Shown: one piece after another, positions 1 to 64,000 of the stretch | Numbering within the stretch: the first letter of the stretch is position 1 | How the letters are laid out: the number at the start of each line of letters is the position of its first letter | DNA from: an uncultured Chloroflexota bacterium | Lineage (GTDB): Bacteria; Chloroflexota; UBA11872; VXNJ01 | Assembly: GCA_913043205.1 (NCBI GenBank) | Contig: CAJWLF010000001.1 | Coordinates: forward strand, 124,001-188,000 | Direction: 5' to 3' | DNA: 64,000 nucleotides | Translations under genes and position numbers: made by a program | The notes under the pieces: generated by a model | The model's database searches: none | What the model was told of the DNA's origin: nothing | The model's input: only the letters and a program-made list of their open reading frames with translations

Positions 1-465
1 GTGGTAGGGAAAGGGAAATTTGGACAAGAAAAAAGTCTAGCGGCGGTACTTAAAGACAAGGGGTATCTTGATAGAGTGAGTATGCTGGGTTGGATTGACC
101 ATAATTCTGTGCCGGCAGTGTTAGCTGCCTCCGATGTGGCAATGTTTCCATCTACTGACAATATTGCAAACAAGTCCAAATGTCCTGCAAGGCTAGTAGA
201 TTTGTTAATGATTAGTACTCCTATTGCCGCGCACGATGTGGGCGAGGCTAAGACCTATATAACGTCTGGTCGTAACGGCCGATTGTTAGCATCCGGGGGT
301 GGTGATGCGGTTGGTCGAGCTGCTGCGACACTGCTGGCGTCGGATGTTCAAAAAGCTACTCAAGAATTTCGGGAGTCACGGGTTCGAGGAGATTTATCAC
401 CTGGTCACATAGCCGATCAATTGTCAGATCTATATGAATTGGCTATAGCCGAAAAACAAGGTTAA
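1..465 (+). CDS. Glycosyltransferase family 4-like protein, C-terminal part (5' end outside window)
   Basis: The frame is open from the first base, so this is the C-terminal ~154 residues of a longer protein and the GTG at position 1 need not be a start. The opening VVGKGKFG, the GWIDHNSVPAVLAASDVAMFPS stretch and the later E-containing segment (VGEAKTYITSG) match the nucleotide-sugar-binding half of GT-B glycosyltransferases of the GT4 type. The sugar donor and acceptor cannot be inferred. It converges with cdaR: the two stop codons overlap at 462-465. Confidence 0.75.
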   Translation: MVGKGKFGQEKSLAAVLKDKGYLDRVSMLGWIDHNSVPAVLAASDVAMFPSTDNIANKSKCPARLVDLLMISTPIAAHDVGEAKTYITSGRNGRLLASGGGDAVGRAAATLLASDVQKATQEFRESRVRGDLSPGHIADQLSDLYELAIAEKQG

Positions 466-1808
466 TCGTCTTCAGGTATCAAGGTGGGTGTCTTTGTTGG
501 TTTTGTGGTTGGCGCGGGAGTGGCGCCTGAGTTAAGGGTGGAAGCAGTCAGAGTGGTTCTGATAGAAGCGGGCGTTACTTTGACGATCCTTAATTTGTCC
601 TTGGCTTCGTCTCGAAGATTGATTATTGGGGTTAAATCAAATTCACCAACCCCTTTATTTGACAGGTCTACAGTGGCTGTGATGTCTCTTGGGCCCAATT
701 GTTGGAGGGTGTCAGCTGGTCCACTCAATACCACCTGCACACTAGTCAAATCAAATTTTGGAGTTAAACCCGGATTCGGTTTTGTGAATTCAACTGCAAC
801 AATGTAGCCTGCACTGATAGGTATTGCAGCTATATCGACTACTACCCGAACCTCATTGAGGCCGCGCAATAACTGGACGTCGCTTGGAACAATTAAGGGA
901 ATGTCTACAGCAACGTCTGCATCGAAATCAGAAATAGTTATCGGTTGTGTAAGCAGATGGTCTACAAGCTCTACGTCTTCTGGTGCTCCCAGTATGTCTA
1001 CACTTGAGGGTACCACGGAAAACCTGTCTGCAATGAATCCTGACGCCGGAGCACCAGTTACCTGGGCGCGAACAGGAACTGTTCGTCTTAATTGTTGCGC
1101 TACAACCGGAACACTAATATCTACTAGCCTGGACTCGATCACGACACCGGCTATTTCAACCCCATTTGCATCTACCGGAACAGCCGATACTTGCCTCGAT
1201 ATTGAATCTGTGGATCCGAACACCTCAAGTTCAGCCTGCATGGCGGCCACCTGATTTACGGCCGAAGCTGGCCCTGTGACCACGATGCTGTCTGGCGCAA
1301 AGGCAATTCGATCTTCTACTAATCGGAATCCAGCACCGACTTCTCCTGTGAGAATCAATCGCACTTGGATCGGAACTTGAATTGTGCGGTCAATTTGTAC
1401 CGTGGTTTGTGGAGGAGTAACCCCCAATATTTCGATGGTGTTGTCCGGTGTTTCTACTTCTATAGGAACTTGAAAAAGACCTTCTGAGTATTCCGACAGA
1501 TCTATCCGTGCAACAAAACTTCTTTGTGTTAAGAGATCTATGTTTGTCCGCGGGCCCTTCACGGCGACTCTAACTGGCGGAATAGAATCTGCTACGACTA
1601 GCCCTGAACCAAGTCCGGTGATATCAACTGGTATATTGCCTTGTACTATGGCTTGTGCTGATGGGTTTTCGTCCAGGGTTATTGCCGACCAGATAACGAC
1701 AGCCAAAATGAATGCTAATGTGAGACGAACGTTCATAAGCAGCGACAATGTTCTTTGCATTTGCCTAAACACTTTGTGTCGTTGTCCGGATCTAGTGCGG
1801 TTTAACAT
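462..1808 (-). CDS. cdaR: YbbR-domain protein, CdaA regulator CdaR
   Basis: A 448-residue protein with one N-terminal membrane segment (about residues 24-44) followed by several repeated extracytoplasmic beta-rich YbbR domains. These can be picked out by recurring motifs such as PPVRVAVKGP, PDSIVVTGPASAV and LTSVQVVLSGPADTL. The C-terminal ~20 residues are a Thr/Pro/Lys-rich tail. In Firmicutes CdaR binds the diadenylate cyclase CdaA and modulates c-di-AMP synthesis. The gene directly follows cdaA with no spacer, so the two are almost certainly co-transcribed. Family assignment is firm; the regulatory role is by analogy. Confidence 0.85.
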   Translation of the reverse strand: MLNRTRSGQRHKVFRQMQRTLSLLMNVRLTLAFILAVVIWSAITLDENPSAQAIVQGNIPVDITGLGSGLVVADSIPPVRVAVKGPRTNIDLLTQRSFVARIDLSEYSEGLFQVPIEVETPDNTIEILGVTPPQTTVQIDRTIQVPIQVRLILTGEVGAGFRLVEDRIAFAPDSIVVTGPASAVNQVAAMQAELEVFGSTDSISRQVSAVPVDANGVEIAGVVIESRLVDISVPVVAQQLRRTVPVRAQVTGAPASGFIADRFSVVPSSVDILGAPEDVELVDHLLTQPITISDFDADVAVDIPLIVPSDVQLLRGLNEVRVVVDIAAIPISAGYIVAVEFTKPNPGLTPKFDLTSVQVVLSGPADTLQQLGPRDITATVDLSNKGVGEFDLTPIINLRDEAKDKLRIVKVTPASIRTTLTASTLNSGATPAPTTKPTKTPTLIPEDD

Positions 1809-2648
1809 CTAACGTCTGTTCATCCATGTAGGCATGCGAACTGGAAGTGATCTGGTCCCATCTATACGGGGTCGAAATATTGCGTGGAGCCGTCTGCGCA
1901 GTTGTTCCTCTGTTAGATGGCGTGCAAGTTTTCCATTGGCGGACAACGAAATCGCACCAGTTTCCTCCGATATAGCTATAGCTATAGCGTCGGTTTGCTC
2001 AGTGATCCCAACTGCAGCTCGGTGGCGGGAGCCCAGATGTTGATCACGAGCTGCCTCTTCGCTCATAGGTAACATGCACCCGGCGGCGATCACATCATCA
2101 CCGCGTACTAATACGGCTAAATCATGTAATTCCGAGTTTGGATAAAACACCGAAAGGAGAAGTTCGGGGCTTATCTTTGCGTTTAAGCGTGTTCCTGTTC
2201 CAGCTATGTCTTCAAGGCCTGCCTCTCTTTCTATCACGAGCAAGCCTCCCCATGATCTTCTTGACAATATTCCAGCTGTCGTAGTTGTGGCCTCGATCAT
2301 CTTTTCTGTTGATGTTGGATCCAAGGATGCAAATGGGTGTGCGATATAACCTCCCGTTCTACCTAATCGCTCAAGCAGTCTACGTAATTCCGGGGCAAAG
2401 ATTACTGCGACAACTAACACCATTCCTGGAGCCGCGTTTTCAAGCATCCAATTAATCAGAGTTAATTGGAAAACCTTGCCTACCAAAAGTAATAATGCAA
2501 AAAATGCCAAAGTGCCCCGCAGCAGTATGTCGGCTTGTGTGTTCTGAGTCAGTGACAAAACTGCGTATATAACTAATGCGATTACTACGATCTGAATTAA
2601 GGCCAATATGTCGAATTGACTTAGGAGGTATTCGTACTGCTCACGCAC
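1809..2648 (-). CDS. cdaA: Diadenylate cyclase CdaA (membrane-bound c-di-AMP synthase), variant DGA motif
   Basis: A 279-residue protein with about three N-terminal hydrophobic segments (residues 13-85), then a DisA_N/DAC domain. It would condense two ATP to c-di-AMP at the inner membrane face. The RHR motif is present (GSRHRAAVGITEQTDA, residues 206-220), as are the later SEETGAIS residues. The usual HDGA motif reads HDLA (residues 175-178), so the glycine next to the metal-binding Asp176 is Leu; the usual Thr before RHR is Ser207. The start is GTG. It is followed without a gap by cdaR, as in Firmicutes cdaA-cdaR; glmM is not adjacent. Confidence 0.85.
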   Translation of the reverse strand: MREQYEYLLSQFDILALIQIVVIALVIYAVLSLTQNTQADILLRGTLAFFALLLLVGKVFQLTLINWMLENAAPGMVLVVAVIFAPELRRLLERLGRTGGYIAHPFASLDPTSTEKMIEATTTTAGILSRRSWGGLLVIEREAGLEDIAGTGTRLNAKISPELLLSVFYPNSELHDLAVLVRGDDVIAAGCMLPMSEEAARDQHLGSRHRAAVGITEQTDAIAIAISEETGAISLSANGKLARHLTEEQLRRRLHAIFRPRIDGTRSLPVRMPTWMNRR

Positions 2649-2693
2649 TTGTGATTTGGCCTCTCTCTTGGTCTAGACTCAGGGCAAGCCTCC

Positions 2694-3671
2694 TCAGCGT
2701 AGCGTTTCAGCGATATGTTTGAAAGTGTCGGCTCCATTAATTGTGTGAACTAAGAGAGATTTTTGGACGTGGAGTCGGTTTTCAGCTTGCTCAAATACTG
2801 CTGAATTGGGACCATCGATGACTTCGTCTGTAACTTCTTGGCCTCTGTGCGCTGGCAAGCAGTGCATGAATATTGCATTATTTTCTGCGCGGCTCATTAA
2901 TTCCTTGTTGACCTGGTACTTAGTGAACGCCTTGATACGACTTTTTGCATCTTTTTCCAGACCCATACTTATCCATGAATCGGTGTAGACCACGTTCGCT
3001 CCGGTAACAGCCTCGAATGGGTCCCTCATGATCTCGATATTTGCCTGAGGGTAAGCCTTCAAAGAATGCTCAATCACGGATCTCGATGGTTCGTACCCTT
3101 TTGGACACGACAATCGTATGGGTATTCCTAACATAGAACAGCCTGCTATCAGCGAATTTGCCACGTTGTAACCGTCGCCGACATAGGCTACCGTTATATC
3201 CCTAAAGTCGCCGTATGTTTCCATTATTGTGAATAAGTCGGCCAGTATCTGGCACGGGTGCGAACGATCGCTTAAGCCGTTGATGACAGGAATTGAACTG
3301 CTTGATGCTAACTTTTCCAAAGTGTTATGTTCGAAAACTCGGGCCATCACGATATCTACCCATCTAGCCAAATTTCTGCCAATATCTGATATAGACTCCC
3401 GAACTCCCAACTGAAGGTGTTCCTGAGCTAAATCGATTGAGTGGCCCCCCAGTTGTAGCATGCCTACTTCGAAGGTAGTCCTAGTTCTTAAAGACGGTTT
3501 TTCAAATATCATTGCAAGAGACTTGTTCTTCAGTACTGAATGATCAATATTTTGCTTATGCGCAACTTTTAGTATCGCGGCTCCCTCTAAGATAGATCTT
3601 AAACCGTCAGTAGTTAGATCTGATATTGCTAGTAAGTCGCGTCCTGTCATTGAGATGGATGGTATTTTCAA
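2694..3671 (-). CDS. argF: Ornithine carbamoyltransferase
   Basis: A 325-residue protein, the normal OTC length. It transfers the carbamoyl group of carbamoyl phosphate to ornithine, giving citrulline in arginine synthesis. The carbamoyl-phosphate loop is FEKPSLRTRTTFEVGM, then SHPCQILADL, and the ornithine-site HCLPAHRGQEVTDEVIDG lies near the C terminus. The start is taken as TTG at 3671, which has a GAGAGG ribosome-binding site 6 nt upstream; an ATG seven codons further in (3650) lacks one. An argA-type acetyltransferase sits far away at 41086-41577, so arginine genes are dispersed. Confidence 0.93.
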   Translation of the reverse strand: MKIPSISMTGRDLLAISDLTTDGLRSILEGAAILKVAHKQNIDHSVLKNKSLAMIFEKPSLRTRTTFEVGMLQLGGHSIDLAQEHLQLGVRESISDIGRNLARWVDIVMARVFEHNTLEKLASSSSIPVINGLSDRSHPCQILADLFTIMETYGDFRDITVAYVGDGYNVANSLIAGCSMLGIPIRLSCPKGYEPSRSVIEHSLKAYPQANIEIMRDPFEAVTGANVVYTDSWISMGLEKDAKSRIKAFTKYQVNKELMSRAENNAIFMHCLPAHRGQEVTDEVIDGPNSAVFEQAENRLHVQKSLLVHTINGADTFKHIAETLR

Positions 3672-3752
3672 TATGATCCTCTCTGTGTCAGAAGTATTTG
3701 AACCGATCGAAATCTTATAGCTCGTACAGTTTACTAGTTGGAACCCTTGACG

Positions 3753-5600
3753 CTAGTAGGCTTTTGCCAGTGTTACGCCGGTGTAATAACGTTTTAAAAT
3801 TGATTCAGCACTAAATCCCTGTGCGCCTAGGCTATTTGCGCTTCGTAGTGGCATTCCGACCCCATGTCCGATTAATTTGTGTCCTGCGCTAACATTATCC
3901 TCCACTCCTAAAGCCCAATCTCTCCCAATGCCACCCCAGGCCTGTTTCCAGTTGATGGTTCTTCCATTTGCCTGACTGAAATAAACAGCTTCTATGACGG
4001 ATCCCTGATAAGTGACTACTTGCCCCCTTGTGGCTTCGATAGCCTTCCGGAGACGTGGCCCCTCAAGTTCGCGTCTGAAACCTGCATAGAACTGATGTCT
4101 AGTGAAATAACTTGGTGTGTGCGTGGTTGAGGAGGCGATATCGAAAGGCTCGAGGTTTTTAGCACGCAGCCGAGACCTTACTTTAAGCGCGTATGAGCGA
4201 AACGCAATTACGGACGCGGTCAATGAGTTCCACGGTGCACTTTCTCCTTGCTCGATCAATCCGGCTAAATAGTCATTCATAGGTAATACATTTATGAGCC
4301 AAGCACTCTCTAATTCCGGGGAATACCGGAATTCGAATTTACCCCTATACATATACCCGGGTTGTATTTCATATACGTACATTAATGAACCAGGCTCCCC
4401 TTCAAAAACAAGGGGTTCCTCGAACATCAGTTGTTTGTTGTTCGGTAACCTAAGCAAAGTTTTATTTCTGCTACGCTCAACGGAAATCTTTGTGTCAGCG
4501 GCTAAATGGGCGATAACTAATCCACCGAGTGTACGTACTTGATAACGGCTATTTGATGAGATCGTAGCTCTCATATCGTCAGTATTCGCTTCACCTAATT
4601 CCATTATGGCAACCCGTATTTCCGGTGTTGTATCTCCTACTTGCACCGAATTCTTGCCTGAAGTTGAACCGATGGTAGAGAACCAGTTACCCGAGTTGAC
4701 TGGGTCCCAAACCAATTCGTAGCTACCAGCGGTGGTAGGGGCTGGGATGTCGACTGTTACAAGGATAGTGTCGTTGGGCTTTACGTCTTTGGAGAGTGGT
4801 ATTCGGTGATTGAAATATGTTGGCTGAGGGCCTATGTCCAGCAAGTTCCAATGATATGACAAAAACGTAGAATTCGGACCTGTATGCTCCCAGGTGACTG
4901 TGCCTTCATTTGTGAGTTGCACGTCTATTTTGTATCTTCCTCCTGGTTGCACTTCTGAGGTGATCGGAGTACTTACAGTGGATGCGTGCCATGGACTATT
5001 CAAGCTGAGAAGTCGAGACTTACCTAAAGCCAGCGGGGTAACCTGAGTCCCGTCATACATCATTCCGCCGCGCTGGAAATATTGAACAGTTCTGTCTGAA
5101 CTTGAGAGCTCTTCGCTTATTGGATAGCCCCATAACGATGTTCCACCAACGGACTCGAATAGATTAAGGAACCCGAACCGTACTGAATGGCCAGTTTCCG
5201 GGAAGTACCGCACATTTTTTTCCGATCTAAATGGAGATATTTTTTCGTGTTTTTCCGAGCTTTGGTCCTGTGCGCCGATGAGTCCCGGCTGTACGACATA
5301 GTTTGTGCCTTGGAATTCGGGCCAGTAATCGAGTCGGAAATTTGTGTAGTAACGTTGAAATGTTCCTTCTGCGCCGTTACTTGAAAGTACAGGGCTTATA
5401 GGCACACCTAATATGTTCTCACCACCGTGTTTCAATGCGAACGAGTCAAAAGCTTGTTCTGCTTGTGATTTGCTAACGGATGACTCCGTAGCAGCTGATG
5501 CTGTTGAGAGATACCACGCGGCCAAAAGAATACTGCATAGCACAGCCACACAGACCCTAAACCCTAGGGGAATAACCATATTTAAGTACGTTGGACCCAT
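3753..5600 (-). CDS. Secreted SpoIID/LytB-domain protein with LGFP-like and Ig-like regions
   Basis: A 615-residue exported protein. An N-terminal signal segment (about 10-37) ends near AASAAT-type residues. LGFP-like stretches follow at 45-190 (GVPISP, WGYPISEEL, with repeated YFPETG/YFQRGG elements). An NBR1-type Ig-like domain covers about 210-315 (NEGTVTWEH; AGSYELVWDPVNSGNWF). The SpoIID domain covers about 415-605 (NDYLAGLIEQGESAPWNSL, then AFRSYAL). SpoIID-family proteins cleave glycan strands of denuded peptidoglycan; the glutamate of GES (about 453) could be the catalytic acid. A wall-remodelling role is plausible, not shown. The organism need not sporulate, since the family is widespread in non-spore-formers. 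Confidence 0.8.
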   Translation of the reverse strand: MGPTYLNMVIPLGFRVCVAVLCSILLAAWYLSTASAATESSVSKSQAEQAFDSFALKHGGENILGVPISPVLSSNGAEGTFQRYYTNFRLDYWPEFQGTNYVVQPGLIGAQDQSSEKHEKISPFRSEKNVRYFPETGHSVRFGFLNLFESVGGTSLWGYPISEELSSSDRTVQYFQRGGMMYDGTQVTPLALGKSRLLSLNSPWHASTVSTPITSEVQPGGRYKIDVQLTNEGTVTWEHTGPNSTFLSYHWNLLDIGPQPTYFNHRIPLSKDVKPNDTILVTVDIPAPTTAGSYELVWDPVNSGNWFSTIGSTSGKNSVQVGDTTPEIRVAIMELGEANTDDMRATISSNSRYQVRTLGGLVIAHLAADTKISVERSRNKTLLRLPNNKQLMFEEPLVFEGEPGSLMYVYEIQPGYMYRGKFEFRYSPELESAWLINVLPMNDYLAGLIEQGESAPWNSLTASVIAFRSYALKVRSRLRAKNLEPFDIASSTTHTPSYFTRHQFYAGFRRELEGPRLRKAIEATRGQVVTYQGSVIEAVYFSQANGRTINWKQAWGGIGRDWALGVEDNVSAGHKLIGHGVGMPLRSANSLGAQGFSAESILKRYYTGVTLAKAY

Positions 5601-5907
5601 CGTCGGCCGACAGTAGAAGGATTGTCCTTAGTCAGCCAGTAGACCTCCCAGTCATGAATTTTTGTATCAGTACCCGTCTCTAGCAAGATTTCCGAGTCTT
5701 GCATTATATCTCTAGCGGGCTCTAATAGAAGCTTTATTGTTTTCCGTTTTTTGTTGCGTCTGTACGAACTATGAGTGGTGAGGAAGTTACGAGCTACGGC
5801 GTTAAGGCTATCAGGCTATCATAAGTTTAGCTTTCGGCGATGTATTCACCGCATAAGTGACCAGGCATTAAAATGTAAGATCGAATTAAAGGGCTGATAG
5901 ACGGATT
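5601..5907. other. Intergenic region between divergent genes (no gene seen)
   Basis: About 307 bases separate the divergent SpoIID-like gene (-) and the small membrane protein gene (+). I see no convincing ORF or RNA gene. It must hold the promoters of both flanking units. The only distinct structures are the TATAAT and stem-loop listed separately at 5683-5709. Confidence 0.5.
5683..5709 (-). promoter_or_regulatory. Possible -10 box and leader stem-loop for the SpoIID-like gene
   Basis: On the minus strand a perfect TATAAT lies at 5709-5704. It is followed at once by an 8-bp imperfect stem-loop (5702-5683; one G-U pair, 4-nt loop). The SpoIID-like start at 5600 is about 100 nt downstream. 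I could not find a good -35 at the right distance, so this is only a candidate promoter with a structured 5' leader. Confidence 0.25.
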
Positions 5908-6186
5908 ATGGACTTAGCAATCGAGATACTTCTTCTAGTGCCTCCGGCTGTGTATCTGGGTTTTGCGATCGCTGTCGCTACGGCATTTTTGTTTCATGTG
6001 TTTGTGGGGCATCGCAATAGAACCGGGATGTACTATTTGCCATTTAGTATTTTTGGCTTTTTGGGTGGGGCTACGTTCGCATCCAGATTCGGGTTGAATT
6101 GGTTTGTATATGGTGATTTAGCGCTACTCGCGGGACTTACTGGCGCGATATTGGCGCTCATAATGGCCCATATGTTGGATTCTTAA
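5908..6186 (+). CDS. Small integral membrane protein, function unknown
   Basis: A 92-residue hydrophobic protein with about three membrane segments (roughly 4-32, 42-60 and 68-89), separated by a short basic loop (GHRNRTG). I do not recognise a family. It lies 29 nt upstream of alaS on the same strand and is probably in the same transcript. No strong Shine-Dalgarno sequence precedes its ATG. Its composition and dense packing with alaS support it being real. Confidence 0.65.
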   Translation: MDLAIEILLLVPPAVYLGFAIAVATAFLFHVFVGHRNRTGMYYLPFSIFGFLGGATFASRFGLNWFVYGDLALLAGLTGAILALIMAHMLDS

Positions 6187-6215
6187 AATTGATTAGTAAG
6201 GTAGGTGCTTAGCAT

Positions 6216-8861
6216 GTGGGTATCATGCATTTCGGTGCAAATATGTCAGTGACATCAGATAACGTAAGAAATTTGTTTTTGGAATATTTCCAGGAACGTG
6301 ATCATCTGCTATTGCCAAGCTCTTCTCTTATTCCGGTTGATGATCCTAGTGTTTTGTTTACTTCCGCAGGAATGCAACAATTTAAGGCCTATTATTCTGG
6401 TGACAAGCAAGCCCCTCATCCACGTATAACTACTTCACAAAAGTGCTTTCGCACTAGCGATATAGATGAGGTTGGGGATTCTAGCCACCTGACGTTTTTT
6501 GAAATGCTTGGCAACTTTTCGTTCGGTGATTACTTCAAACGAGAGAGTATCGAATGGGCTTGGGAATTACTCACAGAGCGTGTAGGGATAGAGGCGGATT
6601 TGTTGTGGGTTACTGTGTTTGAGGGAGATGGGGTTTTGCCGCGTGATGAAGAATCGGCGTCTCACTGGCGCAATGTTGGTGTGCCGGATGAACGAATTAT
6701 TTTCAGGCCGAAGGCGGAAAATTTCTGGGGCCCAACAGGGGATAGGGGTCCTTGTGGCCCTGACACTGAGATCCACTATAGATTGTGTCCACCAGAGCAA
6801 GGTCATCAGGAAACTGGTCCAGCTGGCGATCCTGGACGGTATCTTGAATTATGGAACTTGGTATTCAATGAGTTCTACCAGGATCATGATGGCTCTTTAC
6901 GGCCTCTTGAAGTTTCTGGAGTAGACACTGGTGCGGGATTTGAAAGATGGGTAGTACTCATGCAAGGTAAAAATTCCGTGTACGATACCGATCTCTATAC
7001 TGGGATTGTGGGGGCTACTGTTAGCGCACTAGGACTGACGTCACAATCGGACGAGGAAAGGGCTCTTAGAATTATTTCTGAGCATATTCGTGCGGGGGTG
7101 TTCCTTGTCGCTGATGGTGTGATGCCTGGTAATGAGGGCAGGGGATATGTGTTGAGGCGCCAACTTAGGAGGTTAATAGGGCAGGCAAGATTGATAGGCA
7201 ACAAGGATCCCTTTGTTGCTACAGTGGCCGATGCAGCGATAGAAACGATGAGTTCTGCGTATCCTGAGGTCGAGGCTCGCAGGGATCATATACTGAGTGT
7301 TTTTACTGATGAGGAGGAGAGGTTTCAGTTGACCTTGGATCGCGGTATGACTGCATTGGATTCCGAACTAAACAATCATACTGAGGGAGAGATTCCTGGA
7401 CATCTAGCGTTTATGTTTCATGATACATACGGCGTTCCGATAGATCTTGTGAAAGATATTGCTGGCAGTCGGGGTATTCCGGTTGACTCTGAGGGGTTTT
7501 TGCTAGCTATGAATGACCAGAGAGAGCGGAGCAGAGAGCAATCTAATGTCATACTTGACACTATGCCAAAGGGGCTCCCTGCTACTGAATTTGTCGGATA
7601 TCAAGTTGAGGAAAAAGAGTCCTGCAAAATAGTGGCGATTTTTCAAGATGGTGATTTGGTGTCGAGTGCCGAATTAGGTGACGAGGTTTCTATAGTGCTC
7701 GACAGTACGCCATTTTACGCTGAATCGGGTGGCCAGGTAGGAGATACAGGGTGCATTATTGCCAATGAATTCCGATTTATTGTGCAAGATGCCAAAAAGA
7801 ATGGTGAAGGAACATATTTCCATATCGGAAGGATAAACCGTGGATCCGTTGAAGTTGGAGAGGTAGTGTCGGCACATATAGACGGTTTGCGACGCACCCG
7901 GATACGTAGAAACCATACCGCTACCCATCTTCTGCATTCTGCCCTTCGAATAAATTGTGGTGAGCACATTAGACAGGCTGGGTCTTTTGTAGGGGATGAG
8001 TATCTACGCTTTGATTTTACTCAACCTGAAGGTTTGACCACCGATATGCTCACTTTAATCGAGAATGATGTAAATAACAGTATTTTGCAATCTAAACGTG
8101 TTGAGACTGAAATTACGGAAGTTCAGGTGGCCATTGAAGCTGGTGCTATGGCACTTTTCGGCGAAAAGTACGGCGACAGTGTTCGTATGGTAAGGATAGA
8201 TGACACCTCGCTTGAGTTGTGCGGAGGTACTCATGTTGATCGTACTTCTGAGATCGGATCATTTATTGTGACCAAGGAAGAAAATATTGGATCTGGTGTT
8301 CGAAGGATAGAGGCTGTGACTGGTCATTCTGCGGTGGATGTGGCCAGATGTGCTCTTGATGTTGTTCGAGATGTGGCAGGTAGGCTTGAAACTGCTACCG
8401 ATGAAGTTTTGCAGAGATTGGACAAAGTGACTAAGGATAATGCTGACAATCGGAGATTAATCGGGGAGCTTCGGCGCCAAGTGGCCGAGCAGCAATTAGC
8501 CGTAGTTGCCTCTCATGCAGATAATGTTGACGGGATTACGAAAGTTGTCACATCTGTCGACGTCCAAGATGCCGAGACTTTACGCAATATTTGTGAAAAC
8601 ATGGACGGTGTACTTTCGGATCCTTGGGTGTTTTTTCTTGGGGCCGTCGTCAATAATCGACCATTGTTTTTTTCAGGTGCTTCACCGAAGGCAGTGAGTA
8701 TGGGGATCAATGCTAGTCTTTTGGTGAAGGCTGCATGCCTTGTAGCTGGAGGAGGAGGGGGTGGTAGCGCGGAGATGGCAAATGGGGGAGGGAAGCATCC
8801 CAAGCAAATCGAGGCGGCTCTTCGTGCTGTGAATGATGTGATCAATGAGCAAGTGGGATAA
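6216..8861 (+). CDS. alaS: Alanyl-tRNA synthetase
   Basis: An ~881-residue protein of full bacterial AlaRS length. It charges tRNA-Ala and edits mischarged Ser/Gly. Visible parts: the class II catalytic core (TTSQKCFRTSDIDEVG, then TFFEMLGNFSFGDYFK), the editing-domain zinc motifs HTATHLLH (near residue 570) and CGGTHVDRTSEIGSF, and the C-Ala tail with a Gly-rich LVAGGGGGG followed by GGKHP. The GTG at 6216 has an AAGGTAGG element about 12 nt upstream. An ATG at 6243 (MSVTSDNVRN) would give the more usual N terminus, so the first nine residues are uncertain. Confidence 0.96.
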   Translation: MGIMHFGANMSVTSDNVRNLFLEYFQERDHLLLPSSSLIPVDDPSVLFTSAGMQQFKAYYSGDKQAPHPRITTSQKCFRTSDIDEVGDSSHLTFFEMLGNFSFGDYFKRESIEWAWELLTERVGIEADLLWVTVFEGDGVLPRDEESASHWRNVGVPDERIIFRPKAENFWGPTGDRGPCGPDTEIHYRLCPPEQGHQETGPAGDPGRYLELWNLVFNEFYQDHDGSLRPLEVSGVDTGAGFERWVVLMQGKNSVYDTDLYTGIVGATVSALGLTSQSDEERALRIISEHIRAGVFLVADGVMPGNEGRGYVLRRQLRRLIGQARLIGNKDPFVATVADAAIETMSSAYPEVEARRDHILSVFTDEEERFQLTLDRGMTALDSELNNHTEGEIPGHLAFMFHDTYGVPIDLVKDIAGSRGIPVDSEGFLLAMNDQRERSREQSNVILDTMPKGLPATEFVGYQVEEKESCKIVAIFQDGDLVSSAELGDEVSIVLDSTPFYAESGGQVGDTGCIIANEFRFIVQDAKKNGEGTYFHIGRINRGSVEVGEVVSAHIDGLRRTRIRRNHTATHLLHSALRINCGEHIRQAGSFVGDEYLRFDFTQPEGLTTDMLTLIENDVNNSILQSKRVETEITEVQVAIEAGAMALFGEKYGDSVRMVRIDDTSLELCGGTHVDRTSEIGSFIVTKEENIGSGVRRIEAVTGHSAVDVARCALDVVRDVAGRLETATDEVLQRLDKVTKDNADNRRLIGELRRQVAEQQLAVVASHADNVDGITKVVTSVDVQDAETLRNICENMDGVLSDPWVFFLGAVVNNRPLFFSGASPKAVSMGINASLLVKAACLVAGGGGGGSAEMANGGGKHPKQIEAALRAVNDVINEQVG

Positions 8862-8951
8862 AAGGTTCCCTTTAAGCAGAATTGCGTGCCTTAATAAGAT
8901 GAAAACTATCCAACTTCGTGGGTTGGGCTATGGTTTGGCTGGCGATATTAC

Positions 8952-10454
8952 ATGATGGTCATTGAAGTTCCCATTGATGCTGATGCTGACTACGTGTTGA
9001 GTCTGCTTAGACACAGCAACGAGTCATCGGTCTTGCTGATTGTAGGCTCCTACGGGTCGGCAATGACGTCTAGGGTTGAGCTGAATAGGCTTAGGTGGGA
9101 AATTCAGGAGAGGCCGAGAACAATAACCATTCATTCATATGATTCTACTGTTACGGCGATGGCGAGGGACTGTGGCTTCGATGTGGTTGGCGGCAGGTCG
9201 CCATTAGATAGGTTAGTTGCATATTTGGCTACACCATTTTTGCACAGTTACAAACTGATGGTGCCTCAAACGAGAAGTGTGCTGAATAGTCGTGGCTTGT
9301 TGCTAAGTGTAATAAAGGGTCCATTAGTGCTAGGTGTCGCAGTCGCCCTAATAATCGGACTCTATATTTCTATACTTTACCCCAGTGCGGAGATTTCAAT
9401 AATGGCAAATGGGCAGGAGAAAAGCTCAGGTTTTCGGGTGATTGCAGACCCTTCCACAGAGATTATTGGCCCCCAAAGAGAGGTTATCCCGGCGCGTGTT
9501 ATTGAAGTTACTCAGAGGGGCAGTCGCACTTCGGTGGCAACGGGGGAAAGAGTTGAACCTCTGACCAGGGCAACAGGGCGCGTGACATTGATAAATCCGA
9601 CCGCGGCTAAGGTGTTCGTTCCGAGAGGTACTGTGCTATCCAGTAAATCTGGGGTGCAGTTCGAGACGTCATCAGATGTGCTTGTTCCAGAGTCAAATAC
9701 TGACCAATCCAACCTGGTTGTCGACGGGGAAGTCGTTGTAGCAATCGCCGCCCAGGCAAAAGGCAACGTTGGAAACTTGTCTGTGGGTGAGATTGATAAA
9801 GTGCTTGGGCCGTTGCGATTTACTTTGTCCGTAAGACAAGAACAAGATCTTCGAGGTGGAAGCCAATCTACCAGGCGCTACGTATCGGAACAGGATACGA
9901 AATCGTTGTCGGCAACTTTAATGAATGAATTACTTGCTTTGGCTCGCAGTGATTTAGAATCCAAAATTTCTGACACAGAAATGATGCGATTTTGGCCTGA
10001 TCGCATCCAGGATCCTATTTTGACCCAGGAGAAATTTGACGAAATTGGTACCGGAAGGCATTTGCATACTAGTGTGACTCAAGAAGTGATTTTGAGAGCT
10101 ACTGTTATATCCATGCATGACATCGTTGAAGCGGCGATGATTAATTTGACTGACGCTGGCAGACTATCCCTGCTCTCGAATGAAATCGGATTAACTAATA
10201 TAGAGCTCGGCAGTGTTATGGGAGGGCGGGTGGCTGTGCGTTTTCGTGCTTCTGGACTCGTTGGGCCAGGAATCAATGAGTCGCAAATAGCTGAATCTTT
10301 ACGAGAACTATCGATTGATGAGGCCACATCCATGCTTAATCAAATTGATGGCATCGAAATAGTCGGCTTTAATTATTGGCCTAGATTTAGCAGTAACTTG
10401 CCTCGATGGGCGTCGCGAATTACTGTGATCGTTAACAACGATGTTGCAGGATAA
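8952..10454 (+). CDS. Membrane-anchored baseplate-J/gp47-like protein of unknown function
   Basis: A 500-residue protein. The N-terminal ~100 residues form an alpha/beta cytoplasmic region (IVGSYGSAM, ERPRTITIHSYDST, CGFDVVGG). One membrane segment follows (about 119-143), then a long extracytoplasmic part. That part contains a baseplate-J-like pattern: ATGRVTLINPTAAKVFVPRGT, FETSSDVLVP, then IAAQAKGNVGNLSVGEI. Standalone proteins of this kind occur in non-phage contexts in Chloroflexota and Actinobacteria; the function is unknown. Here it overlaps ruvX by 14 nt in a housekeeping operon, with no phage genes nearby. Confidence 0.6.
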   Translation: MMVIEVPIDADADYVLSLLRHSNESSVLLIVGSYGSAMTSRVELNRLRWEIQERPRTITIHSYDSTVTAMARDCGFDVVGGRSPLDRLVAYLATPFLHSYKLMVPQTRSVLNSRGLLLSVIKGPLVLGVAVALIIGLYISILYPSAEISIMANGQEKSSGFRVIADPSTEIIGPQREVIPARVIEVTQRGSRTSVATGERVEPLTRATGRVTLINPTAAKVFVPRGTVLSSKSGVQFETSSDVLVPESNTDQSNLVVDGEVVVAIAAQAKGNVGNLSVGEIDKVLGPLRFTLSVRQEQDLRGGSQSTRRYVSEQDTKSLSATLMNELLALARSDLESKISDTEMMRFWPDRIQDPILTQEKFDEIGTGRHLHTSVTQEVILRATVISMHDIVEAAMINLTDAGRLSLLSNEIGLTNIELGSVMGGRVAVRFRASGLVGPGINESQIAESLRELSIDEATSMLNQIDGIEIVGFNYWPRFSSNLPRWASRITVIVNNDVAG

Positions 10455-10857
10455 GTGCGTTGTGAGTGTAATACTGTCATTGGATATTGGTGAGCGACGA
10501 ATAGGCGTTGCAAGATGCGATCCATTAGGCATATTGGTTACACCCCTTGAAATAATGGTTAGGAATCATAAAGAGGCTGATTTAGGATCTATGTTGGATC
10601 TAATTGAGCGTGAAGACCCAAGTTTGATAGTGATTGGGCTGCCTTTAACCTTAACTGGTGAAGAAGGGCATCAAGCCTTAAAGGTTCGGGATGACGTTCG
10701 ATTTTTGTTGAGTGGATGTAAAACGAAAATTGTGTTTTGGGATGAACGATTTACGACGGCTGAGGCTGAACGAAGATTTGGCACTTATCGAGATAACGAT
10801 TCAATAGCTGCTGCGATACTTTTAGAGGATTATTTAGCATCTAGGGGTGATATCTGA
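10441..10857 (+). CDS. ruvX: RuvX/YqgF family, putative pre-16S rRNA nuclease
   Basis: A 138-residue RNase-H-fold protein. The YqgF family processes the 5' end of 16S rRNA and was earlier named a Holliday-junction resolvase. Motifs: LDIGERRIGVA near the N terminus, VIGLPLTLTGEEG in the middle, FWDERFTTAEAE, and the C-terminal NDSIAAAILLEDYL carrying an acidic residue. It overlaps the previous gene by 14 nt. A GTG at 10462 (with AGGA about 10 nt upstream) is an alternative start just before the conserved core. mltG follows after 8 nt, a common ruvX-mltG arrangement. Confidence 0.9.
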   Translation: MLQDKCVVSVILSLDIGERRIGVARCDPLGILVTPLEIMVRNHKEADLGSMLDLIEREDPSLIVIGLPLTLTGEEGHQALKVRDDVRFLLSGCKTKIVFWDERFTTAEAERRFGTYRDNDSIAAAILLEDYLASRGDI

Positions 10858-10865
10858 AAACTGAT

Positions 10866-11891
10866 TTGATAATCAATATTGTCCTAGTGGGATTTATGTC
10901 GATAGCTGCGTTTGTGTTTTTATCTTACTCTGCCCTTAGTCATATCTCGGTCCCTCCGCAGGATGTGGCATATGAGACACAAGTGTTTAGGGTTCGTTCT
11001 GGTGCTTCAGCATCTGAGATCGCATCCGATTTACGTAAGGCAGGACTTATACGCAATGAAATGATATTCAGGCTGGCGGTGGCTCGTAGAGATGTGCAGG
11101 ACAAATTGCAGCCGGGTGATTATTTGCTCAGGGCTGATATGTCGCTCAGTAAGATTGTGGATGAACTTCAAAGGGGGCGGGTTGAAGAGTTGACAGTCAC
11201 TGTGATTGAGGGCTGGCGCGCTGAGGAAATTGCGAATGCCCTTTCTGCGACCGGGCTGATATCGGCCGACGAATTTATGGCAGCGATCAAGGACGAGTCG
11301 CTTTGGCTCAAGTATGATTTCCTCCCTGAGGAAGGGTCAACACGTGGAGCCGAGGGATTTCTTTTTCCTGATACCTACAGAATAGGGATGCAAACTACGG
11401 CAACAGAGTTCGTTGAGAAAATGCTGGATAGGTTTGGCGAGATCTATACGCAACCAATGCGTTTGGCTGCTCGATCTCAGGAGCTTACTAATAAGGAAGT
11501 CGTCATCCTTGCGTCAATAGTGGAACGAGAAGCCCAATTGGATGATGAGCGTCCCCGAGTGGCAGCTGTATTTTTAAATCGGCTTAAGAAGGGAATGAAA
11601 CTTGAAGCTGACCCTACAGTCCAATACGCTGTTTCCGGAGAATCTAACGATGTATGGTGGAAGACAGGTTTGACGATGACTGACTTGGGTGTTGATTCTC
11701 CGTACAACACATATAAGTTTGCTGGGTTGCCCCCGGCACCTATTGCAAATCCCGGGGTTAGGTCGATAATTGCAGTGGTTCAGCCTGCTGTTACCGAGGA
11801 TCTGTTTTTTGTCGCTCGTGGGGATGGCAGTCATGCTTTTTCGAAGACGCTAGAAGAACACCAAAGGAATGTTGACAGGTATGTTAAATAA
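10866..11891 (+). CDS. mltG: Endolytic murein transglycosylase MltG
   Basis: A 341-residue YceG-family protein. It has one N-terminal membrane segment (about 3-25), a LysM-like region (about 40-105) and a catalytic domain with the conserved glutamate in ILASIVEREAQ (Glu220, close to E. coli Glu218). Further family motifs are GFLFPDTYR, RLKKGMKLEADPTVQYA and SPYNTYKFAGLPPAPIANPG. It cleaves nascent peptidoglycan glycan strands at the membrane. The start is TTG at 10866, 8 nt after ruvX; no better in-frame start is visible. Its end overlaps the start of the M24 peptidase. Confidence 0.93.
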   Translation: MIINIVLVGFMSIAAFVFLSYSALSHISVPPQDVAYETQVFRVRSGASASEIASDLRKAGLIRNEMIFRLAVARRDVQDKLQPGDYLLRADMSLSKIVDELQRGRVEELTVTVIEGWRAEEIANALSATGLISADEFMAAIKDESLWLKYDFLPEEGSTRGAEGFLFPDTYRIGMQTTATEFVEKMLDRFGEIYTQPMRLAARSQELTNKEVVILASIVEREAQLDDERPRVAAVFLNRLKKGMKLEADPTVQYAVSGESNDVWWKTGLTMTDLGVDSPYNTYKFAGLPPAPIANPGVRSIIAVVQPAVTEDLFFVARGDGSHAFSKTLEEHQRNVDRYVK

Positions 11892-12948
11892 GAAGATACA
11901 TCGTAGATTAGACATGCTGCGCGGACACATGACTGAATTACATATAGAATGTGTCTTAGTAACAACGGCAGCTAACCGAAGATACTTGAGTGGGTTCACT
12001 GGCTCTGCTGGAGCATTGTTGATAACCGCAGATAGACAAATGTTTATTACTGATGGTCGCTACAAAAGTCAGGGTTCTATTGAGGCCGTGGGCTTCGAGT
12101 TGATTATTCACTCCGGTCCGATACTTAGAGAGATAGTGGACACAATAGATCACATAGGGGTTGATCGTATTGGTGTCGATCCCGATCACATTAACGTCAC
12201 TCAATATCGATTTCTTAAATCGAGCCTAAACAAAAAGGTGACTCTGGTAGACACGTGTTCGTTGGTCGAAAATATGCGCCTAACAAAAGATGAGCATGAA
12301 TTGGAGGCAATGAGGTCTGCAATAGAAATAGCTGACAATGTTATGCAGTTTGCGTTTGATCAAATTAGTCGATCGAGTTTGACGGAAAAAGAACTGGCTT
12401 TGGCTATCGATAGGGAGTTTAGATTGCATAGTGACGGACCCGCTTTTCCACTTATTGTTGCTAGTGGATTGAATTCGGCAAAACCGCATCACTTTCCCAG
12501 TGATGCTCCTATTGTTGAGGATCGGCCTCTTGTTATAGATATAGGAGCTTCGGTACAAGGTTATTGTTCGGATATTACGAGGACATTCTGCCCCGGTGGA
12601 TCATCTAAGTTTGATACTGTGTACAGTGTTGTGTTGGAGGCTAATGCTGCTGGTATATCAGCAGTTAAGCATGGTGCTGATTGTCAACAGGTTGATCGTG
12701 CTGCGAGGGATATTATTGATGATGCAGGGTATGGTGAATTCTTTGGTCATGGTTTGGGGCATGGTGTCGGGTTGGAGATTCATGAGTCACCGAGACTGTC
12801 TATGATGTCGGATGATGTTCTTTTGGAAGGAACAGTTCACTCAATAGAACCTGGCATATACTTGCCTGATTGGGGTGGGGTCAGAATTGAAGATTTAGTG
12901 CTGGTTACAAGAAATGGATCAGAAGTACTAACGCAGGCGATAAAATGA
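11881..12948 (+). CDS. M24-family aminopeptidase (Xaa-Pro aminopeptidase type)
   Basis: About 355 residues with a creatinase-like N-terminal domain (TTAANRRYLSGFTGSAG; LFITDGRY-type segment) and a pita-bread metallopeptidase domain. Dinuclear metal ligands are visible: Asp in VIDIGASVQGYCSDITRTF, His in HGLGHGVGLEIHESP, Glu in HSIEPGIYLP and Glu in GVRIEDLVLVT. It would remove N-terminal residues preceding proline. In many bacteria this gene sits just upstream of efp, as here. An ATG at 11869 is also in frame, but the AAGGA element is better spaced for 11881. Confidence 0.9.
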   Translation: MLNKKIHRRLDMLRGHMTELHIECVLVTTAANRRYLSGFTGSAGALLITADRQMFITDGRYKSQGSIEAVGFELIIHSGPILREIVDTIDHIGVDRIGVDPDHINVTQYRFLKSSLNKKVTLVDTCSLVENMRLTKDEHELEAMRSAIEIADNVMQFAFDQISRSSLTEKELALAIDREFRLHSDGPAFPLIVASGLNSAKPHHFPSDAPIVEDRPLVIDIGASVQGYCSDITRTFCPGGSSKFDTVYSVVLEANAAGISAVKHGADCQQVDRAARDIIDDAGYGEFFGHGLGHGVGLEIHESPRLSMMSDDVLLEGTVHSIEPGIYLPDWGGVRIEDLVLVTRNGSEVLTQAIK

Positions 12949-12996
12949 CAGCCTGTTACACAAACCTTGCTTAAGGGTTTAAGGAGCTAATTTAAG

Positions 12997-13560
12997 GTGC
13001 TATCGGCAAATGAGGTTCGCGCTGGGATGATTCTTGATGTAGATGGCAAAACTGTTGAGGTCCTCACTGCCCAACATCAGAAAATCGGTAGGGGAGGGGC
13101 CAAATTGAGTGTAAAGCTCAGAGATGTTGGTAGTGGTGCTTCGACTGATCAAACTTTTTCTGCCACTAAAAGATTTAAAAGGATTCCGACGAATACCCAA
13201 AAGGTACAGTATTTATACGATGACGCAGGTGGATACCATTTTATGGATATGGAAAGCTTTGACGAACTTACTCTTGCTAGAGATGTTATTGGCAAAAATA
13301 GTGCGTATTTGTCAGATGGATTAATTATTGACCTGGTTAACGCTGGATCTCAATTGTTATCTATAAAATTACCTCCGTCAGTGGAGTTAAAAGTCGTCGA
13401 AGCAGAACCTGGCCATCGGGGGGATACGGCTGGGTCTGCGACGAAATCTGTTCGATTAAATACGGGTGTGACAATTCAGGCACCATTATTCGTTGAAGTC
13501 GGGGAAATCGTTCGTGTGAGTACAGCTACGGGCGAATATCAAGAACGGGTGTCCGGATGA
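12997..13560 (+). CDS. efp: Elongation factor P (tip residue Arg32)
   Basis: A 187-residue, three-domain EF-P. It binds the ribosome between the P and E sites and relieves stalling at polyproline. The N-terminal KOW-like domain (MLSANEVRAGMILDVDGKTVEVL) and the C-terminal OB domain (TGVTIQAPLFVEVGEIVRVSTATGEYQERV) are clear. The tip loop reads HQKIGRGGAK, so the position usually modified carries Arg32 rather than Lys, and the usual KPG is KIG. Start is GTG with AAGGAG at 12981-12986, 10 nt upstream. It overlaps the next gene by ATGA. Confidence 0.94.
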   Translation: MLSANEVRAGMILDVDGKTVEVLTAQHQKIGRGGAKLSVKLRDVGSGASTDQTFSATKRFKRIPTNTQKVQYLYDDAGGYHFMDMESFDELTLARDVIGKNSAYLSDGLIIDLVNAGSQLLSIKLPPSVELKVVEAEPGHRGDTAGSATKSVRLNTGVTIQAPLFVEVGEIVRVSTATGEYQERVSG

Positions 13561-14015
13561 ACACCGAGGTTTCTCTGGAGGACTGGCGCCAATTTCTCGA
13601 TCAGTACCTAAATGAACTGATAGAAACTGCAGAAAAAGAAGGGTTGTGTGAGGTGGAGGTCAGAGTAGGTAACAAAGCCTTAGCGATCCGTATGGGACAA
13701 CCTGTAGAAGATGATCTAACACTTCCTGCTGGACACGCTGAATCAACTATTATCGAAGATGAGGCAGCGAGTCTTGTGAGAGTTAAGTCTGGCCACGTAG
13801 GGACGTTTTACCGAGCGGCTGACACAAACTCGCCGCCTGCGGCTGAGGTCGGGATAGCCTTGGACAAAGGTGTAACGTTAGGTTTCGTTGAATCCTTAGA
13901 CGTATGGCATCAAATCACTAGCGAATCTGCTGGGGTATTGAGACAGTTTTTGATTGAGGATGGTCAAATTGTTGAATACGGTCAAGTCATAGCGATAATC
14001 GATGCCACCGTCTAA
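13557..14015 (+). CDS. BCCP-like biotin/lipoyl-domain protein lacking the biotinyl lysine
   Basis: A 152-residue protein with the layout of AccB, the biotin carboxyl carrier of acetyl-CoA carboxylase. An N-terminal helical region (about 1-50) is followed by a biotinyl-like domain (74-150) with VGTFYRAADTNSPPAAEVG, KGVTLGFVE and EDGQIVEYGQVIAII. The biotin-acceptor motif EAMKLMNEI is ESLDVWHQI (112-120), so Asp115 replaces the biotinylated Lys and Met-Lys-Met is gone. It overlaps efp by ATGA, in the place where accB normally sits. It cannot carry biotin as read. A regulatory role like that of plant BADC proteins is a hypothesis. Confidence 0.75.
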   Translation: MNTEVSLEDWRQFLDQYLNELIETAEKEGLCEVEVRVGNKALAIRMGQPVEDDLTLPAGHAESTIIEDEAASLVRVKSGHVGTFYRAADTNSPPAAEVGIALDKGVTLGFVESLDVWHQITSESAGVLRQFLIEDGQIVEYGQVIAIIDATV

Positions 14016-14938
14016 TTATTGGATCTGCGCGCATTGATTATTTTCGCTACTGAATTGGGCAGCTTCCGTTCTCTCCAGTCGTCCCAAGTGACTAGAAGTT
14101 GGCTAGCGGTAAAGATAGAAGAATATGTTCCTACTACTATTCCAATTAGTAACGCTAACACGAACTCGCGTATCGTGGGCCCGCCCAATATCAGCAGGGC
14201 GGTTAATACGAATATAGCGGTAAGCGATGTGTTCAGTGAGCGATCAAGGGTCTGGTTGAGACTGTAGTTTACTACTGCTGAAAAAGGCGCCTTGTTGTAA
14301 TTCGATCTGTTTTCTCTAATTCTGTCGAATACGACAATAGTGTCATGTACCGAGAATCCTACTACGGTAAGAACTGCAGTTACGAACATGGAATCCACAG
14401 ATATACCAGCTAGAATCCCTAATAGTGAAAAGCTGCCGAGTAGGATAAGTGTGTCGTGCACTAACGCGACTATTGCTGCAATGCCAAACAGTACCGGATT
14501 GTCCACGTTGCGAAAACTCCAAGTTACGTATAGGAGTATGGCTATTGAAGCTACTACAATTGCAAGGATAGCGTTTCTTGTTAATTCGGCTCCCACCACT
14601 GGACCGACACTACTGAAGGATAAAAGGGTAGATTCTGGCGACAACTCCACGATTTTTTCAACTAGGGATTCCTTTTCTGCCAATTCCAGCTCAGTGGTTC
14701 TTATGAGAAAAGTGGAGTCTGCGCCTGTCTGTATTGAATACTGTTCCAAGTTCGCTTTGGCAAGAATTCTGTCTAGTGTATTGGGTTCACTGTTAGGGAT
14801 GTGCATTCTCAATAGTGACCCGCTTGTGAAGTCTATTCCAAGAACTAGTCCTCTGGTAGCTAACATTAATATTGATGCTATGACTAGTGTGAAAGACAGA
14901 TAAAAATATCGTTGCCTATGACTTATGATGTTAAACAT
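14012..14938 (-). CDS. secF: Protein translocase subunit SecF
   Basis: A 308-residue RND-type membrane protein. It has an N-terminal membrane segment, a periplasmic loop with the FTSGSLLRM motif, and five C-terminal membrane segments including TVVGFSVHDTIVVFDRIRENR and LNQTLDRSLNTSLT. With SecD it uses the proton-motive force to assist export through SecYEG. It overlaps the end of secD by 8 nt, so the two are co-transcribed. It converges with the BCCP-like gene: the stop codons overlap at 14012-14015. Confidence 0.94.
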   Translation of the reverse strand: MFNIISHRQRYFYLSFTLVIASILMLATRGLVLGIDFTSGSLLRMHIPNSEPNTLDRILAKANLEQYSIQTGADSTFLIRTTELELAEKESLVEKIVELSPESTLLSFSSVGPVVGAELTRNAILAIVVASIAILLYVTWSFRNVDNPVLFGIAAIVALVHDTLILLGSFSLLGILAGISVDSMFVTAVLTVVGFSVHDTIVVFDRIRENRSNYNKAPFSAVVNYSLNQTLDRSLNTSLTAIFVLTALLILGGPTIREFVLALLIGIVVGTYSSIFTASQLLVTWDDWRERKLPNSVAKIINARRSNN

Positions 14939-16295
14939 CGGATTGAGTAAATTCTGACTTGGGTTTGTATTGGAAACCTAAAATATCGCGGCTGCTTCCC
15001 CTGCTCAGATGAACGATCAATAACATTATGGTGCGACTCACGGTTATCGCTGAGAACATACTTAAAAGGACCCCAATTGCAAGAGTCAAAGCGAAACCTT
15101 TTACTATCCCGGTCCCGAATTGCCAAAGAACGAAGCAGGTGATTAGGGTCGAAATATTTGAGTCTCGGATTGAGTTCCAGGCCCGCTTGAACCCTAGGTC
15201 GACTGATCTTGCGAGGCTTTGACCGTTTCGTATTTCCTCCTTAACTCGTTCAAAAATCAGTATATTGGCGTCTACGGCCATTCCTACAGAAAGAATAAAT
15301 CCTGCTATGCCTGATAGGGTTATCGTTATTGGGATAATCTTGAACACAGCGAATACAAAAAGTGTGTATGTAACGAGAGCAATGCTAGCGACTAATCCTG
15401 GGACCCTGTAATAAAGAACCATGAATATTGCTACTAGTCCGAACCCTACAAATCCGGCCGTAATACTCTTGTCGAGAGACTCTTTCCCAAGTGTTGGTCC
15501 GACTGTAACATTTTGTATGACTTTTAGTGGTACTGGAAGAGCCCCGTAGCGGAGCTGGATGGCTACCGCTCGTGCTTCTTCTGCACTGAAAGAACCACTA
15601 ATTTGTCCTTGGTTGGATATACGCGCTTGGATCGATGCGGTCTGTATAACAGTTCCGTCTACGGCTATGGATAGATATTTCCCTAGATTACTCCCAGTGT
15701 AATCAGCAAAACGATTAGCGGCATCAGGTTTAAGTTCAAATGCTACGATAGGATTGCCTACCTGATCAAAAGCTAAGCTGGCATCTTTGAGATCTGCTCC
15801 GGACAGTACGTCTTCTAGATCTTCTTGCCATAGTGCCAAGGGCATACCTACTGGAATAGGCGTATTGCCTGAACCTACAATAGATAAGTGGCCCGTTTGG
15901 CGAAATAACTTGATTGCGTCATCTGGCCGGTCTATGCCGGGCAATTCCACTATTAGACGATCATCTCCTTCTCGTTGAATTACTGGTTCTGATACCCCTA
16001 ATGCGTTCACCCGGTTTTCAATAATAGCTAAAGCAGCCTCCATGGATTCTGCATCTACTGTCTTACCTGGAGGCATGTCTGCTTGTAGCACTACATGAAG
16101 ACCGCCCTGCAGATCTAGGCCCTGTTTGAATTTTAGTTCGCTGAAGTCTCGTGAGCCGGATTCAACAGGGAAGCCGGGTGTGTTTGGTATGGCAATGTAC
16201 AGAGCCAACATAGCAAGCGCGAATATTAGGGTTAGAGAGGTGAATAGTCTTTGTTTGCGCAGAAGGATAATCCTAGATTTGTAAGCAGTTGACAA
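14931..16295 (-). CDS. secD: Protein translocase subunit SecD
   Basis: A 454-residue RND-type translocase subunit, shorter than the E. coli protein as is usual outside Proteobacteria. Visible: one N-terminal membrane segment, KFKQGLDLQGGLHVVLQAD, the periplasmic P1 region (NRVNALGVSEPVIQREGDDRLIVELPG), then GFILSVGMAVDANILIFERVKEE and DSNISTLITC in the membrane half. The only plausible in-frame start is TTG at 16295, with a weak ribosome site. It partners secF directly downstream; secG is elsewhere in the window (36319-36612). Confidence 0.95.
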   Translation of the reverse strand: MSTAYKSRIILLRKQRLFTSLTLIFALAMLALYIAIPNTPGFPVESGSRDFSELKFKQGLDLQGGLHVVLQADMPPGKTVDAESMEAALAIIENRVNALGVSEPVIQREGDDRLIVELPGIDRPDDAIKLFRQTGHLSIVGSGNTPIPVGMPLALWQEDLEDVLSGADLKDASLAFDQVGNPIVAFELKPDAANRFADYTGSNLGKYLSIAVDGTVIQTASIQARISNQGQISGSFSAEEARAVAIQLRYGALPVPLKVIQNVTVGPTLGKESLDKSITAGFVGFGLVAIFMVLYYRVPGLVASIALVTYTLFVFAVFKIIPITITLSGIAGFILSVGMAVDANILIFERVKEEIRNGQSLARSVDLGFKRAWNSIRDSNISTLITCFVLWQFGTGIVKGFALTLAIGVLLSMFSAITVSRTIMLLIVHLSRGSSRDILGFQYKPKSEFTQSDV

Positions 16296-16329
16296 TACAC
16301 ATATTACTAAGTGTGTTCGATTGTCGATA

Positions 16330-16686
16330 TCATGTCGTTACTAAGACTCTGCCTGCTTTTACCTTAACCTTGGCTGTGGCTACCCGTTGGGTTTCGTCAA
16401 AAACGCTATGCCCTGATTCCAGATCGAAATCCCACCCATGCCAGGGGCACTGGATAACTTCCTTGTCTCGGCGGTAAATCAAATTGCCCACTTTGCAGGA
16501 AACGGTGTTCCCAGTTAGCGTGCCAGCGGAAAGCCTTGCTCCTTGGTGAGGGCATGTATCTCTAACGGCAAAGAATCCATGATCGTTGCGGGCTATAGCA
16601 TATGCGCGCCCATTTAACTCCACTCGCCGAATACTATCTACGGGAAACTCTGCAGCGTTCCCTATGTCATGTTCGGTCGAAGTCAT
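16330..16686 (-). CDS. Rieske [2Fe-2S] ferredoxin-like protein
   Basis: A 118-residue single-domain Rieske protein. Cluster ligands are Cys45/His47 (CPHQGA) and Cys80/His83 ([13 protein letters not shown]). The 32-residue gap between the two pairs is longer than in classic Rieske ferredoxins, but this spacing with a [15 protein letters not shown] stretch is familiar from a soluble subfamily found with amidohydrolases. The gene overlaps the upstream amidohydrolase gene by 20 nt. It probably carries electrons for an oxygenase or hydrolase-linked degradation step; no oxygenase alpha subunit is adjacent. Confidence 0.85.
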
Positions 16687-17767
16687 AAAAGTCCAGTGCC
16701 GTTCTGTGCATGATGTTTTCCCGCAGATCTCCTCTTATCACTGTTGGTATCGATCTGTCAGGGGAGTCAAAATCCCAATGCGGGTAATCGGTAGCGAACA
16801 TAAGAAAGTCTTCACTACCGATCATTTCTATGATTTGCAGCAAATGCTCAGGGTGTTCTGGCTCTTCCATAGGTTGGGTAGTGGCGCGGAAATGTTGACG
16901 AATGTACTCACTTGGATATTTTTTCAGCCATGGTACTTCTTGGCGGAGCCCCCTGTAATTTTTGTCGAGCCTCCACATAAGAGGTGGCAGCCAAGCAAAT
17001 CCACCTTCCACTAGGGCAACTTTCAAATCTGGTAGTGATTCAAACAGTCCTTCACAGACCATGCTGATTACTTGTGACTCAAAAGCCTGAGCCATTCCTG
17101 TGTGATCTTCAATGTAATATGATGGCCAACCTACACCAGTGATGGGAGTTCCTCCGCCTCCAAAATGAATTCCTACTGGGAGACCTACATCAACAGCCGC
17201 TTTAAAAATGGGCAAAAATTCCCGGCGTCCATAGGGCGAATGTGATCTGACCAATAATAGTACCTGTATGAATCTAGGATCCTGTGCTGCACGCCTTATC
17301 TCATCTGCAGCTGAGTTAGGGTCTTGTATGTTTACGACAATGGAGCTTCGATATCTCGGGTCGGCGTCAAGCCACGTGGCTGCGGTCCATTCGTTTACTG
17401 CTCTAGCTAGTGCATTAGACAGGTCTATATTTCGTATCAATGAATGAAAATATAGAGAGTTCAATATTGCGAAATCGATGTTCCAAGTGTCGAGTAGTTG
17501 CTTTGAAGCAAATTCCGGGTCGGTTCCTGGTACACCCTTTGGGGGATAGGCATCTCTTCTTGCAGCGTTGGCATACATTTTGGGGTAAATGGATCCCGGA
17601 GGGCCTGTGAAGCCGGATTGTTTGACATACTGCTTCCATCTGGAAGACATAAATGGAGTGAGGTCAAATATGCTTGCGGGGTAGTGGTGTATGTCTGCGT
17701 CTATCAACATTAAGTGGGACTTGTTAATTCCTTCAGTGCCTATATGTGGTTTTGGTGCTACTGCCAT
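16667..17767 (-). CDS. Amidohydrolase-2 family metal-dependent hydrolase (ACMSD-like)
   Basis: A 366-residue TIM-barrel protein of the amidohydrolase_2 family, which includes decarboxylases and lactonases acting on aromatic or cyclic acids. Metal-site motifs: IDADIHHYP near residue 22, VGIHFGGGG (His), [15 protein letters not shown] and the C-terminal [14 protein letters not shown] (Asp). A substrate cannot be named. Overlap with the Rieske gene suggests a shared catabolic step, a pairing I regard as typical of marine SAR202-like genomes (inference). Confidence 0.82.
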
Positions 17768-17888
17768 TTGTGAATCCTCTCACTCGTCTACTCAACAGCC
17801 ATCAGCGCGATTGTTGTGTACTTTACCCTATCTATGACCTCTGCGCTGCACCAGTATAGTTTTGCGTTTCACTGATTTGTTAACGGGG

Positions 17889-18854
17889 TTATTCGTACTG
17901 ACGTACTAATGGTGGCAATCTATGAAGTAATTCATAGGCTAGCCGGATGTTGCCTTCAGTAACATGTCCAATACAAAGCCCGAGAGGGATATTTAAGTTG
18001 TTATTGTGACAGTGATCAAATATCTGTTTTAGCATAGTTTCAATCATCTTGATGGACCGGTTACCAGTGCTACCGTCTTGCGCAAATATTGAGTCAATCA
18101 TGTTATCGGGTGGACTTGCTCCTAGGGCGCTTATTACTTTTAGCGTGTGCCTTGACGCGATTGGGGCAACACTAAGGAATACTCTAACCGGTTCAATAGA
18201 GTGAGTTTCACACGTGCTACTGTAGGACTCTAATAGGTCGATCATGGTTGCGGTGTCGTAAAAAATCTGGGTTGTGAAATACTTGGCACCGGCACGTATT
18301 TTTCTGACCATTCGCATTGGCTCATCATCGTTTCCTGAAGCGCGGCGACTTGCTATCGCTATAGCTCCAGGGAAGAAGTTATATGCTTGTTTATTCAATA
18401 GGGACATGTAAGACAGAGCTTGAGTTACTGACATACCTGGCAATCTTGAGTGTCGTGTCGAAGGGCCGACAACAACTATGTTTTGTATGTCTAAATCATT
18501 ATGGGTTGATTTTAGCCAGTCTTGAGTGTCTTGCGTTGGAGTGTGTGCGAAGGGATGAGTAATTAAGGAATCCAGTTGAAACTGGTCTTTACATTCGTTT
18601 TTGACATAACTGGCAAATAGTTTTGCTCCTACCCTTTCTGGTCGGCGGATATCTATCCCTCTTGCTGTCTCGTCGACAATCTCAGGTATATAGACTCCAT
18701 GGACATCGCCATGAAACCCTTTTAGTGTGCGGGTTAATGCAGAGGCACTAGCCATTAAGGATTCCTCTGAGGTGTGTATTTCTGGAGGGATGAATTCGAA
18801 TATTGTCACAGTACTGGACCGGTCCAATACCCGCGATTGAAAATCTGTGGGCAT
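17889..18854 (-). CDS. Methylenetetrahydrofolate reductase-like TIM-barrel protein
   Basis: A 321-residue protein related to MetF. The beta-1 motif FEFIPP resembles FEFFPP of MetF. GAKYFTTQIFYD is the conserved barrel strand (GAxFxxTQxxYD), and IVVVGPSTRH replaces the usual LRGD-containing stretch. The family reduces 5,10-methylene-THF using FAD, but this divergent form may act on another C1 carrier or be a demethylation partner. The start is set at ATG 18854 (AAAGGA just upstream) instead of an in-frame GTG at 18884. A 121-bp gap separates it from the amidohydrolase gene. Confidence 0.7.
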   Translation of the reverse strand: MPTDFQSRVLDRSSTVTIFEFIPPEIHTSEESLMASASALTRTLKGFHGDVHGVYIPEIVDETARGIDIRRPERVGAKLFASYVKNECKDQFQLDSLITHPFAHTPTQDTQDWLKSTHNDLDIQNIVVVGPSTRHSRLPGMSVTQALSYMSLLNKQAYNFFPGAIAIASRRASGNDDEPMRMVRKIRAGAKYFTTQIFYDTATMIDLLESYSSTCETHSIEPVRVFLSVAPIASRHTLKVISALGASPPDNMIDSIFAQDGSTGNRSIKMIETMLKQIFDHCHNNNLNIPLGLCIGHVTEGNIRLAYELLHRLPPLVRQYE

Positions 18855-18999
18855 TTTATCCTTTACCTGTTCGTTGCGGATCACAATTCATCCTTCAATA
18901 ATAATTTTCCATCACCATGGATAGGTCATCATGGGAAAGTTCAACGAGCTGTCTTTTGACGCAAAGTTGGCACATGGATGATCTGCAGAGAATAAGCGG

Positions 19000-21006
19000 T
19001 CATGTTATGGGCAGTATATGTTCGTAATCTTCGACTGATCCGCCTTGCATGCAACACTCGATTATTGCAAGGCCGATTGGGTGTAGGTCAGTACTTGCCC
19101 GGTAATCAGACAACTCTTGTTTAAAAAAGTTTTCTAGTATTTCTGCTCCCGCATCATAACCTTTGGTGCCCACTTCAGGTTGTGTGTCAACCTGGGTAAA
19201 CCAGTTCGAAATCTGAGACCCTTCGATTTTCAGTTCTTTCAAAGTGTAACCCAGCAAGGGGCATCGTGATGGTATCAATTGGTCCTCTCTAAAATGGGCG
19301 CCGCTTCTTCTAGCCAGATATTCCCGTACAAGCCACTGTGCCATGAAGCCTGTTTTCCAGGCACCGATGTGCTGATTAGGAGATAGTGTAAACCGGGTTC
19401 GAGGGGTCGCCAGAATTTGTTCAAGGATTAGATTAGCTTGATCCACACGGCGTCCGGTTGCGAAAGGCCAATAAGAACCTACCCCTTCGCTTTCCATGGT
19501 GTCATTTCCACCCAATATGCTTGGATTCGCATGGCCTCTGGGAGCCACCATGCGCCATAGCCAACCTAAGGCAGGTGGCAAATAGTGCAGCATCCCTGCA
19601 ATTCCATAGGTCGGGGTTTCAGCGGTGCATGCTGGCTGACGTATTCCGAAACTACGCACATCAATCTCTACGGATTCCTTTACGACGTTCGGCACTATGT
19701 TTCTTGGCAGTATTACGCGAGGATTAGGGCATTTGATTCCGGGTGCATCCTCAGTTGCTTCCCAGATAAGGCAAGTCGCGTCGGGCACGGCAAAAATATT
19801 TAGAAACATTATGGGTACTGGTGGATGGGTGCATAAACTCTCAAGATATGGATCAACTCCGTAGGTGGAAATATGATCCACTCGAACAAACCAGGCATCT
19901 TCGGCATCCACTACAGCTAATTTACCAGTGCCAGTTTGGATTCCTGGATGGCATAATGCCATGTCATCGGTCACCGGTTGAAGAGTACAGGCCTGTTCCA
20001 GTGAAAGAAACTGCTGTTCTTTGGACACCGTATTCGTACCTACCAACAACCGACCGTCGGCTTCTCGGTGCGCATATTCCAGCATTTCACTCTTACCACT
20101 ACCACTGGCCCCCTCGTGCATGATTGTTAATACGTTATCGTATGGAGTTATTGCTTGAACGCTTGAACCATGTGCTGTAAGCCACTGTTCTTTCTCCCCG
20201 ATATTGAGGAGTACAGCATAAATACCTTTCTTTGCACTAGGTCCCGGGTATAGGTTTAAGGCGAATATCTCATGCCCATCTGTTTGTCGATCATGAATAA
20301 CCACTTGATTCCCTTTGCAGTGAGTATGTCTGAATGGAGGAGCTAAAAACAGAGTGGCGTAGGGACTAAAGTCTTCCGGTATGTCATTTGCCGGGATCAT
20401 GTATTGTAGGTCTGCTAGGGCTGCGGCAAAAAAAGCGGCATTTGCAGGAGCCACGAGTAATGCATCATAACCAAATTCATTCCCTCCTGCTTTGAAAGCA
20501 ACGACTACTAATTCGCGATTTTTGAGCCAGGTAAATACGTCTTTGCGTAGCTGATCGAAGCTGAAATCAAAATTTTCTTCGAGGCGGACCTTATCCGTTG
20601 GTAATTCGTCCGCTATGAACATGCTGTTGGGATCTCTTCGCCGCATATACGGGTCCTCGAAATTGACCGCTATCCCATTGCGAACTCGTACAACGTTAGC
20701 CTCAGTGATATTACCTATTCCTGCGATCTCATATGACACTTCGTATTCAGAATGTCCATCACCACCTAGTGATAATGAAATTAGGTGATCTCTGTCTCTT
20801 GCTAAAGACACTTTTGGTGATGCGTTCAGAATATCTCGGACATGTTCTGGCAATCGTAAATTATCGTTGATTGTTGATTTGACTGAGGTCAAATTGACTC
20901 TCCAAGTATTTGTGTTGTGGACAATGAAATAGTGTGCGTCTCCATATTTTGACGAGGCAGATTGTGCAATTCTGGCCGTACTGTCATAACACGCCGGATA
21001 GGACAA
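19000..21006 (-). CDS. Large P-loop protein, DUF4914-like, with HPr-kinase-type Walker A
   Basis: A 668-residue protein that I place tentatively in the DUF4914 family. Its one clear functional signature is EGASGSGKSEM (Walker A, residues 298-308; Lys305), which resembles the SGxGKSE loop of HPr kinase/PEPCK-type P-loops, followed by a TDDMALCHPG segment (346-355). The C-terminal half has family-like conserved stretches (LGWLWRMVAPRGHANPSI; SEGVGSYWPFATG; PNQHIGAWKTGF; QPEVGTKGYDAGAEIL). No signal peptide or membrane segment is visible. It probably binds ATP and may phosphorylate something; the substrate is unknown. TTG at 21006 is the only usable upstream start. Confidence 0.6.
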   Translation of the reverse strand: MSYPACYDSTARIAQSASSKYGDAHYFIVHNTNTWRVNLTSVKSTINDNLRLPEHVRDILNASPKVSLARDRDHLISLSLGGDGHSEYEVSYEIAGIGNITEANVVRVRNGIAVNFEDPYMRRRDPNSMFIADELPTDKVRLEENFDFSFDQLRKDVFTWLKNRELVVVAFKAGGNEFGYDALLVAPANAAFFAAALADLQYMIPANDIPEDFSPYATLFLAPPFRHTHCKGNQVVIHDRQTDGHEIFALNLYPGPSAKKGIYAVLLNIGEKEQWLTAHGSSVQAITPYDNVLTIMHEGASGSGKSEMLEYAHREADGRLLVGTNTVSKEQQFLSLEQACTLQPVTDDMALCHPGIQTGTGKLAVVDAEDAWFVRVDHISTYGVDPYLESLCTHPPVPIMFLNIFAVPDATCLIWEATEDAPGIKCPNPRVILPRNIVPNVVKESVEIDVRSFGIRQPACTAETPTYGIAGMLHYLPPALGWLWRMVAPRGHANPSILGGNDTMESEGVGSYWPFATGRRVDQANLILEQILATPRTRFTLSPNQHIGAWKTGFMAQWLVREYLARRSGAHFREDQLIPSRCPLLGYTLKELKIEGSQISNWFTQVDTQPEVGTKGYDAGAEILENFFKQELSDYRASTDLHPIGLAIIECCMQGGSVEDYEHILPIT

Positions 21007-21068
21007 ACAGCACGCATAGCAAATCTAAGAATACGCTAATTAATCCTTGCAAAACACCATTATTAAAT

Positions 21069-22529
21069 TTATTGATTAGTTTGGTCAGCTGTTATGGGCG
21101 GGATCCGATTCATATCTGATGCTCTTGGATCTGACCAGGATTGAGCAAAATACCTTTGATTTTCTTCAAGGCTTCTATCCAATCTGCCTAGTTGTCCAAA
21201 TCCCGTTATCCCTAGATAACGTCCGTCTTTGTGTGGTTCGGCATAGTTGTCGAACCAATCTTCCAATACAGTCTTCAGGGATGCTATTTGAGCAACATGT
21301 TTTGAATCGTCGATCAAATTGTTGCGCTCATCAGGGTCATTAATCATGTCCCATAGTTCGTTGGGTTCTCCTTCAAGCCTTTGAACATATTTCCAATCTT
21401 TAGTACGTACCATTCGAGTGCCACCAAACTCATCAAAAACTACTACTGCTTTGGAAGCATCCAGCTCAGGCCCCACCAATGACTTGGAAAAATCCTTCCC
21501 GGGCAAGTTGGCACCAGGTGGAACTGGCAAATCTACATACCCCAGTAGCGTTGGAAACATATCGTAGGAGCTATAAAGACCATCTAAAACTTGTCCGTTG
21601 ACTATCGTGCCGGGCTGATTGAATATACAGGGCAATCGTACGGAGTATTCGTACATGTTGAACGGATACGTTCCATTACCCTTGCCCCATATACCGTGAT
21701 GACCAAAATTGAATCCGTTGTCTGACGTGAAGATGATTAAAGTCTCGTCTCTGATTCCGAGTTCATCTAACCGCTGGATAATTCTTCCGACGTTTGCATC
21801 CATTGCTGTTACAGCAGCAAAATAACCCTTCAGCATTTCCTTGCCTCCCTTAAACTCTGTGGGAGATCCTGTCATCCATGGATGTGGTGTTTCTTGAGGG
21901 CAAGAGTCAAAATTACAATCGTCATATGAATCGACTATGTCCTGGGGGTGTCCGTACCATGGGCTGTGGGGAGCTGTGTAGTGCACACTGGCGTAAAACC
22001 GCTGATCTCGGGCGGAGCAGTCATCTATAAAAGCCAGAGCGTCGTCTGTTATCAGGTCTGTAGCATAACCTTCTGGTTGTTCTAGTACCCCGTCGCGACT
22101 CATGGTTGGGTTTACATAACTTCCTCCACCGTATTGACGCATGTAGTACCTTGAGAACCCATGTTCGCCTAGTTCGCGTTCACCTAAATGCCATTTCCCT
22201 GACAGACTGCATTCCCAACCATGTGCAGCCAGGGTATCCACGTACGTTACTTCTCCATCGAGTAATGTTTCGGGCATCAGACCAGAACTGTCTTGTCTTA
22301 TCCAATCATGGACACCGTGCTGTGAATTTATTTTGCCAGTCAGATATGTAGCTCTGCTTGGCGAGCATACAGGTGAAGCACAGAAAAAGTTTTCAATACG
22401 CACACCGGTAGATGCTAAGGCATCGATATTTGGAGTGCGAATTTCCGAATTCCCGTAACATCCTGCGGCCCAAATAGCTTGGTCGTCGGTAAGGATAAAT
22501 ATGATGTTCGGTTTGCCCTTTGTCTTCAA
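21069..22529 (-). CDS. Type I sulfatase (formylglycine-dependent)
   Basis: A 486-residue sulfatase of the alkaline-phosphatase superfamily. Metal-binding IIFILTDDQ is at the N terminus. The C-x-P-S-R motif is CSPSRATYLTG with Cys55 as the formylglycine precursor; SGKWHLGE, HYTAPHSPW and FTSDNGFNFGHHG complete the active site. No signal peptide is evident, so it may be cytoplasmic. It hydrolyses an organic sulfate ester of unknown identity. Start is TTG at 22529 with AGGAG 6 nt upstream. It is clearly paralogous to the next gene and co-oriented with it. Confidence 0.9.
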   Translation of the reverse strand: MKTKGKPNIIFILTDDQAIWAAGCYGNSEIRTPNIDALASTGVRIENFFCASPVCSPSRATYLTGKINSQHGVHDWIRQDSSGLMPETLLDGEVTYVDTLAAHGWECSLSGKWHLGERELGEHGFSRYYMRQYGGGSYVNPTMSRDGVLEQPEGYATDLITDDALAFIDDCSARDQRFYASVHYTAPHSPWYGHPQDIVDSYDDCNFDSCPQETPHPWMTGSPTEFKGGKEMLKGYFAAVTAMDANVGRIIQRLDELGIRDETLIIFTSDNGFNFGHHGIWGKGNGTYPFNMYEYSVRLPCIFNQPGTIVNGQVLDGLYSSYDMFPTLLGYVDLPVPPGANLPGKDFSKSLVGPELDASKAVVVFDEFGGTRMVRTKDWKYVQRLEGEPNELWDMINDPDERNNLIDDSKHVAQIASLKTVLEDWFDNYAEPHKDGRYLGITGFGQLGRLDRSLEENQRYFAQSWSDPRASDMNRIPPITADQTNQ

Positions 22530-22599
22530 ATCAATCTCCTGTTTATCTGAGCTTAAATTTCGCGGTATTTCGCATACAAATAATCGTTACACGATACTG

Positions 22600-24021
22600 T
22601 TACTTGGAGACAATATCCTCTCTTCCAGTTGCCGAAGGCCCCACTAATGAGTGGAATACTTTGCTGTCAGGATAATTATTATCTGTTATCCGGTCTAATT
22701 GTCCTGCCCCCGTCACCCGAAACGTTTTGCCATCGAACATGGGCTCGGAGTACTGGTTAAACCACTTTACCAGAGACTTTTTCATGGCAATGATCCTATC
22801 TCTGTGCTGTACATCATAGGCAAGATTGAACTTTTCCTGACAGTCGTTGTGTAGATCATATAGCTCGTCTGGTCCAGTTTCATACCGATGCACGTATTTC
22901 CACCTAAGATCACGGATCATCCTTGTAGGCCCATACTCATCGTAAACGGTTACCGCCTTGCGGATGTCAATGCCATTTGTGGATAGAGCAGGGACAAAAC
23001 TGTTTCCCGGCAGGTTGTCGGGCGCTGGGTGTTCCAAGTTTAAGTAGTCTAATAGCGTTGGCATAAGGTCATAGTTGCTCACTAGAGTTCGTCTGGTTTG
23101 CCCGGACGGTATTGATCCGGGTTGGCTAATAATGAATGGTACTCGAATAGAGGATTCGTACATGTTCTGGGGATACGTTCCATTACCTTTTCCCCAAAAG
23201 CCGTGATGGCCAAGGTTAAACCCGTTGTCACTGGTAAAAATCACCAAAGTGTCTTCTCGAATTCCCAATTTATGCAGATGAGCAATGATTCTGCCTACGT
23301 CATGATCCATAGCTGTAGTAGCGGCAAAATATCCTTTTACTAGTTCGGCGTCTCCCATGCATGAATCAGTAAGATTGCGAGCCCATGGGTGGGTTTCACC
23401 TTGAGGGCAGGATTCAAAATTGCAGCCGTCATATAGTTTCATATACTTTTCCGGGTGCCCTACCCAGGGTAAATGAGGAGCTGTATAGTGAATGCTTGAA
23501 TAAAATGGTGTTTCTGAGTTGACGCAGTCGGTAATGAACTTAATTGCGTCATCTGTGATTGCGGTTGTGACGTAACCAGGTACTTTGGTAAGTCGTCCAT
23601 TTTTGACCATGGTCGCGTTGTTGTAAGGCCCTCCACCTTTTTCATGTGTGAACCAATGGCTGAATCCATGTTGTGGGAGTTCACTATTTCCTAAATGCCA
23701 TTTACCACTGATACCACAACTCCATCCATGTTTGGCTAGGATGTCTGTATAAGTGAGTTGACCTTCTAGATAACTAGTCGCATCGGGCCCTGTATTTCCG
23801 TTGCGAATCCAGTCATGCACCCCGGTTTGCGAGGCTATTCGGCCAGTAAGGAAAGTAGCGCGGCTTGGGGAGCATACGGGAGTTGAACAGAAAAAGTTTT
23901 CTATCATGACGCCTGTCGATGCCAAATGGTCTATATTTGGAGTGATGGCGTCATCGTTACCGTAACACCCAGTGGCCCATGTGGCTTGATCGTCTGTCAT
24001 GATGAAAACTATGTTTGTCAC
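22600..24021 (-). CDS. Type I sulfatase, tandem paralogue
   Basis: A 473-residue sulfatase closely similar along its length to the neighbour at 21069-22529: both share GCYGN, IENFFC, CSPSRAT, GVHDWIR, GKWHLG and HYTAPH, and both end in a TGxGQLxR motif. The formylglycine site is Cys50 in CSPSRATFLTG. The start is GTG at 24021 (MTNIVFIMTDDQ), with no strong ribosome site. It most likely arose by local duplication, giving two enzymes for related sulfate esters. No formylglycine-generating enzyme is seen in the window. Confidence 0.9.
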   Translation of the reverse strand: MTNIVFIMTDDQATWATGCYGNDDAITPNIDHLASTGVMIENFFCSTPVCSPSRATFLTGRIASQTGVHDWIRNGNTGPDATSYLEGQLTYTDILAKHGWSCGISGKWHLGNSELPQHGFSHWFTHEKGGGPYNNATMVKNGRLTKVPGYVTTAITDDAIKFITDCVNSETPFYSSIHYTAPHLPWVGHPEKYMKLYDGCNFESCPQGETHPWARNLTDSCMGDAELVKGYFAATTAMDHDVGRIIAHLHKLGIREDTLVIFTSDNGFNLGHHGFWGKGNGTYPQNMYESSIRVPFIISQPGSIPSGQTRRTLVSNYDLMPTLLDYLNLEHPAPDNLPGNSFVPALSTNGIDIRKAVTVYDEYGPTRMIRDLRWKYVHRYETGPDELYDLHNDCQEKFNLAYDVQHRDRIIAMKKSLVKWFNQYSEPMFDGKTFRVTGAGQLDRITDNNYPDSKVFHSLVGPSATGREDIVSK

Positions 24022-24045
24022 AGCGCGTAGAAAGAGAGGCCGATA

Positions 24046-25368
24046 CTATTCAACGTAGGCTTTTGGATCATCTTTGGTGATCTCCTTTTTACGAGCTTCT
24101 ATTTCAACAATGCGGGGTCCGTCTAGTCGACGTGCAGTTAATTCCGCTGTCGGAGTGTCGACGATTTCGTTAAGTTCTGGGATTCTTCCGATCAAGTCGA
24201 GAACATATCCTGCTACCGTTTCATAGCTGCCTTCATCTAGTTGGATGCCTGTTGCCTCAGCTAACTCATCAAGTCGGGTTAAGCCAGAGACCAAATACTG
24301 ATCAGAGGCTAGTTTATGTATTCGGAGTTGCGGTGATTCGTGTTCATCCGCGATCTCTCCAACTAGTTCTTCCGCTAGATCCTCTATTGTTAGTAAACCC
24401 GTGACTGATCCGTGTTCGTCTACGGCAATTACCATTTGTGCCTTATCTTTCTGCATAGTCTGTGGAAGACCGGCTATTCGAGCAGATTCGGGTAGTACTA
24501 GGAGTGATCTCAATTTTTCTGCTGGCAGAGGATGTTCGAGTTTTGATTCCTCTATTGAGAGTAAATCTATTGCATGGACGAATCCAACTAGGTCATCTTC
24601 CTCACTATCGAACAAAGGTATCCTGGATACATGCCAACTAGTAAACGCCTCTTGCAAATCCTGGACTGTAGAGGAGATAGAGAGGGTGTGCATTTCTAGC
24701 CGAGGCACCATGACCTCTTTGACCCGCTTTCGTCCAAATTCCAGTGACTTACCTACCAATCTTTCTGTGCTAGGGTCGATGCTTCCTTCCTCTCGAAGGT
24801 CTTCCAAAACTAATGAGATTTCGCTTTCGGAATAGGCTGCGACTACTTCATCGCCAGGCTGTACCCCAAAGATACGTAGCACTGGTTTTGCGAGAAGGGT
24901 TGGTAGCCAGAGTAACCAGCCTGTCACAGTAGCGTAAGCCCTGTATGGGACAGCCACTAGCATAGCTACACGTTCAGGCGTTGTTATAGCTGCGTTTTTC
25001 GGCACCATTTCTCCTAGTACTACGTGGAGATATGTGATTAACAAGAGTGTTAAGGGGAATGCAACGGCATGACTCGTTTCGGTTGGCAAGGAGGATAATC
25101 CAGGTAACTGTGCGATGTACTCAGCCAAGGCGCGCTCTGCTACATAACCGAGCACGAACGAAAATACTGTTATTCCTAACTGGCATCCGGATACAACTAG
25201 CCTTAGGTCTCTCATCAACGATGAAGCGACTTTGGCAGAACGTATGCCTTTGTTGGCCATTTCGTCTATCTTACTGCGATTGGCAGCTGCCAAAGATACC
25301 TCGGCAGCAATCATGAAGGCATTGCCGGCTAGAAGGGCAATTGTGATAATTAAAACCCAGATATTCAT
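24046..25368 (-). CDS. CNNM/CorC-type transporter (DUF21-CBS-CorC_HlyC)
   Basis: A 440-residue protein with an N-terminal DUF21 membrane domain of four segments (AGNAFMIAAEVSLAAANRSKIDEMA at the start; HVVLGEMVPKNAAI), a CBS pair (about 205-330, including EVMVPRLEMHTL, FVHAIDLLSIE and VAVDEHGSVTGLLTIEDLAEELVGEI) and a C-terminal CorC_HlyC domain (LDEGSYETVAGYVLDLIGRIP). The family moves divalent cations such as Mg2+. It overlaps the paralogue upstream (25365-26690) by 4 nt, so the two may form a heteromer. Confidence 0.9.
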   Translation of the reverse strand: MNIWVLIITIALLAGNAFMIAAEVSLAAANRSKIDEMANKGIRSAKVASSLMRDLRLVVSGCQLGITVFSFVLGYVAERALAEYIAQLPGLSSLPTETSHAVAFPLTLLLITYLHVVLGEMVPKNAAITTPERVAMLVAVPYRAYATVTGWLLWLPTLLAKPVLRIFGVQPGDEVVAAYSESEISLVLEDLREEGSIDPSTERLVGKSLEFGRKRVKEVMVPRLEMHTLSISSTVQDLQEAFTSWHVSRIPLFDSEEDDLVGFVHAIDLLSIEESKLEHPLPAEKLRSLLVLPESARIAGLPQTMQKDKAQMVIAVDEHGSVTGLLTIEDLAEELVGEIADEHESPQLRIHKLASDQYLVSGLTRLDELAEATGIQLDEGSYETVAGYVLDLIGRIPELNEIVDTPTAELTARRLDGPRIVEIEARKKEITKDDPKAYVE

Positions 25369-26690
25369 GTTGCTTTTTCAGAAGACGGTATAGGAGGGGT
25401 CACCCTAACACTTGTAATCCTCATCTGTTCGAGGCCAACTACATCAAACGTCCATGATTCATATGTCAATCGATCACCCAGTTGAGGAATTCGTTGAAAA
25501 TGGAGTAGTAGAAATCCCGCTAGGGTTTCATATGGTCCATCTGGAATATGAAAACCTGTCTCGTTTGCAAGATCAGACGCAACTATGAGCCCCGGCACAA
25601 TTTGAGGGTGTGGATATTCGCTGGTATCGACAGTGGTAGTTTCGTTCGATATGGGCTGATTTGTTTCGCCGATAAGCTCCTCCAATAGATCTTCCAAGGT
25701 CAATAATCCAGCGAATACCCCATGTTCGTCAGCGACCAATGCCATTTGGGCACGTCTTCGCTGCATATCGACTAACACTGATTGTAAAGTGGCTCCGGAC
25801 GGTACCACTAATGGGTCCCGTGTGTGTTGTGCGATGGGTGTGGTTGGCCACATCTTGCGTGGTATTTCAAAGAGGTCTTGCGTGTGTACGACACCGAGGA
25901 TCTCTTCACTTTCAGTTGATAAGACGGGATATCTCGCAAATCCTGTTGAGAGGGTTTTGTTAACCAAGTCTTGGATAGTATCTGAGTCCATCATAGTCTC
26001 AGCTGAGGCCCTCGGAACTAGGACGTCTCTAGTAGATATAGTTGCAAAATTGATCGCCTTCCTAAGCAAATCTAATTCTACGCCGTGAAGGGATCCGGCT
26101 GATGCGGACCATCTGACGACACGCTCCAGGTCTGCTAACGAACTGATTCCTACTAGCTCGTCACTTGGTTCCATTCCTGTTAAGCGTAGGGTCCAAGTTG
26201 CTGAATTATTCAACACTACGATAATCGGACGAAAAAGGAGGTTGGATATTCTCATCAATGGTGCTAACCATAGTGCTGTTGTTAATGGTCGAGCTATTGC
26301 ATGATTTTTTGGCACAACCTCTCCAAAAACAATCTGAAACAAAGATAAAACGATAAGGGCTATACCAGCACTTGCAGCTATAACCGTTGGCTCTCCCAAC
26401 CAATTGGGTATTGCCCGTAATAGCGGCCTGAACCATGGTGCAGCGACGGGCTCGATTAGGAAACCTATAAGCAATGAGCTTACGGATATACCTAGTTGGC
26501 CTCCGGACATTTCGAAGTTCAAATCTTTAAGAACTTGAAGGGTGACTCGAGCACGCCTATTGCCTTGCTTTGCAAGGCTTTCAACCTGGTATCTGTTGAC
26601 GGCAACCAAGGCAAATTCCGCACCTGCATAAACCCCATTTGCGGCGATTAACAGTGCGATTACCAGGATGCCTACAAAGACGTCGATTAT
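25365..26690 (-). CDS. CNNM/CorC-type transporter, probably with a non-ATG start
   Basis: A protein with the same DUF21-CBS-CorC_HlyC layout as its downstream partner (RARVTLQVLKDLNFEMSGGQLGISVSSLLIGF; QIVFGEVVPKNHAIA; DVLVPRASAETM; LVADEHGVFAGLLTLEDLLEELIGE). The first ordinary start in frame is TTG at 26609, but that removes most of membrane segment 1. The frame stays open upstream and encodes IIDVFVGILVIALLIAANG followed by VYAGAEFAL, the normal N terminus. No ATG, GTG or TTG occurs there. ATA at 26690 or ATC at 26687 lies just after a GAGGAGGA ribosome site, so I place the start there, giving 441 residues. Confidence 0.82.
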   Translation of the reverse strand: MIDVFVGILVIALLIAANGVYAGAEFALVAVNRYQVESLAKQGNRRARVTLQVLKDLNFEMSGGQLGISVSSLLIGFLIEPVAAPWFRPLLRAIPNWLGEPTVIAASAGIALIVLSLFQIVFGEVVPKNHAIARPLTTALWLAPLMRISNLLFRPIIVVLNNSATWTLRLTGMEPSDELVGISSLADLERVVRWSASAGSLHGVELDLLRKAINFATISTRDVLVPRASAETMMDSDTIQDLVNKTLSTGFARYPVLSTESEEILGVVHTQDLFEIPRKMWPTTPIAQHTRDPLVVPSGATLQSVLVDMQRRRAQMALVADEHGVFAGLLTLEDLLEELIGETNQPISNETTTVDTSEYPHPQIVPGLIVASDLANETGFHIPDGPYETLAGFLLLHFQRIPQLGDRLTYESWTFDVVGLEQMRITSVRVTPPIPSSEKAT

Positions 26691-26694
26691 CCAT

Positions 26695-26702
26695 TCCTCC
26701 TC
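26695..26702 (-). promoter_or_regulatory. Shine-Dalgarno GAGGAGGA that decides the CorC-type start
   Basis: On the minus strand the strong ribosome-binding site GAGGAGGA is followed 4 nt later by ATA (26690) and ATC (26687), the first possible codons of the membrane segment. An overlapping out-of-frame ATG (26695) is too close to the site to be used well. Confidence 0.5.
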
Positions 26703-26888
26703 ATAAATTAAAACAACTTCTAACTACTAAATTGTATTTGCGCGAAACAAGTTAAGCTAGTTCTGCCGAATTACCTGAGTCCTTGTATACAATATATCGC
26801 AGGGTAGATGTTGCCCTACTGTTAGTTACGTAAGTTGGATTTTAGTCGTGTCTGTTTATGCAGGGACTGGCTTTCCGAAAGAGGAGCA

Positions 26889-28361
26889 ATGATGGGTCGC
26901 CCCAATATTTTGTGGTACTGCAGTGACCAACAGCGATTTGATACGATCCAAGGATTGAACAATCCTCATATTCATACGCCTCGGATCAACGAGTTTATGG
27001 ACAGCGCTGTTACTTTCACACACGCTTTTTGTCAGACTCAAATATGCACCCCGAGCCGTTCCAGTTTTTTAACAAGTCAATACCCCAGTGCGGTCGGTGT
27101 TATGGGAAATGGCAATGCATTTTTCCCAGATTCACAAGCGAGTAGACTTATTACACGACGACTTTCAGATTCCGGTTATGACGTCGGCAATGTAGGCAAA
27201 TTGCATCTCGCTGGGGCAGCTGGAGGACAAGAGCCACGTGTGAACGACGGATATCGCTATTTTGAATACAGCCACTCTAGCAAAGGTCCAGAGCAAGCCC
27301 ATCATGACTATGTCGATTGGCTGCGTCGTCAGGATGTTGATCCATTTTCATTGATGGAGAAGTCCGATCCTAGTACTTATCGGGCAGGGGCTAATGTTCG
27401 TAGTTTTGGTGGGTTATATGAGCCCACTGAAGATCAAGACAACATTCCTCCTCATTTACATCAAACGCATTGGTGCACAGAGATGGCCATAGAATTTTTG
27501 AATACTGTACGAAAAGAGGATGAACCATGGTTTTTGACTATTAACCCATTTGATCCTCATGCTGCATTCGATGCGCCCTGGGAGTATTACCGTAGATATA
27601 ATCCGGATTCATTACCCGGTGCTCATTTTGCTGAGAGTGACTTGGAACACCAGCAGCAGTTGGTAGAGGCGGGCGTTGATTTTCAGTCTAGACCTATGCA
27701 CCCGGAGCAGCGTGAACATCGTAAAATTCAGGCGTCGTATTATGCGATGATTGAACAAATCGACCACGAATTTGGGCGTTTAATTGACTATTTAGATGCT
27801 ACAAACCAACGTGAAAATACAATAATAATTTTTATGAGTGATCACGGAGAAGCCTTATGTGATCACGGCCTCATACTTAAGGGGTGCAGGTTTTTTGAAG
27901 GTCTGGTGAGGGTGCCTCTGATGATATCGTGGCCTAAGCAGTATCTTAAGGGCGAGATTAGTGACGCTTTGGTTGAACTTATTGACATAACGCCTACGCT
28001 CTATGAAGCTTGTGATGAGGAAATACCCTATTGGGTGCAAGGCAAATCGCTTGCGTCAATTTTGAATGGCAATTCTACCGGTGCCGATCATCGAGAGTTT
28101 GTACGGACGGAGTTTTTTGGAGCTATCGATCATGCAGACAACACCCATGCGACCATGTATCGCGACCGGCACTGGAAGCTTGTTTCCTACCATGGAAAGG
28201 ATCTGTTTGAATTGTATGACTTGCAGCAAGACCCTTGGGAACACAATAATTTGGCCGCGAACGATAGCTACGCTTCCAAACTCAATGAACTCATAAGAAA
28301 GAGCTTTGATGCACAGGTTTATTCGCATCAAGCGAGTCCACCACGAACGTCACCGTATTAG
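26889..28361 (+). CDS. Type I sulfatase or related arylsulfatase/phosphonate-hydrolase-like enzyme
   Basis: A 490-residue alkaline-phosphatase-superfamily hydrolase, only distantly like the tandem pair. Motifs: RPNILWYCSDQQRFDT (metal binding), CTPSRSSFLTSQ with Cys53 as formylglycine precursor, GKLHLAG, PFDPHAAFDAPWEYY and FMSDHGEALCDHGLILKG. The C-terminal half resembles choline-sulfatase and phosphonate-monoester-hydrolase-like members, so the ester is uncertain. The start is ATG at 26889, preceded by AGAGGAGC; the frame extends back to a TTG at 26835 but without a ribosome site. It is divergent from the CorC-type pair. Confidence 0.87.
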   Translation: MMGRPNILWYCSDQQRFDTIQGLNNPHIHTPRINEFMDSAVTFTHAFCQTQICTPSRSSFLTSQYPSAVGVMGNGNAFFPDSQASRLITRRLSDSGYDVGNVGKLHLAGAAGGQEPRVNDGYRYFEYSHSSKGPEQAHHDYVDWLRRQDVDPFSLMEKSDPSTYRAGANVRSFGGLYEPTEDQDNIPPHLHQTHWCTEMAIEFLNTVRKEDEPWFLTINPFDPHAAFDAPWEYYRRYNPDSLPGAHFAESDLEHQQQLVEAGVDFQSRPMHPEQREHRKIQASYYAMIEQIDHEFGRLIDYLDATNQRENTIIIFMSDHGEALCDHGLILKGCRFFEGLVRVPLMISWPKQYLKGEISDALVELIDITPTLYEACDEEIPYWVQGKSLASILNGNSTGADHREFVRTEFFGAIDHADNTHATMYRDRHWKLVSYHGKDLFELYDLQQDPWEHNNLAANDSYASKLNELIRKSFDAQVYSHQASPPRTSPY

Positions 28362-28376
28362 TTTTTGCTAATCTAA

Positions 28377-29624
28377 TTAATTGGTCAGCTGGACTAGTTC
28401 TCCAGTATTTGAAAAACTGAACGGCTCGCCATCTCCTTCCTTTATAGCTGATCCGTTTTCTTCAAGTTCGGTGACAACAGGCGGGCTTGCCCAGAAATGT
28501 TCTAGCAACATGGTATTCTTGATTCGTATCATCCGAGGGACACTGCGCCCAGCGATACGACTAGCTGCTGTATAAGCTGCTTCTAAAGTTGTTTCGTCAC
28601 TAGTTAAGTGGAGCGGTATTTTAGACGCGGCGATTCCCAATGACGTTAACCCATTCATATAAGTTTTTTCGTAGTCTATTGATGCAACTAGGTTAGGTGA
28701 CACGAAATCTGCGATCCCCACTCCAGTTGCGTTGCCACCCGACTCTTCCGTCAGTCGAAGGGTAGCTAGGTATTGAAAGTCTGGATCCTTCGGGCCATGG
28801 CTTAACAGCCTCCAAAAACCTACTATGTTGGTATCCATTCCTGCGCCAGAGATGTTTTTGCCCATCTCGTCTACGACCAAAAGGTGAAGGTGGTTTACTG
28901 GGAGGCGTGGAAGTATGTCCTTAGCTTTTATCAGTAATTCTCTATCCGTCTGATGAAATTTAGCGGCCTCAACTACTCTGCAGTGAACCGGTTCGTCATA
29001 CGCGTTTTCGACTAGAGCAATCCCCATGAGTATTTTGTTTGTATCGATAGCTACCTGTGCTCCTTCAGGCACCATCTCGGCTAATCCCATTTCGTGGATT
29101 CTTTCTGCTCCAACTTGTTTGCCTAATCCAACCGACGTCATTTTGCAGAGTCCACTCTCAATGTCTGACCTAAAATCTGTGTGTGGTTTGACCCGGCCTA
29201 TCACGACGATGTGGTCGGCATGATAAGCGATGGCATCCCCAAAAAAGGTTTGGCCACTTGGTCCGCTTCCCAATTCAATCACTTCCATTGTCGCCCGTAC
29301 TTCAGCCCTCACCACAGATTGGACAATGTCATATTCGGCTAAGACTGCCTTTTGACCGTCTGCAGTAGCCCCACCGTGACTGCCCATAGCAGGAACTATG
29401 AATGGTTTTAGCCCAGCAGACTTTAACTCGCTTACTATTGTCGATACTACCTGTACCAGCGGCGTTATGCCGCGGCTGCCCACACCGACAGCAACACTAT
29501 CCCCTGTACTGAATTTGGCCGAGTTCAGCCTTGTTCTTATGCCGGCTCGTAACGTGCTCTCTAAATCGTCGATGCGTGTTCGGTCCAACTTTTGTTTCAT
29601 TGGTACCATAATGGGCCATTCCAC
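28377..29624 (-). CDS. LarA-like (DUF2088) protein, lactate-racemase-domain family
   Basis: A 415-residue protein related to the N-terminal domain of the nickel-pincer lactate racemase LarA. Family-like motifs: VGVGSRGITPL, PAMGSHGGATADGQ, VIGRVKPHTDF (His) and TSVGLGKQVGAERIHEMG (Lys). LarA family members racemise or epimerise 2-hydroxyacids; many DUF2088 members have unknown substrates. No larB, larC or larE cofactor genes are seen nearby, so nickel-pincer dependence is untested. The start is set at GTG 29624, which has GAGGAG 7 nt upstream; a GTG at 29639 would overlap that site. Confidence 0.65.
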   Translation of the reverse strand: MEWPIMVPMKQKLDRTRIDDLESTLRAGIRTRLNSAKFSTGDSVAVGVGSRGITPLVQVVSTIVSELKSAGLKPFIVPAMGSHGGATADGQKAVLAEYDIVQSVVRAEVRATMEVIELGSGPSGQTFFGDAIAYHADHIVVIGRVKPHTDFRSDIESGLCKMTSVGLGKQVGAERIHEMGLAEMVPEGAQVAIDTNKILMGIALVENAYDEPVHCRVVEAAKFHQTDRELLIKAKDILPRLPVNHLHLLVVDEMGKNISGAGMDTNIVGFWRLLSHGPKDPDFQYLATLRLTEESGGNATGVGIADFVSPNLVASIDYEKTYMNGLTSLGIAASKIPLHLTSDETTLEAAYTAASRIAGRSVPRMIRIKNTMLLEHFWASPPVVTELEENGSAIKEGDGEPFSFSNTGELVQLTN

Positions 29625-29785
29625 AGATATACTCCTCACAGGTGCAGTTGATCGTATTTATTGTTCACAACTGTATTCTTCTACTACAAAAATATTGGCA
29701 ATTGATCCTTTTGCTTTAGCTTCAACACGGTCTCGTAGAGGACTATGGTTTTGTTTGTGTTGCTTGAATTTGCTAACGTAATCTC

Positions 29786-31000
29786 CTATCTTGAATCAGC
29801 GTGGTGTGGCTTGTTTTCGATAAATAGTTGCACATCCCTTATGGATTCTGCTGCAAACGAACCTGAACATGCCGACAGGTAAAAATCCCACATCCGAATG
29901 AATGTGTTGTCAAATCCTATCCGTCTCACATCCTCAATTCGGTTCCAAAATCTGCGTCTCCACTCGTTGAGTGTCAGCACATAGTGTTGGCTTATATCCC
30001 GCTCGTTGGAAATACACATGTTGCCTCCTGTTTGATCCAAGCAATCTCGAATTTCGGCAACGGCGGGTAGGACCCCTCCTGGAAAAATATATTTACTTAT
30101 CCAACCGGAAGCTCTCATCGGTATATGACGATCTTTGTCTTGTATTGCAATTGTCTGAAGTAGCATAGTCCCTTCTGGTACAAGTAGCTGGCTGCATATT
30201 TCAAAAAATTGCCCCCAATATTCACGCCCTACTGCTTCAAACATTTCGATCGAAACTATGTGGTCAAAAGTGCCTTTAATGTCTCTGTAATCGGCATACT
30301 GTATCGACACCATGTCGCCTAATTTTTCATCTTCGACCCGTTTGGTAGCGAGTGTGTGCTGTTCTTTGGAGATAGTTATACCGGTCACGTGGCATCCGAA
30401 GTTTTTCGCTGCGTAAACAGCGAAGCCTCCCCATCCACAACCGATTTCAAGTACTCGGGATCCGGGTTTCAAATCTAACCTTCTACAAATTACGTCGAAT
30501 TTACGTATTTGAGCATCTGCCAAATTTCCGGATCCGTCGGGGCCAAATATGGCACAGGAGTAGGCGAGAGTTGTGTTATCTAGGAATAGCTGAAAAAATT
30601 CATTGCTCAGGTCGTAATGAGCATGGATGTTTTGCTCTGATCCAGAACGACTATTGGATTTCCGAGAATGAGATAAGTTATCAACGATTCGTTTGATGGT
30701 CGATAACGGCCCTCCAAGCTTTAGGGCCTTTGCGTTATGCACTGCTGCACCCAGGAATGTTGGTAGATCGTCAGCACTCCATTCCCCTGCCATATAGGAT
30801 TCTCCTATACCGGTTTCGCCTTCGAACAACAGCCGGCGGTAGACATTGTTACTATTTACCGTAACTAGATGTTGTTGATCGCTTCGAGGGCCGAAACAAC
30901 GTTCTGTCTTATTCACATCTACTATACGTAACCGACTGTCTTTCCAGCTTCGGAGAGATGCCATCACAACCATCTTCGATATCAGATTTAAGGCCCTCAT
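29786..31000 (-). CDS. cfa: Cyclopropane-fatty-acyl-phospholipid synthase family methyltransferase
   Basis: A 404-residue SAM-dependent enzyme of normal Cfa length. The N-terminal region carries FEGETGIGESYMAGEWSADDL. The catalytic domain carries HAHYDLSNEFFQLFLD, YSCAIF, the SAM loop VLEIGCGWGGFAVYAA (183-198), GITISKEQ and VSIEMFEAVGREYWGQFF, and ends with FPGGVLP and LTLNEWRRRFW. It would methylenate unsaturated acyl chains at the membrane surface. A related methylating fatty-acid enzyme is possible. Start is ATG at 31000, with GGAGA about 10 nt upstream. Confidence 0.9.
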   Translation of the reverse strand: MRALNLISKMVVMASLRSWKDSRLRIVDVNKTERCFGPRSDQQHLVTVNSNNVYRRLLFEGETGIGESYMAGEWSADDLPTFLGAAVHNAKALKLGGPLSTIKRIVDNLSHSRKSNSRSGSEQNIHAHYDLSNEFFQLFLDNTTLAYSCAIFGPDGSGNLADAQIRKFDVICRRLDLKPGSRVLEIGCGWGGFAVYAAKNFGCHVTGITISKEQHTLATKRVEDEKLGDMVSIQYADYRDIKGTFDHIVSIEMFEAVGREYWGQFFEICSQLLVPEGTMLLQTIAIQDKDRHIPMRASGWISKYIFPGGVLPAVAEIRDCLDQTGGNMCISNERDISQHYVLTLNEWRRRFWNRIEDVRRIGFDNTFIRMWDFYLSACSGSFAAESIRDVQLFIENKPHHADSR

Positions 31001-31088
31001 TATGAATTATGTCTCCATATTTAAGGTGGCGTATAACGTTTGTAATTTGTCTATAGTGTACACAGTAGCTACTGCCCGTCCAGTGCTG

Positions 31089-32603
31089 TTATTCGCTAGG
31101 AATTGTATATAGGGTGCGATATTTCTTTGAAAGGTATTGTATGTACGGTGTTGGATCTATTTGTGATGATAGTTCTTGTTCGGCGAGTTGAAGTGCAGAC
31201 CACTTAGAACCATGGTTGTGTACGTGCTTTCTCATCCAGGCTAGCAACGAATCGGATCGACCAGCTCGCATTTCAGATGTGATTTCCGGGTAATCGGAGA
31301 TAGCTTTTTCAAATAGTTGCTGGGATAGAATGGTTCCAAGAGTATACGTTGGGAAGTAGCCGAAATATCCACTCGCCCAGTGGACGTCTTGCAGTACGCC
31401 TGATGAGTCTGTGGCTGGGCTCAAGCCCAACAAAGCTTTCATGAGAGACCACCATCGATCAGGGAGGTCATCTACTTCTAATGCTCCCTCGATCAGTTCT
31501 TTCTCTATCTGGAAGCGAAGGATAATGTGTAGGCCGTACGTCACCTCGTCGGCGTTAACCCGAATATATCCTGGCTCGACCTTATTAGAAGCCAAATACA
31601 GTTCTTTAGGCGTTACATCTGCGAATCGTTCAGGGAAATGAGATTGCAGATGATGGAGCAGGTGTGGAGCGACTATTTCAGACCTACCAAATAGATTCTC
31701 CCATAGTCTAGATTGTGACTCTGCAATTGATAAAGACTCACATCCGGATAGAGGCGATCTTGATAACTCCTTTGGGATGCCTTGGTCGTGTATTGCGTGT
31801 CCTCCTTCGTGCAATGCTGCAAAAATGACCTCGCTTAAGGTTTCTGGTTTAGTACGTATGGTGATTCGTGCATCGCCTCTACCTATTCGTGTTGAGAACG
31901 GGTGCGCGGAACGGTCCAGTCTTCCGCCTGACATGTCATAGCCAATCCATTGAACAAGTGTATCTGCTAAATCCATCTGTTTTGTTGGGCAAAACGTACC
32001 TTTCAGTAGGCTGTCATCAATGTCAGCCCCCTTGGTGTGGATCTCCTGCAACAGTTCCACTATTCCGGTGCGCATATGACCAAAAATGCGGTCAGTTATA
32101 GATGATGTCAGTCCGGGCTCGTATAGATCTAGCAATGCATCGTAAGGACTTTCGTCATACCCTAGGGCTTCTGCTTGTCTACGCTGAAGACATATTTGTC
32201 TTTTTAGGTATGGCTTGAATTGACCGAAATCATCGGCGGCGCGAGCTTTAATCCATGCGTCAAAAGCCTCTGATGCGCAACTAGCAATTTGTGTTACAAG
32301 CTCCGAAGGTACTTTCAACGCCCGCCGATAATGACGGTCGGTTATGCGCCATAGTGACGCGTTCTTGCTATTCGGATCTAGACGGCAAGCTTCATGCCGT
32401 AAATTTTTCAATAGTGAACCGATTGCTGAGTCTGTTAGTAGTTTGTGGGATATATGTTCGATGGTCGCTAGTTTCTGAGATCGTGCGGTTGCACCATTTG
32501 GAGGCATCATTGTCTGTTGGTCCCACGCAAGAAGAGACGCAGTTTCTTTCAAGTCAGATATCAGATTCAATTTATGAAGTAGTTGGTCCCAATTACTGGA
32601 CAT
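31089..32603 (-). CDS. M32-family metallocarboxypeptidase
   Basis: A 504-residue protein, the usual M32 length. The zinc motif is HEGGH (265-269, in AALHEGGHAIHDQG). Other family stretches are LLAWDQQTMMPPNGA, HPFSTRIGRGDARITIR, ESQSRLWENLFGRS, INADEVTYGLHIILRFQIEKELIEG-like residues and GYFPTYTLG. It trims C-terminal residues from peptides in the cytoplasm. An in-frame start at 32723 would overlap the PfkB gene by 115 nt, so ATG 32603 (MSSNWDQLL), 5 nt after that gene, is chosen. Confidence 0.92.
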   Translation of the reverse strand: MSSNWDQLLHKLNLISDLKETASLLAWDQQTMMPPNGATARSQKLATIEHISHKLLTDSAIGSLLKNLRHEACRLDPNSKNASLWRITDRHYRRALKVPSELVTQIASCASEAFDAWIKARAADDFGQFKPYLKRQICLQRRQAEALGYDESPYDALLDLYEPGLTSSITDRIFGHMRTGIVELLQEIHTKGADIDDSLLKGTFCPTKQMDLADTLVQWIGYDMSGGRLDRSAHPFSTRIGRGDARITIRTKPETLSEVIFAALHEGGHAIHDQGIPKELSRSPLSGCESLSIAESQSRLWENLFGRSEIVAPHLLHHLQSHFPERFADVTPKELYLASNKVEPGYIRVNADEVTYGLHIILRFQIEKELIEGALEVDDLPDRWWSLMKALLGLSPATDSSGVLQDVHWASGYFGYFPTYTLGTILSQQLFEKAISDYPEITSEMRAGRSDSLLAWMRKHVHNHGSKWSALQLAEQELSSQIDPTPYIQYLSKKYRTLYTIPSE

Positions 32604-32608
32604 GTTTT

Positions 32609-33559
32609 TTATTCCGTATTCCTTGGGTTTTGCATTACTTGATATATCGATTCTTGATTGACTCCTAACGGACCGGCTGAATTGCTGGCTGACACTGCTC
32701 CTGCTGCGCACGCAAATTCGCATGCATATTCGATATCTTTTCCATTAGTCCAAGCTGCCATAAAGCCTCCTCCAAATGAGTCACCTGCACCGATAGGGTT
32801 GATTTCATCTACTTTGAACCCCGGTATGTGGACGGGTCTACTTTTGTTATAACGATCTAGATAGATACCATTTCGCCCTCGTTTTACTATGACGTGGCCC
32901 GGGTATTCTGCAAGGAGTTGTTTGCGAGCAGCCGTGTAGGACCTGCCCATAACGAGCTCATACTCGTATTCGCTACCTATCAATACGTCGATAGTGTCAT
33001 CAAGAACAATAATTTCTTCGAAGTTGAGCATTTCTGGTCCTGCCTGCCCTATGTCCAATACAGTGGTCTGCCCCCCTAGCTTGGCAGTTTTAGCTAATTG
33101 TTTTAGTGGTTCAACTATAGGTCTATCCATTACCAGAGATAACCCACTGAAATAGAGAGGTCTGTCTTTGCAAGCTTCGATGAATGTGTCTAACTTCAAT
33201 CGAGAACCTGGGAAAAAGTAGGATTGTCGGCGTCCGTCTAATCCATTTGCAATTGTATGTGTGGCGGTTTGACTATTGTCTAGGGACAAAGTTGATATTC
33301 CTAATTCTTCGAAATACTGTGTTAAGTATGCTCCCATAGAATCTTTACCGATAACCCCAGCTAATGTGCACTCTCCTCGTAAAGTGGCAAAAACGATTGC
33401 TGAACTACCGGCAGTTCCTGCTGGTAAGAGCCTGGCAGGTTGGTCATGCCATATGTCGCTAGACGTCGTGAATTCAAAGTCTGGTTCTGGAAAAGCGGCC
33501 AAGTTCGAGATGCTTATATCTAGAACTATCGATCCGACGAAGACAGCCCTGCTAGCCAT
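32609..33559 (-). CDS. PfkB-family carbohydrate kinase
   Basis: A 316-residue ribokinase-fold kinase. The N-terminal Gly-rich VFVGSIVLDI, LLPAGTAGSSAIVFATLRGE and the C-terminal signature INPIGAGDSFGGGFMAAW, with Asp as the catalytic base, are clear. The sugar or nucleoside substrate cannot be read from sequence. It lies immediately upstream of the M32 peptidase and 54 nt downstream of the fumarase/aspartase gene on the same strand. Confidence 0.88.
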   Translation of the reverse strand: MASRAVFVGSIVLDISISNLAAFPEPDFEFTTSSDIWHDQPARLLPAGTAGSSAIVFATLRGECTLAGVIGKDSMGAYLTQYFEELGISTLSLDNSQTATHTIANGLDGRRQSYFFPGSRLKLDTFIEACKDRPLYFSGLSLVMDRPIVEPLKQLAKTAKLGGQTTVLDIGQAGPEMLNFEEIIVLDDTIDVLIGSEYEYELVMGRSYTAARKQLLAEYPGHVIVKRGRNGIYLDRYNKSRPVHIPGFKVDEINPIGAGDSFGGGFMAAWTNGKDIEYACEFACAAGAVSASNSAGPLGVNQESIYQVMQNPRNTE

Positions 33560-33613
33560 TGGAGTGATAGTTACTCAGCCGCTGGTTGGTTAAGGGATTG
33601 GGTGCCAGGATTT

Positions 33614-35017
33614 TCATGAATCGTCAGATCTGATGCCTGCTTCGGTCATCGGTGCTGGGTCGAGAGCCTCATTTAGTTCATCATCTTGGATGTCGGTTAA
33701 TCGTCTAGCTACTTCAGGTACACTTTCACCTGTTTTCACCGCCTCCTTAGCAATTTCAGCTGCACGCGCATATCCGATTCGAGGGGCCAGAGCTGTTGCT
33801 AACATAGTATTCCTGTCGAGCCAGAATTTAATCATGCGCTCATCTGCCTCTAGGCCACTTACGCAATGTTCTGCAAAGCTTCGGGTGCCATTCCCTAGTA
33901 TTTCAATCGACTGACATAAATTGAAGCCAATTATCGGCATCATAACGTTGAGTTGAAGCTGGCCTGCTTCTGCAGCGTGCGAAATGGTGACGTCATTCCC
34001 TGATATTTGAAGGCAAATCATGTTCATGCATTCAGCTAAAACAGGGTTCACTTTTCCGGGCATTATTGATGAACCGGGTTGTATTGCGGGCAATAGAATT
34101 TCTGCGAAGCCTGTTCTTGGCCCTGATCCTAATAGGCGAAAGTCGTTGGCTATTCGCATAAGGTCTGTCGATAACGTTCTGAGCGACCCTGAAAGGTTAG
34201 CGAATCGTGACATGCTTTGCATAGAATAAAATAGATTTTCAGAGCGTTTCACCGGTAATGCTCCGGATTCGCGAATAACCTCGATTATACGAGTCTGATA
34301 TTTGGGTTCTGCGTTCAATCCGGTTCCCACAGCTGTTCCTCCAACGCTGAGTTCGCGGATCGGCATCTCGGCAGCTTGGATGATAGCCTTGTCTCTCCTG
34401 ATCGCTTCGGCATATGCACCAAATTCTTGTCCAAGTCGTAGAGGGGTGGCATCTTGAAGATGTGTTCTCCCGGTCTTAATTATGTGATCCCATGATTTAG
34501 ACTTATCCTCAAGTTCTTTTGCTAGTGTGTCTAAACCGTCATACAGTGTGGGCAATAAGCGAAGTGCCCCCAAAGCGATCGCAGTAGGAATGACGTCATT
34601 GGTCGACTGAGACATGTTGACATGATCGTTGGGATGCACCGGAGTGTATTCCCCTCTTGTGCCTCCCAGCGATTCATTAGCCATATTTGCCAGCAATTCG
34701 TTTGCATTCATGTTGTGGGAAGTACCGGCCCCGGCTTGGAATATATCAACTACGAATTGGTCATGATGCATTCCAGACAGGATTTGATCGGCTGCCGAGA
34801 TGATTGCATCAGCTACCCTTGGGTCTAGTCGCTGATGCTCTTTATGAGTTACGGCGGCTGCTCTCTTAATTAAGACGGTTCCCCAAACAAAAGCCGAGTG
34901 AGGGCGAATTCCACTAATCGGAAAATTATGGATGGCTCTCTGCGTCTGTACCCCGTACAGTGCTTCAGAGGGTACTTGTAATTCTCCTAGAGGGTCTTTT
35001 TCTGTTCTATAGCTCAT
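33614..35017 (-). CDS. Class II fumarase/aspartase superfamily lyase (fumarase or aspartate ammonia-lyase)
   Basis: A 467-residue member of the fumarase/aspartase superfamily. The signature loop is GSSIMPGKVNPV; GRTHLQDATPLRLGQE, VGGTAVGTGLN and LGSGPRTGF are also seen. Features are mixed. GRTHLQDATP, GGTAVGTGLN and MPGKVNP look like fumarase C, while GAGTSHNMNANE, SQSTND and AAEAGQLQLNVM look like aspartase. The TCA island at 48.5-60.5 kb has no fumarase, so this gene may fill that role, converting fumarate to malate; aspartase activity is the alternative. Confidence 0.85.
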   Translation of the reverse strand: MSYRTEKDPLGELQVPSEALYGVQTQRAIHNFPISGIRPHSAFVWGTVLIKRAAAVTHKEHQRLDPRVADAIISAADQILSGMHHDQFVVDIFQAGAGTSHNMNANELLANMANESLGGTRGEYTPVHPNDHVNMSQSTNDVIPTAIALGALRLLPTLYDGLDTLAKELEDKSKSWDHIIKTGRTHLQDATPLRLGQEFGAYAEAIRRDKAIIQAAEMPIRELSVGGTAVGTGLNAEPKYQTRIIEVIRESGALPVKRSENLFYSMQSMSRFANLSGSLRTLSTDLMRIANDFRLLGSGPRTGFAEILLPAIQPGSSIMPGKVNPVLAECMNMICLQISGNDVTISHAAEAGQLQLNVMMPIIGFNLCQSIEILGNGTRSFAEHCVSGLEADERMIKFWLDRNTMLATALAPRIGYARAAEIAKEAVKTGESVPEVARRLTDIQDDELNEALDPAPMTEAGIRSDDS

Positions 35018-35111
35018 TGTTTGTCCTTGGTGCGTCCTGTTACGTATTTTGATTTCATGTACTTGTACAAGTACCAGTACGGCCTAGCCATTAAGATGTC
35101 GTGTATAGACC

Positions 35112-35188
35112 TGGTCGGGGCGACTGGATTTGAACCAGCGACCTCTTCAACCCCATTGAAGTGCGCTTCCGGACTGCGCCACGCCCCG
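35112..35188 (-). tRNA. tRNA-Pro (anticodon GGG), CCA encoded
   Basis: The minus strand folds into a full cloverleaf. The acceptor stem CGGGGCG pairs with CGCCCCG. The anticodon stem CTTCA/TGAAG closes the loop ATGGGGT, giving anticodon GGG (Pro, CCC codons). The T arm is CTGGTTCAAATCCAG, with A73. The genomic 3' CCA (35114-35112) is present, so the mature end is encoded. The plus-strand reading of its T arm gives the familiar GATGFEPATS peptide, an artefact. Confidence 0.95.
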
Positions 35189-35228
35189 ATTTCACGATTA
35201 TGTTACCAAAACAACCGACTCAGATTCG

Positions 35229-36227
35229 TCAGGTGGGTGGCATTTTTAGGACAGTAGATAGTGTTCTGTATCTGCGAAATAATGTCCAAGGTGTTTGTAT
35301 TGGTTGCATTAAACTCCTGACCTGAGTCCAATTAAGCGTGGCATTCGACTGAACAGATGACCTTTTAGACATAATTGACCTCATGTCCTTTATCGCGGAT
35401 ATTCGACCTCTAACTCCGGACAAGTCCCGTTGTGAGAGAATTGTGTATGGAAGTGATCCTAAGTCAAAGAACAATATTGCTGGCATGTATAGCAACAATA
35501 ATTCGATGGGATAGTTTTTTGCGATAGTCCAGATCTTGTTCCTACCCAAATGGAAATTTTTGAATGGTGACCCTTCGAATGCTGTTGCTGAATGCTCATG
35601 CATGACGACGGCATCTGATATGTAAAGGCATCGCCAGCCTTTTGACTGGGCTCTCCAAGCTAAATCGACGTCTTCCAAATAAGCGAAAAACTGTTCGTCA
35701 AATACCCCAATATCTTCAAATAACTTTCGGCGATAAAGTGCTGCCCCGCCGCACGGACCAAACACTTCGGCGTTGGGCCCAATCGTACGACTGCAGGAGT
35801 CTCGGTCCCAGGCAATTCCTGCTCGATCTATTTCTATTCCGGTGGAGTTAACTATTTCGGGGCGATGAGCGAACATCATGCGGGAGGCAAACATACCGAT
35901 ATTTGGATGAGTGTTGGCGCTTGTTACTAGTGTTTTTAGCCATAAAGGGTCGGGACATGCATCGTTGTTTAACAAAGCTATCAAGTTTGATTTTGCTGCT
36001 ACTATGCCAGCGTTTACTGCGGCTGAAAAACCTTTATTTGCCGGCAGGGAAATTAATCGGACTTTGGGAAAGGAGGATTTCAATAACTCCGTGCTTCGAT
36101 CTGCCGATGCATTATCTACAACAATTACTTCATAGTTAATGCCTTGCTGGCTGGTGACCGATGGCAAATACTTCTCTAGGAGATTGGCCCCATTAAAATT
36201 GGCGATGATTATCGAGGCCTCAGTCAT
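35229..36227 (-). CDS. Family 2 glycosyltransferase
   Basis: A 332-residue GT-A-fold enzyme. ASIIIANFNGANLLEKYLPS is at the N terminus. EVIVVDNASADRSTELLKS carries the nucleotide-binding Asp, and LIALLNNDACPDP is the DxD-equivalent motif. GPCGGAALYRRKLFEDIGVFDEQFFAYLEDVDLAWRAQSKGW is the rhamnosyltransferase-type acceptor region (positions about 155-200). It probably adds sugars to a cell-surface glycan. A C-terminal hydrophobic stretch (about 240-265) may attach it to the membrane. Two inverted repeats lie between it and secG. Confidence 0.88.
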   Translation of the reverse strand: MTEASIIIANFNGANLLEKYLPSVTSQQGINYEVIVVDNASADRSTELLKSSFPKVRLISLPANKGFSAAVNAGIVAAKSNLIALLNNDACPDPLWLKTLVTSANTHPNIGMFASRMMFAHRPEIVNSTGIEIDRAGIAWDRDSCSRTIGPNAEVFGPCGGAALYRRKLFEDIGVFDEQFFAYLEDVDLAWRAQSKGWRCLYISDAVVMHEHSATAFEGSPFKNFHLGRNKIWTIAKNYPIELLLLYMPAILFFDLGSLPYTILSQRDLSGVRGRISAIKDMRSIMSKRSSVQSNATLNWTQVRSLMQPIQTPWTLFRRYRTLSTVLKMPPT

Positions 36228-36240
36228 TTGTTATCCATTA

Positions 36241-36270
36241 TGCACCCCTTAACCAGACTGGTGAGGTGCA
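36241..36270 (-). repeat. Stem-loop in the leader of the glycosyltransferase gene
   Basis: TGCACC at 36241-36246 pairs with GGTGCA at 36265-36270, and inside it ACCA (36252-36255) pairs with TGGT (36259-36262). On the transcript this hairpin lies just upstream of the ATG at 36227. It may affect translation; no function is known. Confidence 0.4.
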
Positions 36271-36281
36271 AGTCGTCTTGA

Positions 36282-36327
36282 TCCGGATAATGCGTAGGCA
36301 TCTAGGTTATGAATTTCATTATCCGGA
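36282..36327. repeat. Perfect 10-bp inverted repeat at the secG stop codon
   Basis: TCCGGATAAT (36282-36291) and its exact reverse complement ATTATCCGGA (36318-36327) flank 26 nt. The right arm contains the secG stop codon. There is no T-run, so it is not a classic Rho-independent terminator. It could be a processing site, an mRNA-protecting hairpin or a protein-binding palindrome. Confidence 0.5.
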
Positions 36328-36612
36328 CAGTTTTACTGCTACGACTGAAAACAAGAAGAATAGGATTGAAATCGAAATTGTGAAGTTAAAAAGTAAACGG
36401 TCTAAGCCACGCCGGGTACTGTGAAAGGAATCGCTCTGCCCGAATGCCCCACCCATGGAGGCATTTGAGCTTTGAAGTAGTACTCCACCGATCAATGTGA
36501 CCGCAAGAATTACCTGCATTGACTCTACAAAAGTTTCCAAAAAAGCCTCTCTTTGTAAGTGTATCTCTGATTGTAACGTCAACAATGACCCTAGTGACGA
36601 GATTGAAGCCAT
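36319..36612 (-). CDS. secG: Protein translocase subunit SecG
   Basis: A 97-residue protein with two membrane segments (about 32-48 and 73-94) around the conserved SecG loop LLQSSNASMGGAFGQSD. It is the small, non-essential subunit of the SecYEG export channel. ATG at 36612 has GGAG 5 nt upstream, giving a ~30-residue N-terminal extension before the first membrane segment; an internal ATG at 36519 would give a more typical short form. It overlaps the sugar-acid kinase gene by 22 nt. secDF is separate, at 14-16 kb. Confidence 0.88.
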   Translation of the reverse strand: MASISSLGSLLTLQSEIHLQREAFLETFVESMQVILAVTLIGGVLLQSSNASMGGAFGQSDSFHSTRRGLDRLLFNFTISISILFFLFSVVAVKLSG

Positions 36613-37808
36613 TTAACTCCGTTAATTAATGCCTTATGCGAACCGAAACCGCCTGCTTTTGTAACGACAGGGATGTTGTCTGGGTCGCTGTTGAGAGTGA
36701 CTCCACCGGGAATTCCTGGCTCCACGGGTGAAACTATTTTGATAGCTGAGGGCCTAACTGCCTTCATAACCAAATTTGCCGTTTCTCCACCGGTAAGTAA
36801 CAAGCCTGGATTAGGAGCGTGTTGACATAAGTATTTTGTTGTTGCGACGATCCATTCTTCCAATTCCTGGACTGTGTCAGGTGTAATTAATTTCCTGCTG
36901 TGCCCGGGATAAGCTAGCCATAGACCGGTTTTCTCTAATGATTGTAGCGCTGATTCGATAGCTAAATCTGGAGTTCTATAATCTTCTAATGTAGGTGTGA
37001 AAGGCGTCAGTCCATATTCAGAAGCGATCGTGGCCACTTGTAGCCGAGTAGTTAATGTAAATGAACCGGCAACTATCACTATATTTTCTGCGGGATGGTA
37101 GTGGTTACTTTCTACCTCTTTCGAGTCTCCTAGTTTTGCTAGAGCTGTGGCTAATCCGGCCGATCCTGAGGCTAGTATGTTTTGTCCAGACTGTGATATC
37201 GCTAACGCGATGTTAGCCAGATCTGATTCTGTTTCAGCGTCGCAGATCGTGACGCGTGCACCAGTGGCTGACGCCGTTAGAATGGCATTCAATAGAGTTT
37301 TAGGATCGGATCGAATGGTTTTGAGTGGAATCAACTCGGCACTTAATGCTGATGTGGACTCGATAAGGCGTACAACATTAGAGTCGGTTACAGGGAATTG
37401 AGGGTCTCGACTTGACTCTGTCTGAGTGACAGGAATCCCGTCTACATACAAAATACCACCTTTCATGGTTCTCTCCTGTGCTGGGTAAGCAGGTGCTAAA
37501 ACGGCATTGTCTGACCCGAGAGTATTCATAATGCTTTCTAGCTCTACGGCTACGTTCCCTCGAAGTGTCGAATCTATTTTTTTATAGAAATACATACATC
37601 TAGGCTTCATGGATTCAGCTAATTTACTGCTCAAAATTGCCGCATCCTTTGAAGTCATATGTCTACTGTTACTGCTGACGATTATCGCGTCACACTCCAT
37701 GGTGGCGTTTGAGAGTCCGTACAGTGTTCGTTTGCCTGATCGAGCGAATTGCAATCCAGCGTCCATCGCTCCTGTAAAATCGTCTGCTAATACACACCAT
37801 TCAATCAT
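36591..37808 (-). CDS. Four-carbon acid sugar kinase family protein (DUF1537)
   Basis: A 405-residue kinase of the OtnK/DtnK/LtnK type. The N-terminal domain begins WCVLADDFTGAMDAGLQFA. YFYKKIDSTLRGNVAVEL follows. The nucleotide-binding domain contains IVVAGSFTLTTRLQ, LLLTGGETANLV and VTKAGGFGSHKAL. The family phosphorylates C4 acid sugars such as erythronate or threonate for catabolism through an aldolase step. No partner aldolase or epimerase is adjacent. The FAH-family gene next door may belong to the same breakdown route (inference). Confidence 0.85.
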   Translation of the reverse strand: MIEWCVLADDFTGAMDAGLQFARSGKRTLYGLSNATMECDAIIVSSNSRHMTSKDAAILSSKLAESMKPRCMYFYKKIDSTLRGNVAVELESIMNTLGSDNAVLAPAYPAQERTMKGGILYVDGIPVTQTESSRDPQFPVTDSNVVRLIESTSALSAELIPLKTIRSDPKTLLNAILTASATGARVTICDAETESDLANIALAISQSGQNILASGSAGLATALAKLGDSKEVESNHYHPAENIVIVAGSFTLTTRLQVATIASEYGLTPFTPTLEDYRTPDLAIESALQSLEKTGLWLAYPGHSRKLITPDTVQELEEWIVATTKYLCQHAPNPGLLLTGGETANLVMKAVRPSAIKIVSPVEPGIPGGVTLNSDPDNIPVVTKAGGFGSHKALINGVKWLQSRH

Positions 37809-37860
37809 CAGTCTTAAATCCTGTCTGATCTAAATGATCCAATGTGGAGTCCAGGTGGAA

Positions 37861-38625
37861 TTAGGCGGAGGCCACGGGATTCTGCAGCGTACCTATCCCT
37901 TCTACCTCCACCTCTACCAGATCTCCATGATGGATCGGCCCGACTCCAGATGGAGTTCCTGTAACGATGATGTCTCCTGGCAAAAGCGTCATTATCGCAC
38001 TGAGCTCAGATATAAGTTGGTCGACTGGAAAAATCAAGTCTGAAGTAGAAGAAGACTGTTTGACTTCGCCATTTACCCGAGTAGATAACTGGACTTGGGT
38101 GGGGTCTAAATTTGTTTGTATACATGGTCCGAGTGGCAAAAAAGTATCAAAACCTTTGCCTCTTACCCATTGCGTTTCCCTTTTTTGCCAATCCCTAGCG
38201 CTGATGTCGTTACCACATGTGTACCCGAAAATGTACTTTAACGCCGTATCTACCGATACTTTGCTGCAGCGCTCTCCCATCACTACCGCTAGCTCACATT
38301 CATGCTCCACATGGTCTGAAGTCTCTGGCAGAATGATGGTCTCTTTTGGTCCGATAACACTAGTTGGAGGCTTGTAAAAAAACATTGGGAATTCGGGAAG
38401 AGCCATTCCCACTTCCTCCGCATGAAGTTTATAGTTCAGTCCGACAGCGATGATCTTGGAAGGTGTTACGGGTGAACAAAGGTCTATATCTTGGATGTTT
38501 CCTACAATGGGTCCGACCTCGATGTTCGCATAAGGGTTTCCATGCAAAAGAGCTACTGTGTCATCCTCTTGGTGTAGACCATAGTTTATCTCGTCGGCTC
38601 GGTCTTGGAATCTAACTATTTTCAT
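37861..38625 (-). CDS. Fumarylacetoacetate hydrolase (FAH) family protein
   Basis: A 254-residue FAH-fold enzyme. Typical stretches: KIIAVGLNYKLHAEEVG, FFYKPPTSVIGPKETI, the metal-binding DHVEHECELAVVMG (three acidic ligands), YTCGNDISARDWQ and LLPGDIIVTGTPSGVGPI. Members hydrolyse C-C bonds of 2,4-dioxo acids, or act as 2-keto-4-pentenoate hydratases, isomerases or oxaloacetate decarboxylases. The exact reaction is open. ATG 38625 is chosen over a TTG two codons upstream. Confidence 0.88.
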   Translation of the reverse strand: MKIVRFQDRADEINYGLHQEDDTVALLHGNPYANIEVGPIVGNIQDIDLCSPVTPSKIIAVGLNYKLHAEEVGMALPEFPMFFYKPPTSVIGPKETIILPETSDHVEHECELAVVMGERCSKVSVDTALKYIFGYTCGNDISARDWQKRETQWVRGKGFDTFLPLGPCIQTNLDPTQVQLSTRVNGEVKQSSSTSDLIFPVDQLISELSAIMTLLPGDIIVTGTPSGVGPIHHGDLVEVEVEGIGTLQNPVASA

Positions 38626-38658
38626 AATCAAAACCTTTTTGCAGTTGACGCCTAGTAA

Positions 38659-39483
38659 TCACCAGGCGTTTAGTAATTCGAGTGCTGATTCAAGGTAATC
38701 GTCTGGGCACTCTAAAACGGGGCACAAAGTTGGTTTAGGGGTCTCAGCGATATCACAATCGTCGATCATAAATTTCAGCTTGTCTGGATAATCATGTGAT
38801 AAGTCATCGGGTCCTTTGACTACTCGGGTCTTAGCCGTGATCTCTGGAAGTAGCTGGCTAAGCACTGGCCAAGCCATTGACCGGGACCAGTTTGCGCTCG
38901 CCCCTCGATGGCAGTTCATTGCGATCGAAATCAGGGCATCTTTCTGTTCCGGATTTGGTTCCCTGGCCAGATCTTTCATCACGATCGGTAGTAGTTCATC
39001 GAGGTTCCATCCGGTAGCTAAAGGAGTGGAGGATATTGGATGCAAAGAAACCTCTTCGGCAGTGCTTTGGAGGCCACAGTCTTTCTGGTATTCCTGAATT
39101 GATGCACCGATTTGATTAAAAGAGAACGGTCCTGACATTACCAATTTGTAGATCAGGGATGGGTATCTGGCTGCTAAACTAATTGCTACACCACATCCGG
39201 CCGCAGATGCCATCACACTACATCTAACTACGCTTAGTTTATGCAATGCTTGCCGGATATCGTCTGCATGCCCATGAATGTCTGCCCCATCCGCTCGTTT
39301 TTCTGAACTACCGAATCCCCGCAAGTCGAAGGCAAGTGCTCGAAACTCCTCGGGCATTTTAGTTAATACAGGCGACCATATCTGTGATGATTGATGGTTG
39401 CCATGAATTAGTACAACTACGTGCAGGCCATCACCGACTTCTTGGTACGAAAGCGATGTCTCCCGTACACTTATATTTGGCAT
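38659..39483 (-). CDS. Alpha/beta-hydrolase-fold protein without catalytic residues (probable pseudoenzyme)
   Basis: A 274-residue protein with the alpha/beta-hydrolase fold: VVVLIHGNHQSSQIWSPV (oxyanion region) and LAFDLRGFGSS are intact. The nucleophile elbow, normally GHSxGG, reads ASAAGC (92-97), so Ala94 replaces the nucleophile Ser. The C-terminal GHxPxLExP pattern is TLCPVLECP, losing the catalytic His. Both key residues being absent argues against hydrolase activity. A strong GGAGG lies 8 nt before the ATG, and the gene is intact, so it is expressed and maintained. A binding or regulatory role is possible. Confidence 0.75.
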   Translation of the reverse strand: MPNISVRETSLSYQEVGDGLHVVVLIHGNHQSSQIWSPVLTKMPEEFRALAFDLRGFGSSEKRADGADIHGHADDIRQALHKLSVVRCSVMASAAGCGVAISLAARYPSLIYKLVMSGPFSFNQIGASIQEYQKDCGLQSTAEEVSLHPISSTPLATGWNLDELLPIVMKDLAREPNPEQKDALISIAMNCHRGASANWSRSMAWPVLSQLLPEITAKTRVVKGPDDLSHDYPDKLKFMIDDCDIAETPKPTLCPVLECPDDYLESALELLNAW

Positions 39484-39484
39484 A

Positions 39485-40036
39485 TCAAATACCTCCGTCT
39501 TTTAGTACGGATATGGATGGCATATTTCTGTACTGATGCTGGAAATCTAAGCCGTAACCGACCACATATCCTTCGAGTAATTCGAATCCTACATAGTCTA
39601 GGTGTACTTCTGTCTTCCTTTGCCTTTGCTTACTAATAAGTGAGCAAAACTTCAGGGAAGCCGGGTTCTGTTTTGATAAGTGATCGACAAGATAGGTGGC
39701 TGTTGTCCCCGTATCCACAATGTCCTCAACCAGTACAACATGTCTATCACTGACTGTGCTTTCAAGGTCTCGCAGCATAGTTACCTGTCCGGTGGATTTG
39801 TTTCCGTGATAACTGGATATGGCAAGATACGCAATTTCTAATGGGAACTGGAGTTTTCTCATCAAGTCAGCGAGGAACGGGACGGATCCATTCAGAACTC
39901 CCACGAGTATTGGGTTTGCATTACTAAGATCTAGAGAAATTTCTTGTGCCAAGCGATCAACTACCGAAGCTATATGGTTCGCCGAGTAAAGTTCGTCCAT
40001 TTCCGGAAACCCTAATGTCTGTGTTGCTGTTTTCAC
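39485..40036 (-). CDS. hpt: Hypoxanthine phosphoribosyltransferase
   Basis: A 183-residue type I phosphoribosyltransferase for purine salvage (hypoxanthine or guanine to IMP or GMP). The PRPP loop is VVLVEDIVDTGTTATYL. Also seen: PILVGVLNGSVPFLADLMR, YLAISSYHGNKSTG, LISKQRQRK (purine-binding Lys region) and VGFELLEGYVVGYGLDFQHQYRNMP. Start is GTG at 40036, with GGGAG 5 nt upstream. In many bacteria hpt lies beside tilS and ftsH; not here. Confidence 0.93.
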   Translation of the reverse strand: MKTATQTLGFPEMDELYSANHIASVVDRLAQEISLDLSNANPILVGVLNGSVPFLADLMRKLQFPLEIAYLAISSYHGNKSTGQVTMLRDLESTVSDRHVVLVEDIVDTGTTATYLVDHLSKQNPASLKFCSLISKQRQRKTEVHLDYVGFELLEGYVVGYGLDFQHQYRNMPSISVLKDGGI

Positions 40037-40045
40037 GCTCGCTCC

Positions 40046-40333
40046 CTACTTTGTTTTCCGTGATGATGTTGTTTCGGTGGTTGTGGATATCAACCAGTCA
40101 CGCACTTTGTCAATTTGATCTATTGGGTTGGTTATCCATTTGCCTATGAGTGCCTCAATGTTGACGTGCACGCTCTCTGATTTCCGGGACGTCTTGCGTA
40201 AAGCCCGCCTTGTTATGGCTGTGGTTTCGACAATCGTTATGCAAGCTAGAAATAATCCTATTGCGATACCTAGTAATGCCAGTACCGATAAAAACATCAT
40301 AATAATTAACAGTGCACTTGATAGATCGGACAT
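40046..40333 (-). CDS. Small membrane protein, unknown function (third of a run of three)
   Basis: A 95-residue protein with one long hydrophobic N-terminal segment (about 7-35) and a polar, Lys/Arg/Ser/Thr-rich C-terminal tail. It is the last of three consecutive small genes sharing this plan, and hpt follows 9 nt downstream. I recognise no family. The tail contains a short amphipathic stretch (IEALIGKWITNPIDQIDKV). Confidence 0.6.
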   Translation of the reverse strand: MSDLSSALLIIMMFLSVLALLGIAIGLFLACITIVETTAITRRALRKTSRKSESVHVNIEALIGKWITNPIDQIDKVRDWLISTTTETTSSRKTK

Positions 40334-40335
40334 GG

Positions 40336-40590
40336 TTAGGAATGTCGCCTTTTTCGGTTCCGGCCACGTCTGCCTCGTCTTCGGTTTCGGCCTCTACCCC
40401 GGCCCCGACGGATAGTCTTGTCCTCATTGAATTTTTCCGCTTTGGCAGCAGAACTGAGTATGCGATGTTCTATTCCTGAGGTCGCAGATAATAGTTTCCT
40501 GTATCCGATAATGCATCCAACGATGTTCCCGATAGCTATGGCTATGCAACCTACTACAATCAATAATTGCCATGATTGATCGCTGTTCAT
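40336..40590 (-). CDS. Small membrane protein with Arg/Gly-rich tail, unknown function
   Basis: An 84-residue protein. A membrane segment (about 8-30; LLIVVGCIAIAIGNIVGCIIGY) is followed by a linker, and the last ~24 residues are almost only Arg, Gly, Asn and Lys. Such an RGR-type tail suggests nucleic-acid or ribosome contact at the membrane, but that is inference. ATG 40590 overlaps the upstream stop as ATGA and has AGGTGG just before it; the frame also extends to a GTG at 40599. Confidence 0.6.
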   Translation of the reverse strand: MNSDQSWQLLIVVGCIAIAIGNIVGCIIGYRKLLSATSGIEHRILSSAAKAEKFNEDKTIRRGRGRGRNRRRGRRGRNRKRRHS

Positions 40591-40868
40591 TTGGTCCACC
40601 TGAACAGCAATGAAATAAGTTTTCTTACTGGGTTATTAGAGACGTATCTTGCCAAATCAAAAATCGTGGAGTCAGAAGCCGAGTCTGCGGCAGATTTGAT
40701 TGTAGTTGCTGTGTCTGACATTGTTCGGATGATCGGCCGTATTTCTTCTCTCACCATTGAAAGAAATCTCCATACGAAAAATGCGGTAATCGTCCCTATA
40801 ACCAGGGTGAATAGGGATACGATGGCTAAAACCACCACTGCCATGTCTCGAGCTTCTGAGACTGACAA
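40587..40868 (-). CDS. Small membrane protein, unknown function (first of a run of three)
   Basis: A 93-residue protein with an N-terminal membrane segment (about 9-34). A probable helix (about 37-70; MVREEIRPIIRTMSDTATTI) follows, with spacing of hydrophobic residues like DUF948 or YtxH-type envelope proteins, though I cannot claim membership. It ends in a basic stretch. Start is TTG at 40868, with AAAGGA 7 nt upstream. The stop overlaps the next gene's ATG. Confidence 0.6.
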   Translation of the reverse strand: MSVSEARDMAVVVLAIVSLFTLVIGTITAFFVWRFLSMVREEIRPIIRTMSDTATTIKSAADSASDSTIFDLARYVSNNPVRKLISLLFRWTK

Positions 40869-41085
40869 ATCTAAATCCTTTTAACAATTTCTAGCATTCG
40901 ATCTTCTGACTTTACTGTTACACGTCTAATGCTAGCGGCAATTCAAACCGAAACCGTCTTTAGATAGATAAGTCCAGATATCCGCTCGTGCCTAGCATTA
41001 CCGGCCACTTATTCTAGCTATTGTACCCGGACAACTAACCTATCGGACTGTTTTGGCAAAAATGTTTTACGGACCTATCGGCAAT

Positions 41086-41577
41086 TTAGACATGGTGTAG
41101 CATGGCTACCTCATCGCACCGGTCATACTTTGGGCACTTATAGCACTCAGACCATACTTTCTGGGTTAGTGTTTCGCGTGGCACTCGGACAAATCCATGC
41201 TGAGAGAAAAAGTCTTCTTCCAATGTTAGGGTGAAAACGCTGGGTATGCCTAAACGGCGGGCTTCATTTATACAGATTTGTACTAAAGTGCTACCTATGC
41301 CTTGGCTTTGATGTGATGGATGGACAGCTAGAGCGCGTAATTCCGCAATTTTTGGGGACATTATGTGAAGAGCTGTACAGCCCACTAAACGGCTGCTACT
41401 TTTGCAGACTTGATAATCCCGTATGTTTTCAAATAGCTCAGACTCTGTCCTAGGTAGCATTATGTCTGCTGAAGCAAATGGGGCGATCAAATTTTTGATA
41501 GCAGCAACATCGTATAGCGTAGCGGCCGTATAGAGATATGATTCGGAAGGCATGGGTTTGTCTATGTTCTGGTCCAT
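41086..41577 (-). CDS. argA: GNAT N-acetyltransferase, short ArgA-type (N-acetylglutamate synthase-like)
   Basis: A 163-residue GNAT protein matching the stand-alone amino-acid N-acetyltransferase family. It has an N-terminal AAIKNLIAPFASADIMLPRTESELFENIRDY stretch (positions about 23-54), LRALAVHPSHQSQGIGSTLV (acetyl-CoA loop), FFSQHGF, and a C-terminal CYKCPKYDRCDE segment. Such proteins make N-acetylglutamate at the start of arginine synthesis. The clustered cysteines at the C terminus are typical of this form. A ~217-bp stretch upstream (40869-41085) holds no gene I can see. Confidence 0.82.
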   Translation of the reverse strand: MDQNIDKPMPSESYLYTAATLYDVAAIKNLIAPFASADIMLPRTESELFENIRDYQVCKSSSRLVGCTALHIMSPKIAELRALAVHPSHQSQGIGSTLVQICINEARRLGIPSVFTLTLEEDFFSQHGFVRVPRETLTQKVWSECYKCPKYDRCDEVAMLHHV

Positions 41578-41637
41578 TGGTTGATGCTAGCATAGAAAAT
41601 ATTTGGGGCTGTCATTTTTACTGACCTTTTTGCTTAG

Positions 41638-43872
41638 GTGAAAGATTATGTCAGTCCCTTAGAATTAACACTGTACAATCAACGACTTTGGTATGGGCCG
41701 ATATTGTCAAGTAGCGTAATAGATCCGGATTCACTCAACGCCCCACAATGGGAGGCTGTGAAACACACCAACGGCCCTTTGCTTATTCTGGCAGGGGCGG
41801 GTTCCGGCAAGACCAGGGTGATAACGTTTCGGGTGGCACAACTGATTCACCATCATTCGGTGAGTCCAGGCAACATACTGTCTGTCACGTTCACCAATAA
41901 AGCGGCTGATGAGATGAAGGCGAGAATTGCTGAGATTGTTGGTCTGAAAGCTTCCGGTTTGCAATTGGGCACGTTCCACGGATTTTGCGTGAATCTGTTG
42001 CGAAGATTTCGCTCTGAGGCCTACCTGCCGAATGGCTTTACGATTTTTGATGGGGATGATCAACTGCAAGTAATCAAGTCATGCATGAAGGAATTGGGTG
42101 TCCCTAGGGACCAAGTGTCACCGGTAGCGGTTCGTAATGAGATTTCTCGCGCCAAAGACGAACTTAGGACTAGTCACCAATATGCTGAATTCTGTGAGGG
42201 GTTTTTTCAAGAGGTTACATCCAAAATTTACTCTAGTTACCAGAATGTCCTTAGTAATGCCCATGGACTCGACTTTGGTGATTTGATTATGTCCTCCGTT
42301 CGGTTATTGAGAGAGTCTTCTCACGCCCTTGATTTCTGTCATGAACGATACCGCTATATTCAAGTTGATGAGTACCAAGATACTAATCGTGCACAGTACG
42401 CCTTGATAAGAGAGTTGGCCTCTGCTCGGCGAAATTTAGCGGTGGTTGGTGATGATGATCAAAGCATTTATGGATGGAGGGGTGCAGACATTCGCAACCT
42501 ACTTGATTTTGAAGCAGAATACCCGGACTCCCGAGTAATTAAGCTAGAACAGAACTATAGGTCTACGCAAATGATTCTAGATGCAGCCCACCACGTTGTT
42601 AGTCGATTACCTGAACGTAAAGAGAAGCATTTATGGACTGATAGGTCTGATGGATCACTCATCAAAGTCATTGAAACGTACGATGAGGAAGATGAGGCGA
42701 TCAGAGTTCTAACTGAAATACAAAATTTGATTGCCGCAGAAGGTTGTCTTCGTGGTGATTTCGCCATTATGTATCGAACGAACGCACAGTCTAGGCCGTT
42801 GGAGGAGTGCTTTGTCAAAGCAGGACTTCCGTATCAATTGGTCGGAGGAACTGAGTTTTACTCCCGTAGAGAAATTAAAGACCTTTTGGCATATTTGCGA
42901 GTGGTCAGTAATCCGCAAGATGATGTAAGTCTCGAGCGTGTTGTAAATGTGCCTAGTCGAGGTATAGGAGAAAAGACTCTCAATTGGTTAAAGGAGTGGG
43001 CAGCAAGCCGTGGTGTGTCGGCGAGTTCAGGGCTTAGGATGTTAGCTTCCGACAAATCGTCTGTGCCAATCGATGATGTGCCTTCACGTGCACTCAAAGT
43101 TTTGGGCCCCGTTGCGGACCTGCTGGTGGAATTTGATGACTTGGCTCGCAGGTCTAGTCTTCCATATTTGATTGAACAAATATTTGAGAGAAGTGGTTAT
43201 AAGAATATGTTGGAGTTAGATCGTGATGCAGGGGCAGATCGTATAGAGAATGTTATGGAGTTGATTGCTGCTACGGCTCGATATGCCGATGGTGACCCAT
43301 TGGAATCTCTCATCAGATATTTACAAGAAGTAGCATTGGTCTCGGACGTTGACCGTATGCGTGTTGATGCAGATTCTATAACGCTAATAACGTTACATGC
43401 AGCAAAAGGCTTGGAATTTAAAAATGTGTTTCTTGTCGGGTTCGAAGAAGAGTATTGTCCTCATTTCCGGTCATTCCACGATCCGCTTCAAATGGAAGAG
43501 GAAAGACGGTTGGCCTATGTTGGGATTACTCGAGCGATTGACAGACTATATTTAACTTATGCTCGCTTTCGCGGTGGATGGGGTAGTAGAGCCCGTCTTC
43601 CATCGCGCTTTATACAGGACATCCCAGATGATCTCCTAGAGACAATTGGCCGTACGGAACGTGTAAGTTCCTCCCCTAGTACTGCCAAAATCGATTTATC
43701 CACTGAGAGGTCTTATTCGGATGGGCAAAAGGTGTGTCACCCCGTATTCGGTAAAGGGATCGTGATATCTGGCAAAATCGGGCCGAGCGGGGATGAAGAA
43801 GTTCAAGTGGCTTTCGCTGATGGAGGTATAAAATTGTTGAGTGTTAGTTTCGCAAATCTTGAACGAATGTAG
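41638..43872 (+). CDS. pcrA: UvrD/PcrA-type superfamily 1 DNA helicase
   Basis: A 744-residue SF1A helicase. Q motif LNAPQWEAV, Walker A LAGAGSGKTRV (Lys58), motif Ia SVTFTNKAADEM, Walker B VDEYQDTN, motif III AVVGDDDQSIYGWRGADI, motif IV LEQNYRS, motif V TLHAAKGLEFKNVFLVG and motif VI EEERRLAYVGITRA are all present. A PcrA-like tail (HPVFGKGIVIS) ends the protein. It unwinds DNA in repair and replication restart. The GTG start gives an unusual ~30-residue N-terminal extension before the Q motif. Confidence 0.94.
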   Translation: MKDYVSPLELTLYNQRLWYGPILSSSVIDPDSLNAPQWEAVKHTNGPLLILAGAGSGKTRVITFRVAQLIHHHSVSPGNILSVTFTNKAADEMKARIAEIVGLKASGLQLGTFHGFCVNLLRRFRSEAYLPNGFTIFDGDDQLQVIKSCMKELGVPRDQVSPVAVRNEISRAKDELRTSHQYAEFCEGFFQEVTSKIYSSYQNVLSNAHGLDFGDLIMSSVRLLRESSHALDFCHERYRYIQVDEYQDTNRAQYALIRELASARRNLAVVGDDDQSIYGWRGADIRNLLDFEAEYPDSRVIKLEQNYRSTQMILDAAHHVVSRLPERKEKHLWTDRSDGSLIKVIETYDEEDEAIRVLTEIQNLIAAEGCLRGDFAIMYRTNAQSRPLEECFVKAGLPYQLVGGTEFYSRREIKDLLAYLRVVSNPQDDVSLERVVNVPSRGIGEKTLNWLKEWAASRGVSASSGLRMLASDKSSVPIDDVPSRALKVLGPVADLLVEFDDLARRSSLPYLIEQIFERSGYKNMLELDRDAGADRIENVMELIAATARYADGDPLESLIRYLQEVALVSDVDRMRVDADSITLITLHAAKGLEFKNVFLVGFEEEYCPHFRSFHDPLQMEEERRLAYVGITRAIDRLYLTYARFRGGWGSRARLPSRFIQDIPDDLLETIGRTERVSSSPSTAKIDLSTERSYSDGQKVCHPVFGKGIVISGKIGPSGDEEVQVAFADGGIKLLSVSFANLERM

Positions 43873-43879
43873 TGGTGCA

Positions 43880-44539
43880 ATGGCTCGCAAAGTGTTTGTG
43901 GATTTTGATGGTACTATCGCTTCTCATGACGTCGGTAATCAGATATTGCAGGTTTTTGGCAACGAAGAGGTCATGAGAATCGATCAGTTGTGGATCAATG
44001 GAGACATATCTACACGTGAACGGGCTGAGGCTCAGTTTGCTCATATTGACGTTTCCGAATATGAGCTGAAGAGATTTGTGGACTCATTCCATGTCGAGCC
44101 TGATTTCATTGAATTTGTTGATTGGTGTCGTTCTAAGGATGTTGAATTAGAGATTCTCAGTGACGGGTTTGATTTTTACATTGATCGAATGCTGGCAGCT
44201 GTTGGGTTGACGGCATTGCCTCGACGGGCAAATAGTCTGGCTTTTGAGGAAGACAAAATTATTTTGAGGTTTCCTTACGAAAATGATGGAAATCGCATGT
44301 TTGGAGTATGCAAGGATGTGTACCTACGGTCTGCAGCAAATTGTTATGAATCTATTGCTTTTATCGGAGACTCGAATTCAGACATTCCTGCCGCACCAAT
44401 TGCCGATATTCTATTCGCACGCGAAGGCTTAATTCTTGCTCGTTACTGCAAGCTTAATGAAATTCCAGTGTTCGAATTCTCTCGGTTTGTGGAGGTCAGT
44501 ACTGTTTTACATGCCAAATGGTTTGACGAAGGGATCTGA
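43880..44539 (+). CDS. HAD-family phosphatase (MtnX/SerB-like)
   Basis: A 219-residue HAD-IB phosphatase. Motif I is KVFVDFDGTIASHDVG (nucleophile Asp), motif II is EILSDGFDFYID, and the C-terminal motif is IAFIGDSNSDIPAA. Similar proteins act on phosphoserine or on the methionine-salvage phosphate ester (MtnX). The neighbourhood gives no hint to either. The frame begins upstream at 43841 inside pcrA, but ATG 43880, 7 nt after the pcrA stop, starts right at the conserved core. Confidence 0.82.
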   Translation: MARKVFVDFDGTIASHDVGNQILQVFGNEEVMRIDQLWINGDISTRERAEAQFAHIDVSEYELKRFVDSFHVEPDFIEFVDWCRSKDVELEILSDGFDFYIDRMLAAVGLTALPRRANSLAFEEDKIILRFPYENDGNRMFGVCKDVYLRSAANCYESIAFIGDSNSDIPAAPIADILFAREGLILARYCKLNEIPVFEFSRFVEVSTVLHAKWFDEGI

Positions 44540-44553
44540 TGTAGGAAACAGGT

Positions 44554-46296
44554 ATGAAATTTTCTGAATTAGTTGAGGCCTTTGAGAGAATTGAAAATGT
44601 GAGTTCTAGAACTGAAATGACAGCTATCCTTGGCCAAGTGTTTCAACAGTGCTCCTCTTATGAAGCCCGGCTTATTGCTTACCTTATACAAGGTCGGGTC
44701 TCACCTGCCTTCGTGGCTCTTGAGTTCGGTGTTGGTGAGAAACTATTGCTTGAGGCTATTGCCCAGGCTTGCGACGTTGACAAATCCGTTGTTGAAAGCG
44801 CTGTGCATAATCATGGTGATTTTGGTTTGGCGGCTGAGGTACTCGTCGACAATGCCAGTGAGTGTTTGACAATAGCTCAGGTGTTTTCAGGACTTCTACA
44901 GGTGGCGCGGATATCTGGTGATGATTCCCAGCAGGCTAAAATTCAGTCCATATCAGAAATGATTAGTGCTATGAGCCCACGCGAGGTGCGCTACCTGGTT
45001 CGAATACCACTAGATCGGTTGCGTCTCGGTGTGAGAGACCCAACAGTTCTTGATGCCCTATCGGTGGGTCGTGTTGGAAATAAGTCCGACCGAAAGCAAA
45101 TTGAAAGGGCTTATAACTTGGTCAGCGATTTGGGATTGGTTTCCGAACTATATACTAGAGATGGTTTAGAACCACTGTGCGAGATTAACGTTGAGGTGGG
45201 CAATCCCGTGCGTCCAGCTCAAGCGGCTAGACTGTCTTCCGGTGATGAGATAGTTGCCAAAATCGGGGAGTGTGCAGTCGAACCAAAATTCGACGGATTC
45301 CGGCTTCAAGTACATCGCAATGGTCATCAAGTGTATATCTACTCAAGGAACCTTGAGGACATGACGGGAATGTTCCCTGAGATTGCCGAGGCGGCTAGGA
45401 CGCGTCTCAGTTGTGACAATGTAATTTTTGAAGGTGAAGCGATGGCTTACGATCCCGATACTCTTGAGTTTCGTCCTTTTCAGGTTACTGTGTCGCGTCG
45501 TCGTAAACACGATATCGATCGATTGTCTACGGACAACCCTCTCAAGTTGATTTGCTTTGATGTGCTTTGTGTTAATGGTGAAGATGTTACCACTTATGGC
45601 TACCGTGAAAGGCGAGAAAAACTGTTGCAGATCGTGCAACCTAACGAATCTATAGGCGTTGCTGAAAGTATTGTGACCGGCATCGGTTCCAAGATCGACT
45701 CATTTTTCGCCGAGGAAGTGGAATCTGGATTGGAGGGAGTGATTGCGAAAAAGTTGGATGCCCCTTATCAGGCGGGCAAACGCGGATTTAACTGGATCAA
45801 ACTAAAGCGCAGTTATAGTGTCGAATTAAGCGACACAATTGACTGTACAGTAATAGGTTACTGGTATGGACGTGGAAAGCGGGCGCAATGGGGCATTGGC
45901 GCGATACTTGCTGCTGTATGGGATTCCAACGAAGGTATGCTTAAAACGATTGCTCGAGTTGGGACTGGGTTTTCTGATGAGGAATGGGTTGCTATAAGGC
46001 ATCTGCTCGATAAGAATCGTTCGGAGACTTGTCCACCAGAAGTAGATTCTTCCATAATCCCCGATGTATGGGTGCATCCGATTCACGTTGTTGAGGTGCT
46101 AGCTGACGAGTTGACTAAGAGTCCCAATCACACGGCTGGCAAGGGAAATGATAACTCTGGGCATGCCCTAAGGTTTCCGCGAGTCCTCGGTATGCCTCGT
46201 ATGGACAAATCCCCTCAAGACTCTACAACCGTCGATGAGATAGAGAAAATGTTTCAAGCTCAGAACACTGGTAGTGCTGCTGAGGCTCAAGCTTGA
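44554..46296 (+). CDS. lig: ATP-dependent DNA ligase (archaeal/eukaryal DNA ligase I type)
   Basis: A 580-residue ligase with three domains: an N-terminal helical DNA-binding domain (about 1-200), an adenylation domain with the nucleophile Lys245 in EPKFDGFRLQVH, further motifs (YSRNLEDMTGMFPEI; IFEGEAMAY; LEGVIAKKLDAPYQAGKRGFNWIKLK), and an OB domain (DCTVIGYWYGRGKR; VARVGTGFSDEEW). It seals nicks using ATP. The length and domain order match archaeal replicative ligases more than short bacterial LigD types. The NAD-dependent LigA, if present, is outside the window. Confidence 0.92.
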   Translation: MKFSELVEAFERIENVSSRTEMTAILGQVFQQCSSYEARLIAYLIQGRVSPAFVALEFGVGEKLLLEAIAQACDVDKSVVESAVHNHGDFGLAAEVLVDNASECLTIAQVFSGLLQVARISGDDSQQAKIQSISEMISAMSPREVRYLVRIPLDRLRLGVRDPTVLDALSVGRVGNKSDRKQIERAYNLVSDLGLVSELYTRDGLEPLCEINVEVGNPVRPAQAARLSSGDEIVAKIGECAVEPKFDGFRLQVHRNGHQVYIYSRNLEDMTGMFPEIAEAARTRLSCDNVIFEGEAMAYDPDTLEFRPFQVTVSRRRKHDIDRLSTDNPLKLICFDVLCVNGEDVTTYGYRERREKLLQIVQPNESIGVAESIVTGIGSKIDSFFAEEVESGLEGVIAKKLDAPYQAGKRGFNWIKLKRSYSVELSDTIDCTVIGYWYGRGKRAQWGIGAILAAVWDSNEGMLKTIARVGTGFSDEEWVAIRHLLDKNRSETCPPEVDSSIIPDVWVHPIHVVEVLADELTKSPNHTAGKGNDNSGHALRFPRVLGMPRMDKSPQDSTTVDEIEKMFQAQNTGSAAEAQA

Positions 46297-46315
46297 CTAT
46301 TATTGGAGTGTAGAT

Positions 46316-47230
46316 ATGACATCAAAATTCATTGAAATAATCGACGCTAAGATGGCAACTCTTGTAGACAGCGAGGTTGAGATCGAATGCATTGCTTCTG
46401 GATTCGGATTCATTGAGGGTCCGGTTTGGATAAAGGGAGGCTTGGTTTTTAGTGACATACCAAATAACCGTCTCATTCGATGGACTGAAGATAAATATGG
46501 TCCGTCTGTAGTGACCTATCGTGCTCCTAGTGGAATGTCTAATGGGAATACATTGGATCTCAATGACGAACTCATCACTTGCGAACATAAGGGGCGAAGA
46601 GTGTCGCGGGGTGAATCTGGTGGTGATGTTGTTACAGTCGTTGACTCATACAATGGAAAACGACTGAATAGTCCAAATGACGTGGTGTGCCGCTCAGACG
46701 GATCTCTTTACTTTACAGATCCGCCGTATGGATTGATTCATCCAAGTAATCCGGCTCCAATTCCTAGTGAGCTTGGATTTAATGGGGTTTTTCGAATTGA
46801 TCCCGCTGGTAATCTTGAATTGATGTGTGAGGATTTTGATCGGCCTAATGGTCTAGCGTTTAGTCCTGACGAGCAAATTCTATACATAGATGACAGTGCT
46901 AGAGGTCACATACGTAAATTCCAGGTGGAAGATAGTGGGGGGTTATCCGATGGCGAGGTGTTTTTCGATTATATGTCGGCTGATGGAATGGGAGTTCCGG
47001 ACGGAATGAAAGTGGATTCTCTAGGCAATATTTGGAGCACTGGGCCTGGTTCTGTATGGGTTATCGATCCAGACGGATCCGCCATTGGAAGAGTATATGT
47101 CCCTGAAAGCCCTGCAAACCTAGCCTTTGGTGGTAGTGATCTCTGCACCATGTATTTCACCGCTCGGAACGGACTGTATCGGATGTCTTTGTTAGTCCCA
47201 GGTTTACCAGTCGGGCGTGCTAAGCGTTAA
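46316..47230 (+). CDS. SMP-30/gluconolactonase family protein
   Basis: A 304-residue six-bladed beta-propeller. Family motifs: FGFIEGPVWIKGGLVFSDIP (the calcium-binding Glu), SGMSNGNTLD, LNSPNDVVCRSDGSLYFTDPPYG, FDRPNGLAFSPDEQILYIDDS and GVPDGMKVDSLGNIWS. Members hydrolyse sugar lactones or other lactones. ATG 46316, with GGAG upstream, is chosen over an in-frame ATG at 46274 that lies inside the ligase gene. It overlaps the next gene by 14 nt, and the two may work on the same sugar-derived substrate. Confidence 0.9.
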   Translation: MTSKFIEIIDAKMATLVDSEVEIECIASGFGFIEGPVWIKGGLVFSDIPNNRLIRWTEDKYGPSVVTYRAPSGMSNGNTLDLNDELITCEHKGRRVSRGESGGDVVTVVDSYNGKRLNSPNDVVCRSDGSLYFTDPPYGLIHPSNPAPIPSELGFNGVFRIDPAGNLELMCEDFDRPNGLAFSPDEQILYIDDSARGHIRKFQVEDSGGLSDGEVFFDYMSADGMGVPDGMKVDSLGNIWSTGPGSVWVIDPDGSAIGRVYVPESPANLAFGGSDLCTMYFTARNGLYRMSLLVPGLPVGRAKR

Positions 47231-48461
47231 CTGGATGCTGCTAGGGTTAAGATCTCTTAGTTGGTTACTTGCAGCATCGTTATTATGTGTTGGGTTATGG
47301 TCCTGTAAAATTGGGCTTGATGGATATTTTCATATTGAACCTCTCCAGCCTGATCGAAATGCGGTAACTTTTGCACTGGTCGCCAGAGATTTTGACCAAC
47401 CTGTATTTATCACCAGTTCCCCTGAGGGATCCGCTGATTTGTTTGTAGCGGAACGAGGTGGTCGCATTTATCGTTTCGATTCTGACAGTGGGATTCGGAG
47501 CATTTTTCTCGATTTGTCAGATATTGTTTCGACATCGGGTCTTGAACAAGGACTGCTAGGAATGGCATTTCACCCAAACTATCCTGAAGATGAACGCCTG
47601 TTTGTGAATTTTGTTGATTCTGATTGGGATACTACCGTTGCATCAATCCGTGCAACGAGTAATGGTACGAACAGTATTCGCCGTGATTTTATGACGGTCA
47701 TTCTGTCTATCCCACAGCCATTTAACAACCATAATGGGGGTATGGTGACTTTTGGCCCTGATGGCCATCTGTACATAGGCACCGGAGATGGAGGCAGTCG
47801 AAATGACCCGTATGGCCATGGACAAGACCTTAATAGTCTGCTGGGCAAAATACTGCGGGTTGATGTGGATGAGTCTGGGGCCCAACCATATGCTATTCCC
47901 GATACGAACCCTTTTGTCGGCAGCGAGAATAAGCGCCCTGAAATTTTTAGTTACGGACTCCGCAATCCGTGGAGATTTTCCTTCGATGTGCAAACTGGCG
48001 ATTTATGGATCGGAGATGTGGGGCAGAACCGATATGAGGAGATTAATTATATAGCCGGAAATTCTCATGGCGGTCACAACTTTGGATGGAGTGATACAGA
48101 GGGTCCTGAATGTTTTAACAACCCTGGATGCCAGCCTGAGGTATACACTCTTCCAATAAGTCATTACGACACAAAAGATGGTTGTGCCATTACCGGGGGG
48201 TACGTTTACAGAGGCGATTCGAATCCTTCTCTTTACGGCACTTATGTTTTTGCTGACTATTGCAACGGCAAATTGTTCGGTGTTTCAAAGGCCAATGGGC
48301 GATGGGTAAAAGAATTGTTGATTGACAGTGACTTGCACATCAGCTCATTAGGGCAAGACGCCAACAAAGAGCTGTATGTTGCTGATTTCAAATCCGGCAG
48401 TATATACCAACTTATGGAAGTTGAATCTCAACATGGCTCAAGTTCTGGCGTTGGAATGTGA
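47217..48461 (+). CDS. Glucose/sorbosone dehydrogenase-family (PQQ-type) lipoprotein
   Basis: A 414-residue exported six-bladed propeller. The signal peptide ends in a lipobox, GLWSC, with Cys30 as the lipidation site. Family motifs: EQGLLGMAFHPNYPED, FNNHNGGMVTFGPDGHLYIGTGDGG, NSLLGKILRVDVD, SYGLRNPWRFSFD and WIGDVGQNRYEEI; a C-terminal GGYVYRG and FADYCNGKLFG follow. Members oxidise aldose sugars using PQQ in the envelope, although many have unproven cofactors. Cys-containing loops (ECFNNPGC, DGCAI) may form disulfides. It follows the lactonase-like gene, a logical oxidase/lactonase pair. Confidence 0.88.
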   Translation: MLSVNWMLLGLRSLSWLLAASLLCVGLWSCKIGLDGYFHIEPLQPDRNAVTFALVARDFDQPVFITSSPEGSADLFVAERGGRIYRFDSDSGIRSIFLDLSDIVSTSGLEQGLLGMAFHPNYPEDERLFVNFVDSDWDTTVASIRATSNGTNSIRRDFMTVILSIPQPFNNHNGGMVTFGPDGHLYIGTGDGGSRNDPYGHGQDLNSLLGKILRVDVDESGAQPYAIPDTNPFVGSENKRPEIFSYGLRNPWRFSFDVQTGDLWIGDVGQNRYEEINYIAGNSHGGHNFGWSDTEGPECFNNPGCQPEVYTLPISHYDTKDGCAITGGYVYRGDSNPSLYGTYVFADYCNGKLFGVSKANGRWVKELLIDSDLHISSLGQDANKELYVADFKSGSIYQLMEVESQHGSSSGVGM

Positions 48462-48481
48462 AAATCTATACTAGGATCGTG

Positions 48482-49093
48482 TTATACGGCAGCAGAATGT
48501 CGGTCGTTTATCATTTTTGCTACTGCTTCTTTTGCTTTTCCAATCAGAGGTGGTCCATGACCTGGCAAAAGGTTGTCAAAATCTATTTCCAACAACTTGG
48601 ACAGGCTTTTCCAAGGTCGAGGATGTCCAACAGGGTGCCCGCCAACAAGAAGTCCGCCCTTGACCCATTTGTCACTTGTTCCTAACGAGTCACCCACCAC
48701 AAGAGTACCGTTGTGAACAGGGGAAAAAAGTGCGTATTCGTCGCTGGAGGCGGTGGCAATTCTTATCGCAGTGAAGTCCCCTGGCAATAGGTCTCCATCA
48801 GAGAATTCGATGTAATCACTGATGGTTTCGAGTTTCTTCGAATGATTGTTTGGCACATATATGTTTGTGCCGGTTCTCTTGGCGAACAGATGCGCTTGCC
48901 GTTCATGGCTGCTGTTGGTAAGTATTATCCCTGACACCTTACCTGATTCTTCTATCTCGTCGATTCCACTATATTCCAGCGGGTCAACGAGCACGCCCTC
49001 ATCCGTAGTAGTTTTGATCCAATAGGATTCTAACCTGAAATAGCCAGGCCAATTCACCGTCCAGTGTTTGATGCCAGGAAGTATTTCTCTCAT
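48482..49093 (-). CDS. Metallo-beta-lactamase-fold protein with degenerate metal site
   Basis: A 203-residue MBL-fold protein. The fold is supported by SYWIKTTTDEGVLVDPLE, the hydrophobic GIILTN strand, LVVGDSLG and LLPGHGPPLIGKA near the C terminus. The HxHxDH motif that should follow LT is NSSHER (60-65), so at least two His ligands and the Asp are lost. A similar LTNxHH pattern is known in non-canonical MBL proteins. Zn-dependent hydrolysis is unlikely without another metal arrangement. It converges with the sugar-dehydrogenase gene and lies 18 nt after aconitase on the same strand. Confidence 0.72.
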   Translation of the reverse strand: MREILPGIKHWTVNWPGYFRLESYWIKTTTDEGVLVDPLEYSGIDEIEESGKVSGIILTNSSHERQAHLFAKRTGTNIYVPNNHSKKLETISDYIEFSDGDLLPGDFTAIRIATASSDEYALFSPVHNGTLVVGDSLGTSDKWVKGGLLVGGHPVGHPRPWKSLSKLLEIDFDNLLPGHGPPLIGKAKEAVAKMINDRHSAAV

Positions 49094-49111
49094 GTGATAT
49101 GCATGTATTTT

Positions 49112-51409
49112 CTACTCGGACGCTCGAGATTGTCGGATAACGTTAATTGCTGAGCCAGCCCAGAACCATTCAATCTGATCTTTGTTTAGCGTATGGGACA
49201 AAGATATTAAATCAGTTGAGCCATTTGAGTGCCTGATTGAGGCTTGGAGTGATGTGTTTGGATTTATCTTACCTATGTCGCATATGGTTATGCGGTCATC
49301 TTTTCGTATCAAATTATAGTCATCGGAACTATCAAAGGTGAGAGGCAAGATGCCCTGTTTTTTAAGATTTGATTCGGCAATCCTCGCAAAACTTCGAGCT
49401 ATTATGGCGGCCGCTCCCAATAGCCTTGGCGACATAGCGGCATGTTCCCTGCTGCTACCTTCACCATAGTTGTCATCACCTATTGCTACCCAGCTGCGAG
49501 ACTTGTTTTTCCATGAACGTGCAATCTTAGGAATTGATATATCTTCTTCTCCAGTAATGGAGTTGAACCCATGTCCTGGAGAGGTTGCAAAACAATTATT
49601 CGCCCCAAGAAACATGTTGTCACTGATGTTGTTTAGATGCCCTCGGTATCGAAGCCACGGCCCGGCTGCTGATATGTGGTCTGTGGTACAAGGCCCGTCC
49701 GCTTTTAGGAGTACTGGCATATTCAGGTATTCATCTGGATGACGCTCTTCAAACGGTTTAAGACGTTCAAGCCTTTTGCTGTGGCTAGCGATTTTGACCA
49801 TAACTTTTTCATCTGAATTCGGTGAAATATGACCGTGGCCCCTACCAATATAGCCATTTTCTGGGATATCTTTGGCTTGGGATGGTGGCTTTAAGGTGAA
49901 TGGTCCATTCGTTCCTTCTAACGCGTCTATGACAGGATTGAAAGACAATTTGCCGCCTAGCGCAAACGCCACAGCTATCTCAGGGCTTACAATAAAAGCT
50001 AGGGTGTCAGGATTACCATCGTTTCTACGTGGGAAATTGCGATTGTAAGACGTGACGATTGAGTTTTGTGCGCCAGTTCTACTATCCGGTTGGTTGCTGG
50101 GTGCGAAGTCGTCTCTTTGCCACTGTCCGATACAGGGTCCACATGCATTTGCCAGCACCGTCCCCCCCACTTTCTCCAGGGTGCCCAATTGTCCATCTCT
50201 TTCGATAGTTGCACGAATCATTTCCGATCCTGGGGTAACTAAAAATGGGACACGACTGGTGGTTTCATTGCTGATAGCCTGCTCGGCTACAGCCGCGGCA
50301 CGGGTAATGTCCTGATAGCTGGAATTTGTGCAGCTGCCTATTAGGCTAGCCGACAATTGATCCGGGTAACCGTGTTCAACAACGTCTTTTTGGAATTCGG
50401 ACAATGGCCTGGCTAAATCTGGCCTATGAGGCCCTACCACATGCGGTTCTAGAGATGACAAGTCGATTTCGACAATTTGATCAAAAAATTCTTCAGGACT
50501 GTCGAGAACTTCTTGGTCGGCGGTCAATAAATCGAGAGATGAGTCAGCTAGGTTTGCAATATCGGATCGATTTGTTGACCTAAGGTATCGGCCCATAGCT
50601 TTGTCGTAAGGGAATATGGATGTGGTGGCACCAAGTTCCGCCCCCATGTTCGTTATCGTCCCTTTGCCAGTGGCAGCAATCGAAGTTGTCCCTGGTCCAA
50701 AATATTCGACTATGTGGTTTGTTCCTCCTTTGGCTGACAGTATCCCGGCTACCTTTAGAATTACGTCTTTTGGTGACGCCCACCCATCTAGATTACCAGT
50801 TAAACGAATGCCGATTAGTTTTGGTGCTAATACTTCCCACGGAAATCCCACCATCACGTCGGCAGCGTCTGCACCACCAACTCCTATAGCAAGCATGCCT
50901 AATCCACCAGCGTTTGGAGTATGGCTGTCGGTTCCTATAAGAAGCCCTCCTGGAAAGGCATAGTTTTCAAACAGCACCTGATGGATAATTCCAGATCCAG
51001 GTGACCAAAACCCCATACCATAACGCTGCGAAACCGATCTTAAAAACTTGTATACCTCGTCATTCTCTTGCTTGGCAGCCTTTAGATCACTGTCTGCTCC
51101 AATATGTGCACGAATTAAATGGTCACAATGAATGGTTGTTGGAACCGATACCTCGTCCTTATCAGCCAGCATGAATTGCAGAGCTGCCATTTGTGCTGTG
51201 GCATCTTGCATAGCCACCCGGTCTGGTGTTAGTTGTAGATAGCTAACTCCCGGCACTAAGTCTTGTTTGGTATCGACAAGATGGCCGTACAAAAGTTTTT
51301 CTGACAGTGTTAAAGGCCGAGATACAGTGCTTCGCATCCCATCTAACCTCGACCGCATATTGGCGTAAACTTGTGCCACAAAATCCCTTGTCGAATCGAT
51401 GCTGCTCAT
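49112..51409 (-). CDS. acn: Aconitate hydratase (mitochondrial-type aconitase)
   Basis: A 765-residue aconitase, resembling the mitochondrial form more than the ~890-residue AcnA. It isomerises citrate to isocitrate. [4Fe-4S] cysteines: one in SLIGSCTNSSY and two in LANACGPCIGQW. Other active-site stretches are IHCDHLIRAH, LIGTDSHTPNAGGLGML, GDDNYGEGSSREHAA and a swivelling-domain Arg region. It faces away from sucC; the 194-bp gap between them holds both promoters. Confidence 0.94.
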   Translation of the reverse strand: MSSIDSTRDFVAQVYANMRSRLDGMRSTVSRPLTLSEKLLYGHLVDTKQDLVPGVSYLQLTPDRVAMQDATAQMAALQFMLADKDEVSVPTTIHCDHLIRAHIGADSDLKAAKQENDEVYKFLRSVSQRYGMGFWSPGSGIIHQVLFENYAFPGGLLIGTDSHTPNAGGLGMLAIGVGGADAADVMVGFPWEVLAPKLIGIRLTGNLDGWASPKDVILKVAGILSAKGGTNHIVEYFGPGTTSIAATGKGTITNMGAELGATTSIFPYDKAMGRYLRSTNRSDIANLADSSLDLLTADQEVLDSPEEFFDQIVEIDLSSLEPHVVGPHRPDLARPLSEFQKDVVEHGYPDQLSASLIGSCTNSSYQDITRAAAVAEQAISNETTSRVPFLVTPGSEMIRATIERDGQLGTLEKVGGTVLANACGPCIGQWQRDDFAPSNQPDSRTGAQNSIVTSYNRNFPRRNDGNPDTLAFIVSPEIAVAFALGGKLSFNPVIDALEGTNGPFTLKPPSQAKDIPENGYIGRGHGHISPNSDEKVMVKIASHSKRLERLKPFEERHPDEYLNMPVLLKADGPCTTDHISAAGPWLRYRGHLNNISDNMFLGANNCFATSPGHGFNSITGEEDISIPKIARSWKNKSRSWVAIGDDNYGEGSSREHAAMSPRLLGAAAIIARSFARIAESNLKKQGILPLTFDSSDDYNLIRKDDRITICDIGKINPNTSLQASIRHSNGSTDLISLSHTLNKDQIEWFWAGSAINVIRQSRASE

Positions 51410-51525
51410 AACGTTGTCTCATTTGATGGTTTCATATTTGTCAATTTGTTGAGTTGAAATTAAAGTTCCTCAGGAGCCCCTGTTGTATATGTTACCTGTA
51501 ATGGATTTGCTGTGCGAGAGGGCAG

Positions 51526-51558
51526 CGGGCGCACCTTAATTGTGGCAGCCCGATTTTT
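51526..51558 (+). terminator. Terminator-like hairpin in the sucC leader (possible attenuator)
   Basis: CGGGC (51526-51530) pairs with GCCCG (51548-51552) around a smaller CAC/GTG stem, followed by ATTTTTCT. It has the shape of a weak intrinsic terminator, but it lies about 45 nt upstream of sucC with no gene before it on this strand. If real, it could attenuate the sucCD-mdh operon. The core stem is only five base pairs. Confidence 0.3.
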
Positions 51559-51603
51559 CTGTGGCGTCTTCACGATAACCACGATAAGGACGGAGGCTAG
51601 ATA

Positions 51604-52734
51604 TTGAAACTTCATGAGCATCAAGCTCGCAAGCTGTTGTCTGAATTCTCCATACCGGTGCCTCGTGGGATAGTGGCTTCCTCAGTAGATGAGGCGATTT
51701 CGGCTTTTCACGAACTAGGAGGCCCGGTAGTGGTGAAGGCACAAGTCTTGTCTGGTGGGAGGGGAAAGGCTGGAGGGGTGGTATTAGCCAATAACGAGGC
51801 TGCCGTAGAATCCGCTGCAAAAAACATACTGCGTCTTGAGATAGGTGGATATTCTGTGAAGCGTCTTTTAATCACTGATGCTTGCGAAATTTCAAAGGAA
51901 ATATATTTATCCGCTTTGATCGACAGAAACGCAGGGGCGATTGCTGTGATGGCTAGCTCCAAAGGCGGTATGGATATTGAAGAAGTGGCTCTGCAGTCGC
52001 CCGAATTGATAATGCGTAGACATGTTGATTATGCCACGGGTCTCCCTCAATTTATGGCTCGAGAGTTGGGCTTTGAACTCGGTTTGGATTGGGATCAAGT
52101 GAAAGAGTTTCAGAGCATAGCGTCTAACCTAGTAGAGCTGCTGAAACAAGTCGATGCTTCACTTGTTGAGATTAACCCTTTGATTGTAGATGGTGAGGGC
52201 CATTGTCGGGCGATAGATGCAAAGATTGATTTAGATGACAATGCCATGGGCCGTCATCCTGAGCTGGAAAATCTTCGTAACCCGGAGGAGTATACCCGCG
52301 AGGAGATTGAGGCGCGAAACGCCGGCATTAGCTATATAAAATTGGATGGGAACATAGGGTGTATGGTCAATGGAGCAGGTTTGGCTATGGCTCTTCTTGA
52401 TGTAATCAAAGGTGAGGGCGGAGAGCCAGCCAATTTTCTCGATGTCGGGGGTGGTGCTGATTCTGTACAGGTCCGAACAGCCATGAACATAATCCTGTCT
52501 GATCCAACTGTACGGGTTATCTTGATCAATATTTTTGGAGGTATCACTAGATGTGACGAGGTTGCGAACGGTGTAATTGAAGCACTTGGGTCGATTTCCA
52601 AAGATGTTGATCTCGTAGTTCGCTTGGTTGGTACTAATGAGGATGAAGGGTTGTCGCTTTTGAAAACCGCTGGCATTTCAGCTCATTCGTCCATGGTTGA
52701 GGCGGTCAAACAGGCTGTTGAGCTGGCGTCATGA
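51604..52734 (+). CDS. sucC: Succinyl-CoA ligase (ADP/GDP-forming) beta subunit
   Basis: A 376-residue protein with an ATP-grasp N-terminal domain (KLHEHQARKLLSEFSIPVPRG; VVVKAQVLSGGRGKAGGV; LVEINPLIVDGEG) and a C-terminal CoA-ligase domain (CMVNGAGLAMALLDVI; ANFLDVGGGAD; INIFGGITRCDEVANGV). With SucD it couples succinyl-CoA to succinate with NTP formation. Start is TTG at 51604, with GGAGG (51592-51596) 7 nt upstream. It is the first gene of the five-gene sucCD-sdhAB-like-mdh run. Confidence 0.95.
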   Translation: MKLHEHQARKLLSEFSIPVPRGIVASSVDEAISAFHELGGPVVVKAQVLSGGRGKAGGVVLANNEAAVESAAKNILRLEIGGYSVKRLLITDACEISKEIYLSALIDRNAGAIAVMASSKGGMDIEEVALQSPELIMRRHVDYATGLPQFMARELGFELGLDWDQVKEFQSIASNLVELLKQVDASLVEINPLIVDGEGHCRAIDAKIDLDDNAMGRHPELENLRNPEEYTREEIEARNAGISYIKLDGNIGCMVNGAGLAMALLDVIKGEGGEPANFLDVGGGADSVQVRTAMNIILSDPTVRVILINIFGGITRCDEVANGVIEALGSISKDVDLVVRLVGTNEDEGLSLLKTAGISAHSSMVEAVKQAVELAS

Positions 52735-53597
52735 GCATTCTGATCAATGAAAACACTAAAGTTATGGTTCAGGGAATTACCGGTAATCAAGGTTCATTTC
52801 ACACCAACCTAATGCAGCAATATGGCACGAACGTCATCAGTGGTGTCGTGCCCGGGAAAGGTGGCGAATCAGTCTTCGGCGTACCAGTTTTTGACACCGT
52901 CATTCAGGCTGTTGAGTTCGATAGACCAGATTGTGCAGTGGTATTTGTTCCGGCCGCTGTTGCGGCTGATGCAATACTTGAGGAGGTGGCTTGCGGCATT
53001 CCATTAATTATTTGCATTACTGAGGGTATTCCGGTGCTTGATGTAACAAGAGTTATGCAGGCAGTAAATGCTTCCGGTGTCCGGCTGATTGGACCCAATT
53101 GCCCCGGTCTTATAAGCCCTGGTCGAAGCAAGGTTGGGATTATGCCGAGTCATATTCATATGCCGGGACCTGTAGGCGTCGTCAGCCGTAGTGGAACTCT
53201 CACTTATGAAGTCGTACAGGCTTTAACTGATGCCGGCATCGGTCAAACTACATGTGTTGGGATTGGTGGGGACCCCATAATTGGCACATCTTTTGTTGAG
53301 GCCGTAAAAATGTTTCAAGAAGACGATGAAACACGAGGTATTGTGGTCATAGGGGAGATTGGAGGGGAGGGTGAAGAACAATGTGCAGAGTATATAGGCA
53401 AATACGTAGACAAGCCGGTCGTAGGATTCATTTCCGGTAGGTCAGCGCCCGCTGAAAAACGTATGGGGCACGCCGGTGCGATTGTCTCAGGTAGTACAGG
53501 GTCAGCTGATGCAAAAATTTCGGCCTTCGAAGAAGTCGGTGTTTCAGTCGCAAGGATTCCAACTGACATTGCCGCGTTAATTTCTGATTTATTGTGA
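52731..53597 (+). CDS. sucD: Succinyl-CoA ligase alpha subunit
   Basis: A 288-residue protein. The CoA-binding Rossmann domain carries VMVQGITGNQGSFHTNLMQQYG and VSGVVPGKGG-like residues; the phosphohistidine site is GHAGAIVSG (His in the MGHAGAIV loop). GPNCPGLISPG and GIGGDPIIGTSFVEAV complete the family pattern. ATG overlaps the sucC stop by 4 nt. The next gene starts about 120 nt further on. Confidence 0.95.
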   Translation: MSILINENTKVMVQGITGNQGSFHTNLMQQYGTNVISGVVPGKGGESVFGVPVFDTVIQAVEFDRPDCAVVFVPAAVAADAILEEVACGIPLIICITEGIPVLDVTRVMQAVNASGVRLIGPNCPGLISPGRSKVGIMPSHIHMPGPVGVVSRSGTLTYEVVQALTDAGIGQTTCVGIGGDPIIGTSFVEAVKMFQEDDETRGIVVIGEIGGEGEEQCAEYIGKYVDKPVVGFISGRSAPAEKRMGHAGAIVSGSTGSADAKISAFEEVGVSVARIPTDIAALISDLL

Positions 53598-53720
53598 TGT
53601 TTTGTTATGCATGATCGTGTGCGCAGACGGATAACTGTGTAGGATATACGTTCAGGTGTTAATTAGAGTTATTACTTTGACGGGTTGTACAAGCAATCTG
53701 GGAAAGGCAAAAGCATAACT

Positions 53721-55364
53721 GTGATCCAGCACGATGTAATCGTGGTTGGTGGTGGTGTTGCAGGCCTTAGTGCGGCTATAGCTGCAGCTGACAGAGGGTC
53801 TGTGGCTCTTATTTCAAAGAGCCACCCGCTGCGCTCAATGTCGGCAAGTATTCGTGAAGGTATTAATTGTTGTGATGATGATTTGTTCCCTTCATTGGTG
53901 GCGGATACGATCCACGCCGGCGAATATCTTAATGATGTTAATGCTACAGAGGCATTGATCAAAAATTCCTCACAAATGGTCTCAAAGTTGGAGGAGTATG
54001 GGGTTGCCTTTACCCGAGATTCTGCAGGGTTGGCTGCAACGGCTAAATTACAAGGGGCTTCTCGTTCATATACTCGGTACTGTTCCGACCATACAGGAAG
54101 GGCGGTAGTTAATGCTTTGTGGAGCCAAGTGGTTAAGGCTGGCGTATCTGTATACGACGAATGGATGGCTACTAAATTACTTGTAGACGAGTCGACAGTG
54201 TGCGGTGTTGTTGCACTGGATATACGGTCTGGTCGTGTACATTCTTTTTCTGGTCGCTCTGTAGTCATTTGCTCGGGGGGGTATGGGGGTATATTTGCTG
54301 ATAGTGCTGCGGGGTCCTATGTTTGCGGTGATGGATTGGCGATGGCCTATCGAATTGGCGCCACCCTTAAGAATATGGAATTTGTGGATTTTCACCCTGC
54401 TGGACTTAGAACGGTTGATGGGATGCCATCAGATGGGGCAGCTATCGGTGATATGGCCATAGCCCTAGGGGCGCGATTCGTGAATTCTGATGGAGATGAG
54501 ATAGACGTTGGGTTGAATAATGGGGTGCTTCCACCGGACCACATAATGTCAAACGCTCTCAGTAATGTGGCTGGTGATGTGGCATTAGATTTCACCACAA
54601 TCGATAATGAGTTGATGGCTGAGATTATTCCTTCTTGTTTACCTCTTTTGCGTTCTATCACCACTACTTCATCTGATGGTATTAGAGTTTCAGTTAAGCC
54701 GGTTGTTAGGCGGGTAATCGGCGGTATAAACATAAATAGTGTCGGTGCGACTAATGTGTCAGGGCTATACGCTGCTGGTGAGGCTGCCTGCTCAGGGGTT
54801 CATGGAGCGGGGTTGCTAGCAGGGAATTCAATGCTCGATGATTTTGTATCCGGATGGAATGCTGGCGTGGAAGGCAGTCGGGTTGAAGGTGGCTTTAGGA
54901 CCATCAATGAAGGTGACGCGCATGATGAGCAGAATCGAATAGAGAGCATATTACGTAGAGATGAGGGGAACTCGGCGGCGGCAATTTCAAGTTCTCTAAG
55001 GCGCGCTATGTCCGATGGTTTTGGAGTCCTTAGATCACCGGATGGTATGGAAATTGCTTCTCAAGTGCTATTTGATTGTCGCGAATCCCTCAATGGTGTC
55101 GCCATTTACGATGGGCGAAGCCGCTATAATCAAGAATTAGTTAAAGTGCTTGAATTGCAGAATATGATAGAGGTTGCAGGTGCGCTGGTTACGTCTGCAA
55201 TGGCACGAAAGGAATCACGGGGTAGTCATAAACGTACTGATTTTATTGAGGTTGATGACGAGAGATATCAAAAACATTCTGAAATCACATTTCACCCCAA
55301 TGGTTCTGAAGTATCTTTTGTGTCTTTTCCGGCAATTCGCTCCTCCCGACAGGAGGCTCAGTGA
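53721..55364 (+). CDS. SdhA/FrdA-like flavoprotein with lost dicarboxylate-site residues
   Basis: A 547-residue paralogue of succinate dehydrogenase/fumarate reductase flavoprotein. FAD binding is intact (DVIVVGGGVAGLSAA; GLYAAGEAA). Aligned by eye to the in-window FrdA at 58689-60449, Met40 replaces the covalent-FAD His, Asp273 the proton-shuttle Arg of GPRD, Arg330 the His of VVHYMMGG, and Leu365 the Arg of GANRLG; only His225 (FHPAG) remains. A C-terminal [14 protein letters not shown] motif is kept. So FAD should be non-covalent and succinate chemistry unlikely. It overlaps the FeS partner as TGATG. GTG 53721 is preferred; the frame reaches TTG 53685. Confidence 0.75.
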   Translation: MIQHDVIVVGGGVAGLSAAIAAADRGSVALISKSHPLRSMSASIREGINCCDDDLFPSLVADTIHAGEYLNDVNATEALIKNSSQMVSKLEEYGVAFTRDSAGLAATAKLQGASRSYTRYCSDHTGRAVVNALWSQVVKAGVSVYDEWMATKLLVDESTVCGVVALDIRSGRVHSFSGRSVVICSGGYGGIFADSAAGSYVCGDGLAMAYRIGATLKNMEFVDFHPAGLRTVDGMPSDGAAIGDMAIALGARFVNSDGDEIDVGLNNGVLPPDHIMSNALSNVAGDVALDFTTIDNELMAEIIPSCLPLLRSITTTSSDGIRVSVKPVVRRVIGGININSVGATNVSGLYAAGEAACSGVHGAGLLAGNSMLDDFVSGWNAGVEGSRVEGGFRTINEGDAHDEQNRIESILRRDEGNSAAAISSSLRRAMSDGFGVLRSPDGMEIASQVLFDCRESLNGVAIYDGRSRYNQELVKVLELQNMIEVAGALVTSAMARKESRGSHKRTDFIEVDDERYQKHSEITFHPNGSEVSFVSFPAIRSSRQEAQ

Positions 55365-56074
55365 TGGATAATGTTGAATTAGTTGTAACTAGATACGATC
55401 CAGAAATAGACGATTTTCATCGAAGTCAAACATTCTCTGTTAGGGCGGTGCCAGGCATGACTGTTCTTGATGCACTAGTTCAGGTCCGTGACGAACAGGA
55501 TGGATCACTTCGTTTCAGAGAGTCGGAACCTGGTGGTTGGAGCGGTTCATGCGCGGTCACGGTTAATGACGTGCCGTGTCTGGCTTCCCGGACGCTTCTG
55601 GCTAGAGTTATATTAAATAATTCAGCTGTGATAGGTCCTTTGAAGAATTTTCCGGTAATATGTGATCTGGTTGTTGACAACCCCATATATCTGGCAAAAA
55701 TTGAAGCTTTGGAGCCTTGGGTAGATAACGCAAAAGAGCAACCTGCATCAATGACCCGTGAAGAGTATTTTAGATTGCGACGAACTGATGGGTGTGCCCT
55801 TTGTGGTATTTGTGATGCTAATTCGGATGAGTACCTGACTGATCCAATGTTTATTGGAGCAGCGTCATTACTGTGGACCTATCGTTTGACATCCGATTCG
55901 CGTGACTCGTTTGACCGAGAGCGCATGGAGGCTGTGCTTGGTAGCGGAGGGTTATGGGCCTTTTCTGGTGATACTTCCAGTGAGGATTTATGTCCTTATG
56001 CTATCGACCCAGTAAATCAAATTATGAGATTACGAAATGCAGCCTCACAGAATGGATATGTTCCTACTGAATAG
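55364..56074 (+). CDS. SdhB/FrdB-like protein keeping only the [4Fe-4S] ligands
   Basis: A 236-residue paralogue of the iron-sulfur subunit. Aligned by eye to FrdB at 57943-58692, three of four [2Fe-2S] cysteines are gone (only Cys63 remains) and all three [3Fe-4S] cysteines are replaced (Ser154, Phe200, Ser206 region). Cys144, Cys147, Cys150 (CALCGIC) and Cys210 (LCP), which bind [4Fe-4S] in complex II, are all kept. The rest of the fold still aligns (VLDAL, DGSL, PLKNFPVICDLVVD, SRDS). ATG 55364 has GGAGG 7 nt upstream. It presumably pairs with the flavoprotein encoded just before it. Confidence 0.75.
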   Translation: MDNVELVVTRYDPEIDDFHRSQTFSVRAVPGMTVLDALVQVRDEQDGSLRFRESEPGGWSGSCAVTVNDVPCLASRTLLARVILNNSAVIGPLKNFPVICDLVVDNPIYLAKIEALEPWVDNAKEQPASMTREEYFRLRRTDGCALCGICDANSDEYLTDPMFIGAASLLWTYRLTSDSRDSFDRERMEAVLGSGGLWAFSGDTSSEDLCPYAIDPVNQIMRLRNAASQNGYVPTE

Positions 56075-56122
56075 AGATGGTTTGGTGATAATGGGTCACC
56101 ATTCATAAGGAGGTTTTGAATA

Positions 56123-57049
56123 ATGCGGCCTAAAGTGACTGTTGTCGGAGCTGGTGCGACAGGCGGATCTACCGCGAGAAGGGTAGCCGCTCGCGGATAT
56201 GCTGACGTGGTGCTACTGGACATAATGGCAGACTTTGCTGCCGGCAAAGCCCTGGATTTAAATCAGGCAGGCTCTTTGGTCGGGTATCCGCCGAATATAG
56301 TTGGAACCGGGTCTTATGAAGATACTCGCGGATCTTCTGTTTGCGTAATAACCTCTGGGTTTCCTCGGAAGCCTGGAATGTCTCGAGATGATCTATTGCT
56401 TGGCAACAAGGAAATTATTGAAATCGTTGTCGAAAAGCTTTTAGACGAGTCTCCTGACACCATTTTGGTAATCCTAACGAATCCTATGGACGCGATGGCT
56501 CAATTAGCTCTCCACGTGTCTGGATTACCACGCCAAAAAGTTATAGGACAAGGTGGGATACTTGATACTGCTAGATATCGGACATTCATTGCATGGGAGC
56601 TCGGTGTAGCGGCTGATGATGTATCTGGTTTCGTTCTTGGTGGTCATGGAGATACGATGGTACCAGTACCCAGTTATACATCGGTAGCAGGCATTCCTGT
56701 AACGGAACTTATTGATGCTGATCGATTGGAAGAAATTGTTCAGCGTGCACGTGATGGTGGGGCCGAAGTTGGAGGTCTGATGAAAGTCGCTAGTGCATTT
56801 GAGGCGCCTGGAGAGGCCTGTGCAATGATGGTTGATTCCATAATGCTTGATCAGAAACGAATATTTCCCTGCGCTGTACAGCTGGAAGGTGAGTTTGATA
56901 TTGATGGGACCTTCGTCGGTGTTCCAGTTAAGTTGGGTAGCGGTGGAGTGGAACAGATAATGCCGCTGAAATTGTCGTCTACTGAAATATCAGATCTAAA
57001 AAAGTCAGCTGATGCAGTAGTTGAACTGGTTAAAATTATGGGTATCTAG
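56123..57049 (+). CDS. mdh: Malate dehydrogenase (LDH-like type)
   Basis: A 308-residue NAD-dependent enzyme of the LDH-like MDH group. The Rossmann loop is VVGAGATGGSTA, with an acidic residue after strand 2 (LLDIM) pointing to NAD. GKALDLNQA, substrate loop GFPRKPGMSRDDLL (Arg pair suits malate), LTNPMDAM, GGILDTARYRTF and the catalytic His in GGHGDTMVP are visible. It oxidises malate to oxaloacetate. AAGGAGG lies 10 nt before ATG. It ends the sucCD operon and converges with frdD. Confidence 0.94.
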   Translation: MRPKVTVVGAGATGGSTARRVAARGYADVVLLDIMADFAAGKALDLNQAGSLVGYPPNIVGTGSYEDTRGSSVCVITSGFPRKPGMSRDDLLLGNKEIIEIVVEKLLDESPDTILVILTNPMDAMAQLALHVSGLPRQKVIGQGGILDTARYRTFIAWELGVAADDVSGFVLGGHGDTMVPVPSYTSVAGIPVTELIDADRLEEIVQRARDGGAEVGGLMKVASAFEAPGEACAMMVDSIMLDQKRIFPCAVQLEGEFDIDGTFVGVPVKLGSGGVEQIMPLKLSSTEISDLKKSADAVVELVKIMGI

Positions 57050-57131
57050 GCATACGAATACATCGGACTTGTAATTGTCCTATTGAGTCGTCGCATCTGT
57101 CTGCGAGGTGTGGCTGCCGATGATGAGTGTT

Positions 57132-57488
57132 TTAGAGCCCTGCAAGTAATAATGCAGCTAGCCCGGAAGCCCCAAGGGCGCTTAGATAACATAGTGTTGC
57201 CGCTATTGGATCTGGTATTGGAATACGAGTGTCATGTATCGTATGGCGTATCCGATGAGCGGCGTGCATTAACGATGCTCCTATAACGGCTAATACGACG
57301 ATGCGTACGATCCAGTTGCTAAGCAGTGAGTATATTCGATCATACGAAAAGGCCACTTGGGCCTCTTCTATTCCAAATCCACCTAAAATAGTAGATGCAA
57401 TTAATGAAGGTATTAGCATTGCTGACACGACTCCACCACCACTAAATATTAGCCAGAACAATGCTTCGTTCGATCCACGAGGCTTCAT
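57132..57488 (-). CDS. frdD: Complex II membrane anchor, FrdD-like
   Basis: A 118-residue protein with three membrane segments, the same length as E. coli FrdD (119). The N-terminal RGSNEALFWLIFSGGGVVSAMLIP matches the FrdD start (SNEPVFW-type). Later come LSNWIVRIVVLAVIGASLMHAAHRIRH and two more segments. With FrdC it anchors the catalytic subunits and holds quinone. ATG 57488 overlaps the frdC stop as ATGA, so the longer upstream frame (to 57530) is rejected. It converges with mdh. Confidence 0.82.
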   Translation of the reverse strand: MKPRGSNEALFWLIFSGGGVVSAMLIPSLIASTILGGFGIEEAQVAFSYDRIYSLLSNWIVRIVVLAVIGASLMHAAHRIRHTIHDTRIPIPDPIAATLCYLSALGASGLAALLLAGL

Positions 57489-57946
57489 GAAAATATCATC
57501 CATAGAACAATAGAGCTTACTCCCAACCACACTATGTAAAGGGGAGTGATTAAAAATAGTGGCGATATCGGAGATTCTCCTTTAAGTATCCGTACCGCTT
57601 TCGGCGTCAGATTAAACCAAGTTACCGTATGAAATAACGCAAAGAGCAAGGTAAATACTTGAATTACCGTTAATGGTGGCGACCATAGCAACTCCATATA
57701 GTCGTTGTATGCTTCTGCTCCGATATACAAAGCCGCTATCAACCCTATAAACAGTATGAGGTATAAAGCGATAAAGACTGAGGTTAGCTCTCTAATAAAT
57801 ACGAAGAAATAAGACGATCCCCGTAGCCACCACGTTGCCCCTAAATCTGGACGTGGGCGAGTATCACGCTGTCTGTATCTCGTGTGATTAAGCCACCAAT
57901 TTGAGTGCAAGTTATGGGAAGGACGGCGTTTTTCGGGGTCAGTCAT
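57485..57946 (-). CDS. frdC: Complex II membrane anchor, FrdC-like
   Basis: A 153-residue anchor with three membrane segments in about the last 100 residues. FFVFIRELTSVFIALYLILF aligns with the first FrdC helix, and VIQVFTLLFALFHTVTWFNLTPKA with the conserved HTxTWFxLAPKA segment. The ~45-residue N terminus is polar and basic. ATG 57946 overlaps the frdB stop as ATGA; the frame extends up to 58081 inside frdB but that is not used. The frdABCD order matches the enterobacterial fumarate reductase operon, though direction of the reaction cannot be read from sequence. Confidence 0.83.
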   Translation of the reverse strand: MTDPEKRRPSHNLHSNWWLNHTRYRQRDTRPRPDLGATWWLRGSSYFFVFIRELTSVFIALYLILFIGLIAALYIGAEAYNDYMELLWSPPLTVIQVFTLLFALFHTVTWFNLTPKAVRILKGESPISPLFLITPLYIVWLGVSSIVLWMIFS

Positions 57947-58692
57947 TTGTTCCCTTTTGGCATAATCAATGATTTGGCATAGGCCAGGGCACTTTCGAGC
58001 TTGGCTTGTTGTATCGCGGCTGCCGGATCTACTCCTTTTGGGCATACATTTGAACACTCTCCCACGAAGGTACAGTCCCAAACACCCTCATTGGCCATAA
58101 GAACATCTAGTCTTTGCTCTTTTCCTGAGTCGCGAGAGTCCAAGTTATATCGCTGGGCTAGCGCTATGGCTGCAGGTCCAACGAATTCAGGTTCGTTGCT
58201 GGCCACGGGGCACGCAGAGTAACACAGGGTGCAGTTAATACACATGCTGTATTGCTTGTATTTTGCCAGTTGAGCAGGTGTTTGTTTGTATTCTCGGTTC
58301 GCGGGAGGGACCGAGTCTCCTTCAATTAACCAGGGCTTCACGGAGTCTAGTTTGTGGATAAAGTCATCCATATCCACTATAAGATCTCGTTCAACTCTGA
58401 AATTGGCCAATGGTTCAACAACGATAGGGTCTGGGTAGTATTCTGAGAGAAACGCGGAACATGTGAGCTTGGGTTTGCCGTTAATCATCATCCCGCAACT
58501 GCCGCACACTCCCATTCGGCACGACCATCGATAAGCTAGCGATCCGTCAACGTAATCTTTTATGTAATTAAGCGCATCAAGAACAACCCAATCTTCGTTG
58601 TACGGAACCATGTATTCATCATAGCCGTCCGTGGTCTGCCCTTCGGTGTATCTGGATATTTTTAGGGGTATTCTGTCAGTATCCACGGTCAT
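57943..58692 (-). CDS. frdB: Succinate dehydrogenase/fumarate reductase iron-sulfur subunit
   Basis: A 249-residue complex II iron-sulfur protein with a full set of cluster ligands. [2Fe-2S]: [11 protein letters not shown] then LTC. [4Fe-4S] and [3Fe-4S]: [12 protein letters not shown] and the C-terminal [14 protein letters not shown]. It passes electrons from FAD to quinone. Start overlaps the frdA stop by 4 nt. It is the intact counterpart of the degenerate protein at 55364-56074. Confidence 0.95.
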
Positions 58693-60449
58693 TTTCCTCC
58701 TCCGTATATACGTTTAGCTGGCGGGAGGTTAGTGATGACAACATCCTTGTGCTCGATTCGCGGTGCGTCATCGGTGTTGTACGCAAGAGAATGTTTTAGG
58801 AACTCGTCATCATCTCGCTCTGGGAAATCAGTTCGCTGGTGAGATCCACGAGATTCTTTTCGGCGGAGCGCAGAGAACGTGACTGTCTCTGCAATATCAA
58901 GCATGAAGTCTAGCTCTATTGCAGAAGTTAATTCTGTATTGTAGGACAGGCTAGTGTCATCTAGTTTAAGGTTTTTGGATCGTTTGCGTAGCTCTGTGAT
59001 CGTTGTACAGGCCTTTTGCATTCCTTCCGCATTTCGGTATATTCCTGCTCCTTCTTCAAGCGCGGATGTCATTATATTTCTGAGATCCGCTATTTTTTCA
59101 TCCCCGGCTCGATTTCCGAGCAGCTCCGAAATCCTATTAATCTCGTCTTGAGTCTGGGAGAGCAGGTCGTTTTCCCCAGATATGCCGTGCTGTTGGGCGA
59201 ATATGGCTGCATTTCTGCCGGCTTGCGCCCCAAAAACTAGCAGTTCAGTTAGCGAATTGGAGCCTAGTCTATTTGCACCATTAATGCTTACGCATGCGCA
59301 TTCTCCGGCTGCGTATAGTCCCGGTAGGGTAGTCGCGGCTTCAATATCCGTATCTATGCCGCCCATCATGTAATGCACCACAGGACGCACGGGGATAGGT
59401 TCGTGTACAGGGTCTACCCCACCATAGTTGTTAGACAACTCCCTTACGAAAGGTATCTTTTTCTCAATATATGATTCACCCAAATGTCTTACGTCTAAAT
59501 GAACGTAAGTACCATGAGGGCCTTCAAAGACATTACCTTTGGTTTGTTCGTGTATGAACGCCTGCGACAAACGATCTCGGGGACCTAGTTCCATTGTTCG
59601 GTTTTTCGGATGATCATGATGATCTATAGGGAGAGGCTTGCCTAGATCATAGTCGCTGAGGTAACGATGTCCTTTGTTATTGACAAGGATCCCTCCCTCT
59701 CCTCGGGCTGCTTCGGTAATTAGAATACCGGTTCCTGGTAGTCCTGTTGGGTGGTATTGAACAAATTCCATGTCTTTCAATGCAACCCCTGCCCTGTAGG
59801 CTAGAGCCATTCCATCTCCGGTCTTGATTGCAGCATTCGTAGTAAATGGGAACACTCTTCCGCCTCCGCCTGTGCACATAATTACTGCCTTCGCAAGTAT
59901 CGGTACGATCCGTCCTGTGCGCAACTCCATTGCAGCTACCCCTTGGCACCTACCATCGTGGGTTAACAGCCTAAGCGCCATCCATTCGTCATACCGTTGC
60001 AAGCTCCTATATTTGAGAGTTGTTTGGAACAGTGAGTGAAGTACATGGAACCCAGTTTTGTCCGCTGCAAACCATGTACGTTCAATCTGCATTCCGCCAA
60101 ATGGGCGAACTGCAACGCTGCCGTCTGATTCGCGGCTCCAGGGACACCCCCAGTGTTCGAGTTGAATCAACTCCGACGGTGCTGTTCTCACGAAAAATTC
60201 AACAGCGTCCTGGTCCGCTAGCCAGTCTGATCCGCTCACCGTGTCATAGATGTGATCCTCAAAACTGTCATTGGGCTTGATGACGGCTGCCATGCCACCT
60301 TCTGCAGCCACCGTATGGCTGCGCATTGGGTAGACCTTGGAAACTACAGCCACGTCCAAATCTGGGTTCTCTTGAGACACCGCAATAGCAGCCCTAAGCC
60401 CTGCCCCTCCACCTCCAATAATTAGAATGTCGTGTTTGATAGAGCGCAT
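58689..60449 (-). CDS. frdA: Succinate dehydrogenase/fumarate reductase flavoprotein subunit
   Basis: A 586-residue complex II flavoprotein. FAD binding: [16 protein letters not shown] and the covalent His in [13 protein letters not shown]. Substrate and catalytic residues: [23 protein letters not shown] (proton-shuttle Arg), VVHYMMGGI and [10 protein letters not shown]. The C terminus has [13 protein letters not shown]. Enzyme direction (succinate oxidation or fumarate reduction) is undecided; other TCA genes here favour succinate oxidation. First gene of the frdABCD operon, divergent from the flavin monooxygenase gene. Confidence 0.95.
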
Positions 60450-60642
60450 AGCCGTTAAGTGTGCGTTAGATTCTTTCTGCCTAATGACTGGAACGCTAGT
60501 TTAGTGCCGCGCACGTATACAGGTATCCAAACTAGAGCCAACAAAGTATTCATGACTCTGAGTAGTGTACTGTTATTTTCATCAGTAGTGCTAGGCGAAT
60601 TGAAAAGATTCTCCTATTCATGCAAACGCAGTAACATAACCT

Positions 60643-61719
60643 ATGGATATAGGACTATTTTTGATGCCCCTGCATCCGCCAGAGAAACCCCCGTCCATGT
60701 CGATAGCTGAGGATCTGGAACTGATCGTACACGCTGACAAATTGGGTTTCAGTGAGGCTTGGGTTGGGGAGCATATGACTGCTAAGTGGGAAATTATAGG
60801 ATCACCTGATCTGTTTTTGTCTCATGCCTTTGCCATGACCAAAGATATTCGACTTGGGACGGGAGTGTATTTATTGGCCGTACATCACCCGTCTGATGTC
60901 GCCACTAGAGCAGCTTTGTTGGACCAAATCTCTAAAGGTCGATTCAATTTTGGTGTCGGGACAGGCAGCGTCCCTAGCGATCGTCCTTTTAAGAACGTTG
61001 TGGACGATGCCAAGGTCATGAATGGACGGTTTACGGAGAGCCTTGAGATTATTTTAGGCATATGGCAGGCAGAGCCACCCTGGAAATATGAGGGTGAATA
61101 TTGGACGGTGGAATTGACTGATCAATGGGCGGATCTAGATATGGGTTTCCCACTAAAACCCTTTACCAAACCTCATCCCCCTATCGCGATACCTGGGTTT
61201 TCTCGCGATTCTGGGTCAATCTTTGAAGCTGGGAAGAGGGGTTGGGGGGCTCTGTCAACGAACCTTGCGAGTAATGACATTATTGGAACTCACCAATCAC
61301 GCTACAAGCAAGGCATGGAATTGGACGGAGGGGTTTTTCGGCCACAGGGCTGGCGAGTGGCCCGAGAAGTACACGTTGCTGATACTGATCAAGAAGCTAT
61401 GGAGTATGCGATCAATGGCCCGATGGGCGAGGCATTTCGCAGGTACATGCTGCCTTTGTGTAAGAAGAATATTCCTGACGGGCTTGGTATTTTTAAGGAT
61501 GATCCCAGCATCCCTGACAGTGATGTGACAGTGGAGTACCTAGCAGAAAATGTATGGTTGGTCGGTAGTCCGGATACTGTTGCAGATAAAATCAATCAAT
61601 TTATGGGTAGTTACGGCGAATTTGGGACACTGCTGGTTGTAGCCCATGATTGGGTTGATGCAGCCCCAGTGCTTCATAGCATGGAATTGTTAGCAGGTGA
61701 GGTGCGGCCTGCAATTTAA
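60643..61719 (+). CDS. Luciferase-like (LLM class) flavin-dependent monooxygenase
   Basis: A 358-residue LLM-family TIM barrel. The N-terminal segment MDIGLFLMPLHPP, GFSEAWVGEHMTA, IRLGTGVYLLAVHHPSDVATRAALLDQISKGRFNFGVGTG (positions about 72-112) and a C-terminal VGSPDTVADKINQF stretch define the group. These enzymes use FMNH2 to oxidise organic substrates such as sulfonates, alkanes, amines or recalcitrant cyclic compounds. Expansion of this family is a known mark of SAR202 genomes. The substrate is unknown. It is divergent from frdA with a 193-bp gap. Confidence 0.88.
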   Translation: MDIGLFLMPLHPPEKPPSMSIAEDLELIVHADKLGFSEAWVGEHMTAKWEIIGSPDLFLSHAFAMTKDIRLGTGVYLLAVHHPSDVATRAALLDQISKGRFNFGVGTGSVPSDRPFKNVVDDAKVMNGRFTESLEIILGIWQAEPPWKYEGEYWTVELTDQWADLDMGFPLKPFTKPHPPIAIPGFSRDSGSIFEAGKRGWGALSTNLASNDIIGTHQSRYKQGMELDGGVFRPQGWRVAREVHVADTDQEAMEYAINGPMGEAFRRYMLPLCKKNIPDGLGIFKDDPSIPDSDVTVEYLAENVWLVGSPDTVADKINQFMGSYGEFGTLLVVAHDWVDAAPVLHSMELLAGEVRPAI

Positions 61720-61747
61720 CCTGGTTAGTGGATTCTTATGGATTGGT

Positions 61748-62743
61748 TTAAGGGTTTAAGTTCCTAGCGATGTGGAGGAGCCAACACACTCGTTCTAGAG
61801 TTGTGTCCAGAGTCACATGGATCGGCTGATCCTCAATTTTCGATATGGTTGGTCTCCTGAGCCAAACGCCGTCAGGTGTTTGGGTATCGATGAGCATAGT
61901 GGCCACCTGCTCGGCAGCTACCTTGAAGTTCAGTTGCTGGGTTGCCAGAAACAATTCAGAGCAACCCCAGCCAACCTTTGCTGCTGTTAGATCATTGAAG
62001 GCTCCGGGAGCACATTTGTTAGCCCAGTCGAATAATATGTCGCATGTAGTTAAAAACGACGAGTCTTGAGTTGTTTGGAATAGTCTCGCCAATGCTGCCA
62101 TACATATGCCAAGAGGCCAATAAATCTGGTGTGCAGCGCCTAAGTCTAGTTTGTATCTGGATTTGTCAGATTTGGCATAGGTATCTATCCAATTCCCATC
62201 CCATGATTGGCGAAATAATACGTACTCAGTAGGATCTGGTTGCGTCGCAATCATTCTCTGTACTAGATGTTCTCCGGCCAAAATGGCTTGATTTGTCATG
62301 CCAAGTTCAAGCATTCCTAGGAGGGTAGCAGAGGTTGTCGCAAGGTCGATCTCACGCTTTTCGTTTGCAATTGGTTTCCGTGCTAATACCCCCCCGGTTT
62401 CAGGATTTTGCATCGAGTTTAGATGTGCAGCTAACGAAGGTCGCAAGTTGTCGTTGTCGTCTGGCGTAGTTCCCACAGATAACATTGCATTTCGAAAAGT
62501 AGCAACGTTAGATCCAGTATCGTTGGTCCCTTTATTAATGTCGCCATCTCTCACCATAGTCCGCTTTACATAACTCAACGCCGCTTCTGCTAAGTCAGGA
62601 AAGCCTGACATCCTAAATGCGAGTGGTGCTAAGTAATACGCTCCCACCTCATGACTTGCATCGCGGAAGGATCCGTCGCCCTTGAGTAACGATCTTGCCC
62701 ATGTCATGGCTGATTGGGCTGAATCTTGGTAAACACTGATCAT
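61748..62743 (-). CDS. Alpha-helical (alpha/alpha-toroid-like) protein, unknown function
   Basis: A 331-residue protein I do not recognise. Repeated helical elements with Trp/Gly turns (AMTWARSLLKGDGSF; SWDGNWIDTY; TQTPDGVWLRR) recall squalene-cyclase, terpenoid-cyclase or glycosyl-hydrolase toroid folds, but no DxDD or catalytic Asp pair stands out. No signal peptide or membrane segment is seen. It converges with the monooxygenase gene and lies just after a possible small membrane ORF. Confidence 0.55.
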   Translation of the reverse strand: MISVYQDSAQSAMTWARSLLKGDGSFRDASHEVGAYYLAPLAFRMSGFPDLAEAALSYVKRTMVRDGDINKGTNDTGSNVATFRNAMLSVGTTPDDNDNLRPSLAAHLNSMQNPETGGVLARKPIANEKREIDLATTSATLLGMLELGMTNQAILAGEHLVQRMIATQPDPTEYVLFRQSWDGNWIDTYAKSDKSRYKLDLGAAHQIYWPLGICMAALARLFQTTQDSSFLTTCDILFDWANKCAPGAFNDLTAAKVGWGCSELFLATQQLNFKVAAEQVATMLIDTQTPDGVWLRRPTISKIEDQPIHVTLDTTLERVCWLLHIARNLNP

Positions 62744-63140
62744 GAAATTGGTTTGTCGACTAGGTTACCGAGCGTTTTTGGGGGCATGTTTTGGCATAAC
62801 CTTTCCGCAATTTGCCCTACCTTTTAAGTGGTGTGAGTTTCCTTTACGTATCACCGGTGTCGTATGTGATCGAATTTCACCTATGCTTGTCTTTAACTGC
62901 TGCATTTCAACTATTGTCCAGAGTGAAATACTTAAAGCGATAGATGCCAAGATAGCTATCAGCCAGTAGGGAATATATATTCACAAATCCTTACTCCAAG
63001 TCACATTCAGATGTGGATGGCTCTAATGCCCCCTAAGCAATGTTGGCATAATATCTCCCTATTCGTAAACTTAGCCGGAAAGCGTGGTAGTCGAATATTG
63101 GCAAGTTGGTGATCTGAACGCTATATCGGAGGAGGGTTCT
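62744..63140. other. Intergenic region of about 400 bases with one possible small ORF
   Basis: This stretch separates the divergent helical-protein gene (-) and the fourth sulfatase (+). Apart from the small minus-strand ORF at 62765-62950 I see no gene. The right-hand part (62951-63127) should carry both promoters, but no convincing -35/-10 pair was found. Confidence 0.5.
62765..62950 (-). CDS. Possible small single-pass membrane protein
   Basis: A 61-codon frame with TTG start. The upstream in-frame codons continue the hydrophobic helix (YWLIAILASIALSISLWTIV), so the real start may be an ATA/ATT just upstream, near 62974, behind AAGGA. A basic tail follows (KGNSHHLKGRANCGK). It ends 21 nt before the helical-protein gene on the same strand. 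Start codon evidence is poor, so this is tentative. Confidence 0.3.
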   Translation of the reverse strand: MASIALSISLWTIVEMQQLKTSIGEIRSHTTPVIRKGNSHHLKGRANCGKVMPKHAPKNAR

Positions 63141-64000
63141 ATGCAACAACCTAACGTGGTGATGATTGTTGCTGATGACATGGGGTACGGGGATTTCGGA
63201 ATGTTCAACCAAGGTCCTGCTCGTACTCCAACGATAGATGAGTTGGCGCGTGAAGGGATATGTCTCACGCAACATTATTCCGGTTCTTGCGTGTGCGCTC
63301 CTGCCCGCGCGGCTCTGTTAACGGGTCGATATCCACATAGGACCGGGACCATCGACACTCTAGAAGGACTTGGACTGGATAGATTAGGGATTGAAGAAGT
63401 CACGATTGCGGATCGGCTTAGGGGGGCGGGATACCGGACTGGACTAATCGGTAAATGGCATTTGGGAGCTCTGGATGAACGCTATCATCCTAATGCGCGA
63501 GGATTTGATGAGTTTGTTGGATTTCGTGGGGGTTGGTCGGACTACTATCAGTGGAGGCTCGATCGCAATGGTGCAATCGAAGAAGGGGATGGGAGCTATT
63601 TAACTGATGTTTTGGCCGCTGAGGCCAGTATGTTTATAAGACGTAATTCTGAAATGCCTTTTTTTGTTCACGTGGCCTTCAATGCGCCACATACCCCTTT
63701 GCAAGCACCTGAAGAGTTTGTGCAAAGATATAGGGAGTCCGGGATGGAGGGTGGAGTTGAATATATTTATGCCATGAACGAGTGTATGGATAAAGGTGTC
63801 GGACAAATTCTAAGTACTTTGGATGAGGTAGGTTGCACAGACAATACGATTGTTATGTTTACGAGCGACAATGGGCCACAAATGAACGTGGGATATTCAT
63901 ATATCGATGGCAGGAACATAGATACCCGTAGATTCAATTGTGGATTTAATGGGGCAAAGGGAAACGTCTATGAGGGTGGTATACGAGTGCCTATGATCCT
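63141..64000 (+). CDS. Type I sulfatase, 5' part (runs off the window)
   Basis: The frame opens at ATG 63141, preceded by GGAGGAGGG, and is still open at the window end (286 complete codons). N-terminal NVVMIVADDMGYGDFG binds metal. The formylglycine motif is CAPARAALLTGRYPHR, with Cys52 and the C-x-P-A-R variant rather than C-x-P-S-R. LIGKWHLGA, PFFVHVAFNAPHTPLQAPEEF (positions about 172-192) and FTSDNGPQMN follow. This arylsulfatase-like group differs from the three other sulfatases. No signal peptide is seen. Confidence 0.9.
   Translation, partial: MQQPNVVMIVADDMGYGDFGMFNQGPARTPTIDELAREGICLTQHYSGSCVCAPARAALLTGRYPHRTGTIDTLEGLGLDRLGIEEVTIADRLRGAGYRTGLIGKWHLGALDERYHPNARGFDEFVGFRGGWSDYYQWRLDRNGAIEEGDGSYLTDVLAAEASMFIRRNSEMPFFVHVAFNAPHTPLQAPEEFVQRYRESGMEGGVEYIYAMNECMDKGVGQILSTLDEVGCTDNTIVMFTSDNGPQMNVGYSYIDGRNIDTRRFNCGFNGAKGNVYEGGIRVPMI

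Follow-up and report, generated by a model that had tools for sequence, protein, structure and literature searches.

A conserved sdhA'-sdhB' pair in a TCA-cycle operon of Chloroflexota: an SdhB paralogue with a single [4Fe-4S] ligand set

The usual teaching presents complex II as a wire that runs through FAD and three iron-sulfur clusters and works as a whole or not at all. A locus in an uncultured Chloroflexota bacterium raises the question of what its iron-sulfur subunit can become when most of this wire is missing. In the window, the whole stretch of 64,000 nt that was analysed, an SdhB-like protein (SdhB') is encoded together with an SdhA-like flavoprotein (SdhA') inside a TCA-cycle operon. 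A sequence-only reading had proposed that SdhB' keeps one complete cluster site under selection for a single-cluster partner protein. The points at issue are which clusters the protein could still hold, whether it is constrained or decaying, and what role the pair might have.

Gene order and cluster ligands of SdhB'

The genes are arranged in the order sucC-sucD-sdhA'-sdhB'-mdh, and a complete FrdABCD lies past mdh on the opposite strand (Table 1). sdhA' and sdhB' are predicted to be a translationally coupled pair, with their start overlap behind a perfect, strong Shine-Dalgarno sequence. The spacing is only 87 bp between sucD and sdhA' and 48 bp between sdhB' and mdh, so the operon contains no anchor gene. 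An SdhE/CCG partner displaced from the operon was not found beside it; the sole CCG protein found in the genome is a 438-aa ORF on another contig. A true NadB, above the curated cut-off, is encoded in the same genome. Because complete FrdABCD and a real NadB are both present, the sdhA'-sdhB' pair is not needed for the known SdhA-type reactions.

Table 1. Features of the operon and of the neighbouring canonical complex II (positions in the window)
Feature	Position	Strand	Description
sucC	51604..52734	+	Succinyl-CoA synthetase beta; opens the conserved operon; synteny
sucD	52731..53597	+	Succinyl-CoA synthetase alpha; synteny
sdhA'	53685..55364	+	SdhA/FrdA-like flavoprotein, 559 aa; FAD_binding_2 182 bits; Rossmann motif retained; substitutions at the covalent-FAD His and at most substrate/catalytic positions
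AGGAGG ribosome-binding site and TGATG overlap	55351..55366	+	sdhA' stop 55362-55364, sdhB' ATG 55364-55366
sdhB'	55364..56074	+	Intact ORF, 236 aa; SdhB-like, single [4Fe-4S] ligand set C144, C147, C150, C210
Former [2Fe-2S] loop of sdhB'	55514..55591	+	Residues 51-76, FRESEPGGWSGSCAVTVNDVPCLASR; 3/4 ligands gone
C144-x2-C147-x2-C150 of sdhB'	55793..55813	+	First three [4Fe-4S] ligands; Ser154 at the next ligand position, that of [3Fe-4S]
C210 of sdhB'	55991..55993	+	Fourth [4Fe-4S] ligand, LCP motif
mdh	56123..57049	+	Malate dehydrogenase; closes the conserved block; synteny
Two small membrane-protein ORFs	57132..58081 (57485-58081, 57132-57530)	-	FrdC/FrdD anchor by position and synteny with sister genomes
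FrdB, canonical complex II	57943..58692	-	11/11 ligands; PRK12385 above cut-off
FrdA, canonical complex II	58689..60449	-	Catalytic residues all present

SdhB' is a full-length SdhB homologue with 148.7 bits against TIGR00384 (cut-off 88); judged from the sequence, its homology to complex II is certain. In Pfam, Fer2_3 was matched and Fer4 was not, and identity to the window FrdB was 28% in the alignment. Since SdhB' clears the TIGR00384 cut-off, it would be labelled a succinate dehydrogenase subunit in annotation.

The ligand columns were read from an alignment of SdhB' with the window FrdB and 22 further SdhB/FrdB sequences. The ligand table covered the four orthologues described below and 20 relatives, and 58 comparison loci were taken separately. 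The [4Fe-4S] columns read C-C-C-C (CxxCxxC...C). The [2Fe-2S] columns read E-S-C-S in place of the canonical C-C-C-C (C55, C60, C63 or D, and C75), and the [3Fe-4S] columns, on the quinone-site side, read S-F-S in place of C-C-C. This agrees exactly with the sequence-only reading, which had counted 5 of 11 canonical cluster cysteines as kept, had assigned Cys144, Cys147, Cys150 and Cys210 to the [4Fe-4S] centre, and had listed all three [3Fe-4S] and three of the four [2Fe-2S] ligands as replaced. The SdhB/FrdB proteins at the 58 comparison loci, which come from 39 genomes of the class and phylum, carry complete ligand sets, save for a C63 to D change in two. The same change is also present in E. 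coli SdhB. As alternative ligands for a second cluster, C63, C72 and C100 of SdhB' were considered, and all three are absent from the orthologue in genome G001.

If 5 of 11 ligands survived at random, all four [4Fe-4S] cysteines would be spared in 7 of 462 draws (1.5%); that the ligand set common to all four orthologues is exactly these four has a chance of 1/330. Other near-invariant complex-II positions were kept in the window SdhB' at 31 of 41 (76%), a rate at which retention of four cysteines has a probability of about 0.3, so the four kept cysteines alone are unremarkable. What is noteworthy is that the losses track cluster boundaries, with six of the seven other ligands gone.

An AlphaFold2 model of SdhB', built with 34 sequences, displayed a complete SdhB fold at a mean pLDDT of 87.6. 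Its best match was E. coli FrdB (TM 0.91, 1.9 Å, 234 columns), and each of the four cysteines was paired in the alignment with one [4Fe-4S] ligand of the solved FrdB. The expectation that these cysteines converge is thus borne out at the level of fold and alignment. The SdhA' model (AlphaFold2) reached a pLDDT of 87.6 and a TM of about 0.9 to FrdA/SdhA.

Orthologues and the order of cluster loss

Orthologues of sdhA'-sdhB' were identified in three of the four other genomes of the family (G001, G002 and G004, from two other genera), always between sucD and mdh, so that the pair holds the same operon position across three genera. The four orthologues scored 395-436 bits and the next best protein 213 bits in the family, class and phylum search, and no further ones were found among the 5 genomes of the family, 41 of the class and 400 of the phylum. 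A search of GTDB contigs gave no orthologues besides the records of G002 and G004, which match two public MAGs labelled 'Chloroflexi bacterium' (COS3_bin_10 and COS1_bin_21). The sample thus consists of only four metagenome-assembled genomes, one per species, with none other from the genus of the window. A canonical complex II is present in every genome of the family.

The remaining family genome, G003, carries sucC-sucD-mdh-frdA-frdB-frdC/D on one strand (L035:691-7135), where the pair is absent and complex II follows directly downstream. G003 probably lost the pair, because it is sister to G002 and G004 in the tree (support 87/96) yet lacks it. The pair is therefore dispensable there.

In G001, a different complex II (SdhA2/SdhB2, L031:981-3770) adjoins mdh; it is 35% identical to FrdA and carries all ligands and catalytic residues. 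Relatives of G001 carry an E. coli-type FrdABCD at this place.

The four SdhB' proteins formed one clade (98/96). G002 and G004 kept 4/4 [2Fe-2S], 4/4 [4Fe-4S] and 1/3 [3Fe-4S] ligands. The G001 protein kept exactly the four [4Fe-4S] ligands, and its [2Fe-2S] columns read E-S-G-V. At most one of the three [3Fe-4S] ligands was kept in any orthologue. This pattern points to loss of [3Fe-4S] first, common to all four, and of [2Fe-2S] next, in the window and G001. The changes C55 to E and C60 to S are common to the window and G001, and these two grouped at 95/95 with the loop and cysteine columns left out; the [2Fe-2S] loss therefore appears to predate their split. In the operon-gene tree, support was weak (64/64) for how the window and G001 branch relative to the other genomes. 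If the window and G001 were not sisters, [2Fe-2S] would have been lost twice and the [4Fe-4S] set spared twice. Scattered cysteine loss among sister genomes would have spoken against the sequence-only reading; instead, every orthologue had all four [4Fe-4S] cysteines, and the losses at the other ligands were nested.

The class outgroups G034 and G029 contain SdhABE operons of type E, in which a CCG-type SdhE gene lies downstream. The sdhA'-sdhB' pair may descend from a non-classical, type E-like complex, but the deep branches of the tree are weak. These outgroups show the Cys pattern and the SdhE-like CCG gene of the type E succinate:quinone oxidoreductase, or methylmenaquinol:fumarate reductase, which has a non-classical anchor (PMC2680327). 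In contrast to the pair, where one or two ligand sets remain and no SdhE adjoins, SdhABE holds three complete clusters, a second [4Fe-4S] replacing [3Fe-4S], together with SdhE (PMC2680327). The C-terminal motif of SdhB' contains no extra Cys of the type E kind.

State of SdhA' and constraint on the pair

The GxGxxG nucleotide motif is intact in SdhA', and the window copy also retains most of the FAD-contact glycines; non-covalent FAD is therefore plausible in the window SdhA'. The substrate Asn-Arg (R390 in E. coli FrdA numbering) was replaced by Gly-Leu/Pro in all four orthologues, with HGAGxLxGN in place of HGANRLGSN. The window SdhA' shows M at H44, D at R287, R at H355 and L at R390; of the covalent-FAD His and the catalytic H232, R287, H355 and R390 that define a functional complex II, it retains H232, and it is the only one of the four orthologues to do so. 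T244, E245, R248 and R287 are present in G002 and G004 and absent from the window and G001, and H355 is kept in G002 and G004 and lost in the window. The window, G002 and G004 carry another residue instead of the covalent-FAD His; at the G001 position, His appeared in one alignment and not in another.

SdhA' of G001 (L031:5493-7130) lies on a branch of 3.9 changes per column. Its GDG and TGG motifs near FAD are gone, and it scored only 103 bits with FAD_binding_2. Because it is so diverged and scores so low, it may no longer bind FAD.

SdhA' was also considered as the NadB of the cell and rejected: it scored 268.7 bits with TIGR00551, below the cut-off of 452.75 bits, position R390 is L, and the true NadB is elsewhere in the genome. 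NadB resembles SdhA' as a soluble SdhA homologue that acts without an iron-sulfur subunit or anchor; unlike SdhA', it keeps the substrate arginine.

Between the window and G001, SdhA' was less conserved (33-35% identity) than SdhB' (49%). The canonical subunits of the window and its sisters showed the opposite order, with FrdA at 71-73% and FrdB at 54-64%, and the normal order was also found between G002 and G004, which keep [2Fe-2S] (SdhA' 93%, SdhB' 88%). SdhA' branches were very long in the window and G001. Constraint on the flavoprotein may thus have fallen where the flavin-cluster wire was cut, a correlation from few lineages.

For SdhB', ω = 1 was rejected between the window and G001 with a likelihood ratio of 112, at 49% identity and with synonymous sites saturated. 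With no close relative and saturated dS, only an argument from constraint since the split is possible for the window lineage; the figure spans this whole time and would not reveal a relaxation that set in very recently in the window species. Between G002 and G004, ω was 0.22 for SdhB', 0.14 for SdhA' and 0.05-0.13 for Mdh, SucC and SucD. The former [2Fe-2S] loop (residues 50-76) was 63% identical between the window and G001 and was the best-conserved stretch, compared with 44% for the C-terminal domain; both share the loop motif FRExEPGG[WF]SG. A loop merely drifting after cluster loss would be the least conserved stretch. The identity at saturated dS and the conservation of the emptied loop support constraint, rather than decay, on SdhB' after the [2Fe-2S] loss.

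The claim of selection for a single-cluster partner therefore stands for selection and is narrowed for the single cluster, which applies to the window and G001; G002 and G004 keep the [2Fe-2S] motif. The word partner also needs qualification: the flavoprotein that SdhB' would join is itself disabled for catalysis and is the less conserved of the two proteins.

Candidate role of the pair and rival explanations

The pair shares with SdhB/FrdB (TIGR00384; E. coli FrdB, PDB 1KF6/6AWF) the two-domain full-length fold, the [4Fe-4S] set and the sdhA-sdhB order. It departs from a working complex II in four features, namely the [2Fe-2S] cluster, the [3Fe-4S] cluster, the active site with its succinate-site residues, and the anchor gene. 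We favour, with a probability of about 0.5, the reading that it is an anchor-less complex-II paralogue taken out of respiration, whose one-cluster heterodimer serves as a non-catalytic scaffold or regulator. The pair of the family ancestor would already have lost the quinone-side [3Fe-4S] cluster and the succinate site, and the lineage of the window and G001 would then have lost the flavin-side [2Fe-2S] cluster too. The product would be a soluble SdhA'-SdhB' heterodimer in which the SdhB' fold holds one [4Fe-4S] cluster.

Electrons in complex II are relayed from FAD through [2Fe-2S] and [4Fe-4S] to [3Fe-4S] (PMC3290573). Without its neighbours, the middle [4Fe-4S] of this relay would be too far from FAD for electron transfer and could not reach the quinone. 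The distance between FAD and [4Fe-4S] in complex II structures, when [2Fe-2S] is skipped, is more than 20 Å. Electron transfer past 14 Å is not physiological (PMC7447783). With [2Fe-2S] gone, FAD would have no route to the remaining cluster, and we therefore prefer a heterodimer with a structural or regulatory task to a redox enzyme. The cluster could act as a structural clamp, or as an oxygen- or iron-sensitive switch, that keeps SdhB' folded and bound. In glutamate synthase (GltS), a [4Fe-4S] cluster is required for subunit association (PMC8097209); this serves by working analogy only, as GltS is an unrelated protein whose clusters also carry electrons. The pair might be a non-catalytic scaffold or regulator of the SucCD and Mdh encoded alongside. 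Its position between sucD and mdh makes these neighbouring TCA enzymes the first candidate partners, by context only. More specifically, and at slightly under even odds, the selection-kept dead heterodimer would be a TCA-cycle pseudoenzyme in which the isolated [4Fe-4S] is structural or sensing and the emptied loop is now a conserved surface.

Several features could instead be read as a complex II relic, redundant to FrdABCD and slowly dying midway to loss. The canonical enzyme in every family genome, the loss of the pair in G003, the stepwise disappearance of clusters and catalytic residues among the family members, and the very long SdhA' branches in the window and G001 would all fit this explanation. 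We consider it unlikely, though a serious rival, given that the frames are open in all four orthologues, that ω is 0.22 between G002 and G004, that SdhB' retains its 49% identity at saturated dS since a shared cluster loss, that the best-conserved stretch is the emptied loop, and that the losses track cluster boundaries.

A neofunctionalised redox enzyme, with non-covalent FAD and a new substrate in SdhA' and the SdhB' cluster or clusters feeding a soluble acceptor, is improbable. G002 and G004 keep [2Fe-2S], [4Fe-4S] and SdhA residues T244, E245, R248, R287 and H355 without the quinone-side cluster, and a chain from FAD through both clusters to a soluble partner is therefore plausible there. 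The new conserved HGAGxLxGN motif of all four and the existence of soluble relatives such as TfrAB agree with it. However, the window and G001 have lost the cluster nearest the flavin, and their SdhA' proteins lack most catalytic residues and evolve fastest. It would also be conceivable that SdhB' joins another flavoprotein, such as canonical FrdA or the L-aspartate oxidase NadB. Both are present, and conservation is higher in SdhB' than in the SdhA' encoded beside it; this is nevertheless very improbable, as the two genes stand side by side wherever they occur and are missing together in G003. In addition, no NadB is known to use an SdhB.

The orthologues form a natural series of single cluster removals, which began on the quinone side and went on to the flavin side while selection continued to act on the protein. 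Such a series lets one test the structural role of the central [4Fe-4S] apart from electron transfer, and it also bears on non-respiratory roles of complex-II subunits in bacteria. No published description of an SdhB with only the [4Fe-4S] set, or of such a pair, was found in the open-access literature, which is weak evidence for novelty.

An unusual SdhAB pair was also observed in Dehalococcoidia MAGs (L049:5359-7954, L059:4018-6754 and L063:5329-7963). Its SdhB lacks the C212 ligand and shows CxHCxEA[ST]EHCP. The SdhA substrate site is altered at the same loci, with G-R-L-G-N and H232 to A in L059 and L063, and loss of R248, R287 and R390 in L049. This pair may be another case, independent of the first, in which the classical complex II design was left.

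Follow-up and report, generated by a model that had tools for sequence, protein, structure and literature searches.

Few catalytic modules in biology are as conserved as the SdhAB pair of complex II. Its SdhB subunit carries the ligands of three clusters, [2Fe-2S], [4Fe-4S] and [3Fe-4S], the last of which serves the quinone site in succinate dehydrogenase (SDH). Each electron hop within SDH is shorter than about 14 Å (PMC5698277, PMC8097209). In the flavoprotein, the residues equivalent to His44, His232, Glu245, Arg287, His355 and Arg390 of FrdA were each invariant in 108 of 108 canonical SdhA/FrdA sequences, which were taken from relatives, from named genomes, from the DNA under study and from E. 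coli (FrdA). SdhAB pairs of the SdhABE (CCG-containing) type, to which the 8-methylmenaquinol:fumarate reductase of Wolinella belongs, in the same class and phylum likewise have intact residues and all three SdhB clusters, and at the loci examined (L170 and L181) a CCG gene follows SdhB. L-aspartate oxidase (NadB) is built on the same FAD_binding_2/Succ_DH_flav_C fold.

The locus described here lies in the window, that is, the whole stretch of 64,000 nucleotides that was analysed, and consists of two plus-strand genes, X and Y (together XY), placed between sucCD and mdh, as the preliminary description had already noted for X. The block starts with sucC (succinyl-CoA synthetase beta subunit, 51604-52734) and sucD (alpha subunit, 52731-53597), both on the plus strand. 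X (53721-55364) encodes an SdhA/FrdA-like flavoprotein of 547 amino acids; it starts with GTG at 53721, an alternative TTG start is found at 53685, and the frame is open over 547 codons. Y (55364-56074) encodes an SdhB-like protein of 236 amino acids, and its ATG overlaps the stop codon of X by one base. The malate dehydrogenase gene mdh (56123-57049, plus strand) begins 48 bases after Y and comes directly next, with no membrane anchor or CCG gene 3' of Y. The codon-position GC content of X and Y is like that of the adjacent genes. A canonical sdhABCD/frdABCD-type complex with every catalytic residue present follows on the minus strand (57132-60449), comprising SdhA (58689-60449), SdhB (57943-58692) and two membrane anchors (57132-57850), and it covers the ordinary SDH function of the source genome. 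A 16S rRNA gene was not found in the assembly of that genome (G000, 94% complete).

In domain composition X corresponds to a functional SdhA/FrdA, with Pfam matches to FAD_binding_2 (2.7e-53) and Succ_DH_flav_C (2.1e-26), and its score against the curated NCBIfam sdhA/frdA models is 358.7 bits versus a cut-off of 567.3. An alignment of 110 sequences, including the 108 canonical ones, placed Met40, His225, Asp244, Asp273, Arg330 and Leu365 of X at the positions of FrdA His44, His232, Glu245, Arg287, His355 and Arg390, respectively. The covalent-FAD histidine is thus replaced by Met40; the proton-shuttle residues Arg287, Glu245 and Arg248 are replaced by Asp273, Asp244 and Ile247; and in the dicarboxylate site only His225 is kept, Arg330 and Leu365 being substitutions. 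The numbering of Met40, Asp273, Arg330, Leu365 and the retained His225 given in the preliminary description proved exact, and a misalignment of these residues was rejected by the same alignment. Overall, X retains 53 of 88 residues that are near-invariant in canonical SdhA/FrdA, and most of the losses concern the capping domain, the substrate site and the loop of the covalent flavin.

The glycines of the FAD fold are kept in all four X orthologs, and so are all near-invariant residues of the helical domain at the C terminus, where the R-x-E-S-R-G-x-H-x-R-x-D motif lies. Together with the FAD_binding_2 match, this bears out the earlier statement that the FAD-binding motifs of X are intact, and it suggests that X probably binds FAD, which would be held non-covalently. 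The AlphaFold2 model of X (mean pLDDT 89) has the full SdhA fold, with FrdA/SdhA as the best Foldseek matches (TM 0.87-0.90). Its confidence dips in three segments (231-240, 301-320 and 361-370), and the third spans the position of the lost Arg390.

X might alternatively be a diverged NadB or another named FAD_binding_2 enzyme, since it matches the NCBIfam nadB model with 268.8 bits and, like NadB, has no covalent histidine. That score is far below the cut-off of 452.75 bits, however, and all three NadB sequences aligned keep Arg287, His355 and Arg390, indeed every Arg and His considered here except the covalent His, whereas X does not. Moreover, NadB has no SdhB partner while X has one, the source genome carries a separate intact NadB (L173), and in the tree a branch with full support parts X, together with SdhA, from NadB. 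With score, residues and tree in agreement with the preliminary view that X is not NadB, we regard this alternative as extremely improbable. For the SdhA of methylmenaquinol:fumarate reductase, X scores 218 bits versus a cut-off of 1100 bits.

Y passes the NCBIfam dhsB subfamily cut-off (148.7 versus 88 bits) and has a complete ligand set for a single cluster, as had been proposed for the partner of X. All four [4Fe-4S] cysteines (C144, C147, C150 and C210) are kept, all three [3Fe-4S] cysteines are lost, and so are three of the four [2Fe-2S] cysteines, which leaves a lone C63, at a position that is Asp in many canonical SdhB proteins. Five of the 11 cluster-ligand positions are therefore retained in the Y of the window. 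Y also retains 23 of 30 near-invariant SdhB residues. Of the seven that are gone, six are positions that ligate the two missing clusters, and Pro166 is the only one outside the cysteine ligands. As the four [4Fe-4S] cysteines are conserved in all four Y orthologs, Y very probably carries one [4Fe-4S] cluster. The AlphaFold2 model (mean pLDDT 91) has the full SdhB fold and matches E. coli FrdB and SdhB with TM values of 0.90-0.91. The ferredoxin-like domain of Y is thus kept without its cluster, which suggests that contact with X is a preserved feature.

When the pair is set against complex II as a whole, both subunits correspond over their full length in sequence and in fold (TM 0.87-0.91 to E. 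coli FrdA/FrdB), the A and B genes are likewise paired, and the motifs for FAD binding and the ligands of [4Fe-4S] are shared. XY differs in having neither the covalent-flavin histidine nor the equivalents of Arg287, His355 and Arg390, neither the [2Fe-2S] nor the [3Fe-4S] ligand set, and no anchor genes. Unlike the SdhABE complexes, it also has no CCG/SdhE gene beside it. We conclude that X and Y almost certainly do not form a succinate or fumarate enzyme.

The order sucC-sucD-X-Y-mdh was found in four of the five genomes examined from a family of uncultivated bacteria, which represent three of its four genera: the source genome, G001, G002 and G004. The fifth, G003, has sucC-sucD-mdh-sdhABCD without XY. 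A search of 400 genomes of the phylum with a Y profile gave 395-437 bits in the four family genomes and at most 213 bits for the next best, and none of the 400 contained XY outside the family. Two contig scans yielded no named organism with XY, the first giving nothing and the second only SdhA proteins with the catalytic residues. Y forms a clade of its own (support 100/99), distinct from the SdhB of the source genome; a recent duplication of the genome's own sdhAB was rejected, as Y and this SdhB belong to different clades. Within the Y clade, the window has G001 as its sister (100/98), and G002 and G004 make up the other branch. X orthologs are much less conserved than Y orthologs (33-37% versus 42-50%), X evolves fast on long branches, and support for a single X clade is 32. 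The check by phylogeny and synteny called for earlier thus set X apart from NadB and gave Y its own clade within a conserved gene order.

Among the best matches to Y outside the family are the SdhABE-type pairs L004 and L171, from the same class and phylum, and the more distant L013, some of which lie near mdh. L013 (L181:8433-11084, contig C10 of G046) is a divergent SdhAB with CCG, found in a genome with a canonical sdhABCD as well. Its covalent histidine, Arg287, His355 and Arg390 are kept, Thr234, Arg248 and Asn389 are replaced by Met, Leu and Ser, and it may be an enzyme like fumarate reductase that uses another substrate. X was grouped as sister to L013 (89/95); this grouping joins two long branches and is not repeated by the Y tree, hence we do not rely on it.

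Comparison of the orthologs points to a stepwise loss. The sister genus g3, represented by G002 and G004, keeps [2Fe-2S], [4Fe-4S], Glu245, Arg248, Arg287 and His355, but [3Fe-4S] is lost there, and Arg390, His44 and His232 are replaced by Pro, Gly and Asn, respectively. In the window and G001, [2Fe-2S] and the proton relay are lost too, with Glu245 and Arg287 replaced by Asp in both. X of G001 has a His in the His44 column, but the flanking Arg-Ser is absent. The ancestor may therefore be pictured as an SdhAB without an anchor, in which [3Fe-4S] and Arg390 would have been lost first, in the ancestor of the family; [2Fe-2S] and the relay would have gone in a second step, in the lineage leading to the window and G001. 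Joint loss of [3Fe-4S] and the membrane anchor makes sense, because this cluster serves the quinone site.

Between G002 and G004, dN/dS was 0.135 for X (95% bootstrap 0.095-0.191) and 0.252 for Y (0.152-0.400), compared with 0.193 for sucC and 0.139 for sucD, both taken with short stop-to-stop leaders, and 0.069 for mdh. These values cover genus g3 only; the lineage of the window was judged by intact frames and cysteine retention. The X and Y frames are intact in four genomes, and about 1.9 substitutions per site separate the Y proteins of the window and G001, which keep the same four cysteines. XY thus appears, from sequence, to have been kept up through the divergence of three genera, and we hold with high confidence that it is maintained by selection, the dN/dS evidence coming from g3. 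The pair has probably acquired a new role, different from the classical one. Marks of a candidate SdhAB pseudoenzyme, namely lost catalytic residues, a kept fold and purifying selection, are found here, selection having been measured in g3.

These data bear on the possibility that XY is the decaying remnant of an earlier SdhAB, left behind once the canonical sdhABCD was relied on. Such a relic would agree with the very long branches, the lost catalytic residues and the absence of XY from G003, in which sucD is followed at once by mdh and then by the canonical sdhABCD. It is at odds with the intact frames in four genomes, with dN/dS values in g3 well below 1, with the selective retention of the four [4Fe-4S] cysteines and near-invariant structural residues, and with the normal codon-position composition in the window. 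We consider a relic improbable, and simple decay is disfavoured by dN/dS and selective cysteine retention in particular.

The reading that we prefer, at slightly less than even confidence, is that XY is a maintained soluble pseudo-SdhAB heterodimer that performs no succinate chemistry and would most likely act as a redox-sensing or scaffold partner of TCA enzymes. Its main rival, which deserves about a third of our confidence, is an active soluble oxidoreductase for a new, non-dicarboxylate substrate, in which electrons would pass from the FAD of X through the cluster or clusters of Y to a soluble acceptor; a flavin/[4Fe-4S] oxidoreductase had been suggested in the preliminary description. In its favour are the intact FAD-binding motifs, the loss of [3Fe-4S], which fits that of the anchor with no anchor or CCG gene after Y, and the NadB-type relatives, which likewise do without the covalent histidine. 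It is possible in g3, where the orthologs may still be redox-active, as the Glu245-Arg248-Arg287 relay, His355, [2Fe-2S] and [4Fe-4S] are kept, a point that counts against the pseudo-SdhAB reading, as does the much lower conservation of X than of Y.

For the window the suggestion is weaker, since there, as in G001, both the [2Fe-2S] step and the relay are missing. Without [2Fe-2S], FAD and [4Fe-4S] would lie two hops apart, past the tunnelling limit of about 14 Å, so that no useful electron transfer is expected in this lineage, and we lean moderately towards an absence of redox catalysis by XY there. The former dicarboxylate site also varies between the window, g3 and G001, with His, Asn and Val at FrdA His232, Arg, His and His at His355, and Leu, Pro and Leu at Arg390. 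There is thus no common binding site, and this speaks against a single conserved new substrate as well as against the binding of a TCA intermediate proposed earlier; differing active sites among orthologs are what would be expected of abandoned chemistry. A conserved candidate acceptor gene adjoining XY is also lacking.

Judged by sequence, XY retains the folds of SdhA and SdhB, together with the motifs for FAD binding and the ligands of [4Fe-4S], and what has gone are the covalent-flavin histidine, the proton relay, the dicarboxylate site, the [2Fe-2S] and [3Fe-4S] ligand sets, the anchors and the CCG subunit. As a pseudo-SdhAB, the pair would probably use FAD and [4Fe-4S] in the lineage of the window as structural or sensing elements, and it might be a redox- or Fe-S-responsive regulator or scaffold that is produced along with SucCD and Mdh and acts on their segment of the TCA cycle. 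Synteny makes it conceivable, if tentative, that XY regulates or scaffolds SucCD and Mdh. The narrower proposal of a dedicated sensor of redox or Fe-S status that regulates or scaffolds the succinyl-CoA synthetase/malate dehydrogenase segment, in which the SdhAB fold would serve without catalysis and for which no described counterpart was found, is rather unlikely. Contacts of complex-II proteins outside the respiratory chain are exemplified by E. coli fumarate reductase, which binds the flagellar switch with an effect that depends on its activity (PMC6978683).

A partner closer at hand would be the resident SDH, of which XY could be an accessory, assembly or inhibitory subunit, as both the window and G001 have the canonical sdh genes next to the block. 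In G001, however, SDH is of another class (SdhA 35% identical), and in G002 about 120 kb of the same contig separates the canonical sdh genes from the block; XY nevertheless remains beside sucCD-mdh in each of these two genomes. The persistence of XY beside a different class of SDH speaks for a role independent of SDH and makes one limited to it unlikely; we see very little room for this alternative. The SDH of G001 (L165:2873-5767) branches elsewhere in the tree, and as other genomes of the family have the window-type SDH, it looks like a replacement within one family.

No degenerate or pseudoenzyme SdhAB came up in searches of the literature: the domain families and folds are known, and no description of a cluster-stripped, relay-less pair under selection in a TCA operon was found in the literature searched. 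XY would be a rare candidate pseudoenzyme in a core TCA operon, in which catalysis and wiring appear to have been removed stepwise and the module kept. With an intermediate surviving in the sister genus, one can ask of what use the FAD fold and the middle [4Fe-4S] cluster are when no electrons are transferred. The locus is also a warning that the family names 'sdhA' and 'sdhB' can mislead in such genomes. Elsewhere in the window, at 21069-24021 and 26835-28361, there are three sulfatase-like genes, two of which form a minus-strand tandem, the third lying on the plus strand.
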